Positions 1 to 39,792 of a stretch of DNA of 39,792 nucleotides are shown here, in pieces (positions within the stretch are counted from its first letter, which is position 1; every line of letters begins with the position of its first letter). The stretch is from positions 1 to 39,792 of the IMG/VR virus record IMGVR_UViG_3300032220_001558, one strand, 5' to 3'. This DNA is from a virus. The translations under genes and the position numbers were made by a program. The notes under the pieces are model-generated. The model was given only the letters and a program-made list of their open reading frames with translations. It had not been told where the DNA came from and did no database searches.

Positions 1-921
1 GAAGCAAAACCAGATTTTTTAGACATGGACAAAGATGGTGACAAAAAAGAACCTATGAAAAAAGCCATTCAAGACAAAGAAAAAGACAAGAAGAAAAAAG
101 ACATCAAAGAAGGCGCAGAAGACACTGCCAAGATAGTGATGGCTGCCAACAGCATGGTGGACAAAATCACTGGTTGGTTGGAAGACACAGCCAAAATGCA
201 GACTGAAGTCAATCTTGACCTAGGCGATGAGATCAGAAACGAAATGGGTTCTGAAAAAGCAGAAGAATTCATTGCAACCATGAAACCCGCAATAGAAACA
301 TTATACAGCCAATTGGAAACTGTAAGAAAATCATTCACAGGCGGCGTAGCTGTCCTGACAGGCGAAGAAGCGCCGGCAACCTTGGGCGCAGATGCTCCAA
401 CAGATGACATTGAAGATCTTGAAACAGAAGTAGAACCAGAAGTTACACCAGACACAGCAGATGACTTCACTGCCAGCGAACCAGCCACAGGTGGTGAAGA
501 ACCTGCAGACAGAAAAAAAAGAGAATCCATCATTAGAAGAAGTCCAAAATTAGCAGAAATGTTGTCAAAACCTTTCATCGGAAAAAAAAAAGGTTTAGTC
601 ATCGAGACTGATCACAGTCGTATCACTCAAGTATTAAGAAATTTAATTGCCACTGCCAACAGTCAGCAACAACCTGCCTACATCAATTATGTGGCATTGA
701 ATCGCATCATGCAAAACGTGCAAGGAGATCAATACAGTTTTGATGCTGTGAAGCAAGCCTACGACACGGATGCAGAATTCAAATCCATCATCAAAAATTT
801 TGACCGAGAAGGTATCACACTCAAAACAGATGTGACCAAACCAGGCACTGCACCTCAAACACCAAAAAAGAATGCTGTGGATCGCATGGCACAGCAGGCA
901 TTGAAAAAACGATCCAAATAA
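1..921 (+). CDS. Unrecognised charged phage protein, 5' end outside window
   Basis: The frame is open from base 1, so the gene starts upstream; the ATG at 25 is probably internal, because the codons before it (EAKPDFLD) continue a Lys/Asp-rich 'D-x-D-G-D-KKEPMKKA' stretch that I associate with T4-like cyanophage virion-region proteins. About 307 residues are visible. The first 40 are extremely rich in K, D and E. Residues of about 40-110 look helical, followed by an acidic, Thr/Glu/Asp-rich low-complexity linker and a basic C-terminal domain of about 130 residues ending in a lysine-rich tail. There are no cysteines, membrane segments or catalytic motifs I can name. A structural or scaffold role is possible but only a guess. 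It ends just upstream of a host-type promoter. Confidence 0.6.
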   Translation, partial: EAKPDFLDMDKDGDKKEPMKKAIQDKEKDKKKKDIKEGAEDTAKIVMAANSMVDKITGWLEDTAKMQTEVNLDLGDEIRNEMGSEKAEEFIATMKPAIETLYSQLETVRKSFTGGVAVLTGEEAPATLGADAPTDDIEDLETEVEPEVTPDTADDFTASEPATGGEEPADRKKRESIIRRSPKLAEMLSKPFIGKKKGLVIETDHSRITQVLRNLIATANSQQQPAYINYVALNRIMQNVQGDQYSFDAVKQAYDTDAEFKSIIKNFDREGITLKTDVTKPGTAPQTPKKNAVDRMAQQALKKRSK

Positions 922-926
922 AAAGA

Positions 927-955
927 TTGACAAAATCCCGCATAAATCGTATACT
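927..955 (+). promoter_or_regulatory. Sigma70-type promoter of the NFU gene
   Basis: TTGACA at 927-932, a 17-base spacer and TATACT at 950-955. The start ATG begins 6 bases after the -10 box, so the predicted +1 falls on the A of ATG 962 and the mRNA would be leaderless. Confidence 0.75.
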
Positions 956-961
956 GACACA

Positions 962-1339
962 ATGACCCAAAGAACTAAATTGGACATTATGTCTGACATT
1001 CACACAGTGATTGAAAAATATGTGTTGCCAGGAGTGGGCAGTCATGGGGGTGCTGTGCGAGTGATGAATTTTGATGAAGCCACAGGTACACTCACACTGC
1101 AGATGGGTGGAGCATGTTCAGGCTGTGCCGGCAGCAAAATGACTCTGCAGCATGGAGTGGAAAAAATTTTGTTTCATTATGTGCCTGAGGTCAAAAAAAT
1201 TCAAGCAGAAGATGATGAACACAGCACAGTGGATCCTTACTTCAGTCATCCCATAGATTATCCTAGTGCCAATGAGATGTTGGACGAACTCAACCATCTC
1301 AGCAAATTTGTGGGCACAGATCAGGACAAAAAAGAATAA
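962..1339 (+). CDS. nfu: NFU-domain iron-sulfur cluster protein
   Basis: A protein of 125 residues made mainly of one NFU domain, the domain that holds a labile 4Fe-4S cluster and passes it to apo-proteins. The signature is GGACSGCAGS with the CxxC pair at Cys52 and Cys55, preceded by the usual helix and 'GVGSHGGAV' strand. The C-terminal 45 residues (acidic, 'HPIDYPSANEMLDELNHL') are not part of the standard domain. The start at 962 fits the promoter geometry; an in-frame ATG at 989 is an alternative. The next gene starts 9 bases after the stop. Phage NFU proteins may help to load Fe-S enzymes during infection; the client is unknown. A second Fe-S gene (A-type carrier) lies at 31507. Confidence 0.88.
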   Translation: MTQRTKLDIMSDIHTVIEKYVLPGVGSHGGAVRVMNFDEATGTLTLQMGGACSGCAGSKMTLQHGVEKILFHYVPEVKKIQAEDDEHSTVDPYFSHPIDYPSANEMLDELNHLSKFVGTDQDKKE

Positions 1340-1347
1340 AATTTCCG

Positions 1348-2040
1348 ATGACACTACTTAAACCACGATATCAGTACGAAAATTTAAAAAGAGTGTTAGT
1401 TGATGGCAAAAGATTATACAGTTGTCCCAATGGTGAATCACTGCCATCAGTCACAACCATATTGGACAGTACCAAAGATAAATCACATCTGATAGAATGG
1501 CGTCGCAAAGTGGGTGAAGAACAAGCCAACATTATCACCAAAGAAGCCAGTGGCATTGGAACTCGCATGCACAAATATTTGGAAGAATATATTGAACGAG
1601 GCAGTTGGGGCGCACCTGGTTCAAATCCATTTGCACAGCAAGCACATCAAATGGCTCAGACCGTGGGCAAGAATGCTTTGATTCATGTGGATGAAATATG
1701 GGGTTCAGAAGTGAGTCTTTACTATCCTCAAATTTATGCTGGCACCACAGATTGTGTGGGCACTTACAAAGGTGCACCCTGCATCATAGATTTTAAACAG
1801 AGCAACAAACCCAAGAAAAAAGAGTGGATCACTGATTATTTTTTACAGCTCACAGCCTATGCTGAAGCCCACAACAAAGTGTATGGCACACAGATCAAAG
1901 AAGCTCATGTGTTCATGTGCAGTAGAGATTTAACATACCAACAGTTTGACATCAATGCTTTGGAATATTCCAAATATGCAGACCAGTGGTGGGATCGTGT
2001 GGAACAATACTTCAAAAAACAAGCAAACCACACCGCATAA
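1348..2040 (+). CDS. PD-(D/E)XK family exonuclease
   Basis: A protein of 230 residues resembling the small RecB/Cas4-type nucleases of T4-like marine phages. The visible active-site pattern is His75 in GTRMHKYLE, Asp135 in 'AGTTDCVG', the Asp148-x-Lys150 pair in 'IIDFKQ', and Gln167/Tyr171 in 'FLQLTAYA', which match motifs I-III and the QxxxY motif. It probably trims DNA ends in recombination, repair or host DNA turnover. It is likely co-transcribed with the NFU gene 9 bases upstream. There is no recognisable Shine-Dalgarno sequence. RecB-like Cas4 members use an Fe-S cluster with four cysteines; such a set is not evident here, so pairing with NFU looks positional rather than functional. Confidence 0.82.
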   Translation: MTLLKPRYQYENLKRVLVDGKRLYSCPNGESLPSVTTILDSTKDKSHLIEWRRKVGEEQANIITKEASGIGTRMHKYLEEYIERGSWGAPGSNPFAQQAHQMAQTVGKNALIHVDEIWGSEVSLYYPQIYAGTTDCVGTYKGAPCIIDFKQSNKPKKKEWITDYFLQLTAYAEAHNKVYGTQIKEAHVFMCSRDLTYQQFDINALEYSKYADQWWDRVEQYFKKQANHTA

Positions 2041-2054
2041 TACACTTCTCAGTC

Positions 2055-2062
2055 GATAAATA
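2055..2062 (+). promoter_or_regulatory. T4-type late promoter of the tail spike gene
   Basis: GATAAATA, one base from the T4 late consensus TATAAATA. Predicted +1 is near 2068, giving a leader of about 30 bases with a Shine-Dalgarno sequence. Confidence 0.65.
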
Positions 2063-2098
2063 CACTTGCAACAATCAGCAAGTTTTAGGAGTAAACAC

Positions 2099-3712
2099 GT
2101 GGCAATTGTATCAATCAGTAGGATTCAAGTACGCAGAGGCCAAGCCAATGCAGGCTCAGGCATACCTCAATTGGCGGGTGGAGAATTTGGTTGGGCAGTG
2201 GATACCCAAGCATTGTACATTGGTAATGGTTCTGTGTCAGAAGGCGCTCCTGCAGTGGGCAATACAAAAATTTTAACTGAACACGACAATTTATTTGAAC
2301 TCAGCAGCGAATACATTTATGGTGACGAGAGTGTGGTACAAACAGGTGCTTCGTCAGGATCACCTATTCAACGCACACTGAAAGACAGATTAGACGACAC
2401 AGTGAGTGTGAGAGCATTTGGTGTTGAAGCAGATGGCAGCACAGAAACAGTGGAATTACAAAGAGCCATTGATCAATTGTTTGTGAATGTGGCCACAGTG
2501 GGCAATCCTCAAAGCCGAGTGCAACTGCACATACCAGCAGGCAATTACATTATTAATAATAGTTTGAAACTACCACCATTCACCACACTGATTGGAGATG
2601 GCAGTGACAAGACCATCATCAATCAAACAGGCAACTTTCCTGTGTTCGAAACAGTGAATGGATTGAGAATTCCAGGAGTGGCCGGCAATAGAGCAGCCAC
2701 CACCACATTGAATCAAGCACGTCATATCACCATCAAAGGCATGACTTTAAATATCACAGGCAACAACACAGCCATATTGATTGACAACTGTGTGAACAGT
2801 GATTTCGAAGACATCAAAATAGTGGGAGATTGGGACAACAGTGCTTCTTACACGGATAATTTTGCCATTAAGATGGTGGCTATCAGCAGCACAGTAACTT
2901 CAGCCAACAATAATTTTAGAAGTATCAAGATCAATCAGTTTCAACAATCTGTGCATTCTGATTACGATGTTGCAGAAAATCATTTTGAAAATTGTGTGTT
3001 TGAAAACTGTCAGTATGGCATAGTGTTTGGAGAATTAACCACCATAGGTTCACCAGGACAAGCCACAGGACCAATCAATAACACTGTGAGCAAGTCACAA
3101 TTCAAAGACATCAATCGTCAAGGTGTTTGGATCCGCAAAGGCAGAGGCAACAAGAGTATCAGCAATTCTTTTGAGAGCGTGGGCAACGATGGTGGCACAG
3201 AAGCTAATGCTGTGTACAGTGTGATCAAATTTGAAACTATGGAAAATGCCTCACACAATGATTTCTTTGATAGATCAAAAAAATTATCCACTGAAAGCAC
3301 CTACACATTGTCTGCTGCATACACTCCAGAAATTGAAGGATATGTGGACAACACCAACACTTATTCATTGCTGGTAAATGTGGGTTACACCGTGGCATTC
3401 ACCAATTCATTTAGATTGCCTGCTGACGCCACCAAAAGCTATATTGTGTACTACCTTTACAAGAGCTCTTATGTGAATGCTGTGCGTCACGGCACTTTGG
3501 AAATCACAGTGAATCGCAACAACAACAGCACCAGTCTCACAGACACTTATGACTACGTGGGTGATCCTGCCTACAAAACATCATTGGACTTCAATGTGAC
3601 ATTGAGTGACATCAATGCCGATACTAATGTGGACACTGTGTTGGTTCAAACCAAAGACAGCATATTGAATGATGCCGCAACCATTCTTTTCCAAGTCAAG
3701 ACACAATCATAA
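2099..3712 (+). CDS. Tail spike / tail fibre with pectate-lyase-like beta-helix
   Basis: A protein of 537 residues. The start is the GTG at 2099, preceded by AGGAG (2088-2092); it gives the N-terminus MAIVSISRIQVRRG, typical of the particle-attachment domain of marine T4-like tail fibres, including 'GWAVDTQALYIGNG' and 'EGAPAVGNT'. From about residue 100 it changes to a Pectate_lyase_3-type right-handed beta-helix: 'SVRAFGVEADGSTET', then 'IPAGNYIINNSLKLPP' and many short Asn-rich turns up to about residue 380. The last 150 residues are probably a trimerisation or binding domain. It likely recognises, and may cut, a surface glycan; catalytic residues cannot be assigned by eye. The end overlaps the next gene by 44 bases. 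Confidence 0.85.
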   Translation: MAIVSISRIQVRRGQANAGSGIPQLAGGEFGWAVDTQALYIGNGSVSEGAPAVGNTKILTEHDNLFELSSEYIYGDESVVQTGASSGSPIQRTLKDRLDDTVSVRAFGVEADGSTETVELQRAIDQLFVNVATVGNPQSRVQLHIPAGNYIINNSLKLPPFTTLIGDGSDKTIINQTGNFPVFETVNGLRIPGVAGNRAATTTLNQARHITIKGMTLNITGNNTAILIDNCVNSDFEDIKIVGDWDNSASYTDNFAIKMVAISSTVTSANNNFRSIKINQFQQSVHSDYDVAENHFENCVFENCQYGIVFGELTTIGSPGQATGPINNTVSKSQFKDINRQGVWIRKGRGNKSISNSFESVGNDGGTEANAVYSVIKFETMENASHNDFFDRSKKLSTESTYTLSAAYTPEIEGYVDNTNTYSLLVNVGYTVAFTNSFRLPADATKSYIVYYLYKSSYVNAVRHGTLEITVNRNNNSTSLTDTYDYVGDPAYKTSLDFNVTLSDINADTNVDTVLVQTKDSILNDAATILFQVKTQS

Positions 3713-4151
3713 ACCTCTGATCTTCCACGGAGATTACACAGAACGTCTCACTGCCTGGCGCGAATTCAGAGAAGGATTAGAAATTGAACCATTAGCACTC
3801 CAACTAACGCTGCAGTTGTATCAACAATGTCCACTGACTCATACCAAAACAAATTTCTTTGACAGATCCACTTGGCCACAAGCATGGAATCTCATTGAAA
3901 AAAATGATTACAACACAGTGGATAGACTGTTGGGAGTATGGTACACATTGCGATTAACTGATAGATTTGTGCGTGACAAGATTGATTTGATACAGTGTGT
4001 GGATAAAAATTCAAATCAGTTGGAAAAAACCAATCCATATCACGCATTGGCAGTGAATCACCAATACTTGGTGTTGGAAAATTCTGCCATTTTACATCAG
4101 AAAGAGTTTGACAATCATTTCATTTCGCAATATACTTACTTTAATTTATAA
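3669..4151 (+). CDS. Unrecognised small phage protein overlapping the tail spike gene
   Basis: Up to 160 residues in the +1 frame relative to the spike gene. The start is uncertain: ATGs at 3669 and 3672 lie inside the spike gene, and the conserved-looking part begins at 'KPLIFHGDY' just after the spike stop, so a start near 3700 would also work. It is rich in aromatic residues and leucine, with several W and Y pairs ('WPQAWNL', 'GVWYTLRLTDRFVRD'). There is no signal peptide or metal motif. The layout, overlapping the spike and ahead of the nrdA promoter, suggests a late accessory gene. No function can be named. Confidence 0.6.
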   Translation: MMPQPFFSKSRHNHKPLIFHGDYTERLTAWREFREGLEIEPLALQLTLQLYQQCPLTHTKTNFFDRSTWPQAWNLIEKNDYNTVDRLLGVWYTLRLTDRFVRDKIDLIQCVDKNSNQLEKTNPYHALAVNHQYLVLENSAILHQKEFDNHFISQYTYFNL

Positions 4152-4155
4152 AATT

Positions 4156-4163
4156 GATAAATA
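4156..4163 (+). promoter_or_regulatory. T4-type late promoter upstream of nrdA
   Basis: GATAAATA in the 49-base gap before nrdA. Predicted +1 is near 4169, giving a leader of about 32 bases without an obvious Shine-Dalgarno sequence. Confidence 0.55.
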
Positions 4164-4200
4164 TACTTTTATACACAACAACTAATTCGAACAAACTCAA

Positions 4201-6546
4201 ATGAATTCTTCTAAAATCAAAGTAAAAAAGCGAACAGGCGAACTGGAACCACTTGACATCAATAAAATGCACTTTGTGGTGGAGGAGGCCTGCGAGGGTC
4301 TATCAGGAGTATCAGCATCACAGATAGAAATGAATGCCAACATACAATTTTATGATGGTATCAGCACCAGAGACATACAAAGTGTGTTGGTCAAATCAGC
4401 CAACGACTTGATCACATTGGAAAATCCCAACTATCAATATGCCGCAGCAAGATTGTTGCTGTATGATCTACGCAAACAAGCACATGGTGATTATGAATAT
4501 CTACCATTGTTAAAACTGATCATTAGAAATATTAGATCCGGAGTGTATGACAAAACCATATTGGACAAATACAACAAGACTGAAATTAAAAAACTCAACA
4601 CTTGGATCAGAAGAGACAGAGATTTGGATTTTACCTATGCAGGACTGAGACAGATTGTGGACAAATATCTGGTGCAGGATCGTTCATCAGGAGCACTGTA
4701 TGAAACTCCACAGGACATGTACATGATGATTGCTGCCACATTGTTTATGAATTATCCTGAAAAGAAAAGAATGAGTTATGTGAAAAGATACTATGATGCT
4801 ATCTCCACACACAAAATTAACATTCCTACTCCAGTGATGGCAGGTGTGAGAACTCCCATACGTCAATTCGCCAGCTGTGTGTTGGTGGACTCAGATGACA
4901 CACTCACTTCCATATTCAGCAGTGACATGGCCATTGGACTCTATGTGGCACGTCGAGCAGGCATCGGCATCAATGCTGGCCGTATCAGAGGCATCAACAG
5001 CAAGATCAGAGGCGGTGAAGTACAGCACACAGGAGTGATTCCGTTCCTTAAGAAATTTGAAAGCACAGTGAGATGTTGCACACAGAACGGTGTGAGAGGT
5101 GGCAATGCCACTGTACACTTCCCCATATGGCACTCCGAGATTGAAGACATCTTGGTATTGAAAAACAACAAAGGCACTGAAGACAATCGTGTGCGAAGAA
5201 TGGATTATTCTATACAGATATCCAAATTGTTCTATGAAAGATTCATCAATGACGAAGAAATAACTCTGTTCTCGCCACATGAAGTGCCTGGACTCTATGA
5301 TGCATTTGGCACAGACACATTTGACGATCTGTATCTAAAATATGAAGCAGACAAAAAAATTCCTAAAAAAACCACTGGAGCACAGGAGTTGTTCTTTGAT
5401 CTACTGAAAGAACGAGCAGAAACAGGCAGAATCTACATCATGAATATTGATCATGTGAACAGTCATTCATCATTCAAAGACAGAGTCAGCATGAGTAATT
5501 TGTGTCAAGAAATCACACTGCCCACCACTCCCATACAGCACATAGATGATGTGAATGGTGAAATAGCACTGTGCATACTGAGTGCCATCAATGTGGGCAT
5601 AATCAATGATTTGGATGAATTGGAACCTTTGTGTGATCTGGCAGTGAGAGCATTGGAAGAGATCATAGACTATCAACAGTATCCGGTCAAAGCTGCCGAA
5701 GTCAGCACCAAAGCCAGACGTTCTTTGGGCATAGGCTATATTGGATTAGCACACTATCTGGCTCGCATGGAAGTCAAATATCATCACAAAGCCGCATGGG
5801 AGGCAGTGGACAAACTCACAGAAGCATTTCAATTCTATCTATTAAAAGCCAGCTGTCAATTGGCACAAGAACGAGGTCCATGTACAAAATTTGACAGAAC
5901 CAAATACGCAGATGGACTGTTGCCCATAGACACTTACAAGAAAGAAGTGGACGAAATTGTGCCACACAAAACCAGAATGGCTTGGGAGCAATTAAGAAAA
6001 GACATCAAACAGCATGGACTGAGACACAGCACACTGTCAGCACAGATGCCATCAGAAAGCAGTTCTGTGGTGAGCAATGCCACCAACGGTATTGAACCAC
6101 CCCGAGCACTGTTGAGCATTAAAAAAAGTAAAAAAGGACCACTCAAACAGGTTATACCAGGTTTTCCCAAACTGAAAAATTCATACACACTGCTGTGGGA
6201 CATGCCCAGCAATGATGGATATATTAAAATTGTGGCCATGATGCAGAAATATTTTGACCAAGCCATATCAGGCAACTGGAGTTACAATCCACTCAACTAT
6301 GCCAACAATGAAGTGCCACTGAGTGTGATGGCTGGTGACATGTTGAATGCCTACAAATATGGTTGGAAAACTTCCTATTATCAAAATACCTACGACTTCA
6401 AAGGTGATGAAGAAGATCTACAGCCCTCCGGCATTGATCCCATTGATACCAAAGATGGATCAGAGGACTTGACATTGCCAGAAAAAGACGCTAAAATAAA
6501 TACAGCATCCACAGACACAACTGACTGTGATGCATGTGCAATATAA
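4201..6546 (+). CDS. nrdA: Class Ia ribonucleotide reductase, large (alpha) subunit
   Basis: A full-length protein of 781 residues, close to E. coli NrdA along its whole length. It reduces ribonucleoside diphosphates to deoxy forms with NrdB. The N-terminal 90 residues form an ATP-cone-like domain. Visible catalytic residues are Cys226 (RQFASCVL), Asn433/Cys435/Glu437 in MSNLCQEI, Cys458 in ALCILSA, and the radical-relay tyrosines Tyr726/Tyr727 in SYYQNT. The C-terminal redox pair is Cys776-x2-Cys779 (DCDACAI) rather than the CxxxxC of E. coli. It is followed by a PspC-like gene and nrdB, and a glutaredoxin 1.4 kb downstream could reduce it. It supplies dNTPs for phage replication. Confidence 0.97.
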   Translation: MNSSKIKVKKRTGELEPLDINKMHFVVEEACEGLSGVSASQIEMNANIQFYDGISTRDIQSVLVKSANDLITLENPNYQYAAARLLLYDLRKQAHGDYEYLPLLKLIIRNIRSGVYDKTILDKYNKTEIKKLNTWIRRDRDLDFTYAGLRQIVDKYLVQDRSSGALYETPQDMYMMIAATLFMNYPEKKRMSYVKRYYDAISTHKINIPTPVMAGVRTPIRQFASCVLVDSDDTLTSIFSSDMAIGLYVARRAGIGINAGRIRGINSKIRGGEVQHTGVIPFLKKFESTVRCCTQNGVRGGNATVHFPIWHSEIEDILVLKNNKGTEDNRVRRMDYSIQISKLFYERFINDEEITLFSPHEVPGLYDAFGTDTFDDLYLKYEADKKIPKKTTGAQELFFDLLKERAETGRIYIMNIDHVNSHSSFKDRVSMSNLCQEITLPTTPIQHIDDVNGEIALCILSAINVGIINDLDELEPLCDLAVRALEEIIDYQQYPVKAAEVSTKARRSLGIGYIGLAHYLARMEVKYHHKAAWEAVDKLTEAFQFYLLKASCQLAQERGPCTKFDRTKYADGLLPIDTYKKEVDEIVPHKTRMAWEQLRKDIKQHGLRHSTLSAQMPSESSSVVSNATNGIEPPRALLSIKKSKKGPLKQVIPGFPKLKNSYTLLWDMPSNDGYIKIVAMMQKYFDQAISGNWSYNPLNYANNEVPLSVMAGDMLNAYKYGWKTSYYQNTYDFKGDEEDLQPSGIDPIDTKDGSEDLTLPEKDAKINTASTDTTDCDACAI

Positions 6547-6550
6547 TACT

Positions 6551-6757
6551 ATGGAAAAAAATAATAATATGTATAGAAGCAGTGATGATAAATTTATTGC
6601 TGGAGTCTGTGCTGGATTGGCACACAAGTTGGGCTTGAGCAAAATAGGATTGCGAATTGCATTTGCTCTAGGCACATTATTTTTCTGGTTACCACTGATA
6701 GTTTATGTGGTATGCTGGATGATATTTCCAGAACGTTCCACATACAATAAAAAATAA
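6551..6757 (+). CDS. PspC-domain small membrane protein
   Basis: A protein of 68 residues. The start at 6551 gives MEKNNNMYRSSDDKFIAG. 'KFIAGVCAGLAHKLGLSKIGLRIAFAL' is the PspC domain signature, followed by a hydrophobic segment (LGTLFFWLPLIVYVVCWMIF) and a short basic tail. PspC-type proteins sit in the inner membrane and in bacteria take part in the phage-shock response to membrane damage. The gene sits between nrdA and nrdB, and its stop overlaps the nrdB start by one base, so translation is likely coupled. A role in protecting the membrane during infection is inference. Confidence 0.82.
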   Translation: MEKNNNMYRSSDDKFIAGVCAGLAHKLGLSKIGLRIAFALGTLFFWLPLIVYVVCWMIFPERSTYNKK

Positions 6758-7857
6758 TGAGCAAAACAATATTCAATAGAAACGAAGTGGATTGGTCAAA
6801 GGAGCCTATGTTCTTTGGTGAAGATTTATCTGTGCAAAGATATGATGTGTTCAAGTATCCACAGTTTGACAAACTGAATCAAACCATGTTGGGTTACTTT
6901 TGGAGACCTGAGGAAGTATCACTGCAAAAAGACAGATCAGATTATGCTGGTTTTAGACCAGAACAAAAACACATATTCACTTCAAATTTAAAATATCAAA
7001 CACTGTTGGATTCTGTGCAAGGCAGAGGACCTAGTTTAAATTTCCTACCTTATTGTTCTAATCCAGAACTGGAAGGTTGCATTGTGACTTGGGATTTCTT
7101 TGAAACCATACACAGCAGAGCCTACACACACATCATGAAGAACGTGTATGCTGATCCATCTGAAGTATTTGACACCATATTGAATGACAAAGAGATCACT
7201 AAGAGAGCAGTATCAGTTACTGAAAACTATGACAAGTTTGGTGATCTAGCACTGCAATACACTGTGAACAAAAAAGGCAGTGTGGAAGAATTAAAAAGAC
7301 AATTGTATTTGGCCATGGTGAATGTGAATCTGTTGGAAGGATTGAGATTCTATGTGAGTTTTGCCTGCACATTTGCATTTGGAGAATTGAAACTGATGGA
7401 AGGATCTGCCAAGATACTTTCATTGATTGCTAGAGATGAAGCCACACACTTGAATCTGACCACTCATGTGATCAAAGCATGGCAAAAAGGTGACGACAAA
7501 GACATTCTAAAAATAATCAAACAGGAAGATAAGACTGTGATTGAGATGTTTAAAAAATGCGTGGAAGAAGAAAAGGCGTGGGCAAGACACTTGTTCCGAG
7601 ATGGTTCTATCATTGGTTTAAATGAAAGATTACTGGGTCAATATGTGGAACACATTGCCAACAAAAGATTGAAAGCATTGGGTTATGATGCTGAATTTGA
7701 TACACCAGCTAATCAAAATCCTCTGCCTTGGACTTCACATTGGTTGAGCAGTAAAGGTGAACAGATAGCCCCACAAGAAACAGAAATAACTTCTTACATA
7801 GTGGGCGGTATCAAACAAGATATCAAAAAAGAGACGTTCTCCAAATTCAAACTGTAA
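6757..7857 (+). CDS. nrdB: Class Ia ribonucleotide reductase, small (beta) subunit
   Basis: A protein of 366 residues that carries the diiron-tyrosyl radical cofactor for NrdA. All ligands are visible: Asp85 (TLLDS), Glu116 and His119 (ETIHSRAYTH), Glu194 (LLEGLRFY), Glu228 and His231 (RDEATH). The radical tyrosine is Tyr123 in the same SRAYTH segment, so this is a class Ia enzyme rather than one of the Tyr-less types. The C-terminus (FSKFKL) resembles the NrdA-docking tail of E. coli NrdB. The start codon overlaps the stop of the PspC gene. Confidence 0.97.
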   Translation: MSKTIFNRNEVDWSKEPMFFGEDLSVQRYDVFKYPQFDKLNQTMLGYFWRPEEVSLQKDRSDYAGFRPEQKHIFTSNLKYQTLLDSVQGRGPSLNFLPYCSNPELEGCIVTWDFFETIHSRAYTHIMKNVYADPSEVFDTILNDKEITKRAVSVTENYDKFGDLALQYTVNKKGSVEELKRQLYLAMVNVNLLEGLRFYVSFACTFAFGELKLMEGSAKILSLIARDEATHLNLTTHVIKAWQKGDDKDILKIIKQEDKTVIEMFKKCVEEEKAWARHLFRDGSIIGLNERLLGQYVEHIANKRLKALGYDAEFDTPANQNPLPWTSHWLSSKGEQIAPQETEITSYIVGGIKQDIKKETFSKFKL

Positions 7858-7874
7858 TCAAAACACAAAAGACA

Positions 7875-7904
7875 TTGACACTGTGTTATTAAATAGTGTA
7901 TAAT
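7875..7904 (+). promoter_or_regulatory. Sigma70-type promoter of the glutaredoxin operon
   Basis: TTGACA at 7875-7880, 18-base spacer and a consensus TATAAT at 7899-7904. Predicted +1 is about 7911, six bases before the ATG at 7917. The -10 box rules out the longer upstream frame starting at 7896. Confidence 0.8.
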
Positions 7905-7916
7905 ACAAGCATATCA

Positions 7917-8162
7917 ATGGAATCAAACAAAACTATAGTGTGGAGCAAAGTGCAGTGTCCTTACTGTGATATGGCCAAGTCTTTGCTTAAATCCAAAGAA
8001 ATTGCTTTTGAAGAAAGAGTCATAGGATTGAATTGGTCCAGAGAACAACTGTTGGAAGAAATACCTCAGGCAAGAACAGTGCCACAAATCATACTCAATG
8101 GAGAATTGATAGGAGGATATGACCAACTCCGAGCACATTTCAATAAAGGAAAAAATGAATAG
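7917..8162 (+). CDS. grx: Glutaredoxin
   Basis: A protein of 81 residues with a complete dithiol glutaredoxin fold: the CPYC active site in 'VQCPYCDMAKSLL', the cis-proline 'TVPQIILNG', and the glutathione-site 'GGYDQL'. It transfers electrons from glutathione to disulfides, and the likely client is the phage ribonucleotide reductase directly upstream. The start at 7917 is chosen because the strong -10 box ends at 7904. The gene is the first of three that overlap (Sm-like candidate at 8155, HAD phosphatase at 8439), which suggests a coupled operon. Confidence 0.93.
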   Translation: MESNKTIVWSKVQCPYCDMAKSLLKSKEIAFEERVIGLNWSREQLLEEIPQARTVPQIILNGELIGGYDQLRAHFNKGKNE

Positions 8163-8442
8163 TTTTATGAAGGAATTGAACACCACTGATGTGTTCACAA
8201 TCAAATTAGTCAGCAAAGAAGAACTGGTTACCAGGATCACTGAATTTAACGACACAGAAGTGTGTGTGCGTAAACCCATGTGTATGATACAAACGCAGAA
8301 CGGAGTGGGCATGTTGCCTTGGGCACTCACAGGAGGCTCTATGGAACAATGGATCAATGTACAACACATTTTGACCATCACAAGATCCAATCAAGAAATA
8401 GGCAGCAGTTATATTCAAAGCACCACAGGATTGACCATATGA
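8155..8442 (+). CDS. Small conserved phage protein, possible Sm-like fold
   Basis: A protein of 95 residues. The ATG at 8155 lies inside the end of the glutaredoxin gene (8-base overlap) and follows AAAGGA. The pattern 'FTIKLVSKEELVTRITEF', then 'VCVRKPMCMIQTQNGVGMLPWAL' and 'VQHILTITRSNQEIGSSYI' is a run of short beta-strands. It resembles small proteins of T4-like marine phages with an Sm/Hfq-like barrel and a conserved 'GxGxxPW' turn. No RNA-binding residues can be confirmed by eye. It shares ATGA with the next gene. The fold suggestion is inference. Confidence 0.6.
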   Translation: MNSFMKELNTTDVFTIKLVSKEELVTRITEFNDTEVCVRKPMCMIQTQNGVGMLPWALTGGSMEQWINVQHILTITRSNQEIGSSYIQSTTGLTI

Positions 8443-9017
8443 ACAAAAGAATGATACTGTGTGATGTGGATGGAGTGCTGTTGCATTGGGAACAGGCTTT
8501 TGACCATTGGATGTTGCGTCAAGGCTATCAAAAACAGAAAGAAGGCAACTACAATGTGGCTGAACACTACGGTTTGGACAAGAATTCTTGTGCTCTGTTG
8601 ATACAGATATTCAACGAGAGTGCTGCCATGAGATATTTGGATCCCATTGACGGAGCCAGCCATTATTTGAATCTGTTGCACGAAGCAGGCTATACTATTA
8701 GATTGATCACCAGTCAAACATTGGAACCCATGGCTCATAGAGCACGTGAAGATAATCTACGTGATAAATTCGGTTCAATATTTGACGCAGTGATATTTTT
8801 AGAAACCGGCAGTGACAAAGATGAAGTATTGGCAACACAATCCGCAGGTAGTTTTTGGATTGAAGACAAACCAGTGAATGCTTTGGCAGGATTGAAAGCA
8901 GGCATGATACCCATGCTGTACACTCAGCCACACAATAGAGATTTCAAACACAAAGATGTTGTTAGATGCGACACGTGGAAAGACATATACCAATTTATTT
9001 CCACTTACCAAAACTAA
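8439..9017 (+). CDS. HAD-superfamily phosphatase, 5'(3')-deoxyribonucleotidase-like
   Basis: A protein of 192 residues. The start at 8439 overlaps the previous stop (ATGA) and puts motif I at the N-terminus: 'MILCDVDGVLLHW', with the nucleophile Asp and the DxDG form. Motif II is probably 'IRLITSQT', a Lys ('GSDKDEV') supplies motif III, and 'FWIEDKPVNALAG' fits motif IV. The cap is the helical type of the NT5C family. It likely dephosphorylates nucleotides in the dNTP module formed with NrdA/NrdB and glutaredoxin. The exact substrate cannot be read from the sequence. Confidence 0.78.
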   Translation: MNKRMILCDVDGVLLHWEQAFDHWMLRQGYQKQKEGNYNVAEHYGLDKNSCALLIQIFNESAAMRYLDPIDGASHYLNLLHEAGYTIRLITSQTLEPMAHRAREDNLRDKFGSIFDAVIFLETGSDKDEVLATQSAGSFWIEDKPVNALAGLKAGMIPMLYTQPHNRDFKHKDVVRCDTWKDIYQFISTYQN

Positions 9018-9036
9018 TATTTGGCAAACTATCTGA

Positions 9037-9065
9037 TTGATTTGAATCAAACAAACCGATATACT
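9037..9065 (+). promoter_or_regulatory. Sigma70-type promoter of the H1-like gene, with palindrome
   Basis: TTGATT at 9037-9042, 17-base spacer, TATACT at 9060-9065. The -35 box is one arm of a 6-bp inverted repeat, TTGATT-TG-AATCAA (9037-9050), a possible operator. Predicted +1 is about 9072. The leader holds a GAGTTT-AAC-AAACTC hairpin and then AAGGAG. Confidence 0.6.
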
Positions 9066-9119
9066 AATGAAGAGTTTAACAAACTCATTATGATATCATA
9101 AACAATAAGGAGAAACATA

Positions 9120-9296
9120 ATGCCTACACACGATGAAATAGTACAAGCATTTGAATCGTACAAAGTAGAGTCTGAAGCTTTTGAAACCAAAGGCGTAAAG
9201 GCTGCGGCTGCTAGAGCAAGAAAAGCTCTAGGGATTCTTTCTAAAGCTTCTAAAACAAGAAGAAAAGAAATCCAAGAAAAAAAGAACGCGATGTAA
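9120..9296 (+). CDS. Histone H1 (Hc1)-like DNA-binding protein
   Basis: A protein of 58 residues. The start ATG at 9120 is preceded by AAGGAG (9107-9112). The middle section 'KGVKAAAARARKALGILSKASKTRRKEIQ' (key features: alternating Lys/Arg and Ala) resembles the bacterial histone-H1-like Hc1 family, in which a similar 'KGNKAA..R.R....L.K..K..RKE' segment occurs. Such proteins bind DNA non-specifically and compact it. The N-terminal third is acidic. The gene is alone between its own promoter and a strong terminator, with codons richer in GC than its neighbours in places, which suggests high expression. It may coat phage DNA or displace host nucleoid proteins; that role is inference. Confidence 0.72.
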   Translation: MPTHDEIVQAFESYKVESEAFETKGVKAAAARARKALGILSKASKTRRKEIQEKKNAM

Positions 9297-9302
9297 TTTC
9301 GC

Positions 9303-9340
9303 TGGGGTGGGGCTCCAAAAGAGCCCTATCCCACAGTTTT
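9303..9340 (+). terminator. Rho-independent terminator after the H1-like gene
   Basis: A 13-bp stem, 9303-9315 with 9321-9333 (two G-T pairs), loop CAAAA, followed by CAGTTTT. Confidence 0.85.
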
Positions 9341-9363
9341 AGACCCCAATAACTTCAATTCCA

Positions 9364-9371
9364 CATAAATA
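9364..9371 (+). promoter_or_regulatory. T4-type late promoter of the cold-shock gene
   Basis: CATAAATA, 31 bases upstream of the start codon at 9403; predicted +1 near 9377. Confidence 0.5.
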
Positions 9372-9402
9372 AACTCATAACAACAATAAAACAAGAAGTA
9401 TA

Positions 9403-9606
9403 ATGAATCAAGGTAAAGTTAAGTGGTACAACGCCGCTAAAGGTTACGGTTTTATCACTCCAGACGATGGCAGCAAAGATGTGTTTGTACATGCATCTGC
9501 TCTTAGAAGTGCCCAGTTGGAAGTGATCACAGAAGGTCAAGCAATCAGTTATGAATTGATTGAATCTCGTGGAAGAACTGCTGCCGGCAATCTAAGACTG
9601 ATATAA
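9403..9606 (+). CDS. csp: Cold-shock domain protein (CspA family)
   Basis: A protein of 67 residues with the whole CspA fold. It starts MNQGKVKWYNAAKGYGFITPDDG, with RNP1 in 'KGYGFI' and RNP2 in 'VFVHAS', and ends 'GRTAAGNLRLI'. These proteins bind single-stranded RNA and DNA and melt mRNA structure. It has its own late-type promoter and lies between the H1-like gene and the tmRNA, so this stretch groups nucleic-acid-handling factors. There is no convincing Shine-Dalgarno sequence (only AAGAAG). Confidence 0.95.
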   Translation: MNQGKVKWYNAAKGYGFITPDDGSKDVFVHASALRSAQLEVITEGQAISYELIESRGRTAAGNLRLI

Positions 9607-9653
9607 TCCATACATAGATCCAAAATCTACCCGTGGCACAGCAGAATCATCTG

Positions 9654-9683
9654 TTGACAATCACCATGGAATATGTTTAAATA
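9654..9683 (+). promoter_or_regulatory. Sigma70-type promoter of the tmRNA gene
   Basis: TTGACA at 9654-9659. A weak -10, TTAAAT (9677-9682, spacer 17) or TAAATA (9678-9683, spacer 18), gives a start near 9690, just ahead of the tmRNA acceptor piece. Confidence 0.55.
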
Positions 9684-9689
9684 CTGATG

Positions 9690-10014
9690 TAGGCGATGAA
9701 GTGATTGTAATAATCATGTAGGACTCGGCTCGATGCCGACACCTCCACCAAATTCGCTCACGCGAAACATAATATGTTATGCTTCACGGGGGTGAAATGT
9801 TTCGACTAATGATGAAAAGATCATGGAGTTTACCAGTGAGGGCTCTGTAAAGGCTCAACATTACAAATGCTAACAAGCGTTTCGTATCAGAAGTAACAAT
9901 CCCTGCTAACTTTTTAGTTGGCTCGGAATTGATGGCAGCCTAAAAACCTGCTACTTCGGAGAGTGATCACACTTGGCAACAGAACGTGATCAGTGGTGGG
10001 AGGCAACTCCCACC
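9690..10014 (+). ncRNA. ssrA: Circularly permuted two-piece tmRNA
   Basis: The acceptor piece comes first and ends in CCACCA at 9745-9750. Its T-arm is TCGG-CTCGATG-CCGA (9725-9739). The coding piece begins GGGGGTG at 9788-9794, which pairs over 7 bp (one G-T) with CACCTCC at 9740-9746 to make the acceptor stem; discriminator A and CCA follow. TTTCGAC (9800-9806) is the D-loop analogue. ATGAT near 9809 pairs with ATCAT near 9713 as helix P2. The spacer between the pieces has a TTCGC-TCAC-GCGAA hairpin (9753-9766), as expected for a processed loop. The likely resume codon is GCT 9869-9871, 81 bases into the coding piece; the tag frame runs to TAA 9941-9943, starts ANKRFVSEVT and ends SELMAA (24 residues). 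The permuted two-piece form is typical of alphaproteobacteria. The 5' and 3' ends are estimates. Confidence 0.88.
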
Positions 10015-10017
10015 ATT
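9992..10017 (+). terminator. Hairpin at the tmRNA 3' end
   Basis: GGTGGGAG (9995-10002), loop GCAA, CTCCCACC (10007-10014); the stem extends by a few pairs each way. No U-run follows, so it may be the 3' end of the coding piece or a processing hairpin rather than a classical terminator. A 7-bp hairpin (TGATCAC 9964-9970 with GTGATCA 9986-9992) lies just before it. Confidence 0.5.
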
Positions 10018-10060
10018 AAATTCACCACAAAATCCGCACAAAATAAGAATTCTCTGAGTC

Positions 10061-10089
10061 TTGACAACAGATAAGTAATAGTTTAATAT
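10061..10089 (+). promoter_or_regulatory. Sigma70-type promoter of the peptidoglycan hydrolase gene
   Basis: TTGACA at 10061-10066, 17-base spacer, TAATAT at 10084-10089; predicted +1 about 10096, six bases before the ATG. Confidence 0.65.
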
Positions 10090-10101
10090 TGTATTAATTT
10101 T

Positions 10102-10785
10102 ATGACTTTTAAAACAAGAGCTAAAATCTGGTCACACATATTTTGGCGTTGGTGTAAATGGTACAGAAAAGAATTGTGCATTGCAGGTCTGATGCTGTTG
10201 AGTTTCTATGTGGGCACATGGTATCCCAACAACAATGCTCAGAAACAAATCACCACAGGTCCCATAGAAGAATTACGCAAAACAGCCAAGAGTCTGGGTC
10301 TAGCAGAACCCATTATGAGTTATTACAATCAGAGCACATTTATTAATGCCATGAGCAAATGTATAGACTATGTGGAATTTGGCTTGCCTAGAGATCAGCA
10401 CATACCCAAAGCCATCATAATTGCCATGGCCATGATGGAGAGTGACAATGGCAGCAGTAGATTTGCAATGGAAGGCAATAACTTGTTTGGAATTAGAACT
10501 TGGGATCCAGCAGAACCTCAGATGAAAGCCTACTATCAATTGAATGCCAAATGGGGACTTAAAAAATACAGAACCAAATGTGCATCAGTTCAAGACATGG
10601 TAAACATCCTGAACACCAAAGATGTACACCGAGAATTCAGATATGAAAGAAATCGTCAGATGAGTAAATCCACTCCTGACATCAACAAAATAGTGGATCG
10701 TTTGGACAAATGGGCCACTAACCCCAACTACCGAGACGGTATCAAACAGATCATCGAAGATAATTTAAAAGAATTTAAAGATTAG
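10102..10785 (+). CDS. Bax/GH73-type peptidoglycan hydrolase with N-terminal membrane anchor
   Basis: A protein of 227 residues. After a basic, Trp-rich N-terminus comes one hydrophobic segment (about 25-41, 'LCIAGLMLLSFYVGTWY'), so the enzyme is probably a signal-anchor protein facing the periplasm. The catalytic domain matches the glucosaminidase family of E. coli Bax and FlgJ: the general acid is likely Glu113 in 'AMMESDNGSSRFAMEGNNLFGIRTW', and 'YRTKCASVQDMVNILNT' is the usual downstream block. It should cut the glycan strand of peptidoglycan. The neighbourhood has a holin-like gene on the opposite strand, so it is the best endolysin candidate here; the anchor is compatible with a SAR-type endolysin. 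Confidence 0.85.
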   Translation: MTFKTRAKIWSHIFWRWCKWYRKELCIAGLMLLSFYVGTWYPNNNAQKQITTGPIEELRKTAKSLGLAEPIMSYYNQSTFINAMSKCIDYVEFGLPRDQHIPKAIIIAMAMMESDNGSSRFAMEGNNLFGIRTWDPAEPQMKAYYQLNAKWGLKKYRTKCASVQDMVNILNTKDVHREFRYERNRQMSKSTPDINKIVDRLDKWATNPNYRDGIKQIIEDNLKEFKD

Positions 10786-10786
10786 A

Positions 10787-10813
10787 GTGTGCCAGTGTCA
10801 AACACCAGCACAC
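10787..10813. terminator. Possible bidirectional hairpin between convergent genes
   Basis: GTGTGC (10787-10792) pairs with GCACAC (10808-10813), and inner GTGT with ACAC, with a small internal loop. It lies between the hydrolase gene (+) and a small gene on the - strand. The T-run is weak. Confidence 0.4.
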
Positions 10814-10849
10814 CATTTTGCTCTCGTTGCCTTGAACCAAATATAGTTA

Positions 10850-10957
10850 TTATTTTTTAAACTTGGCTATGATAGAGTTGATTTGATCCTTGCCAAAGTA
10901 ACCCAAGGCAACACCAACTGCTAATGTGATAATTATTGTGATCATAATTGTCTCCAT
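10850..10957 (-). CDS. Small single-span membrane protein, 35 residues
   Basis: Reads METIMITIIITLAVGVALGYF followed by the charged tail 'GKDQINSIIAKFKK': one membrane span and a basic cytoplasmic tail. It is preceded on its own strand by GCTAAATA (10978-10971), a late-type promoter that would leave an 8-base leader. It lies opposite the end of the peptidoglycan hydrolase gene. Size, topology and place would fit a lysis accessory protein, but many phage microproteins look like this, so no function is claimed. Confidence 0.6.
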   Translation of the reverse strand: METIMITIIITLAVGVALGYFGKDQINSIIAKFKK

Positions 10958-10970
10958 TGTTTTGTATAAG

Positions 10971-10978
10971 TATTTAGC
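10971..10978 (-). promoter_or_regulatory. T4-type late promoter of the 35-residue membrane protein
   Basis: GCTAAATA on the - strand; predicted +1 near 10965. Confidence 0.45.
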
Positions 10979-10991
10979 CATGTATCTACGA

Positions 10992-11020
10992 TTGACTGTG
11001 AGATTATGTGATGCTATAAT
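10992..11020 (+). promoter_or_regulatory. Sigma70-type promoter giving a leaderless mRNA
   Basis: TTGACT at 10992-10997, 17-base spacer, consensus TATAAT at 11015-11020. ATG 11027 starts 6 bases after the -10 box, on the predicted +1. Confidence 0.75.
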
Positions 11021-11026
11021 GAGAGG

Positions 11027-11371
11027 ATGAGTTTTATTGTGATGGGTTTGGGAAAAAGAATCAAAAAAAAATTAGCAAGAACTAAACGACTGGCCAAAGC
11101 GAGAGAACAGCATCGCAAGTGGTTGAAAAGTCAAGGCTTGGACAATATCAAAAAAGACAAAAACTTTGGTTACGACATTCCCGATTACACTCCCAAAAGA
11201 AAAATGCCTCGCACATCAGACAAGATACACAAAGTGAGTGGCCGTGCAGAACCACAGCACTATTCAGGTGAGCGTAAATTGCTGGGTATTGGCATGTTGC
11301 ACAAGAGCAACCTCGTGCCAGTGTTTGACGCACAAGACGCCATAGACATTTCCAAAATGAGAAGAAATTAA
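11027..11371 (+). CDS. Small basic phage protein of unknown function
   Basis: A protein of 114 residues, strongly basic. The N-terminal third is helical and Lys/Arg-rich ('GKRIKKKLARTKRLAKAREQHRKW'), followed by a Pro-rich loop and a C-terminal segment 'KLLGIGMLHKSNLVPVFDAQDAIDISKMRR' of a kind I recall from T4-like marine phage proteins. The charge suggests nucleic-acid binding. An alternative ATG at 11042 exists, but the strong promoter places +1 at 11027. It is a single gene facing a block of - strand genes. Confidence 0.72.
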   Translation: MSFIVMGLGKRIKKKLARTKRLAKAREQHRKWLKSQGLDNIKKDKNFGYDIPDYTPKRKMPRTSDKIHKVSGRAEPQHYSGERKLLGIGMLHKSNLVPVFDAQDAIDISKMRRN

Positions 11372-11373
11372 AT

Positions 11374-11625
11374 TTAGATACCTGGGTTGAATTGTTCTAA
11401 AAATTCTTGTTGTTGTTTTAACAGATTGTTGGTCATTTCCATCACTTGTTTTTCATCAAAGCAATAGGTAGTGCCAGCACTGTCAGGCAGTTCGTTCATT
11501 ATTTTTTCCACCATAGTTCGAGAATATTCTCTGCATGCTTCTATGTTGGTAAATTCAGGTTCTGTGATAAGGTAATTTTCACACTGTCCCCACATACAAA
11601 TCACTACCACTAAAAAAAACTTCAT
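11374..11625 (-). CDS. Small exported protein, unknown
   Basis: A protein of 83 residues starting MKFFLVVVICMWGQCENYL, a short signal-peptide-like segment. The mature part is acidic, with Cys residues at 'EACREYS' and 'TTYCFDEK' plus one or two near the cleavage site, so a periplasmic disulfide is plausible. It belongs to the - strand block with the holin-like gene, 68 bases downstream of it, so it could be expressed at lysis time. The function is not recognised. Confidence 0.6.
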   Translation of the reverse strand: MKFFLVVVICMWGQCENYLITEPEFTNIEACREYSRTMVEKIMNELPDSAGTTYCFDEKQVMEMTNNLLKQQQEFLEQFNPGI

Positions 11626-11693
11626 AAAAATACTTAACCTTTGATTTGTAATAATTTTATGATTGTTTAATGATTAATGCAAAGCTGTGTTGC

Positions 11694-12098
11694 TTACAGT
11701 GCTGGTTCTTCCATTCTAGCTGGTCTAGATGGTGTAGATGGTGTGGGCAGTGGTCGGCTTTGGATCGCAGGCACATTGCTGGCTCCTGCTATTTTTTCTT
11801 GTGTTCTTCCGAATGCAGTCAAACCCAACACAGCACCCATGGCCACGTGATACAGTCCTGCACCTTGCAGAGTCAGCGGCATCCATTGGCTGGTCACTGC
11901 GCCACCTGAATAGGCCTGCAGTATGGACCACAAGATAGGAGCAATCACAAAATCAAAAGTACAAGTGCTCATATAGACCCATCCCATCATGGGACGCCAT
12001 TTTTTGCTCATCCAGTCTTCTTTGGTGATAGCACTTGATGTGCTCATCTCAAAATCCTTGCCTGAATTTTCTGTCTTGTTGATGTCTATGTTGTTCAT
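11694..12098 (-). CDS. Holin-like membrane protein (GTA holin 3TM type)
   Basis: A protein of 134 residues from ATG 12098. After a polar N-terminus, 'KKWRPMMGWVYMSTCTFDFVIAPILWSIL' forms a first hydrophobic hairpin, 'QWMPLTLQGAGLYHVAMGAVLGLTAFGRTQEKIAG' a second, and the rest is a Pro-rich tail ('RPLPTPSTPSRPAR'). 'KWRPxxGW' with the later 'GAGLYH.AMGAVLGLTAFGR' is the pattern of the three-span holin family found in gene transfer agents and marine phages. It would make the membrane holes that let the hydrolase reach the wall. An internal ATG (12023, 'MSTSSAITKEDWMSKKW') could give a shorter form, as in dual-start holins. A late promoter lies upstream. Confidence 0.75.
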   Translation of the reverse strand: MNNIDINKTENSGKDFEMSTSSAITKEDWMSKKWRPMMGWVYMSTCTFDFVIAPILWSILQAYSGGAVTSQWMPLTLQGAGLYHVAMGAVLGLTAFGRTQEKIAGASNVPAIQSRPLPTPSTPSRPARMEEPAL

Positions 12099-12124
12099 TG
12101 TGATATGTTGGTTATGTACCAATA

Positions 12125-12132
12125 TATTTATC
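12125..12132 (-). promoter_or_regulatory. T4-type late promoter of the holin-like gene
   Basis: GATAAATA on the - strand; predicted +1 near 12119, leader of about 21 bases. Confidence 0.6.
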
Positions 12133-12151
12133 CAAAATGTTAGGAATTAAA

Positions 12152-12445
12152 CTACCACTTATTGATTTTTTTTCTAATGTATTTTTCGATCACAGATTTG
12201 CAGGCATCATGCCAGTATATGCCGCTGTCACGCAACTGTTCATTAGCTCTACGCAGTCGTTCTAATTTGCCACACAGTGTTCTGTTCTGTGCTGTGGTAA
12301 GTCGTTTGGTGGTGTTGCTGAGTGTATCCAATCGCTGAATCACATCATCTATGGCAGGACAGGTAATGTCAGGCACTTTAGGTGCCTTGCGTCGCACCGA
12401 TCTCCACACCGATTCATGTTTGGGTATTCTTTTTTTTCTAGCCAT
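12152..12445 (-). CDS. Small conserved phage protein next to the holin gene
   Basis: A protein of 97 residues, basic and mostly helical. 'ITCPAIDDVIQRLD' followed by 'LCGKLERLRRANEQLRDSGIYWHDACKSVIEKYI' is a coiled-coil-like pattern seen in small proteins beside phage lysis genes: a CPxID box, then a charged helix, then GxYW. A GAGG ribosome-binding sequence lies 5 bases before the ATG. It probably shares late expression with the holin-like gene 54 bases further on. The function is unknown. Confidence 0.65.
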   Translation of the reverse strand: MARKKRIPKHESVWRSVRRKAPKVPDITCPAIDDVIQRLDTLSNTTKRLTTAQNRTLCGKLERLRRANEQLRDSGIYWHDACKSVIEKYIRKKINKW

Positions 12446-12458
12446 ACTGCCTCTAAAT

Positions 12459-12466
12459 TATTTAAA
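12459..12466 (-). promoter_or_regulatory. T4-type late promoter, - strand
   Basis: TTTAAATA on the - strand; predicted +1 near 12453, with an 8-base leader containing GAGG. Confidence 0.45.
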
Positions 12467-12574
12467 GTGACTGTGTGAGTAATAAAGTGTTGCTATTGCT
12501 ACCCCACAAAATATTTTGGTTACATTAGTCATCAAAAGTCAATGATTACGCCGTTTTTGTTTTGGCATTAGTGA

Positions 12575-12603
12575 TTGACTTTGGAATCAGCTTCACATAT
12601 AAT
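12575..12603 (+). promoter_or_regulatory. Sigma70-type promoter of the lipoprotein cluster
   Basis: TTGACT at 12575-12580, 17-base spacer, TATAAT at 12598-12603. The predicted +1 is 12610, itself the A of an in-frame ATG. Confidence 0.75.
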
Positions 12604-12645
12604 GAACACATGAGCAAAAATGCTACAATATACAAAGGAGGCAAA

Positions 12646-13242
12646 ATGATAGGCTCAAGAATAGCGATTGTGATATTACTGGCTGGTTTACTGAATGCCT
12701 GTGCAAACAGAATGGTAAAACTGCCTGTGGAAACCACAGATGCTAAACAAGTTCCAGCTTGGTATTTGGATCATGCTGACACAGGATCAGAAGGATGGTT
12801 ATGGAACAAAGAAGGTATGTTCTATGCTGTGGGATCAGACGTTTCTCCAGATATGGAAATGTCTTACAAAAAGGCTTTGATTAAAGCCAAAGCAAAGATA
12901 GTGGACAGAGTGGTAGGTGAAGTGAACAACAAAACTTCATACAAATTGGATGAAACTGGTAATGCTGAAAGAACAGTGGGTAGAGTGGAAGCTCAAGAAC
13001 TGATTGTGAACATCATATCAGACACATCTTTAAGAACCTATGCTGTGGAAAAGAAATTAACATTATATAACCCTGAAATTAACAATTACAGAAGTTTTAT
13101 ACTGGTTAAGATCTCCAAAACAGATATGGATGCTATCTTAAAAAAATACGAGCAGGACAAACAAAACAAATTATTTTCGGGTTTTAATAAATCCAGTGAT
13201 TTGGAAAAGTCTAGCGATAAGTTATTAAACAAAACGAGATAA
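12646..13242 (+). CDS. Lipoprotein, LPP20-like
   Basis: A protein of 198 residues. ATG 12646 has a strong AAAGGAGG just upstream and gives MIGSRIAIVILLAGLLNAC, a lipoprotein signal peptide with lipobox LNAC (lipid on Cys19). An in-frame ATG at 12610 lies on the predicted transcription start and would add 12 residues, which would spoil the signal peptide. The mature domain ('VPAWYLDHADTGSEGWLW', 'FYAVGSDVSPDMEMSYKKALIKAKAKIVDRV') resembles the LPP20 type in which a W..G....A...A...A pattern recurs. It is the first of three exported proteins in a row. Surface change or superinfection exclusion is possible; that is inference. Confidence 0.75.
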   Translation: MIGSRIAIVILLAGLLNACANRMVKLPVETTDAKQVPAWYLDHADTGSEGWLWNKEGMFYAVGSDVSPDMEMSYKKALIKAKAKIVDRVVGEVNNKTSYKLDETGNAERTVGRVEAQELIVNIISDTSLRTYAVEKKLTLYNPEINNYRSFILVKISKTDMDAILKKYEQDKQNKLFSGFNKSSDLEKSSDKLLNKTR

Positions 13243-13243
13243 T

Positions 13244-13585
13244 ATGATCCGTTTTGAATACCTATTGGCAGCCACAGTTCTATTTTTAGCACTGATATGG
13301 GCTTCAACAGCCATAGCTGGTGGTCCTTGGAATAATCAATACTGTAATCTTAAAACAGAAACAGTGATTATTAAAGATGCCAAAGGTAATATCATTAAAG
13401 AGGATTCAGTGGAAAAATTGGTGTGTGATGATGGTCGCAAAGACTTTCTTCAATACAGCGGTATAGCCAAAAGTTGCAGAGAATTCTGGTATGAAATCAA
13501 TCTTAATGGATCATGGGTCAACAAGAGGGGTTATGTTTGTCAAAAATTTGATGGCAGTTGGGAAATCGTTCACACTGGCAATTAG
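13244..13585 (+). CDS. Exported protein with surface-antigen-like C-terminus
   Basis: A protein of 113 residues starting 2 bases after the previous stop. Residues 1-26 are a signal peptide ending 'STAIAGG'. Cysteines are at 'QYCNL', 'KLVCDDG', 'KSCREFWYEI' and 'GYVCQKFDGSWEIV'. The last part, CRE(F/Y)... G ... C.. DGSWEI, is like the C-terminal domain of RT0821/Lpp0805-type 17-kDa surface antigens of alphaproteobacteria. This assignment rests on a short pattern. The gene overlaps the next by 53 bases, so the three genes are likely co-transcribed. Confidence 0.62.
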   Translation: MIRFEYLLAATVLFLALIWASTAIAGGPWNNQYCNLKTETVIIKDAKGNIIKEDSVEKLVCDDGRKDFLQYSGIAKSCREFWYEINLNGSWVNKRGYVCQKFDGSWEIVHTGN

Positions 13586-13985
13586 TTTATTGCTGTTGAA
13601 TCAGTGTGCTTCACACACTGTGGCAGTGGACAGTCAAAGCACCTATAAAAGTGTGGAAACTGTTTACAGCAAAAACATGAGCAGTGCCAACTATGTGGCT
13701 AACTTTTTCAAATACAAATTTTATATGTTGGATGATGAAGACAAAGAAAAACAAAAAACTGCCATATATTATGCCCTTAATAATTTGGATCATGATGTGA
13801 TGACCAGTTGGTACAACAATCGTACAGAAGCACAAGGTCATGTTAAAATAGTCAGCAGTTATCCGCAAGGCAGTGGCTATTGTAGAGTTATTTTCAGTCA
13901 ATTAATTCACAAAGGCAAAGAACGCAGTTTCAGTGAGACTGCTTGTTTAGACATAGCCCATTTAGGCTGGCGATTCATCAAATAA
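13533..13985 (+). CDS. Lipoprotein with surface-antigen-like C-terminus
   Basis: A protein of 150 residues from ATG 13533 (preceded by AAGAGGGG), reading MFVKNLMAVGKSFTLAISL then LLLNQC: a lipoprotein signal with the lipid Cys at about 25. An ATG at 13551 is an alternative. The mature part ends 'GSGYCRVIFSQLIHKGKERSFSETACLDIAHLGWRFIK'. This repeats the CR...G...(T)AC...W.(F/I) pattern of the previous gene, so the two may be distant paralogues. The 5' end overlaps the previous gene in another frame. It is a phage-encoded envelope protein of unknown task. Confidence 0.65.
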   Translation: MFVKNLMAVGKSFTLAISLLLLNQCASHTVAVDSQSTYKSVETVYSKNMSSANYVANFFKYKFYMLDDEDKEKQKTAIYYALNNLDHDVMTSWYNNRTEAQGHVKIVSSYPQGSGYCRVIFSQLIHKGKERSFSETACLDIAHLGWRFIK

Positions 13986-13989
13986 ATCT

Positions 13990-13997
13990 GATAAATA
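13990..13997 (+). promoter_or_regulatory. T4-type late promoter
   Basis: GATAAATA; predicted +1 near 14003, followed by AAAGGA and ATG 14018. Confidence 0.65.
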
Positions 13998-14017
13998 TAT
14001 CCTGTAAAGGATAAAAA

Positions 14018-15598
14018 ATGTTATTGGGCATAATCACCTTATTGACAGCATTTGCATTGAGTTCAGCCGCAATCTATTTTTCGGTTGTGGGTCTAGTGGC
14101 CATATTTTCAGGAGCCGCTGTGCCAATCATATTCATGGGAACCACTTTGGAATTGGCCAAGTTGGTCACTGCCAGTTGGTTGTATCGTAATTGGCATGTG
14201 GCAGCAAGATATATGAAAGTGTACATGAGTATTGCCATATTCATACTGATGGTGATCACCAGCATGGGAGTGTTTGGATTCCTATCCAAATCACATCTAC
14301 AACAAGGTGCTACTTCCAGCAACAATACTCAACAAATTGCTATAATCAACAGTCAGATCAAAACAGAACAGGACGTAATTGAACGTCAACAAGACATTAT
14401 CCGACGTAATTCAGGCTCAGGCGGAGGATCAGGTGAACGTGTGAGTCAATTGAGAGACAAGATCAAACAATTGGACAAGGAAGTGGAAGCCTACACTTCA
14501 CAAGGTGCTACCAGCACCATATTCAATGACAAAGTGGCCAAAGGTGTAGCTCTAAAAGAATCACAAAAAGCAGAACGAGACAAAATTGATGCAGAAATTA
14601 AACAGTTGACCACTGCCAATCAAGGCAATAACTCTGCCGCTGAAGCACAGATTACTCGCAGTCAACAGAAGATACAACAGTTGATCAATCAACGAGCTCC
14701 ATTACAAACCACACAGATTTCATTAGATGCTGAAATTGGTCCCATCAAATACATTGGTGAATTGTTTGTGGATCTAGGCATGGTGGACAAAGTCAACACT
14801 GATATGGCAGTGCGTTGGATCATCGTGTTGATTATTATTGTGTTCGATCCATTGGCTGTGTTATTATTGATTGCTGGACAACAAAGCATTAAACAACACT
14901 ATTCAGGCAATAGCAACGGTGGTGGTAGATCCATTCCTCCAATCATAGATCCCACACCACTCATAAACAGATTATCAGAAAAGTTTAAAAACTTTTCTTT
15001 CAAAAAAAAAGACTCTAACCCAAATAAACTGAGCACATTATCCACGCCTACTGTGATTCAAGTTCCACCCTCAGTCATTATATCTGAGGAACCCACAAAA
15101 AGTGGTGGTATAAAATTAAGTAAATTGTCTTTGCCTAATATGCCAAGATTATTTGGAGTTAAACCAAAAGAAATAATCGAACAATCTAAACCCGAAGTCA
15201 TAGACACCGAAGATGGTGACATATTGGAAATAGTTACTGAAGAACACAAAACCAGATTAGAATATTTTAACTCTCAAAAAGAAAAAGCCAAAGAATGGAA
15301 AGGTCAACAAACCAATCCAAGAAAAACCATCAAGAGATTAAGATTCAATTATGTGTCAGGTGCTATTGATAAACTGCCTTGGGAAAAAGAAGAGACAGTG
15401 ATACCACCTATGCCTGTAGAACAATGGAATCAAATGTTGGAACAAGCAGAAAAAGCACTGGAAGAAGACAAAGAAAAGAAATCTAAGAGCTATATAATCA
15501 AAGAAGATCAGCAACAAGTGAGAAAAACGGTAGAAGAAGAATACATTCAAAACGAAGAACAGTCAGATCAATCAATCTGGAATCGCATCAAAAAATAA
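14018..15598 (+). CDS. Large membrane protein with coiled coil, conserved in T4-like marine phages
   Basis: A protein of 526 residues. The first 92 hold three hydrophobic segments ('LLTAFALSSAAIYFSVVGLVAIFSG', 'AVPIIFMGTTLELAKLV', 'MSIAIFILMVITSMGVFGFL'). A Gln/Lys/Glu-rich coiled coil follows at about 105-235, broken by 'SGSGGGSG', then another span at about 268-288 ('WIIVLIIIVFDPLAVLLLIAG'). The C-terminal 235 residues are soluble, Pro- and Lys-rich and poorly ordered. The same plan occurs in a membrane protein common in T4-like cyanophages, of unknown role, often listed with virion proteins. It is under a late promoter with its own ribosome-binding site, so late function is likely. Confidence 0.75.
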   Translation: MLLGIITLLTAFALSSAAIYFSVVGLVAIFSGAAVPIIFMGTTLELAKLVTASWLYRNWHVAARYMKVYMSIAIFILMVITSMGVFGFLSKSHLQQGATSSNNTQQIAIINSQIKTEQDVIERQQDIIRRNSGSGGGSGERVSQLRDKIKQLDKEVEAYTSQGATSTIFNDKVAKGVALKESQKAERDKIDAEIKQLTTANQGNNSAAEAQITRSQQKIQQLINQRAPLQTTQISLDAEIGPIKYIGELFVDLGMVDKVNTDMAVRWIIVLIIIVFDPLAVLLLIAGQQSIKQHYSGNSNGGGRSIPPIIDPTPLINRLSEKFKNFSFKKKDSNPNKLSTLSTPTVIQVPPSVIISEEPTKSGGIKLSKLSLPNMPRLFGVKPKEIIEQSKPEVIDTEDGDILEIVTEEHKTRLEYFNSQKEKAKEWKGQQTNPRKTIKRLRFNYVSGAIDKLPWEKEETVIPPMPVEQWNQMLEQAEKALEEDKEKKSKSYIIKEDQQQVRKTVEEEYIQNEEQSDQSIWNRIKK

Positions 15599-15615
15599 AT
15601 CAATAACTACTATTG

Positions 15616-15993
15616 ATGAGTAAAATCAATTTAATCACAGCACCAGACAGACTGCACAACTCCAATGTGAGTGTGCTGCTGATTAATCCCAGTGATGCTG
15701 TCAAATTAGATTTTAACCGTGCAGTGTTGAATTTGAACAAAGATATCAATCTTTATCTTTATGAAACTTCGGTCAATAACGATGAATGGCTGATCACTGT
15801 GAGCAACACAGTGGACCACATAGTGTTGGATATCAGCTACACTGGCAAAGATTTCTGGTTGTTGGGATATCTATTAAATCTACCTCACACTCATTATCTC
15901 AGTGTGCAAGATCCCACACCCTATCATTTGCTGAATGCCAATAGAATATATGATTTTACTTCATTGGTGGAAAAAATCAACAGGAAGGATTAA
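15616..15993 (+). CDS. Unrecognised phage protein, 125 residues
   Basis: The ATG at 15616 gives MSKINLITAPDRLHNSNVSVLLINPS. It has an alternating strand/helix pattern with a Leu/Ile/Tyr-rich core and a run 'DFWLLGYLLNLPHTHYLSVQDPTPYHLL'. There is no signal peptide and no cysteine. It lies 17 bases after the membrane protein gene and 3 bases before the oxygenase gene, so the three form one late operon. I do not recognise the family beyond a general likeness to small alpha/beta phage proteins. Confidence 0.65.
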   Translation: MSKINLITAPDRLHNSNVSVLLINPSDAVKLDFNRAVLNLNKDINLYLYETSVNNDEWLITVSNTVDHIVLDISYTGKDFWLLGYLLNLPHTHYLSVQDPTPYHLLNANRIYDFTSLVEKINRKD

Positions 15994-15996
15994 CGT

Positions 15997-16590
15997 ATGC
16001 CCATGCGAGCTGACCTGTGGTTTCCACAGATTATTTGGAAAGACACACTGACCTCTGTGGACAATGCTGCCATTCGAACATACGTGCTGGAAACCAAAGC
16101 CAATCACAAAGGCAAAAATGCTACCAATCAGTTGGGCTGGCAGAGTGAAGACTATCTGCTGGACACTGGTAGACCCATACAGGTGGATCATATGATTAGA
16201 ACTTTGAACACACTGGTGAATGATTGTGCTCGTCAAGGCAGTCTGCCACCTTTGAGAATCTGTAATTTTTGGTTCAATGTGAATCCCAAAGGATCCTACA
16301 ATACTCTGCACAATCATCAACACAGTGTGCTGAGTGGTGTGTACTACATCGACATACCAGATCAGAACATGGGCAGCATTGAATTTCATCGAAGCGACGA
16401 AGCACAGTATTACATACCAGACAATCTGGATAGATACACACAATTCACCAGTCACAAAGCCACCTACCATCCTGTGACAGGCATGCTGCTGATATTCCCC
16501 AGCTGGCTCAAACATTTTGTACACAGCAATCAATCAGAACAGGCACGCATATCCATGAGCTTTAATACAGAATTGGATTTACAAAAATAA
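15997..16590 (+). CDS. 2-oxoglutarate/Fe(II)-dependent oxygenase
   Basis: A protein of 197 residues of the 2OG-FeII_Oxy_5 type (PF13759-like), common in T4-like marine phages. The core is 'CNFWFNVNPKGSYNTLHNHQHSVLSGVYYIDIP', with iron ligands probably His105 and His107 or the equivalent pair. It is followed by 'GSIEFHRSD' and the C-terminal 'GMLLIFPSWLKHFVHSNQS' with the third ligand His173. Arg184 in 'ARISMSFN' is placed to hold 2-oxoglutarate. These enzymes hydroxylate proteins or small molecules; the substrate here is unknown. The start at 15997 follows directly on the previous gene; ATG 16003 is equally possible. Confidence 0.85.
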   Translation: MPMRADLWFPQIIWKDTLTSVDNAAIRTYVLETKANHKGKNATNQLGWQSEDYLLDTGRPIQVDHMIRTLNTLVNDCARQGSLPPLRICNFWFNVNPKGSYNTLHNHQHSVLSGVYYIDIPDQNMGSIEFHRSDEAQYYIPDNLDRYTQFTSHKATYHPVTGMLLIFPSWLKHFVHSNQSEQARISMSFNTELDLQK

Positions 16591-16603
16591 TTGCCAAAAT
16601 CTC

Positions 16604-16632
16604 TTGACTTTTACCACATTAGTCACTATATT
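16604..16632 (+). promoter_or_regulatory. Sigma70-type promoter of the hsp20 gene
   Basis: TTGACT at 16604-16609, 17-base spacer, TATATT at 16627-16632; predicted +1 about 16639, giving a leader of about 74 bases. Confidence 0.65.
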
Positions 16633-16639
16633 AACATTT

Positions 16640-16687
16640 GTCACAATAATGTGACCAAACGTATGAATTGCCATATGGGATTCATAC
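16640..16687 (+). repeat. Two inverted repeats in the hsp20 leader
   Basis: GTCAC-AATAAT-GTGAC (16640-16655) sits at the predicted start of transcription. GTATGAAT (16661-16668) pairs over 8 bp with ATTCATAC (16680-16687). The hairpins end 15 bases before the GGAG of hsp20 and so do not cover it. Confidence 0.6.
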
Positions 16688-16712
16688 ATAACTCGCTAAA
16701 AAGGAGAAAACT

Positions 16713-17159
16713 ATGAACAATAGAGCACTAACTATCTTTAATCAACTGAGACCCGTTACAGTGGGCTTTGATAACTTCTTTGATCATTTCGAAAGAATGT
16801 TTGAAGGAGATATAATGGCTCCTGCTGTGAACTATCCACCATACAATATTGTTAGAACTGGCAGAAATCAGTTCAATATTGAATTGGCGCTTGCAGGTTA
16901 CAACAAGAAAGACATTGAAGTAACTGTGGAAGAAGGTCAATTGACTGTGAAATCCAAAAGATTGGAAAACACAGAATCAAAAGACGCCAATGGTGAAATA
17001 TTACACAAAGGCATCGCTAGTAGATATTTTGAAAGATCGTTTGCCATCGCTGATGATATCGAAATCAAAGGAGCTGAGCTTAAGGATGGTCTTTTAACCA
17101 TATCACTGGAAAAGATAGTACCTGAGTCTAAAAAACTTAGAACCATCGAAATCCTATAA
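16713..17159 (+). CDS. hsp20: Small heat-shock protein (Hsp20/alpha-crystallin)
   Basis: A protein of 148 residues. A short N-terminal arm ('TVGFDNFFDHFERMFEGD') leads to an alpha-crystallin domain of about 95 residues ('YNIVRTGRNQFNIELALAGYNKKDIEVTVEEGQLTVKSKR') and the C-terminal I-x-I motif in 'RTIEIL'. It holds unfolding proteins in a refoldable state. The leader has AAGGAG 7 bases before the ATG and two hairpins. A perfect 10-bp hairpin follows the stop. Hsp20 genes are common in T4-like cyanophages and may help virion proteins fold. ClpS lies directly downstream. Confidence 0.95.
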   Translation: MNNRALTIFNQLRPVTVGFDNFFDHFERMFEGDIMAPAVNYPPYNIVRTGRNQFNIELALAGYNKKDIEVTVEEGQLTVKSKRLENTESKDANGEILHKGIASRYFERSFAIADDIEIKGAELKDGLLTISLEKIVPESKKLRTIEIL

Positions 17160-17167
17160 TACAAATC

Positions 17168-17191
17168 TTAGGGCGTGGCAACACGCCCTAA
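17168..17191. terminator. Perfect hairpin after hsp20
   Basis: TTAGGGCGTG, loop GCAA, CACGCCCTAA: a perfect 10-bp stem with a GNRA-type loop. No U-run follows, so 3'-end protection or factor-assisted termination is as likely as classical termination. Confidence 0.65.
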
Positions 17192-17198
17192 CTAAATA
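17191..17198 (+). promoter_or_regulatory. T4-type late promoter of clpS
   Basis: ACTAAATA; predicted +1 near 17204, only 3 bases before ATG 17207. Confidence 0.5.
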
Positions 17199-17206
17199 TA
17201 AAATAT

Positions 17207-17509
17207 ATGAGCAAAACCAAAACAGATGTGGTGATTGATGAGAAGGTTCAACAGATAGTGCTGGAACCAGAACCGGTCAAGGTCATAATGCTGAACGATG
17301 ACATCACTCCTGTGGACTTTGTGGTGGAATTACTAATAAAAATATTCAAACACACAGAAGAATCAGCCAAAGAGATCACACTGAAGATACACACCGAAGG
17401 CAGCAGTGTGGTGGGAGCATACAGTTTCGAAGTGGCAGAACAAAAAACCAAAGAAGCCATAGAAGAATCTAGAAGCAGAGGATTCCCCCTACAAGTAAGA
17501 ATGGAATAA
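17207..17509 (+). CDS. clpS: ClpS adaptor for the Clp protease
   Basis: A protein of 100 residues, the full size of ClpS. It has 'VKVIMLNDDITPVDFVVELL' with the substrate-binding Asn30-Asp31-Asp32 and 'LKIHTEGSSVVGAYSFEVAEQK' with His62, matching the N-degron pocket residues of E. coli (Asn34, Asp35, His66). The pocket gatekeeper, Met40 in E. coli, is Val36 here. ClpS delivers proteins with bulky N-terminal residues to ClpAP and blocks other substrates. Two bases separate it from heme oxygenase. The phage also encodes ClpP (21152) and a tmRNA, so part of host proteolysis may be redirected. No Clp ATPase is seen in this window. Confidence 0.93.
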   Translation: MSKTKTDVVIDEKVQQIVLEPEPVKVIMLNDDITPVDFVVELLIKIFKHTEESAKEITLKIHTEGSSVVGAYSFEVAEQKTKEAIEESRSRGFPLQVRME

Positions 17510-17511
17510 TC

Positions 17512-18042
17512 ATGAGCCTTAAAGATCTCACTTGGGAACATCACAAAAACGCAGAGCGTCAAAAGTTTGTGAAGGTTATGTTTTCAGGCAGCATAGATCC
17601 CAAACTTTACGCAGAATTTTTATTCAATCAATTTAATTCTTATGATCTGTTGGAGGCTATGGCTATGTCACATGGATTGTTCAATGACATGCCTGATGTG
17701 CGAAGAGCTCCAAAAATTTATGAAGATTTTAAAGAATTATGGCAGGATGATACTGTGCCAGAAATTAAATCCAGTGTGAAAGAATATCTTGCACATCTTA
17801 AAACAATCAAAGACAATCCAACTGCATTGATGGCGCATATCTATGTGCGACACATGGGAGATCTGTCTGGTGGTCAGATGATTCGCAAAAAAGTGCCTGG
17901 ACTGGGTAAAATGTTTGATTTTGAAAACAGAGATAAGGCCAAAGAAGTTATCAGATCCAAGATCAATGACTCAATGGCAGATGAAGCAAAGAAATGTTTT
18001 GAATTTGCCACTGCCTTGTTTAAAGAAATGATCAATGACTAA
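17512..18042 (+). CDS. ho1: Heme oxygenase
   Basis: A protein of 176 residues, somewhat shorter than cyanobacterial HO1. The proximal heme ligand is probably His11 in 'TWEHHKNAERQKF' (the HxxAE motif), and the distal-helix signature is 'RHMGDLSGGQMIRKK' with GDLSGGQ at 116-122. It opens heme with oxygen and reductant to biliverdin IX-alpha, CO and iron. The bilin reductase at 18219, in the same operon, is the natural consumer of the biliverdin. Heme oxygenase of this kind is known in cyanophages and in uncultured oceanic phages that pair it with PcyX. The end overlaps the next small gene by 8 bases. Confidence 0.94.
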   Translation: MSLKDLTWEHHKNAERQKFVKVMFSGSIDPKLYAEFLFNQFNSYDLLEAMAMSHGLFNDMPDVRRAPKIYEDFKELWQDDTVPEIKSSVKEYLAHLKTIKDNPTALMAHIYVRHMGDLSGGQMIRKKVPGLGKMFDFENRDKAKEVIRSKINDSMADEAKKCFEFATALFKEMIND

Positions 18043-18217
18043 AAAGAAAAAATTCAAAGACTTCCCGGGTAATCTTATCAAAATAAAAGTGTTGGAAGAT
18101 GAAATAAGTTATTTTAAAACACAGATTCAAGAACACGACACAGGTCATATCTACACCACCATAGACACACTGAAAGACAGAGTGAGAGAGCTCAAAGGTC
18201 TACCAGAAGAATATTAA
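18035..18217 (+). CDS. Small coiled-coil phage protein between heme oxygenase and bilin reductase
   Basis: A protein of 60 residues: basic start (MTKKKKFKDFPG), then a heptad-like helix ('IKVLEDEISYFKTQIQEHDTGHIYTTIDTLKDRVREL'). The 'DTGHIYTTI' box is one I associate with small proteins scattered through T4-like cyanophage genomes. It overlaps heme oxygenase by 8 bases and ends one base before the reductase, so all three are translated together. No role in bilin synthesis is indicated. Confidence 0.7.
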   Translation: MTKKKKFKDFPGNLIKIKVLEDEISYFKTQIQEHDTGHIYTTIDTLKDRVRELKGLPEEY

Positions 18218-18218
18218 T

Positions 18219-18914
18219 ATGAGCAGTATCTGGAATATCCTTATAGAATGCAAGGATAATATCATCAAAGAATTTGATTTGCGAGGTCGAGAGATTCAAG
18301 AACCCGGCATGAGCAGATTCAATCAACCTGAAAATGGTTGGATCAATAGAGTATGGGAAACCGAACACTGTCGTCGATGTCACATAGACGTGGTGGATGC
18401 TAGACAATCCAAAGGCCTTTGGATGATGCATGTGTGTGTATTTCCACATTTGCACAACAATGGTCCTATCTATGGATTTGATGTGATTGCTGGAGAACAC
18501 AAAATGACTGGCGCATTTCATGACTTTTCACGCAGTTCAGGCGGAGAAACCCATCCATTGATAGAATGGTATCATCAAGCAGTGTCAGAATTTGTACCCA
18601 CTAAGAAAAGAAAATTGCCAGAATGGGCATTGAACATATTTTCAGGCAGTATGATTGCTGCAGGCAATGTACAAACCGATGAAGAAGCCACAGCCATTGT
18701 GAATCTTGCAGTGAACAACTTACGAGTGTATTTTGATAGCATAGGACAATATGCTCACACAGCCAAAGAAGCAGATACCATTGAAGCACAAAATTATTAT
18801 TGTCACAATCAGCAACAGAATCCACACACACCTAGAGTGATGAAAAGTTTAGGTTTGGCTGAAGCAGATGTGGAATTGTTCTGCACCGACGCATTGTTTC
18901 CAAAAATACGATAA
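18219..18914 (+). CDS. pcyX: Ferredoxin-dependent bilin reductase, PcyX type
   Basis: A protein of 231 residues. The family is shown by 'LWMMHVCVFPHLHNNGPIYGFDVIAGEHKMTGAFHDFS' (central Asp88, with His71 on the sheet) and the C-terminal 'YYCHNQQQNPHTPRVMKSLGL', the YxxNQxxNxxT box of PcyA/PebS/PcyX enzymes, with Asp186 just before it as the likely second proton donor. It reduces biliverdin with electrons from ferredoxin. PcyX enzymes from uncultured oceanic phages make phycoerythrobilin in a four-electron reaction. Product specificity here is inferred from the sequence type and from pairing with heme oxygenase in a phage without a cyanobacterial signature. No ferredoxin gene is in the window. 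A terminator follows. Confidence 0.88.
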   Translation: MSSIWNILIECKDNIIKEFDLRGREIQEPGMSRFNQPENGWINRVWETEHCRRCHIDVVDARQSKGLWMMHVCVFPHLHNNGPIYGFDVIAGEHKMTGAFHDFSRSSGGETHPLIEWYHQAVSEFVPTKKRKLPEWALNIFSGSMIAAGNVQTDEEATAIVNLAVNNLRVYFDSIGQYAHTAKEADTIEAQNYYCHNQQQNPHTPRVMKSLGLAEADVELFCTDALFPKIR

Positions 18915-18922
18915 ACCACAAC

Positions 18923-18951
18923 AAAAAGTCGCATAAACTGTGACTTTTTTT
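18923..18951 (+). terminator. Rho-independent terminator after pcyX
   Basis: AAAAAGTC-GCA, loop TAAAC, TGT-GACTTTTTTT: an 11-bp stem (one G-T) with a run of seven T. Confidence 0.85.
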
Positions 18952-18963
18952 GGCCCTACACAG

Positions 18964-18993
18964 TTTGACTTGTGCTGGCAATCCTGTTATATT
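18964..18993 (+). promoter_or_regulatory. Sigma70-type promoter giving a leaderless mRNA
   Basis: TTGACT at 18964-18969, 18-base spacer, TATATT at 18988-18993. Tandem ATGs at 18997 and 19000 lie on the predicted +1. Confidence 0.65.
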
Positions 18994-18996
18994 ATA

Positions 18997-19185
18997 ATGA
19001 TGCAGACAACCTATCATCTTGTGATTAAAAAAGTACAAGCCATGTACGAAAAATCTCTGGAATTAAACCGATTGATCAATGAAATACCTTGCACAGTGTC
19101 TGAAGAGGAGTTAAGATTTTTAATCAATGACATACAAACATTGGCTAAAGAGATTGCCAACACTTACGATTTAATACAAAAATGA
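18997..19185 (+). CDS. Small helical phage protein, 62 residues
   Basis: It starts at one of the tandem ATGs (18997 or 19000), reading MMQTTYHLVIKKVQAMYEK, and continues as one or two amphipathic helices ('LELNRLINEIPCTVSEEELRFLINDIQTLAKEIANTYDLI'). The longer frame upstream would run through the promoter and is rejected. The stop overlaps the next gene (ATGA). No family is recognised; it may regulate or partner the metallopeptidase-like protein it is coupled to. Confidence 0.68.
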   Translation: MMQTTYHLVIKKVQAMYEKSLELNRLINEIPCTVSEEELRFLINDIQTLAKEIANTYDLIQK

Positions 19186-19664
19186 TTATCTCAATCACAG
19201 GCGGCAGTGCCAAACTCAAAGACCTAGCGGAAAGTATCACAAGACATTCAGCTGAATTATTGTTGGACAAAAAACTAATAGAGAAATTAACAGTGGACAT
19301 AGAATTCAGTAGAACATTACTCAAAGAAGACGGCATGTTGGCTGAAATAGATTTTGATGACAGAGCAAATAAACCTAGAGAATTTACCATCACTGTGGAC
19401 AGCACAGTGCCACTGAGACGCATCATGGAATCCATTGCTCATGAAATGGTACATCTTAAACAGTATGCTACGGGGGAAATGTATGACACCAACGACCCTA
19501 ACATTGTGCAATGGAAGAAAAAATCGATAGATTTAATGAAGTGGCAGTATTGGGATCGCCCATGGGAGATAGAAGCACATGGTAAAGAATTAGGATTATT
19601 CATTAGATGGGCTGAACACTGTGATTTGAGCAAAGAATCTTGGACACAGGAGCAATATGTCTAA
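19182..19664 (+). CDS. SprT-like zinc metallopeptidase-type protein
   Basis: A protein of 160 residues. The zinc motif is HEMVH (His87-Glu88-His91) in 'MESIAHEMVHLKQYATGEM', and a third ligand is likely Glu129 or Glu131 in 'RPWEIEAHGKELG'. This makes it a compact zincin of a type common in T4-like phages. The N-terminus has 'KKLIEKLTVDIEFSRTLL'. It could act as a protease on DNA-bound or envelope proteins, but its substrate is unknown. It is coupled to the small gene before it (ATGA) and overlaps the 35-residue membrane protein after it by 8 bases. Confidence 0.8.
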   Translation: MIISITGGSAKLKDLAESITRHSAELLLDKKLIEKLTVDIEFSRTLLKEDGMLAEIDFDDRANKPREFTITVDSTVPLRRIMESIAHEMVHLKQYATGEMYDTNDPNIVQWKKKSIDLMKWQYWDRPWEIEAHGKELGLFIRWAEHCDLSKESWTQEQYV

Positions 19665-19764
19665 AACACAGAATAAAACTCCCAGTTTAATCAAGTTTTT
19701 TTATTCAGTTTTAACAATAATGTTGGTGTTGATGGTGCTTTGCCTGTGGGGAATACTTAAATAA
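19657..19764 (+). CDS. Small single-span membrane protein, 35 residues
   Basis: Reads MSKTQNKTPSLIKFFYSV, then the hydrophobic stretch 'LTIMLVLMVLCLWGILK'. AGGAG (19648-19652) lies 4 bases before the ATG, and the start overlaps the end of the metallopeptidase gene by 8 bases. This is the arrangement of a real coupled gene. Its role is unknown. Confidence 0.65.
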   Translation: MSKTQNKTPSLIKFFYSVLTIMLVLMVLCLWGILK

Positions 19765-19788
19765 TGCTGAAATATCAGGTGTGCTACT

Positions 19789-20250
19789 ATGAAAAAAAAG
19801 AGTTCATTTGCTCATGTTAATAGGATTAAACATGCGTTGCATCGCCATACTCACATCAAAGATTTTAGACCCACTGAACCACAAACTAAAATTTGGTTCA
19901 ATATAATCAATCGAGAAATATTTGAATCTCGATTAAAAAGACCCAAGATCACAGTAAGTCAAAAGAAACTCTTATTCGGACAATGCGTGGCCAATTGGGA
20001 CGCTAGAGTATTGGGACGCAAAGGTGAATGGGACCAAAAGAAAATACCCTATCATAACCCCACCATAAAATACGTGATTGAAATGCACCACAGATTTGAC
20101 ACTTGGAGAGATTATATTGAAACATTAGCACATGAAATGATTCATTTATATCAAATGACCGTGGAACAAGATTCCACAGCCAATCACAATGACAGCTTCT
20201 ATGCTTGGAAGAATCGTTTCAAAAAATTTGGATTAAATTTAAGTAGATAA
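19789..20250 (+). CDS. Second SprT-like zinc metallopeptidase-type protein
   Basis: A protein of 153 residues, basic at the N-terminus. The zinc motif is HEMIH (His115-Glu116-His119) in 'YIETLAHEMIHLYQM'. The third ligand is likely His133 in 'ANHNDSFYAWKNRFKKFGLNL', as in the SprT family (HExxH ... H). 'ITVSQKKLLFGQCVANWDARV' before it matches the strand region of SprT-like domains. SprT/Spartan relatives cut proteins crosslinked to DNA, which would suit a phage in sunlit water with UvsE and ligase, but that is inference. It differs from the neighbour at 19182 in the third ligand, so they are not a simple duplication. Confidence 0.85.
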   Translation: MKKKSSFAHVNRIKHALHRHTHIKDFRPTEPQTKIWFNIINREIFESRLKRPKITVSQKKLLFGQCVANWDARVLGRKGEWDQKKIPYHNPTIKYVIEMHHRFDTWRDYIETLAHEMIHLYQMTVEQDSTANHNDSFYAWKNRFKKFGLNLSR

Positions 20251-20256
20251 TAAACC

Positions 20257-20436
20257 TTATTTATCAAGATTTGGATTAGTCAGGTGTTCTAGGGTGATTA
20301 TTTCATCTTTTGGTAAAACTTCTGACTCTGATGCGTTCTTCGCAAAAGATTTGCTTTTTGCCCAAGATTTATAAGACATTTCCTTGTCCGCTTTGGCTTC
20401 TATTCTTCTAATCTGTCTTAAACTCTTTTTGGACAT
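20257..20436 (-). CDS. Small basic protein, 59 residues
   Basis: Reads MSKKSLRQIRRIEAKADKEM, then a Ser/Lys-rich section ('SYKSWAKSKSFAKNAS') and an acidic end ('LPKDEIITLEHLTNPNLDK'). It is an isolated gene facing the second SprT-like gene; the two stops are 7 bases apart. No clear ribosome-binding site. It is supported only by an intact frame in an otherwise empty 260-base gap. Confidence 0.5.
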   Translation of the reverse strand: MSKKSLRQIRRIEAKADKEMSYKSWAKSKSFAKNASESEVLPKDEIITLEHLTNPNLDK

Positions 20437-20454
20437 ATATTACTTATCTTAAGG

Positions 20455-20483
20455 TTGACTTAGGCACCAAATAGTGCTATATT
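20455..20483 (+). promoter_or_regulatory. Sigma70-type promoter of the bS21 gene
   Basis: TTGACT at 20455-20460, 17-base spacer, TATATT at 20478-20483; predicted +1 about 20490, leader of about 27 bases. Confidence 0.65.
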
Positions 20484-20516
20484 TTAGTATATTTAACACA
20501 AACTAAAAAACACTGA

Positions 20517-20714
20517 ATGAAAGTTGAAGTAAGAAACAATAATGTAGAAAAGGCATTGCGTATTCTTAAGAAAAAACAAAAACGTGATGGATTTTTTCAA
20601 TTATTAAAATCTAAAGAGTTCTACTTGAAGCCTAGTGCCAAAAAAAGAGAAGAACGCAAAAAGAATATCTCTAATTGGAAACGGGCTAAGAAACTTAGAG
20701 AGCAATTAAGATAA
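20517..20714 (+). CDS. rpsU: Ribosomal protein bS21
   Basis: A protein of 65 residues, very basic. 'KVEVRNNNVEKALRILKKKQKRDGFF' followed by 'KSKEFYLKPSAKKREERKKNISNWKRAKKL' has the bS21 plan, with the alphaproteobacterial style 'V.V..NNVE.ALR.LKKK..R.G', then 'F..KPS.KR...K'. bS21 sits near the 3' end of 16S rRNA and helps to choose mRNAs for initiation. Phage-borne bS21 has been reported in pelagiphages. A viral copy could bias ribosomes towards phage mRNAs, which is of interest given the many leaderless genes here. It has its own promoter. Confidence 0.92.
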   Translation: MKVEVRNNNVEKALRILKKKQKRDGFFQLLKSKEFYLKPSAKKREERKKNISNWKRAKKLREQLR

Positions 20715-20722
20715 TTCACAAA

Positions 20723-20920
20723 ATGGATTGGCTGCTGTATCGGGTTCCAGAACACCGAGTAATTCACTACGGCATATTGATGATGATGATCACTGTGTTT
20801 ATGCCCATGTATATTTTGGATAGACAACTGGACAGTATTCATTATTTTAACAATTTTATAATTTTTGACGTTCTTTATTATATCTTTTTTGAAAAATTAA
20901 ACTTTACAAATGAAGATTAA
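20723..20920 (+). CDS. Small hydrophobic protein, 65 residues
   Basis: The ATG lies 8 bases after the bS21 stop. 'IHYGILMMMITVFMPMYILD' is one membrane span, and a second hydrophobic, aromatic section follows ('FNNFIIFDVLYYIFFEKLNF'). It is probably an inner-membrane protein. AT-content is higher than in nearby genes. The -35 box of the next promoter lies inside its 3' end. Unknown function. Confidence 0.6.
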   Translation: MDWLLYRVPEHRVIHYGILMMMITVFMPMYILDRQLDSIHYFNNFIIFDVLYYIFFEKLNFTNED

Positions 20921-20931
20921 GAGTGTATAAT
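20903..20931 (+). promoter_or_regulatory. Sigma70-type promoter of the clpP operon, leaderless
   Basis: TTTACA at 20903-20908, 17-base spacer, TATAAT at 20926-20931. ATG 20938 is on the predicted +1. Confidence 0.75.
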
Positions 20932-20937
20932 ACACAT

Positions 20938-21150
20938 ATGAATCAAACAACTTACACAGATAAAATTCCAGTGTACTGTTCAGACACAGATAAAACAGTG
21001 ATGGCAGAAGTGTTGGAATTCAAACCTAGACAATTTTTAAATGTGGCCGTGGAGCGATCCATTAGGCTCACAATGAGATATGATGCCAAACACGATCAAT
21101 ACGTAGGCAATATGGCCAAATTAGAATTTACTTCGAAAGGACCTAAATAA
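20938..21150 (+). CDS. Small phage protein upstream of clpP, 70 residues
   Basis: It starts [20 protein letters not shown] at the ATG placed on the predicted transcription start; the longer GTG start at 20923 would overlap the -10 box. It is beta-rich ('[44 protein letters not shown]') and resembles small proteins of T4-like marine phages. One base separates its stop from the ClpP start, so they are co-translated; whether it modifies ClpP is unknown. Confidence 0.7.
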
Positions 21151-21151
21151 T

Positions 21152-21742
21152 ATGCCATCATTAGTACCCATAGTTATAGAACAAGAAGCCAGAGGAGAAC
21201 GTTCCTACGACATATACAGTCGACTGCTCAAAGATAGATTAGTGATGTTGGATACAGATGTGAATCCAATCAGTGCCAGTCTTATAGTAAGTCAACTTTT
21301 ATTTTTAGAAAGTGAAGCAGTCAAACCCATACATTTTTATATCAATTCACCAGGAGGATTGGTCACAGCAGGTTTAGGAATCTACGATACCATGCAATAC
21401 ATCAAATCTCCAGTGTACACCTATGTGATTGGTCAGGCTTGCTCTATGGGCAGTCTATTGGCACAATCAGGTGAAGCCGGACACAGATACATGCTAAAAC
21501 ATGCTAGACACATGATACACCAACCATCAGGTGGCACTCAAGGTCAAGCCACAGACATACAAATTCATGCTCAAGAGATCCTTAAACTTAAAAAGGAACT
21601 CACTCAGATCTATGTTAATCACAATTCCAAAGGCAAAACCTTTGAGCAATTGAGTGCTGATATGGAAAGAGACAAATTCATGAACGCCCAAGAATCCCTT
21701 GAGTATGGATTGATAGATAAAATTCTATCTAAAAAAGACTAA
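21152..21742 (+). CDS. clpP: ClpP protease subunit
   Basis: A protein of 196 residues, full ClpP length. The catalytic triad is complete: Ser98 in '[11 protein letters not shown]', His123 in '[10 protein letters not shown]' and Asp174 in '[13 protein letters not shown]'. 'FYINSPGG' and 'YGLIDKIL' are also typical. It forms the proteolytic barrel that works with ClpX or ClpA. Phage ClpP could form pure or mixed barrels with the host enzyme. With the phage ClpS and a tmRNA whose tag ends in LMAA it makes a possible phage-directed protein disposal route. The N-terminal '[26 protein letters not shown]' is ordinary for the family. Confidence 0.96.
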
Positions 21743-21760
21743 AAAAACGGAGGACCAACT

Positions 21761-22135
21761 ATGAAAAATACATTGACTAGAACCAATAAATCTAGTAATA
21801 TATTAACAAGATTATTTAGAAACTTTGTTTCGAATAATGCAACAACTAGAAAAAATGAAGGAGTTATCTCAATGAGAAAAACTACTAGTATCCAAGATAG
21901 AGTACAAGCCGCTTTAGAAGCTGGTCAAGCTCTTACAGCGTCAGCGATCAAAAATAGATTCGGTGCCGCTAATCCAGGTGCTGTAATTCAAAGCCTAAGA
22001 TTCAGAGGCTTCCCAGTATTCTTAAACACAAATAAGAGAACTGGTGCTAAAGTTTACAGAACTGGTAAAGCCCCAAGAAAAGTAATCGGCGCTGGTTATC
22101 AGGCCATTGCTAAAGGCTTAATCCAAGTAGACTAA
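21761..22135 (+). CDS. Winged-helix-like DNA-binding protein, conserved in marine phages
   Basis: Up to 124 residues. ATG 21761 follows GGAGGA, and an internal ATG at 21872 has its own GGAG (about 8 bases before), giving an 87-residue form MRKTTSIQDRVQ. The core 'RVQAALEAGQALTASAIKNRFGAANPGAVIQSLRFRGFPVF' is a helix-turn-helix, then 'GAKVYRTGKAPRKVI' a wing. Similar small proteins are abundant in T4-like cyanophages. The coding sequence is richer in GC and in frequent codons than the neighbours, and a strong terminator follows, so expression is probably high. DNA-binding is inferred. Confidence 0.75.
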   Translation: MKNTLTRTNKSSNILTRLFRNFVSNNATTRKNEGVISMRKTTSIQDRVQAALEAGQALTASAIKNRFGAANPGAVIQSLRFRGFPVFLNTNKRTGAKVYRTGKAPRKVIGAGYQAIAKGLIQVD

Positions 22136-22155
22136 TTTCTACTTCTGTTAGTTTT

Positions 22156-22190
22156 AAAAAGGGTGGCTCTTAGGAGTCGCCCTTTTTTAT
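22156..22190 (+). terminator. Rho-independent terminator
   Basis: Stem 22156-22169 with 22174-22187 (14 bp, two G-T pairs, A-T at the base), loop TTAG, ending in a run of T. Confidence 0.9.
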
Positions 22191-22198
22191 TTTAAGAC

Positions 22199-22242
22199 AA
22201 CCCATGTTAAGTCATTGATTTATATGACCTTTTAGATGGGTT
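22199..22242. repeat. Imperfect inverted repeat between operons
   Basis: AACCCAT (22199-22205) pairs with ATGGGTT (22236-22242). Inside, GTCA (22211-22214) pairs with TGAC (22225-22228). It lies between a terminator and the promoter of the next operon. Confidence 0.45.
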
Positions 22243-22259
22243 TAAGGCACCAATATATT

Positions 22260-22288
22260 TTGACTTTTTGCTTCAAAGAAGTTATTAT
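22260..22288 (+). promoter_or_regulatory. Sigma70-type promoter of the replication/repair operon
   Basis: TTGACT at 22260-22265, 17-base spacer, TATTAT at 22283-22288; predicted +1 about 22295, leader of about 29 bases without a clear Shine-Dalgarno sequence. Confidence 0.6.
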
Positions 22289-22323
22289 ATACATATTAGG
22301 CAAACAAACTATAGGCAAAACAT

Positions 22324-23328
22324 ATGAAAAGGCAAATATACGTTCTAGAAGGCAGTTACAGAAATAAAAAAATTGAAAATCAGGTATTTGAACTTGTGAA
22401 ACCATATCATCCATATCCACACAAAGAAGGTGGCTTCGTCACAGTCAAAGTGGAAGACATCAAAGAATTTCCAGGAGCCACAGACAAAGAGATTAGAGTA
22501 TCAGTGGATTCTGAAACTCAATTGAGAGACAAAGCACCAGAAACTCCCAAAGAAGAATCAGATGAACAAGTGGTGGATAGATTAAGAAAAAGATTCGACA
22601 TATTAACTGAAATGACCAAGGCTTGTAAAAGAGGTGATGTGAGAGCAATGATTGTGTCAGGACCTCCAGGAGTGGGTAAATCGTTTGGAGTAGAAGCAGT
22701 GCTACAGAAACATGATATCCTAGCCACATTGGGAGACAGTAAACCCAAGTATGAAGTGGTCAAAGGTGCTATGAGTGCGTTGGGCTTGTATTGTAAATTG
22801 TATCATTTCAAAGAGAAAGACAATGTGCTGGTATTTGATGATTGCGACAGTATCTTATTAGAAGACCTATCATTGAACATATTAAAAGCAGCATTGGATT
22901 CCAAAAGAACTAGAAAAATTTGTTGGAACACAGAAGCATACAGACTGAGAGAAGAAGGAGTGCCCAGCAGTTTTGAATTCAAAGGTTCTGCTATATTCAT
23001 TACCAACATTAAATTTGATAATGTTAAGAGCAAAAAATTGAGAGATCATTTGGAAGCATTGGAATCTAGAAGTCATTATATTGATCTCACAATAGACACT
23101 ATCAGAGAAAAGATATTGAGAATTAGACAGATTGTGACTGATGGTATGTTGAAAGAATATGAGCTGTCATCAGAAACTGAAAATCAAATAGTGGAGTTTG
23201 TGGTGGAGCATCAACGCAGACTGAGAGAGATCAGTCTTAGAACTGTGCTGAAAGTAGCAGATTTAGCCAAAGCATTTCCGAACACTTGGGCAGAAACTGC
23301 CGCTCACACTATATTGAAACCTAGATAA
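22324..23328 (+). CDS. AAA-family ATPase, conserved in T4-like marine phages
   Basis: A protein of 334 residues. Walker A is GPPGVGKS (113-120) and Walker B 'VLVFDDCD' (168-175). A sensor-1-like 'GSAIFITNIKF' and a C-terminal helical domain follow. The N-terminal 110 residues include a small beta section and an acidic linker. It is close in plan to clamp-loader-like or helicase-loader-like ATPases, and the same gene is common in T4-like cyanophages, of unproven function. It heads an operon with DNA ligase 10 bases downstream, so a task at replication forks or repair sites is likely but not shown. Confidence 0.83.
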   Translation: MKRQIYVLEGSYRNKKIENQVFELVKPYHPYPHKEGGFVTVKVEDIKEFPGATDKEIRVSVDSETQLRDKAPETPKEESDEQVVDRLRKRFDILTEMTKACKRGDVRAMIVSGPPGVGKSFGVEAVLQKHDILATLGDSKPKYEVVKGAMSALGLYCKLYHFKEKDNVLVFDDCDSILLEDLSLNILKAALDSKRTRKICWNTEAYRLREEGVPSSFEFKGSAIFITNIKFDNVKSKKLRDHLEALESRSHYIDLTIDTIREKILRIRQIVTDGMLKEYELSSETENQIVEFVVEHQRRLREISLRTVLKVADLAKAFPNTWAETAAHTILKPR

Positions 23329-23338
23329 TAGTAGTAAA

Positions 23339-24673
23339 ATGAGAACTCAACCGCAACAAGTAATTGCTAAATTGGAAGCAGACAACAGCAGATTGGCCAA
23401 AGAGGCCATTCTGTTGTCAGCCATGCAGGAAGGATTAGATGAGTTCTTTGAAGGTGTGCGTATGTGTTTGGATAAACTTTACACATTTGGTGTTAAACAA
23501 GTGCCTGAAAAAGACTCAGTGATATCTGCTCAAGGATGCGAATGGAAGATATTCAAACAGTTGGCAGAACAATTACATCGTAGAGAACTCACAGGTCATG
23601 CGGCTCGTGATGCCATTAATCTTGTGATGAGTTCAGCCACAGCAGAACAATGGAATGGTTTTTACAGAAGAATACTAATCAAAGATCTTAGATGTGGAGT
23701 GAGTGAAAAAACTGTGAACAGTGTGGCTACTAAGAACAAATTTAAAAAATATGAAGTGCCAGTATTCACTTGCCAATTAGCACATGACAGCGCCAACCAC
23801 GAAAAGAAGTTGGTGGGTAAGAAAATGTTGGAAGTTAAATTGGATGGTGTAAGAGTTATCACTATTGTGTATCCAGATGGCAAAGTGGACATGTTCAGTC
23901 GTAATGGCAAAGAGTTTACCAACTTTGGACACATAGCAGAACAGATATCACTGGTGGTTAAAAAATCACCTCCTCCATATCCTTTGGTATTGGATGGTGA
24001 AGTGATGAGTGAAAATTTTCAGGATTTAATGAAGCAGGTACACCGTAAAGAATCTGCAGGTGCTTTGGATGCTGTGTTGCACTTGTTTGATTTCTTACCA
24101 TTGTCCGATTTTATGGAAGGATATTGGGATAAGAAACAAACAGATAGAACCATCATGCTGAAGGCTTGGTATGAACAACACAAGAATGATTTAAACGCCG
24201 TTACAGTGCTGGCACATGAAGTTGTGGACTTGGACACAGTAGAAGGACAAAAGACTTACACAGAGGTTAATAAGAGGGCAGTAGAAGGTGGATATGAAGG
24301 CATCATGATCAAAGATGTGGATGCTTCATACGAATGCAAAAGAAGTCATGCTTGGTTAAAACTGAAACCATTTATTGAAGTGAGCTTGACTGTGAAATCT
24401 GTGGAAGAAGGCACAGGCAAGAATGTGGGCAAACTGGGAGCATTCATTGTGGAAGGCATGGATGATAACAAATTGATCAAATCCAATGTGGGTTCAGGAT
24501 TGACCGATGAAGAACGAGACGAATTTTGGAAAGACAAAGATGCATTAATTGGACAAGTGATTGAAGTGAGAGCAGATGCAGTCACACAGAATCAAGATGC
24601 TGTGAATGAATATTCATTGCGTTTTCCAAGATTTATGAAGTTTAGAGGATTCACAAAGGGAGAAAAACTGTGA
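23339..24673 (+). CDS. lig: ATP-dependent DNA ligase, T4 gp30 type
   Basis: A protein of 444 residues. The adenylated lysine is Lys167 in motif I, KLDGVR (167-172). Motif III is 'MFSRNGKEF', motif IV 'LVLDGEVMS', and 'GYEGIMIKD' with 'WLKLKP' are motifs IIIa/V. The C-terminal OB domain ends 'LRFPRFMKFRGF'. The N-terminal 150 helical residues match the gp30 DNA-binding domain. It seals nicks between Okazaki fragments and in repair. It lies in an operon with the AAA ATPase and overlaps the next gene by 4 bases. Confidence 0.95.
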   Translation: MRTQPQQVIAKLEADNSRLAKEAILLSAMQEGLDEFFEGVRMCLDKLYTFGVKQVPEKDSVISAQGCEWKIFKQLAEQLHRRELTGHAARDAINLVMSSATAEQWNGFYRRILIKDLRCGVSEKTVNSVATKNKFKKYEVPVFTCQLAHDSANHEKKLVGKKMLEVKLDGVRVITIVYPDGKVDMFSRNGKEFTNFGHIAEQISLVVKKSPPPYPLVLDGEVMSENFQDLMKQVHRKESAGALDAVLHLFDFLPLSDFMEGYWDKKQTDRTIMLKAWYEQHKNDLNAVTVLAHEVVDLDTVEGQKTYTEVNKRAVEGGYEGIMIKDVDASYECKRSHAWLKLKPFIEVSLTVKSVEEGTGKNVGKLGAFIVEGMDDNKLIKSNVGSGLTDEERDEFWKDKDALIGQVIEVRADAVTQNQDAVNEYSLRFPRFMKFRGFTKGEKL

Positions 24674-24858
24674 GTGAATTAGAGATCATTAAAAAAGCAA
24701 TGGCACACAATAAGAAACTATTTCTCAAAGAAATGCAACAGATCAATCATAAGATAGATGCTTTGGATGCTAAACTGAGCCGACACATCACATTTATTGA
24801 AAATGTGTATGCACCTTTGAGCAACAGCATTGAAAAATTTAAAAAACTATTCAAATGA
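24670..24858 (+). CDS. Small coiled-coil protein, 62 residues
   Basis: GTG start sharing GTGA with the ligase stop. It is almost wholly helical ('LEIIKKAMAHNKKLFLKEMQQINHKIDALDAKLSRHITFIENVY'), with a heptad pattern and basic ends. It shares ATGA with the next gene. No family recognised; tight coupling suggests a small partner of the replication operon. Confidence 0.65.
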   Translation: MSELEIIKKAMAHNKKLFLKEMQQINHKIDALDAKLSRHITFIENVYAPLSNSIEKFKKLFK

Positions 24859-25070
24859 AAAAATACACAATAGAAATATCAGTGGGAGACTATGTGGCTG
24901 TGGGTCGTTTTAGAAACGTTACCACACAGATTAAAGACATAAAAGTAGATGAATATGGTCAACCAATCATATACACCAACAAAGGTCCTAAAAAATTATT
25001 CAGTTGTAGAGTAACCAAGCTGGATCCCGGCAGTAAAACACCCAAACAAATATTACAGGAGAAAAAATGA
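24855..25070 (+). CDS. Small beta-rich phage protein, 71 residues
   Basis: It reads MKKYTIEISVGDYVAVGRFRN, then 'IKDIKVDEYGQPIIYTNKGPKKLFSCRVTKLDPG', an SH3-like pattern of short strands. Similar short proteins with 'VGD.V..GRF+N...K' followed by 'D..GQP.I.T..G...L' occur in T4-like marine phages. It overlaps both neighbours by 4 bases. Function unknown. Confidence 0.68.
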   Translation: MKKYTIEISVGDYVAVGRFRNVTTQIKDIKVDEYGQPIIYTNKGPKKLFSCRVTKLDPGSKTPKQILQEKK

Positions 25071-25282
25071 GTTCTGACACAGCACTAATTATGGGCATTG
25101 TATTATTAATAATGATAGGTGCTTGTATAGGATGGTATTTGTGTGAAAGATGGTATGCAAAGAGATTTCAAATTGTATTGGAAGAGTGTAAAAACATAAA
25201 TGAAATTACTCTTAAAATGTGGGAAGACATTTTGAATATTCAAAAAAAATTAAGTAAAAACAAAGACGAACAATCTAAATAG
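25067..25282 (+). CDS. Small membrane protein with coiled-coil tail, 71 residues
   Basis: One N-terminal membrane span ('ALIMGIVLLIMIGACIGWYLC') followed by a charged helical tail ('NINEITLKMWEDILNIQKKLSKNKDEQ'). The start overlaps the previous stop (ATGA) and follows AGGAGAAAA. It is probably anchored in the inner membrane with its tail inside. Unknown function. Confidence 0.65.
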   Translation: MSSDTALIMGIVLLIMIGACIGWYLCERWYAKRFQIVLEECKNINEITLKMWEDILNIQKKLSKNKDEQSK

Positions 25283-25321
25283 GTTGATTTTATGCTCAAA
25301 TGGCTATATAGCTGTTATAGC

Positions 25322-26161
25322 ATGAGTGATACAGCAGAAAAATATAGACCCAGCATCCAAGAGAGAATCGCAGAGAGAGTGCGTGAAATAGTTGGTCCAA
25401 TAGAAGACTGGTTGGAAAGATTGATCACTATGCCTGATAGATTCAATCCTGAAACATTTCAATTGATAGATCATTTTAAAAAAGAAAAAATGGGTGGAGT
25501 ACATGCTCGTAAAATAATAGAAATGTATGAAACACAATACAAAGAATACAAAGATTTATTGGAATTAAGAAAGAAAAATTTAAAATTCAAAGAAATAGAT
25601 GAAGAAGGAGAAGGTGATTCTGAAGAAAGACAACTGTTGGAATCATACGAAGACATCAGCAATGAAGTGATAGAAAAAGGTATCAAAGCTCACGATAACA
25701 TATTCAAAGCCTGCGATTATATGATAGACATTGCCAATGCCAATCGCAAACCACGCAAAAAGAAGCCCATCAGCAAAGACAAGTTGGTATCCAAACTGCA
25801 ATATTCCAAAGAAGACACCAAATACAATTTAAAAAGCATTGATCCCAAAGACATCATCACTGCTGAACAACTGTGGGTGTTCAACACAAAAACTAGAAAA
25901 TTGGGCATATATGTGGCCAGTGTGTTGGATCCTAGAGGTCTTAACAGAGAGGGCACAGGATTGAGTGTAAAAGGTACTTCTGTGCAAGGATTTGACCCAG
26001 AAAAAAGCGTACAAAAGACTCTTAGAAAGCCTGAAGAACAACTGTCTGAATTTATGAAGTGTGGACCTGTTAAATCCAAGACTTTTTTCAGTGAAATTAA
26101 GAGCATGGAAATAGCACTCACAGGACGCATCAATCCTGACACCATATTATTAAAAGTTTAG
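25322..26161 (+). CDS. Conserved phage protein, 279 residues, unknown
   Basis: The start at 25322 (MSDTAEKYRPSIQERIAERV) is preferred over an upstream ATG at 25292. The N-terminal half is helical and charged ('QYKEYKDLLELRKKNLKF', then a Glu-rich stretch). The middle is basic ('NANRKPRKKKPISKDKLVSKL') and the C-terminal half mixed, with 'LWVFNTKTRKLGIYVA' and 'GLSVKGTSVQGFDPEKSVQKTLRKPEEQL'. It matches in plan a protein of T4-like cyanophages that lies near replication or structural genes. The basic stretch suggests nucleic-acid contact. It is the last gene of the operon that starts at 22324. Confidence 0.7.
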   Translation: MSDTAEKYRPSIQERIAERVREIVGPIEDWLERLITMPDRFNPETFQLIDHFKKEKMGGVHARKIIEMYETQYKEYKDLLELRKKNLKFKEIDEEGEGDSEERQLLESYEDISNEVIEKGIKAHDNIFKACDYMIDIANANRKPRKKKPISKDKLVSKLQYSKEDTKYNLKSIDPKDIITAEQLWVFNTKTRKLGIYVASVLDPRGLNREGTGLSVKGTSVQGFDPEKSVQKTLRKPEEQLSEFMKCGPVKSKTFFSEIKSMEIALTGRINPDTILLKV

Positions 26162-26162
26162 A

Positions 26163-26170
26163 TATAAATA
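26163..26170 (+). promoter_or_regulatory. Consensus T4 late promoter, leaderless
   Basis: TATAAATA, exact consensus. Five bases separate it from ATG 26176, which coincides with the expected +1. Confidence 0.8.
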
Positions 26171-26175
26171 GTAGT

Positions 26176-27066
26176 ATGTCAAAATCCATTGAACGCAATA
26201 TAGCATCAGTTAATAAAGGAGCAGATGAATTTACCACTGGTTTAAAACAGTTGGCACAATCTGCAGCGGATGCCATCAACAACAAACATATTCAAGAAAA
26301 ACCCATTGAATTCTTCGGCACAGCAGACAACGGTATCTATGGCAAAGGTTTGCAGTGGACTGGAGTGGGTCAAACCAAATATTTCAATCTGCAACCCACA
26401 CCTGACAGGCTGTGGAGCAATGTCAGCATAGATTTAAAACCAGAACAATCTTACATGATAGACAACACACCAGTGTTGACCGTGAATGAATTAGGACGCA
26501 CAGTGACCAAATCTAATCTGCGTCAAGTAGGCACACTGAACAACTTGGTGGTGTCTGGCAACTTGAATGTGAGTCAATTTGTAATATTTGATTCAGGTTT
26601 GAACAGATTGGGCATAGGCATAGAAACTCCCAATGCCACATTGAGTGTAGCCAGCAACACAGTGGAATTTATAGTACAACCAGGAGTGGCTGCTGCAGAC
26701 ATAGGCACTCACACCAACAGTGGATTAAACATCAAAACTGATAACACAGATAGAATCACAATCACTGCCAATGGCAATATCACTCTGGGATTGAAAGGCA
26801 ACACTGAAACTAAAATTAATATGTATGGCAGAGTGGGCATAGGTGTTACCAGTGTGGAATCAGATGTGAGTTTGAGTACATCAGGTGCAGTTAAATTTCA
26901 AAACAAAAAATTCGAAGTGAGCAGTGGCATACCTGTTGCAGGTGCTTACAGCGTGGGAGATATTATTTGGAACAGTGCTCCATCAGCAGGCGCAGCTATC
27001 GGTTGGGTGTGTGTGGCCACTGGCAATCCAGGACAGTGGAAATCATTCGGCACTATATCAAACTAA
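26176..27066 (+). CDS. Tail fibre-like virion protein
   Basis: A protein of 296 residues. The N-terminus is helical ('SIERNIASVNKGADEFTTGLKQLAQSAADAINNK'). Then comes a glycine-rich, repeated short-strand region ('GIYGKGLQWTGVGQTKYF', 'LNRLGIGIETPNATLSV', 'ITITANGNITLGLKG', 'MYGRVGIGV') typical of phage fibre shafts, and it ends 'YSVGDIIWNSAPSAGAAIGWVCVATGNPGQWKSFGTI', a small C-terminal domain common in tail fibres. The late promoter supports a structural role. The exact place in the tail cannot be told. Confidence 0.75.
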   Translation: MSKSIERNIASVNKGADEFTTGLKQLAQSAADAINNKHIQEKPIEFFGTADNGIYGKGLQWTGVGQTKYFNLQPTPDRLWSNVSIDLKPEQSYMIDNTPVLTVNELGRTVTKSNLRQVGTLNNLVVSGNLNVSQFVIFDSGLNRLGIGIETPNATLSVASNTVEFIVQPGVAAADIGTHTNSGLNIKTDNTDRITITANGNITLGLKGNTETKINMYGRVGIGVTSVESDVSLSTSGAVKFQNKKFEVSSGIPVAGAYSVGDIIWNSAPSAGAAIGWVCVATGNPGQWKSFGTISN

Positions 27067-27067
27067 T

Positions 27068-27514
27068 CTAAGTGCTCATCACATCTTTTAGATACTTCTT
27101 ACTCCAATAACTGTAATAATCTTTAGATTGCAGAAATCGTCTTGCATTTTCCAATTTGGATCTCTTTTGACACAGTATTAAATTGTACAGTCCATTATTG
27201 GTGCGTACATCTTTGATGTTGGTTTCAACCTCCCAGTGATCTGCTAGAAAAACATATTCTTTGTGAGTGTCATTCAGCTGATCACATAACTCATACATCT
27301 TAGATTTTTTCATGCGAAATTCTTTAAGATACAACAGCACATCCACAGTGTCCAACAGATGTTGATCCCGTTCAAACTTTATGAGTTTCTTCACGCGATT
27401 CAATATTTTGTATCGAGCACGGGCAGCATAGGGACACACCGATACACCACCTAGATTTTCTTGTGGATTGCTGAGATGCTGTATCCAGAGTTTGATGTGT
27501 GATTGCATGGACAT
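27068..27514 (-). CDS. Conserved phage protein of unknown function, 148 residues
   Basis: It reads MSMQSHIKLWIQHLSNPQENLGGVSVCPYAARARYK (second ATG at 27508 equally possible). 'W..HLS.P...LGG..VCP.A' is a box I recall from T4-like marine phage proteins and from a bacterial family of unknown function. The rest is helical with many Lys and Tyr. It is convergent with the fibre gene and divergent from 27540, with which it shares an overlapping late promoter region. Confidence 0.68.
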   Translation of the reverse strand: MSMQSHIKLWIQHLSNPQENLGGVSVCPYAARARYKILNRVKKLIKFERDQHLLDTVDVLLYLKEFRMKKSKMYELCDQLNDTHKEYVFLADHWEVETNIKDVRTNNGLYNLILCQKRSKLENARRFLQSKDYYSYWSKKYLKDVMST

Positions 27515-27521
27515 ATATGTG

Positions 27522-27534
27522 TATTTAATAAATA
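27522..27534. promoter_or_regulatory. Overlapping divergent T4-type late promoters
   Basis: On + : AATAAATA at 27527-27534, 5 bases before ATG 27540. On - : ATTAAATA at 27529-27522, 7 bases before the start at 27514. The two boxes share three bases. Confidence 0.7.
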
Positions 27535-27539
27535 TTCAC

Positions 27540-28124
27540 ATGTTTGTGATAGGCAATGGTGAAAGCAGAAAAAATATCAATCTTGATAGGATCGATCAAA
27601 TAAAAATAGGCTGCAATGCCATATTCCGTGATTGGTCGATGAATCATCTGATCTGTTGTGATCGCAAAATGGTTTTGGAATCCATTGCTGAAACAGATCT
27701 GCAAAAGACTGCAGTATACACCAGACCAGAATATATCCACATGCATCCATTATTGAAATCTCTGCCCACACTGCCTTATGACAGTGAGTTGAGACAGGAT
27801 CAACCCATACACTGGGGCAGTGGTCCTTATGCTGTGCTGCTGGCCACTCAATTGAACACTGAAAATGAAACAATCAATCTTTTGGGATTTGATTTGTATG
27901 GCATGGGAGAACACATCAACAATGTGTACAAAGACTCCCATGGTTACAATCGCAGCAGTGATCGTGCAGTGGATCCTAGATATTGGATACATCAGTTGAG
28001 CAAGATATTTGAGATAAATGCCAAAATGCAATTCCAGCTGTATGTGCCAGATAACTTTATCAAACCCAAAGATTGGAATCATACCAATTTGACATATCAG
28101 AGCTTGACAAAACTGCGGCAATAA
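27540..28124 (+). CDS. Possible glycosyltransferase/DUF115-like phage protein
   Basis: A protein of 194 residues; ATG 27540 is fixed by the late promoter. It begins MFVIGNGESRKNINLDRI and has 'KIGCNAIFRDWSMNHLICCD' and 'GSGPYAVLLATQLNTENETINLLGFDLYG'. The GNGxS loop with later 'G.G..A...A.....I.LLG.D' is shared by GT42-like sialyltransferase folds and DUF115 (MptE-like) proteins, including homologues in T4-like cyanophages. Action on surface sugars or a nucleotide-sugar is a reasonable guess. A glycosyltransferase-like gene lies 640 bases downstream. Confidence 0.6.
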   Translation: MFVIGNGESRKNINLDRIDQIKIGCNAIFRDWSMNHLICCDRKMVLESIAETDLQKTAVYTRPEYIHMHPLLKSLPTLPYDSELRQDQPIHWGSGPYAVLLATQLNTENETINLLGFDLYGMGEHINNVYKDSHGYNRSSDRAVDPRYWIHQLSKIFEINAKMQFQLYVPDNFIKPKDWNHTNLTYQSLTKLRQ

Positions 28125-28154
28125 TGTAATAATATGTGATGTTTGCGATATATG

Positions 28155-28185
28155 TTGATTGCACACACAGAGGACTTGGTATAAT
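28155..28185 (+). promoter_or_regulatory. Sigma70-type promoter of the PTPS-like gene
   Basis: TTGATT at 28155-28160, 19-base spacer (long) and consensus TATAAT at 28180-28185; predicted +1 about 28192. Confidence 0.5.
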
Positions 28186-28226
28186 CCCTCTATAAAAATT
28201 CTTCTACCATATTAAAGGAGAAAAAT

Positions 28227-28751
28227 ATGGTAAAATATTACAGTACAAAAACATACGGCAACGACAGAGGTTTGAGTTGTGCTTTTAGACAATGGCGCAG
28301 TACTCATTCACATTGTTCATTATTGCATGGATATTCCATTGGCATCAAACTAATCTTTGAATCAGAAACATTGGATGATCGCAACTGGGTTATGGACTTT
28401 GGTGGACTCAAAGCATTCAAAGAATGGAGTGAATATATGTTTGATCACACATTATTGATTGCACAAGATGATCCACACCTAGACAAGTTTAAAAAATTAG
28501 CAGAGTTAGGAACCCACAGTGAAGGAGGAGTTTGTGACATAAGAATTGTGGAAGCAGTGGGCTGTGAAAAATTCAGTGAACTGGTTTACAATGAGATGAA
28601 CAAAATTTTGAATACTTTCAAAGCAGGCAAAACATACAAACTGCCCAACGGCAAAGGATTTGATTGCAGATATCCTGTGGGGCAGGGAGTGCGACTGAAA
28701 TCTGTGGAAGTTTTCGAACACGCTGGAAATTCTGCTGTCTACGAAGCCTAA
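28227..28751 (+). CDS. 6-pyruvoyl-tetrahydropterin synthase / QueD family protein
   Basis: A protein of 174 residues, preceded by AAAGGAG 6 bases before the ATG. The family pattern is 'CAFRQWRSTHSHCSLLHGYSIGIKLIFE' (catalytic Cys30; zinc His27 or His29 and His34), 'WVMDFGGLKAFKEW', 'MFDHTLLIAQDDP' (His74) and 'EVFEHAGNSAVY'. In most PTPS/QueD enzymes the box is HGHxY; here it is HGY, so the third zinc histidine is replaced. This form also occurs in T4-like cyanophages. Possible products are 6-carboxytetrahydropterin (queuosine/7-deazaguanine route) or a tetrahydropterin; neither is proven. It has its own promoter and no other preQ0 genes nearby. Confidence 0.85.
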   Translation: MVKYYSTKTYGNDRGLSCAFRQWRSTHSHCSLLHGYSIGIKLIFESETLDDRNWVMDFGGLKAFKEWSEYMFDHTLLIAQDDPHLDKFKKLAELGTHSEGGVCDIRIVEAVGCEKFSELVYNEMNKILNTFKAGKTYKLPNGKGFDCRYPVGQGVRLKSVEVFEHAGNSAVYEA

Positions 28752-28758
28752 ATAAATA
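28751..28758 (+). promoter_or_regulatory. T4-type late promoter of the glycosyltransferase-like gene
   Basis: AATAAATA; predicted +1 near 28764, four bases before ATG 28768. It overlaps the stop of the previous gene. Confidence 0.6.
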
Positions 28759-28767
28759 TCCTGGAAT

Positions 28768-29472
28768 ATGTCCCAAAGATATGTGGTGTGCCTCAAACAC
28801 GGCACCAAATATGATGCTGAATATGTGAATGTACTGAGAAAAATGACTCAGCGTAATCTCACCACACCGCACGAATTTGTGTGTTTCACTGAAGATCCCC
28901 GAGGCATAGACACAGGTATCACCATACTACCCTTGCCCAACATACCACTCAAAGGCTGGTGGTACAAAACCATGTTGTTCAACCCTAATCTACAGATTCA
29001 AGGCACCATACTGTTCATTGATCTGGATGTGGTTATTTTCAAAAACATAGACAAACTGTTTGAATATAAACCAGGAGAGTTCTGCGTGTGTCGTGATTTC
29101 AATAGATGTTTTCAACCTGAATGGAAAAAAATGAACAGCAGTGTGGTACGATGGGTCACAGGACAACATCCGCAACTTTACAACAATTTCGTTAAGGATC
29201 CACACACCACCAGCAAGAGATTTCACGGAGATCAGGACTGGCTGTTTGATCAAGTGAAGAAACACTATCAGTTTTGGCCAGATGAATGGATACAAAGTTA
29301 CAAATGGGAGATGCGTGGTAATCCCAAACTGGTGAGACAAAAATCAGGACAGAAAAATTTCACCTCTCCAGGTGAGCCCAAGATAAAATCAGAAACTGCT
29401 GTGGCTGTGTTTCACGGTGATCCCAATCCTAGAGAATGTGTGGACCCTTGGTGTCAAACCCATTGGAAATAG
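28768..29472 (+). CDS. Glycosyltransferase-like protein (GT-A fold)
   Basis: A protein of 234 residues. It starts MSQRYVVCLKHGTKYDAEYVNVL and contains 'PLKGWWYKTMLFNPNLQIQGTILFIDLDVVIFKNIDKLF'. The D-L-D at 85-87 is the metal-binding DxD of GT8-like transferases. Further on are 'RFHGDQDWLFDQ' and 'AVAVFHGDPNPRE', the usual acceptor-side and second metal positions. Homologues are frequent in T4-like marine phages. It may add a sugar to DNA, to virion protein or to the host surface; the sequence does not tell which. Confidence 0.82.
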   Translation: MSQRYVVCLKHGTKYDAEYVNVLRKMTQRNLTTPHEFVCFTEDPRGIDTGITILPLPNIPLKGWWYKTMLFNPNLQIQGTILFIDLDVVIFKNIDKLFEYKPGEFCVCRDFNRCFQPEWKKMNSSVVRWVTGQHPQLYNNFVKDPHTTSKRFHGDQDWLFDQVKKHYQFWPDEWIQSYKWEMRGNPKLVRQKSGQKNFTSPGEPKIKSETAVAVFHGDPNPRECVDPWCQTHWK

Positions 29473-29486
29473 CCACTTAATTCACA

Positions 29487-29515
29487 TTGACTGCAGTCAA
29501 AATATCGCATATACT
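29487..29515 (+). promoter_or_regulatory. Sigma70-type promoter of uvsE, leaderless
   Basis: TTGACT at 29487-29492, 17-base spacer, TATACT at 29510-29515. ATG 29522 is on the predicted +1. Confidence 0.75.
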
Positions 29516-29521
29516 AATAGT

Positions 29522-30574
29522 ATGATCAAAAGAATAGGTTTCTGCTGTCAATGGTTTCATCATGATAGAACTCTTAAAAAGAAACAATTGGAAGAATTGG
29601 AACGTCCTTACAACACCAGAGCAACCACAGTGCGTTGGCTGAATGAGCACAAGGAACAAGCCGAAGAAAAACTGGCATTTGTGTTCAAACACAACATTGA
29701 TGGCATCAAAAATTTAATATTAAAAGTGTCTGAACTGCCTGTGAGCAGAAGAATGTGTAGAATATCATCACCCATACTGCCAGTGGCCACTGAAAACACT
29801 TGGAGATACTATTGGGACAAGCCAGACATAATCAAGTATTGCGAACAACATTTTGCTGAAGCAGGCGATTTGGCTCGCAAACACAATGTTAAAATATCTT
29901 TTCATCCTGGTCAGTTTACTGTGTTGGCATCTGATAATCTAGACATAGTGGAAAGAAGCATAGACGAATTTGAATATCATGTGCGTATGGCACGTTGGAT
30001 GGGTTTTGGTAAAAAATTTCAAGATGGTTGCAAGATCAATGTTCATATATCGGGTCGTCAAGGACCGGAAGGTATCATTAAGGTATTACCTAGATTATCA
30101 CCCGAAGCACGCAATCTTATCACCATAGAAAATGATGAAATGGGCTGGGGTTTGGATGCCACACTCAAATTGGAAAAGCATGTGTCATTGGTGTTGGACA
30201 TACATCATCATTTGATTCGCGATGAAGAATACATTAGGTCCAGCGACGATAGAGTCAAACGAGTGATTGATTCATGGCGTGGAGTGAGACCCACCATGCA
30301 TTATTCTTATTTCCGTGATGAAGCACTGCAGCCTGCATTTGATGCTGACACACAGCACATGATGCACAAAAATATGTTGCCCATAAAAGACATGATCACA
30401 CTGGGCTGCAAAAAAGTCAAACTGAGATCTCACAGTGATATGTTGCCCAATGCAGCACAGAATGAATGGGCACTGTCATTTTTAGAATCGTTTGACATCC
30501 AGGTAGAAGCCAAAGCCAAGAACTTGGCAGCTGAACAACTGCACAATCAAGCACAAGCTCTGGGTCTACTGTAA
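29522..30574 (+). CDS. uvsE: UV damage endonuclease UvsE/UVDE
   Basis: A protein of 350 residues. 'RISSPILPVATENTWRYYW', 'VKISFHPGQFTVLASDNLDIVERSI', 'INVHISGR', 'ITIENDEMGWGLDATL' and 'VLDIHHHLIRDEEY' are the metal-binding blocks of the UVDE TIM-barrel family. It nicks DNA 5' of UV photoproducts and starts light-independent repair, useful in surface water. The start at 29522 is set by the promoter; a longer frame from 29417 runs through the previous gene. The C-terminal 30 residues are Ala/Gln-rich. Confidence 0.95.
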   Translation: MIKRIGFCCQWFHHDRTLKKKQLEELERPYNTRATTVRWLNEHKEQAEEKLAFVFKHNIDGIKNLILKVSELPVSRRMCRISSPILPVATENTWRYYWDKPDIIKYCEQHFAEAGDLARKHNVKISFHPGQFTVLASDNLDIVERSIDEFEYHVRMARWMGFGKKFQDGCKINVHISGRQGPEGIIKVLPRLSPEARNLITIENDEMGWGLDATLKLEKHVSLVLDIHHHLIRDEEYIRSSDDRVKRVIDSWRGVRPTMHYSYFRDEALQPAFDADTQHMMHKNMLPIKDMITLGCKKVKLRSHSDMLPNAAQNEWALSFLESFDIQVEAKAKNLAAEQLHNQAQALGLL

Positions 30575-30580
30575 TAAATA
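30573..30580 (+). promoter_or_regulatory. T4-type late promoter of the SOD-like gene, leaderless
   Basis: AATAAATA overlapping the uvsE stop; five bases before ATG 30586, which matches the expected +1. Confidence 0.7.
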
Positions 30581-30585
30581 CTACC

Positions 30586-31155
30586 ATGCAAGATATCAAG
30601 CAGTGGATTCAGTTATTTGAAGCCAAACAATCACGTGAAAAAACTCTGGTTTTAGAACCATTGCCTTATGGCATGGGTGATTTGGATCCTGTACTGAGCC
30701 GAGCCAACGTGGAATATCACTATGGTGTGCTGAGTCGAGGATATGTGAACAGATACAATGCAGGTGAAGGTGATCCAGATTTCAATTATGGTGGTGCTAA
30801 ATTGCACAATTTATTTTGGGCTCAATTGCAAGCACCTCGAAGCAGCAATCTTCCTCAAGGCACAATAAAAGAATTCATAAACGAACATTACAAAGATTTA
30901 GACAGTTTCAAAGAAACATTACTTTTGACCACTATGAAACTGCAAGGATCTGGATGGGTGTACTTGTCTCGATCAGGAGAGATCAAAACCACTCCCAATC
31001 AAACCTATCGCACAGACATATTGTTGCCCATAGACATGTGGGAACACAGTTTTATGGATTATGTACCTGCCAAAGATGCCAAAAAACGCTATATCACAAA
31101 TATTTTTAAAATAATCAATTGGTCTGTGATCAACGATCGTTTGAACACAAAATAA
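30586..31155 (+). CDS. Fe/Mn superoxide dismutase-like protein
   Basis: A protein of 189 residues. All four metal ligands of Fe/Mn superoxide dismutases are in place: His45 in 'VEYHYGVLS', His74 in 'KLHNLFWAQL', Asp150 and His154 in 'PIDMWEHSFMDY'. The second-sphere Tyr53 ('RGYVNRYN') and the 'GSGWVYL' strand are also present. A 23-residue N-terminal extension (MQDIKQWIQLFEAK...) is unlike bacterial SODs and resembles phage versions. It probably removes superoxide late in infection or within virions. The late promoter points to late expression. Metal choice cannot be told by eye. Confidence 0.85.
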   Translation: MQDIKQWIQLFEAKQSREKTLVLEPLPYGMGDLDPVLSRANVEYHYGVLSRGYVNRYNAGEGDPDFNYGGAKLHNLFWAQLQAPRSSNLPQGTIKEFINEHYKDLDSFKETLLLTTMKLQGSGWVYLSRSGEIKTTPNQTYRTDILLPIDMWEHSFMDYVPAKDAKKRYITNIFKIINWSVINDRLNTK

Positions 31156-31443
31156 TCACAATTCATCTATAGGTGTATCACTGCTGACATTCATGTCCAG
31201 TATTTTGCGTTGACGCACACCTTGTTTTTGTGCAAAACGCTTGGGATCACAAGCACCACAAACATGCTTATAATCGTTGCTGATGCGTTTCAATGCTATG
31301 CTGCCTTTCTCTCTTTCAAATTGTGAGCTGCAATTATCACACTTGAATCTATAGTAGGTTTTGTGACGCACACAGGTGTGTTTTGTGCCCAGTTTACTGA
31401 TGCGTTCAGTAAGATGTTGTTTCACAACTTTTTCTAAAAACAT
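31156..31443 (-). CDS. Small zinc-ribbon-like phage protein
   Basis: A protein of 95 residues, basic. Two CxxC pairs, 'FKCDNCSSQFER' and 'HVCGACDPKRFAQKQGVRQRK', should bind one zinc ion; another Cys lies at 'KHTCVRHK'. The C-terminus is acidic ('SSDTPIDEL'). Similar proteins are common in T4-like cyanophages. Nucleic-acid or protein binding is possible. Its stop abuts the stop of the SOD-like gene on the other strand. Confidence 0.75.
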   Translation of the reverse strand: MFLEKVVKQHLTERISKLGTKHTCVRHKTYYRFKCDNCSSQFEREKGSIALKRISNDYKHVCGACDPKRFAQKQGVRQRKILDMNVSSDTPIDEL

Positions 31444-31450
31444 ATACTTG

Positions 31451-31458
31451 TATTTACA
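31451..31458 (-). promoter_or_regulatory. T4-type late promoter of the zinc-ribbon gene
   Basis: TGTAAATA on the - strand, 7 bases before the start codon at 31443; predicted +1 near 31445. Confidence 0.5.
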
Positions 31459-31477
31459 TTAGGATTTGTGTTTTTTT

Positions 31478-31485
31478 AATAAATA
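31478..31485 (+). promoter_or_regulatory. T4-type late promoter of the A-type carrier/tail fibre operon
   Basis: AATAAATA; predicted +1 near 31491, leader of about 16 bases to ATG 31507. Confidence 0.6.
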
Positions 31486-31506
31486 ATTGAAACAGAACGG
31501 AAACAC

Positions 31507-31854
31507 ATGGCTGTAATCACTGTCACTGAAAGAGCAATCGAAAAGATCAAAGAGTTGTGTCATCACAACAACAAATATGCTGTGAGACTCAGCATCAAAG
31601 GTGGTGGGTGTGCAGGTTATTCCTACGATTGGGGATTTGCTGATCAATCAGAAATTGCACCTGCAGATGAGCTGTTAAACTTTGGCAATGGAGCCAAGTT
31701 CACCATAGATGCTGCCAGTGTGATGTATATCCTAGGCACTGAGTTGGATTATGTGACTGAAGTGTTTGGATCACATTTTGACATTCGCAATCCCAATGCT
31801 AAGAGCGCATGTGGTTGTGGTGAGAGCATCAGTTTTGAAAAGGAGACAGCATAA
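31507..31854 (+). CDS. iscA: A-type Fe-S carrier (HesB/IscA family)
   Basis: A protein of 115 residues with the three conserved cysteines: Cys35 in 'KGGGCAGYSYDW' and Cys102/Cys104 in 'KSACGCGESISF'. Family members bind iron or a 2Fe-2S/4Fe-4S cluster and deliver it to apo-proteins. HesB-like genes are common in T4-like marine phages. Here it is expressed from a late promoter and sits 3 bases ahead of the giant tail fibre gene, so it could be tied to virion assembly; that is inference. Confidence 0.92.
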   Translation: MAVITVTERAIEKIKELCHHNNKYAVRLSIKGGGCAGYSYDWGFADQSEIAPADELLNFGNGAKFTIDAASVMYILGTELDYVTEVFGSHFDIRNPNAKSACGCGESISFEKETA

Positions 31855-31857
31855 CAC

Positions 31858-34800
31858 ATGGCCAAACAGAATATCAACATCGGGGTGGAAGGTAACGACG
31901 GTACCGGCGATAGTATCCGCGATGCGTTTAGGAAAGCGAATGAAAACTTCACGGAACTTTATGCAGTGTTTGGTGCAGGTGGTCAGATTAATTTTACTTC
32001 ATTAAGCGACACTCCCGACACACTGGGCATTAGAAATGTGCCCATCAGCAATGACACTGGCACAGAATTAGAAATGCGACAGCTTACCGGTGGAGTGGGT
32101 ATTGCAGTGAGTTATGCCACAGCAGGACAAATAATCATCAACAACACTGGTAGTGAATTGGTGGATGACTTGTCACCATCATTGGGAGGTCCTTTGGATG
32201 CCAATGGATTTGGAATAGCCAATGCAGATGTCAGCAGTCAAGCCATCACAGATTTCAATAACACACACGGAACTTCTTTGACCATAGATGATTTGGTGAT
32301 TACCAAAGGATATGCTGATCAAAGATATATCAAACTGGGTGGAGGAGCATCAGGCGCAGCAGGTCAGATACGAGTGAGAAGTGAGCCTGTGGATGCCACA
32401 GCCTACACCAAGACCATCTCCAGCTACACTGCAGGCAACGCAGTGGTCACAGCTCACGGTTTTGACAGCAGTGTGAATGGTTTAGAAGTGATTTACAACA
32501 CCACTGGCGCGGCAGCTTCAGGATTGGTGAATGGCAGCACATATTACATCAGATATGTGAATGATAATCAATTAAGTTTTCACGCTAGTTTTGCTCAAGC
32601 CACCAACAATGATGACGTTACCAGAATAAAAATTACTGTGGCAGGCGGCACAGGCACACAGACATTCACTGATGCTGCTTATGATGACACACTGGCAGGA
32701 TTCTTCCTCAGCGATGAGGCCATGCCAAGAGAATCCATTGTGAGACGTCAAGGAGACACCATGACTGGTGCTCTTTATCTGCATGACCATCCAGGAGATT
32801 TGTCAGGATTAGGCGCACCCAATGGTGCAGATGATTTGCAGGCAGCCACTAAATTTTACGTAGACAACACCAGTTACGCTTCAGAGTCCAATCTATTTGT
32901 GAGCACCAGAGGTGATGATAGAATGGATGGTGTGCCACCAGATAAGGTAGGCAGATCATTCAGTTACGCATACAAAAGTATCAATGCTGCTTGTGTGAAA
33001 GCTGAAGAAATCATGCTGGCCACTCCAGTGGAGTTAGGACCTTACACTCAGACCATCACTTATGATGATGGAGCCAGTGATTCGGTGGTGGTCACAGAAG
33101 GTGTCACCAGCGGCAGCGGTTACAACAATGTGAAATTGTTGATAGACGCCAACAGAACATTCATTATCAAACAGATGATAGGCTTTGTGAATGCTACCTA
33201 TCCCAACTTTACCTATGATGAATTGATTTGTGAAAGAGATTTAGGATATATTCTGGATGGTATTGTGATTGATGTGTTGGCAGATCTCAATTCCAATGTT
33301 CGCAGCATTCAAGCAGGTATCAGATACTACAGCAATGTGAGTGCTGCCAAGGCCATCAATCAGCAACTCACAGAAACACTGGCAGGTATCAACTATGCCA
33401 AAAGCATCACCAACACTGTGTTACAAAATAATGCTGTGACCCCTATCTATGACGCAGGTTACACTCAGACATTTGATGCACCCAGCACTGTGAACTCCAC
33501 AGGCAGAGCATCAGTGGGAGCAAAATTTGACATCATCACCAACATCATTCAGAATGGTATCAGCAGTGCTCCACCAGAAGTGGAAGGCAGCACTTATACA
33601 CTGACCATTGACAACGGTGGATTTGGCAATGTGGATCAAAATGATCCCAGCAATCAAGATTTAATTCCAGGCAAATTAATCAGAGGCAAGACCACAGGTG
33701 CCATAGGCAGAATTGTTTCTGTCACAGCAGGCGGCGCAGCAGACACAGTGGAAGTGATATTGATTGAACCATTGGAGTTTTTAGTGGGTGAAGGTTTGGA
33801 ATTTGCTTCACAATTCAAACGCAACAACATCACCATCAGAGTGGAGAGCGGTACCTATCTGGAAGATTTTCCCATCAGAGTGCCAGATGGAGTCAGCATC
33901 AAAGGTGATGAATTTAGACGAGTGATCATCAAACCCAAGAATAGAATTTCACAATCTCAGTTTGCCAACACATATTTCTACAGAGATCTAGTGATAGATG
34001 GTCTCACAGTGACCACCACCAACTTTGGACGTCACTATCTAGCCAATCCCACTGCAGTGGTCAACACTGGTGTGAGCTACAACAACGTGGGTGGTTATGA
34101 CACTCAGGCTTTGACAATATTAAATGCCAAACCTGCCATACAGACTGCTGTGGTGAATTATGTGAATTCATTGTTGAGCCCCAGCTCGCTGAACGCTGCC
34201 AACGAAGCTAGAAATCGCAGAGAAACCGGCTTGATCGTGGATGCCATATTCTCAGATTTGAAGACTGGTGGCAATGAAAAAATATTGGAAGTGCAAGGCA
34301 ACTTCTACAACTCAGGACTGATTGCCCAAGAGCAAGCAGGCATCAGCTATATTGCTACCTATATCAATGCCTCAGTGATTGCATCTGCTTCTGCAACCAT
34401 TAAAAACATTGTCACTGCACAGATGGCTCGTGTGGTGTATGCATTCAATGGTTCATACAATCCTCCCAAACACAACAGAAACATGGATATGTTCCTCATG
34501 GGAGAAGCTACCATTTTGAGAAATATCAGTTCGCAAGGTCAAGGTGGATTCATGTGCGTGTTGGATCCTGCTTCACAAATTTTAAACAAATCACCTTACA
34601 TTCAAACAGCTTCCAGTTTTTCTGCCAGCATCAACACTCAAGCATTCCGAGGTGGTATGTTTGTGGATGGTTCATGCGGCAACATACCCATCAACATCAC
34701 CAATGTGGTTAACCCATTCGAATTGGATGTGGATAGCAACGCTGGTCAAGGATTATTCATAAGAAAACCACTCACTCCCACTGCGTTCTATATTGATGGT

Positions 34801-37800
34801 GTGAGATATCAAGTGGATGCGATCAAAAATTATGACGGACCAGCAGGCACAGCAACTTTATTGTTGAATGCCAGCAGCAATGGCGGATCAGGCTTTGTGA
34901 TCACTTCACCCATTCCTTACACCACTATTCTACAGACAGCAGGCAACAGATCCATGTTGGCCAATGACTTCACACAGGTGAACGACTTGGGTTATGGTCT
35001 TTTGGTTACCAATGGTGCATTGTCTGAACAAGTGAGCACATTCACTTACTACTGTCATGCTGCCTACATGGCATTGAATGGAGGACAGATTAGATCTTTG
35101 AACGGCAGTAATGCCAATGGTGTGTATGGATTAGTGGCTCAAGGTTCAGATCCTTTGGAAGTTCCAGATGATGTGGATCTAGTACGCAACATGGCACAAG
35201 TGGCCAAAGTGTATGATGATGGAGCCACTTATGATCACCCATTGCTGGCACTGAGCATTTATGTGTACGATTTAGAATACGTACCTCACAACAGATCTGA
35301 AATTGAAATAGATCACGATCCTTTGGATTCATCTGTGACTCTGGGCATACAAAGATATGAAGTGGCCAGTGTGGAATTGGTATCACCACCCATCACAGTG
35401 ACAGGTCCTTCTGTCACACGTAATGGCACAGTGTACAAATTAAATCTCAGCACTGCTGGCACTGACAATGCTTCCACCACAGGACTCAAAGCAGTGTTGT
35501 CTAATCAACAGAACGTGACCATCAGAGCCAGTCAATCGCATCAATTCAGCAACGTGGGTAATGTATCACCCACACGTCCCAGCACAGCATTGGTGTTCTA
35601 TGATGACACCACTGATATAGTTTATAGAACCACAGCATTCAATACCACCAACGCAGTGGGCACAGCATTGCCATCCAACAACGTGATTGCTTCTTTTGAT
35701 ACCACATTTGATTCTGTAAGATTACAAATACGACCAGCATCAGCTGTGTTGAGCACCTACGCTGGCGCAGGTACCACCATGGGAGCCACAGCAGGCGACG
35801 TGGTGTTGGCCATTGAACAAATCACTGAAGCTGTGGACATTACCAGATTAAACACAGGCAACATGAGCTTTGGTTGGGCAGGTAAAACACACAGAGTCAC
35901 AGGCTATGTGGACCGAGGCACTTATGCCACTGTGAGCATTGTGGATCTCAGCAATATTAATATCTCAGGACCAGCAGCGGGAATTCAAGAACCATTGGTG
36001 CGTGGTGCTGGCACAGAAAACATTGTGTTGCGTTGCGGACTATTGGCTGGTGCCAATGCAGACATCACCATTAAAATTTCCACTTGTAGAGCCACAGGAC
36101 ACGATTTCTTAGACATTGGCACAGGGTCATTCAACAACAGCAACTACCCCAATAATATTTTTGGTGATCCCACAGCATTGCCTGCACAAGAAAATGAAGT
36201 GGATGAACGAGGCAAAGGTAGAGTGTTCTATGTGAGCACCGATCAAGACGGTGTGTTCCGAGTGGGAAGATTCTTCACAGTGGATCAAGGCACAGGATCA
36301 GTCACATTCTCAGCTTCTATTGCACTGAGCAACTTGGATGGATTAGGATTCAAACGAGGAGTGGTGGCATCAGAATTCAGCACAGACTCTGCTATGACAG
36401 ACAATGCTTCCGATACCATACCCACAGAATCAGCTGTGCGAGGCTATGTGGATCGTAGATTACATTACACACAAGGCAGTTCATTGGTGGGCAATCCTAT
36501 TGGACCTGGTGCCATTGCCAGAGATGGAACCACCAGTTTCACTGCTGATATCAGTGCAGGCGGATTCAAATTGATCACATTGGGTGCTCCTACAGCATCA
36601 CAAGACGCTGCCAACAAAGCCTATGTGGACAATACTTTGTACGCCAGCGATCAAGTGGAGAATTTAAGAAACGTGGATATTGCAGGTTTTGCAGCCAATC
36701 AAATATTGGTGTTCAATGGCAGAAAAAGAATATTCACCACACCAGAAACAGGCGGATTGTTTGCAGTGGGCAACACCATCACTGGCAGCAGCACTGGTTC
36801 AGTAGCCACCATCGTAGATTATGAATCAGTGGTATTGCCAGGCACTTTGAATGCAAGACGCATCACATACAGTTTGGTTTCAGGTCCTGATTTCAGCACA
36901 TTGGATTCTGTCAGCACAGGAGGCGGAGTTTCTGCACAGGTGATAGATGGACCAATGAACGAATTGGCCAATGGAGTGATGAGCGGCAGCACAGACATTT
37001 CAATCACTGCCACAAGAACCACAGCACAAACAGATTTAAACTTGCAAATAGTGGCCGGCAGTATCATCAATGCAGACGTGAATGCAACCGCAGCCATTCA
37101 ACAGAGCAAGTTGGCCATGAATGCGGCCACCACACGTGCCAATGCCACAGGCATCAGTCAGGCAGATCTTGGATTGGCTAGCTTTGACTCGGGCGATTTT
37201 ACAATTACCAACGGTTGGGTCACATTGGCTTCAGGTGCAGTGGATCTAGCAGATTTACCCAATCTCACACAGTATCAAACTTTTGGTAAGAACACCTCAG
37301 GTTCAGGTGCTCCCACCATCGTCAGCTATGCAGATGTGGTCAGCAATGGATTGGGATTAGAAGACGGAGACTTCACCAGTATAATTGCTGCAGCATCAGA
37401 TCCAGGCGAAGCCTTGATCAAAACTGGCACTGGCACCTACGGTATAACCAATGTGAGCACCACAGGAGAAGTCAACAGCATCGTTAAGTCAGATGCCACA
37501 GGCGTTGTGGATGTGGCACAGTTGAAAGTGGATGGATTCAAATTAATTGACAGCAACACTGGTACCAACACCAGCATATTCACCACCAGAGGCAATGTGG
37601 ATTTCCTCACAGCACAAGGTGCTACTGTGGCAGGTACCACACTGGTATTCACTGGTAGAAAATTTGAGTTTGGTGGCAGCACAGTGAGCAATTCACCCAC
37701 TGCAGACACACTGCAATCATTGCCAGCCAATGAAGGCAGAGGCATAGCCACTCCTCACTTGTTCACTAGATTTATTGAGACTGATACTGTTGAATCAGGC

Positions 37801-38415
37801 GGCACAGGTATTGCATTTGGAACCGGTGGAGGCACATTTGCAGGCGCAGGCAAGATCAGCATTGTGTTGGCAGGAGATGTGCCATTCATATTCGCTGGTG
37901 ACGCAGATGATTCCACCAGCGTGACTCCAGGCATGTATCCCGATACCGACAATGCTTACACCATTGGTAATGCTTCAGCCAGATATGCCACCATATATGC
38001 CACTGTGTTTCACGGCACAGCAACCAACGCACTGTACGCTGACTTGGCAGAGAAATATTTGGCAGACCAGGAATATGATTCGGGCACTGTGTTGCAGTTT
38101 GGTGGCGACAAAGAAGTTACCATTGCCACAGAGGCCAACACCAATAAGATAGCAGGTGTAGTGACCACAGCACCAGCATTTTTGATGAATGATCAATTGA
38201 ATGAACCCAACACAGTGGCAGTGGCACTGCAGGGTCGTGTGCCATGCAAGGTCATTGGAAAAATTGCCAAAGGTGACATGCTGGTGGCCAGTGCAATGCC
38301 AGGTGTGGCCTGTGCAGCCGAAGGTGAAATTAAAATAGGCACAGTGATTGGTAAATCGCTGGAGCATTATGATTCAGATCAGGTGGGTGTGATTGAGATT
38401 GCGATAGGTAGATAA
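31858..38415 (+). CDS. Giant tail fibre / virion structural protein, 2185 residues
   Basis: The N-terminus 'MAKQNINIGVEGNDGTGDSIRDAFRKANENFTELYAVFG' is a particle-attachment type repeated in the next gene. Near residue 300 is 'GDTMTGALYLHDHPG', then a 'KFYVDN' box; the same 'NKAYVDN' box recurs near 1585. A beta-helix-like part follows at about 660-740 ('VESGTYLEDFPIRVPDGVSIKGDEFRRVII') and a block 'GEATILRNISSQGQGGFMCVLDP' near 880. Most of the rest is Ser/Thr/Asn/Gly-rich short strands. The C-terminus, from about 2025, ('ASARYATIYATVFHGTATNALYADLAEKYLADQEYDSG') is a domain found in many T4-like cyanophage virion proteins. It is likely a distal host-binding fibre. Confidence 0.88.
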   Translation: MAKQNINIGVEGNDGTGDSIRDAFRKANENFTELYAVFGAGGQINFTSLSDTPDTLGIRNVPISNDTGTELEMRQLTGGVGIAVSYATAGQIIINNTGSELVDDLSPSLGGPLDANGFGIANADVSSQAITDFNNTHGTSLTIDDLVITKGYADQRYIKLGGGASGAAGQIRVRSEPVDATAYTKTISSYTAGNAVVTAHGFDSSVNGLEVIYNTTGAAASGLVNGSTYYIRYVNDNQLSFHASFAQATNNDDVTRIKITVAGGTGTQTFTDAAYDDTLAGFFLSDEAMPRESIVRRQGDTMTGALYLHDHPGDLSGLGAPNGADDLQAATKFYVDNTSYASESNLFVSTRGDDRMDGVPPDKVGRSFSYAYKSINAACVKAEEIMLATPVELGPYTQTITYDDGASDSVVVTEGVTSGSGYNNVKLLIDANRTFIIKQMIGFVNATYPNFTYDELICERDLGYILDGIVIDVLADLNSNVRSIQAGIRYYSNVSAAKAINQQLTETLAGINYAKSITNTVLQNNAVTPIYDAGYTQTFDAPSTVNSTGRASVGAKFDIITNIIQNGISSAPPEVEGSTYTLTIDNGGFGNVDQNDPSNQDLIPGKLIRGKTTGAIGRIVSVTAGGAADTVEVILIEPLEFLVGEGLEFASQFKRNNITIRVESGTYLEDFPIRVPDGVSIKGDEFRRVIIKPKNRISQSQFANTYFYRDLVIDGLTVTTTNFGRHYLANPTAVVNTGVSYNNVGGYDTQALTILNAKPAIQTAVVNYVNSLLSPSSLNAANEARNRRETGLIVDAIFSDLKTGGNEKILEVQGNFYNSGLIAQEQAGISYIATYINASVIASASATIKNIVTAQMARVVYAFNGSYNPPKHNRNMDMFLMGEATILRNISSQGQGGFMCVLDPASQILNKSPYIQTASSFSASINTQAFRGGMFVDGSCGNIPINITNVVNPFELDVDSNAGQGLFIRKPLTPTAFYIDGVRYQVDAIKNYDGPAGTATLLLNASSNGGSGFVITSPIPYTTILQTAGNRSMLANDFTQVNDLGYGLLVTNGALSEQVSTFTYYCHAAYMALNGGQIRSLNGSNANGVYGLVAQGSDPLEVPDDVDLVRNMAQVAKVYDDGATYDHPLLALSIYVYDLEYVPHNRSEIEIDHDPLDSSVTLGIQRYEVASVELVSPPITVTGPSVTRNGTVYKLNLSTAGTDNASTTGLKAVLSNQQNVTIRASQSHQFSNVGNVSPTRPSTALVFYDDTTDIVYRTTAFNTTNAVGTALPSNNVIASFDTTFDSVRLQIRPASAVLSTYAGAGTTMGATAGDVVLAIEQITEAVDITRLNTGNMSFGWAGKTHRVTGYVDRGTYATVSIVDLSNINISGPAAGIQEPLVRGAGTENIVLRCGLLAGANADITIKISTCRATGHDFLDIGTGSFNNSNYPNNIFGDPTALPAQENEVDERGKGRVFYVSTDQDGVFRVGRFFTVDQGTGSVTFSASIALSNLDGLGFKRGVVASEFSTDSAMTDNASDTIPTESAVRGYVDRRLHYTQGSSLVGNPIGPGAIARDGTTSFTADISAGGFKLITLGAPTASQDAANKAYVDNTLYASDQVENLRNVDIAGFAANQILVFNGRKRIFTTPETGGLFAVGNTITGSSTGSVATIVDYESVVLPGTLNARRITYSLVSGPDFSTLDSVSTGGGVSAQVIDGPMNELANGVMSGSTDISITATRTTAQTDLNLQIVAGSIINADVNATAAIQQSKLAMNAATTRANATGISQADLGLASFDSGDFTITNGWVTLASGAVDLADLPNLTQYQTFGKNTSGSGAPTIVSYADVVSNGLGLEDGDFTSIIAAASDPGEALIKTGTGTYGITNVSTTGEVNSIVKSDATGVVDVAQLKVDGFKLIDSNTGTNTSIFTTRGNVDFLTAQGATVAGTTLVFTGRKFEFGGSTVSNSPTADTLQSLPANEGRGIATPHLFTRFIETDTVESGGTGIAFGTGGGTFAGAGKISIVLAGDVPFIFAGDADDSTSVTPGMYPDTDNAYTIGNASARYATIYATVFHGTATNALYADLAEKYLADQEYDSGTVLQFGGDKEVTIATEANTNKIAGVVTTAPAFLMNDQLNEPNTVAVALQGRVPCKVIGKIAKGDMLVASAMPGVACAAEGEIKIGTVIGKSLEHYDSDQVGVIEIAIGR

Positions 38416-38417
38416 AC

Positions 38418-39792
38418 ATGGCCAAAAAGACAGTGAACATAGGCACATCTGCGAACAAGGGCAATGGTGATCCATTGCGCACAGCGTTTGGAAAAATCAA
38501 CGATAATTTTGATGAGTTATATACTTCTGTTGATAGTCTACAGTCCAGCGACGCTGACTTAACTGCCATTGCTGCACTAACTGGAACTAGCGGATTCTTA
38601 AAGAAAACTGCTGCCAATTCTTGGGCACTGGATACTAACACATATACCACTCTTACTGGAACAGAAACATTAACGAATAAAACAATTAATTTAACTTCTA
38701 ATACATTATCTGGCACAACTGCACAATTTAATACAGCATTGAGTGATGATAATTTTGCCACATTAGCTGGAACAGAAACATTAACGAATAAAACTTTTAC
38801 TCTTGCTCAAAGTGGTGGTACAAGTGCATATGCAACTAAAAGAGTTTTACAATACAACGAAGGAACTGGAGTAATTACATATAGTAATAAATTAGATGCT
38901 GTAAGTCCATACATCACAGGATATGGTTCAGAAATTCACGTTAGTCCAGTTGCTCTTGATAACACAGGTAATGGAACCATTGGCGATCCAGTTAAGACTA
39001 TTGCTAAAGCATTAGAATTGGCTGCACTTGCTTTCGAAACAACAGCAGTTGGTCAAAGAAAAACAATTATTCTACATCCAGGAGATTATGTAGAAAATGT
39101 CACACTTGATACTCAATATATTGTTTTAACTACACACGAATCAATAGGTAAAAATACATCTCTTTCTGGCACATTAACTGTTTCAAAAGGTTGTACTGTT
39201 AATGGACTGAAGATGACAAATCTTGTTATTTCAGCAACTTCAGCAACAGGCTCAGTTGATATTATTAATTGTACAGTGACAACAGCAACTACAAAAACAT
39301 CAAGTGCATATACAAATTTTAGATTATGCGATTTATCTTCATCTACATTAAGTATTACTGGTGCTGGCTCAGTCGTGCTGAATGGTGGTAATTTTGGTGC
39401 TGTCACTGTAAATAATGCGGCCGCTGGAGTTTTGGCTAAATCAGTTATTACAATGGCACCAGTGACTTTAACAGCAGGAATATTACAACTTGCTGACACA
39501 GTTATCTACTCTGCTACTAATACATCTAATGCTATAACTCAAAGTGCTGGATCATTTTTAACAGTAAACAATTGCCAAACATTAATACCTGATTTATCAA
39601 ACGTAGCAAGAAATAGTTTTGGCGGATATTATTCTATTCTTCATTCTGTTTATGATAAAACAAACTCTACATTCGGTGGCATTTCACTGGCAGCTATTTC
39701 ATACAGTCAGTATATCAATGCTGATAGATTGATTTTGGCATCAGGTGGGCAAATAACATTCCCAGACGCTACGACACAGACCACAGCCTGGA
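38418..39792 (+). CDS. Second tail fibre protein, 3' end outside window
   Basis: About 458 residues are visible. The start 'MAKKTVNIGTSANKGNGDPLRTAFGKINDNFDELY' is paralogous to the start of the previous fibre. Repeats of 'GTETLTNKT' occur twice (near residues 77 and 118), a common fibre shaft motif. From about residue 160 there is a region with 'VSPVALDNTGNGTIGDPVKTIAKALELA' and 'IILHPGDYVENVTLD', which looks like a beta-helix entry of a pectate-lyase kind. From roughly 38520 onward the codon use shifts (more TTA, fewer CAC/GTG-type words) relative to the upstream fibre, suggesting a recently exchanged receptor-binding part. The last codons, 'FPDATTQTTAW', are typical of fibre C-terminal regions. 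Confidence 0.85.
   Translation, partial: MAKKTVNIGTSANKGNGDPLRTAFGKINDNFDELYTSVDSLQSSDADLTAIAALTGTSGFLKKTAANSWALDTNTYTTLTGTETLTNKTINLTSNTLSGTTAQFNTALSDDNFATLAGTETLTNKTFTLAQSGGTSAYATKRVLQYNEGTGVITYSNKLDAVSPYITGYGSEIHVSPVALDNTGNGTIGDPVKTIAKALELAALAFETTAVGQRKTIILHPGDYVENVTLDTQYIVLTTHESIGKNTSLSGTLTVSKGCTVNGLKMTNLVISATSATGSVDIINCTVTTATTKTSSAYTNFRLCDLSSSTLSITGAGSVVLNGGNFGAVTVNNAAAGVLAKSVITMAPVTLTAGILQLADTVIYSATNTSNAITQSAGSFLTVNNCQTLIPDLSNVARNSFGGYYSILHSVYDKTNSTFGGISLAAISYSQYINADRLILASGGQITFPDATTQTTAW

Follow-up and report, generated by a model that had tools for sequence, protein, structure and literature searches.

A phage-encoded, circularly permuted tmRNA gene with a short T arm and an altered D-region

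Gene content around the tmRNA locus

The window, by which we mean the whole stretch of DNA analysed here, is a 39.8-kb IMG/VR record with a G+C content of 40%. Its tmRNA gene is surrounded by T4-like phage genes, including nrdA, nrdB, a DNA ligase gene, UvdE and a gene for a large tail protein. The nearest homologue of the NrdA sequence is that of Pelagibacter phage Mosig (73%). The cold-shock protein gene (cspA) lies directly upstream of the tmRNA gene, and this order is retained in the relatives. The window also encodes an Hsp20, a heme oxygenase and a bilin reductase. The latter two genes follow each other at positions 17512-18914, the heme oxygenase (nearest to that of phage Mosig, 49.5%) preceding a ferredoxin-dependent bilin reductase; the pair resembles tetrapyrrole cassettes that have been described in aquatic phages (PMC11480375). 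Two iron-sulphur proteins, NifU-like and Fe-S_biosyn (IscA-type), are encoded at positions 962-1336 and 31507-31851.

Two further genes encode possible functional partners of the tmRNA, a ClpS adaptor and a ClpP protease, the latter exhibiting the GQACSMG, MIHQP and ERD motifs. ClpS was found in 15 and ClpP-family proteins in 14 of 24 related records, most of which are fragments. The near relatives of at least 20 kb exhibit both ClpS and a full-strength ClpP, while the Mosig record exhibits neither. In 29 of 50 related records a tmRNA exceeds the cut-off score. A 328-kb viral record (L168, G034) combines a permuted tmRNA with ClpS and three ClpP-family proteins. Coordinates of the features are given in Table 1.

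Table 1. Features of the permuted tmRNA gene and of associated genes in the window
Feature	Positions	Strand	Evidence or remark
Cold-shock protein gene, directly upstream of the tmRNA	9403..9606	+	PF00313
Sigma70-like promoter, TTGACA-17 nt-TTAAAT, TG one base before the second hexamer	9654..9682	+	Conserved
Acceptor (3') piece, ending A73-CCA	9689..9750	+	RF04321 and RF01849 alignments; covarying strands
T arm, 15 nt; 5-bp stem TCGGC/GCCGA and 5-nt loop TCGAT	9725..9739	+	Comparison among permuted tmRNAs
Acceptor stem, 3' strand CACCTCC, U70 pairing with G3	9740..9746	+	7/7 pairs
Intervening loop, 37 nt, presumably excised to leave two pieces	9751..9787	+	Predicted
Coding (5') piece, 3' end somewhere in 9994-10014	9788..10014	+	Rfam and alignment of relatives
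Acceptor stem, 5' strand GGGGGTG	9788..9794	+	Rfam and covariation
D-loop-like segment AAATGTTTCGAC, 12 nt, without GG	9795..9806	+	Usual form AAATAGGATCGAC, 13 nt
P2 strands of the coding piece, TAATGA, GATCAT, GTTTAC	9807..9833	+	Pairing in register, covariation
Tag frame, resume codon GCT, 24 aa ANKRFVSEVTIPANFLVGSELMAA, stop TAA	9869..9943	+	ARAGORN at relaxed threshold; dN/dS
3' domain, 7-bp stem TGATCAC/GTGATCA around alpha-type TGGCAACAGAA	9964..9992	+	Aligned to the alpha_tmRNA 3' end
3' hairpin GGTGGGAG-GCAA-CTCCCACC, GNRA loop, 8 bp, no T run	9995..10014	+	Alignment of relatives
ClpS adaptor, possible functional partner	17207..17509	+	PF02617, E = 5.5e-27
ClpP protease, possible functional partner	21152..21742	+	PF00574, E = 7.7e-72

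Identification of a permuted tmRNA

The region 9689-10014 is a circularly permuted (two-piece) tmRNA gene of the alphaproteobacterial type. The Rfam model tmRNA_permuted (RF04321) matches at 9692-9943 with 79.6 bits (E-value = 8e-14, gathering score 47), and alpha_tmRNA (RF01849) at 9650-9994 with 62.9 bits (E-value = 4.3e-15, gathering score 50). A sequence-only reading of the window had proposed a phage-encoded permuted tmRNA at this place and had named a lack of covariance-model matches as one possible refutation; both models, when run, score above gathering, and the T4-like genes around the locus agree with the phage assignment. The landmarks of that reading are also found where it had placed them: CCACCA ending at 9750, GGGGGTG starting at 9788, TTTCGAC at 9800-9806 and the tag frame at 9869-9943. 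ARAGORN, another check that it had suggested, called no tmRNA in the window at default settings. A threshold of 80% applied to an 800-bp piece returned exactly one permuted tmRNA, with the very tag listed in Table 1.

The structure at 9689-10014 is beyond chance. An anatomical grammar consisting of a 7-bp acceptor stem across the loop, a 5-bp T stem and TCGAC matches once in the window and not at all in 100 Markov-simulated windows. The tmRNA also folds more stably than its dinucleotide shuffles (z = -3.7).

The acceptor piece precedes the coding piece, and the two are joined by the 7-bp stem GGGGGUG/CACCUCC, which retains 7/7 pairs in 12/12 sequences with both-sided changes at two of the pairs. 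Neither the G3.U70 wobble nor the CCA varies among the 12 sequences, and ACCA is encoded. The identity set for alanyl-tRNA synthetase (AlaRS; G3.U70, A73 and CCA) is present. The intervening loop varies from 30 to 42 nt among the relatives. Three further helices cross between the pieces, GUAGGC/GUUUAC, GUGAUU/GAUCAU and UCAU(g)UA/UAAUGA, the acceptor-piece partners of the P2 strands lying at 9714-9720 (for TAATGA), 9701-9706 (GATCAT) and 9689-9694 (GTTTAC). Both strands of the inner two P2 helices differ in L014, L016 and L017, and both strands of the outer one in L014 and L017, with pairing retained in each case.

Covariation was quantified over 30 named pairs in 12 relatives. These are paired in 93.9% of cases versus 77.2% after shuffling, and double-change cells number 58 versus 20 ± 3. 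Double changes occur at 20 of the 30 pairs, 14 of them among the 18 pairs of the three P2 helices. None of 500 shuffles reaches any of the covariation measures, the shuffles ignoring relatedness and the structure being drawn from the same 12 sequences. When the partners are slid by 1-3 columns, pairing falls to 38-47%; the covariation agrees with these slid controls and with the independent Rfam models. Cognate pieces exhibit 16-18 of 18 P2 pairs in register and non-cognate pieces 9-15. We judged P2 matching by these in-register counts in place of free-register duplex energies, which gave a noisy comparison of cognate with non-cognate strands (127 of 40,320 permutations did equally well).

One relative, L014 (contig 3300010354_018384, tmRNA at 5287-5470), exhibits a tRNA-like part and P2 strands from an otherwise unseen lineage. 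Its tag and 3' domain are nearly identical to those of L002, and both of its P2 strands have been exchanged jointly; this tmRNA looks like a recombinant.

A short T arm and a coordinated change in the D-region

The T arm (UCGGC-UCGAU-GCCGA as RNA) is 2 nt shorter than the usual 17 nt (5 bp and a 7-nt loop), a point overlooked in the sequence-only reading. Among the permuted tmRNAs compared, we distinguished 39 T-arm/D-region types with a 17-nt arm and eight with a 15-nt arm. GG is absent from the D-region in all eight short-arm types, seven of which have a D-region of 11-12 nt, below the 13 nt that 37 of the 39 types with a 17-nt arm exhibit; GG is present in 32 of those 39. The typical T arm of 5 bp and 7 nt is not found in the window, and the Rfam model scores the tmRNA as a member anyway. 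By score, layout and covariation the window copy classes as a tmRNA_permuted member, and by T arm and D-region as a structural variant.

The stem variants TCGGC/GCCGA, CGGGC/GCCCG, CCGGC/GCCGG and TCCGG/CCGGA represent compensating changes. An alternative reading of the arm, with four stem pairs and the 7-nt loop CUCGAUG, is possible. We consider it the less likely one: L014 has G-C in place of C-G at the fifth pair, and a 12-bp stack is obtained only with a stem of 5 bp.

We scanned 2.9 million viral contigs for the pattern of a 15-nt arm and accepted matches only with a full 5-bp stem and the permuted layout. Within this set, the combination occurs only in the clade of the window and in a second group of phages (L365, L371, L387, L409 and L428), of which the tag is unrelated (ATKKAFGFADLTVGRSKMRLAA or AKSKAFGFADLTVGRSKMRLAA). 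A 5-bp match in L394, where the permuted layout is absent, was dropped. Within the second group the 33-nt intervening loop is almost invariant, and two kinds of 3' domain are swapped between members.

With default settings, ARAGORN finds 32 of 34 ordinary permuted copies but none of the 15 short-arm copies. The 53 two-piece phage tmRNAs published previously were counted with this program (PMC9004378), and a survey of huge phages likewise relied on it (PMC7162821). Both surveys would therefore have missed the short-arm form, and their counts are lower bounds, since all 15 short-arm copies tried were missed. Phage permuted tmRNA has been described (PMC9004378), and the tmRNA database holds 79 phage tmRNA sequences, all forms together (PMC11915505). 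Two-piece tmRNAs of phages such as Melnitz and Mosig being already known, the short-T-arm form appears to be the new part; no description of it was found in the literature searched, of which the coverage was partial.

Few parts of tRNA-like RNAs are as conserved as the D/T-loop elbow, to which SmpB binds. The coordinated change of T arm and D-region is notable because D/T-loop interactions are reported to be required for SmpB binding (PMC3968760). A natural tmRNA that alters both elbow loops and keeps the rest allows a direct test of the minimum elbow that trans-translation needs. We tentatively propose, as a real possibility somewhat short of probable, a remodelled class of phage tmRNA present in two or more groups of aquatic phages whose tags are unrelated. 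With its 5-nt T-loop, a D-region without GG and the 12-bp stack kept, it would offer SmpB a different elbow contact, probably without the usual T-loop modifications. Such an RNA may avoid host control or a nuclease, or may favour phage-controlled rescue together with phage ClpP and ClpS.

The altered elbow could alternatively be a counter-defence spare part, escaping host RNases or toxins that hit the elbow of tmRNA or tRNA during infection. According to one report, phage tRNAs with altered anticodon loops escape defences that target tRNA (PMC10264068), and the elbow change is both coordinated between T arm and D-region and kept in two groups of phages that differ in their tags. However, we identified no defence system or nuclease known for the elbow site, and the sister phages L006 and L016 exhibit a normal T arm. 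We regard this explanation as unlikely.

Conservation of the tag, the promoter and the 3' end

The tag consists of 24 codons in all relatives of the window and ends with a hydrophobic-Ala-Ala (Clp-type) sequence, LMAA in the window and LMAA, LLAA or LVAA among the relatives. In every comparison of tags dN is lower than dS (window versus L017: dN 0.25, dS 0.93), the tag being short, the counts small and the sequences few; the tag appears to be under purifying selection. The resume codon of L017 is GGC and its tag GKTPFVAELKIPSNLLVRSELLAA. The alphaproteobacterial tags sampled are mostly 10-15 aa long and start with ANDN, while the window tag starts with ANKR; the tags of related marine phages are mostly 28-29 aa long (e.g. 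ANDNALSNVTFVDFSAPVTAVNEDFALAA). Small alphaproteobacterial genomes of the order of G274 (L250-L275) exhibit long arginine-/lysine-rich tags (e.g. AKNINGRRRRRKAVNRNSKTAVAKAA) in place of the ANDN...LAA form.

The promoter ends 7 nt upstream of 9689, and the predicted start is at about 9689. It is kept in 12/12 aligned relatives, with small changes in L017 and L018, and in the second short-arm phage group. It escaped a strict consensus promoter scan, as position 2 of the second hexamer is not A. At the other end, the 3'-domain motif TGGCAACAGAA is conserved in all relatives of the window, taking the form TGGGAACAGAA in L017 and L018. The 3' hairpin is nearly invariant in 12/12 relatives (the loop being GCGA in L016); no intrinsic terminator was called, and the hairpin at 9995-10014 was not scored as one.

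These data bear on two further explanations. The RNA might interfere with host trans-translation as a decoy or inhibitor, its tRNA-like domain titrating SmpB or blocking the host tmRNA, with tagging being secondary. The altered elbow would fit such a role, and the tmRNA of mycobacteriophage DS6A comprises little beyond the tRNA-like domain, a form reported to be strongly inhibitory to tmRNA (PMC4131195; PMC11915505). Yet a decoy needs no tag frame, resume context, P2 or 3' domain, all of which are conserved here, with dN below dS. Since the message part is under selection, we consider a decoy improbable. Alternatively, the gene might be a decaying, functionless remnant derived from a host, the 15-nt T arm being damage. 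The default ARAGORN call is indeed absent and the usual T-loop consensus lost, but the same arm recurs in eight distinct T-arm/D-region types with compensating stem changes, the covariation is strong, and promoter and tag are conserved. A remnant is thereby very improbable.

Proposed function

The explanation that we prefer, and consider quite probable, is a phage ssrA acting in ordinary trans-translation together with SmpB and AlaRS of the host, with a compact elbow and with Clp removal of the products. From the sequence anatomy, the covariation, the conserved tag and promoter and the gene neighbours, we infer the following course of transcription, processing, charging, tagging and benefit. 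A single transcript would run from the gene's own promoter, starting at about 9689, through 10014. Host tRNA-processing enzymes would excise the 37-nt loop. The two products, an acceptor piece (9689-9750) and a coding piece that extends from 9788 to about 10014, would stay associated through the acceptor stem and the three P2 helices. Host AlaRS would charge the RNA with alanine via G3.U70 and A73, and host SmpB, EF-Tu and S1 would deliver it to stalled ribosomes. The 24-aa tag ending with LMAA would be added and the ribosome released, and Clp proteases, possibly including phage ClpP and ClpS, would clear the tagged product. The compact elbow (5-nt T-loop, D-region without GG) would keep the 7 + 5 = 12-bp stack that tRNA enzymes measure. 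The likely benefit would be free ribosomes and recycled amino acids during the degradation of host and phage mRNAs.

Host SmpB is presumably used, since SmpB was found in 0/25 records (the window and its relatives, mostly fragments, with no complete genome of the clade); a phage SmpB elsewhere in the genome is possible. Binding of SmpB by the window tmRNA is not assured, since the D/T-loop interaction is reported to be necessary (PMC3968760) and both elbow loops are altered.

By genome neighbourhood, the tmRNA may be tied to the phage ClpP and ClpS. Against such a tie, ClpS lowers the use of ssrA-tagged substrates by ClpA in E. coli. The co-encoded ClpP and ClpS suggest that both steps, the tagging of stalled products and their removal, may be under the control of these phages.

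Host and origin

The sequence-only reading took the gene as pointing to the host and to capture of a ribosome-rescue gene. The RNA is indeed of the alpha type, and permuted tmRNA scores above the cut-off in 263 of 289 sampled alphaproteobacterial genomes. However, the type of ssrA does not fix the host, because phage Melnitz, with an alpha-type ssrA, infects the gammaproteobacterial OM43 clade (PMC9004378); the tmRNA is a weak pointer to the host. The lineage as a whole may plausibly have acquired the gene from a host, but the window copy itself is a long-standing phage version, because its T arm, D-region and tag match no cellular tmRNA compared and are shared by many phage contigs. Similarity of the tmRNA revealed no cellular donor among hundreds of Alphaproteobacteria, because the BLAST matches listed cover little beyond the tRNA-like part, and a direct nucleotide search of isolated phages gave no match.

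Comparison with known systems

Mosig (L193) resembles the window in being a T4-like aquatic phage with a permuted alpha-type tmRNA and the acceptor stem GGGGGTG/CACCTCC. It differs by its 17-nt T arm, by GG in the D-region, by the tag end DNFALAA and by a record without a ClpS or ClpP match. Melnitz, compared through its published description (PMC9004378), is likewise a T4-like aquatic phage with a permuted alpha-type ssrA; a glutamine riboswitch accompanies that gene, whereas the window exhibits no Rfam riboswitch match.

The two-piece tmRNA of alphaproteobacteria (RF01849, Caulobacter type) shares with the window the gene order, the acceptor identity, the P2 pairing and the GGCAACAGAA 3' motif, but the cellular tags sampled are mostly 10-15 aa long and start with ANDN, and the 15-nt T arm sets the window apart from these tmRNAs. 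The cspA-linked tmRNAs of marine phages (L043-L074) are similar to the window in having cspA upstream, often ClpS downstream, and long tags (mostly 28-29 aa). In contrast to the window, their T arm is of 17 nt and most of their tags end with FALAA; their ClpP-like protein, where present, is divergent except in G036 and G034. Mycobacteriophage DS6A shares with the window a phage-borne tRNA-like domain (PMC4131195). The DS6A RNA has little beyond this domain, while the window tmRNA exhibits a full message part, which is conserved.
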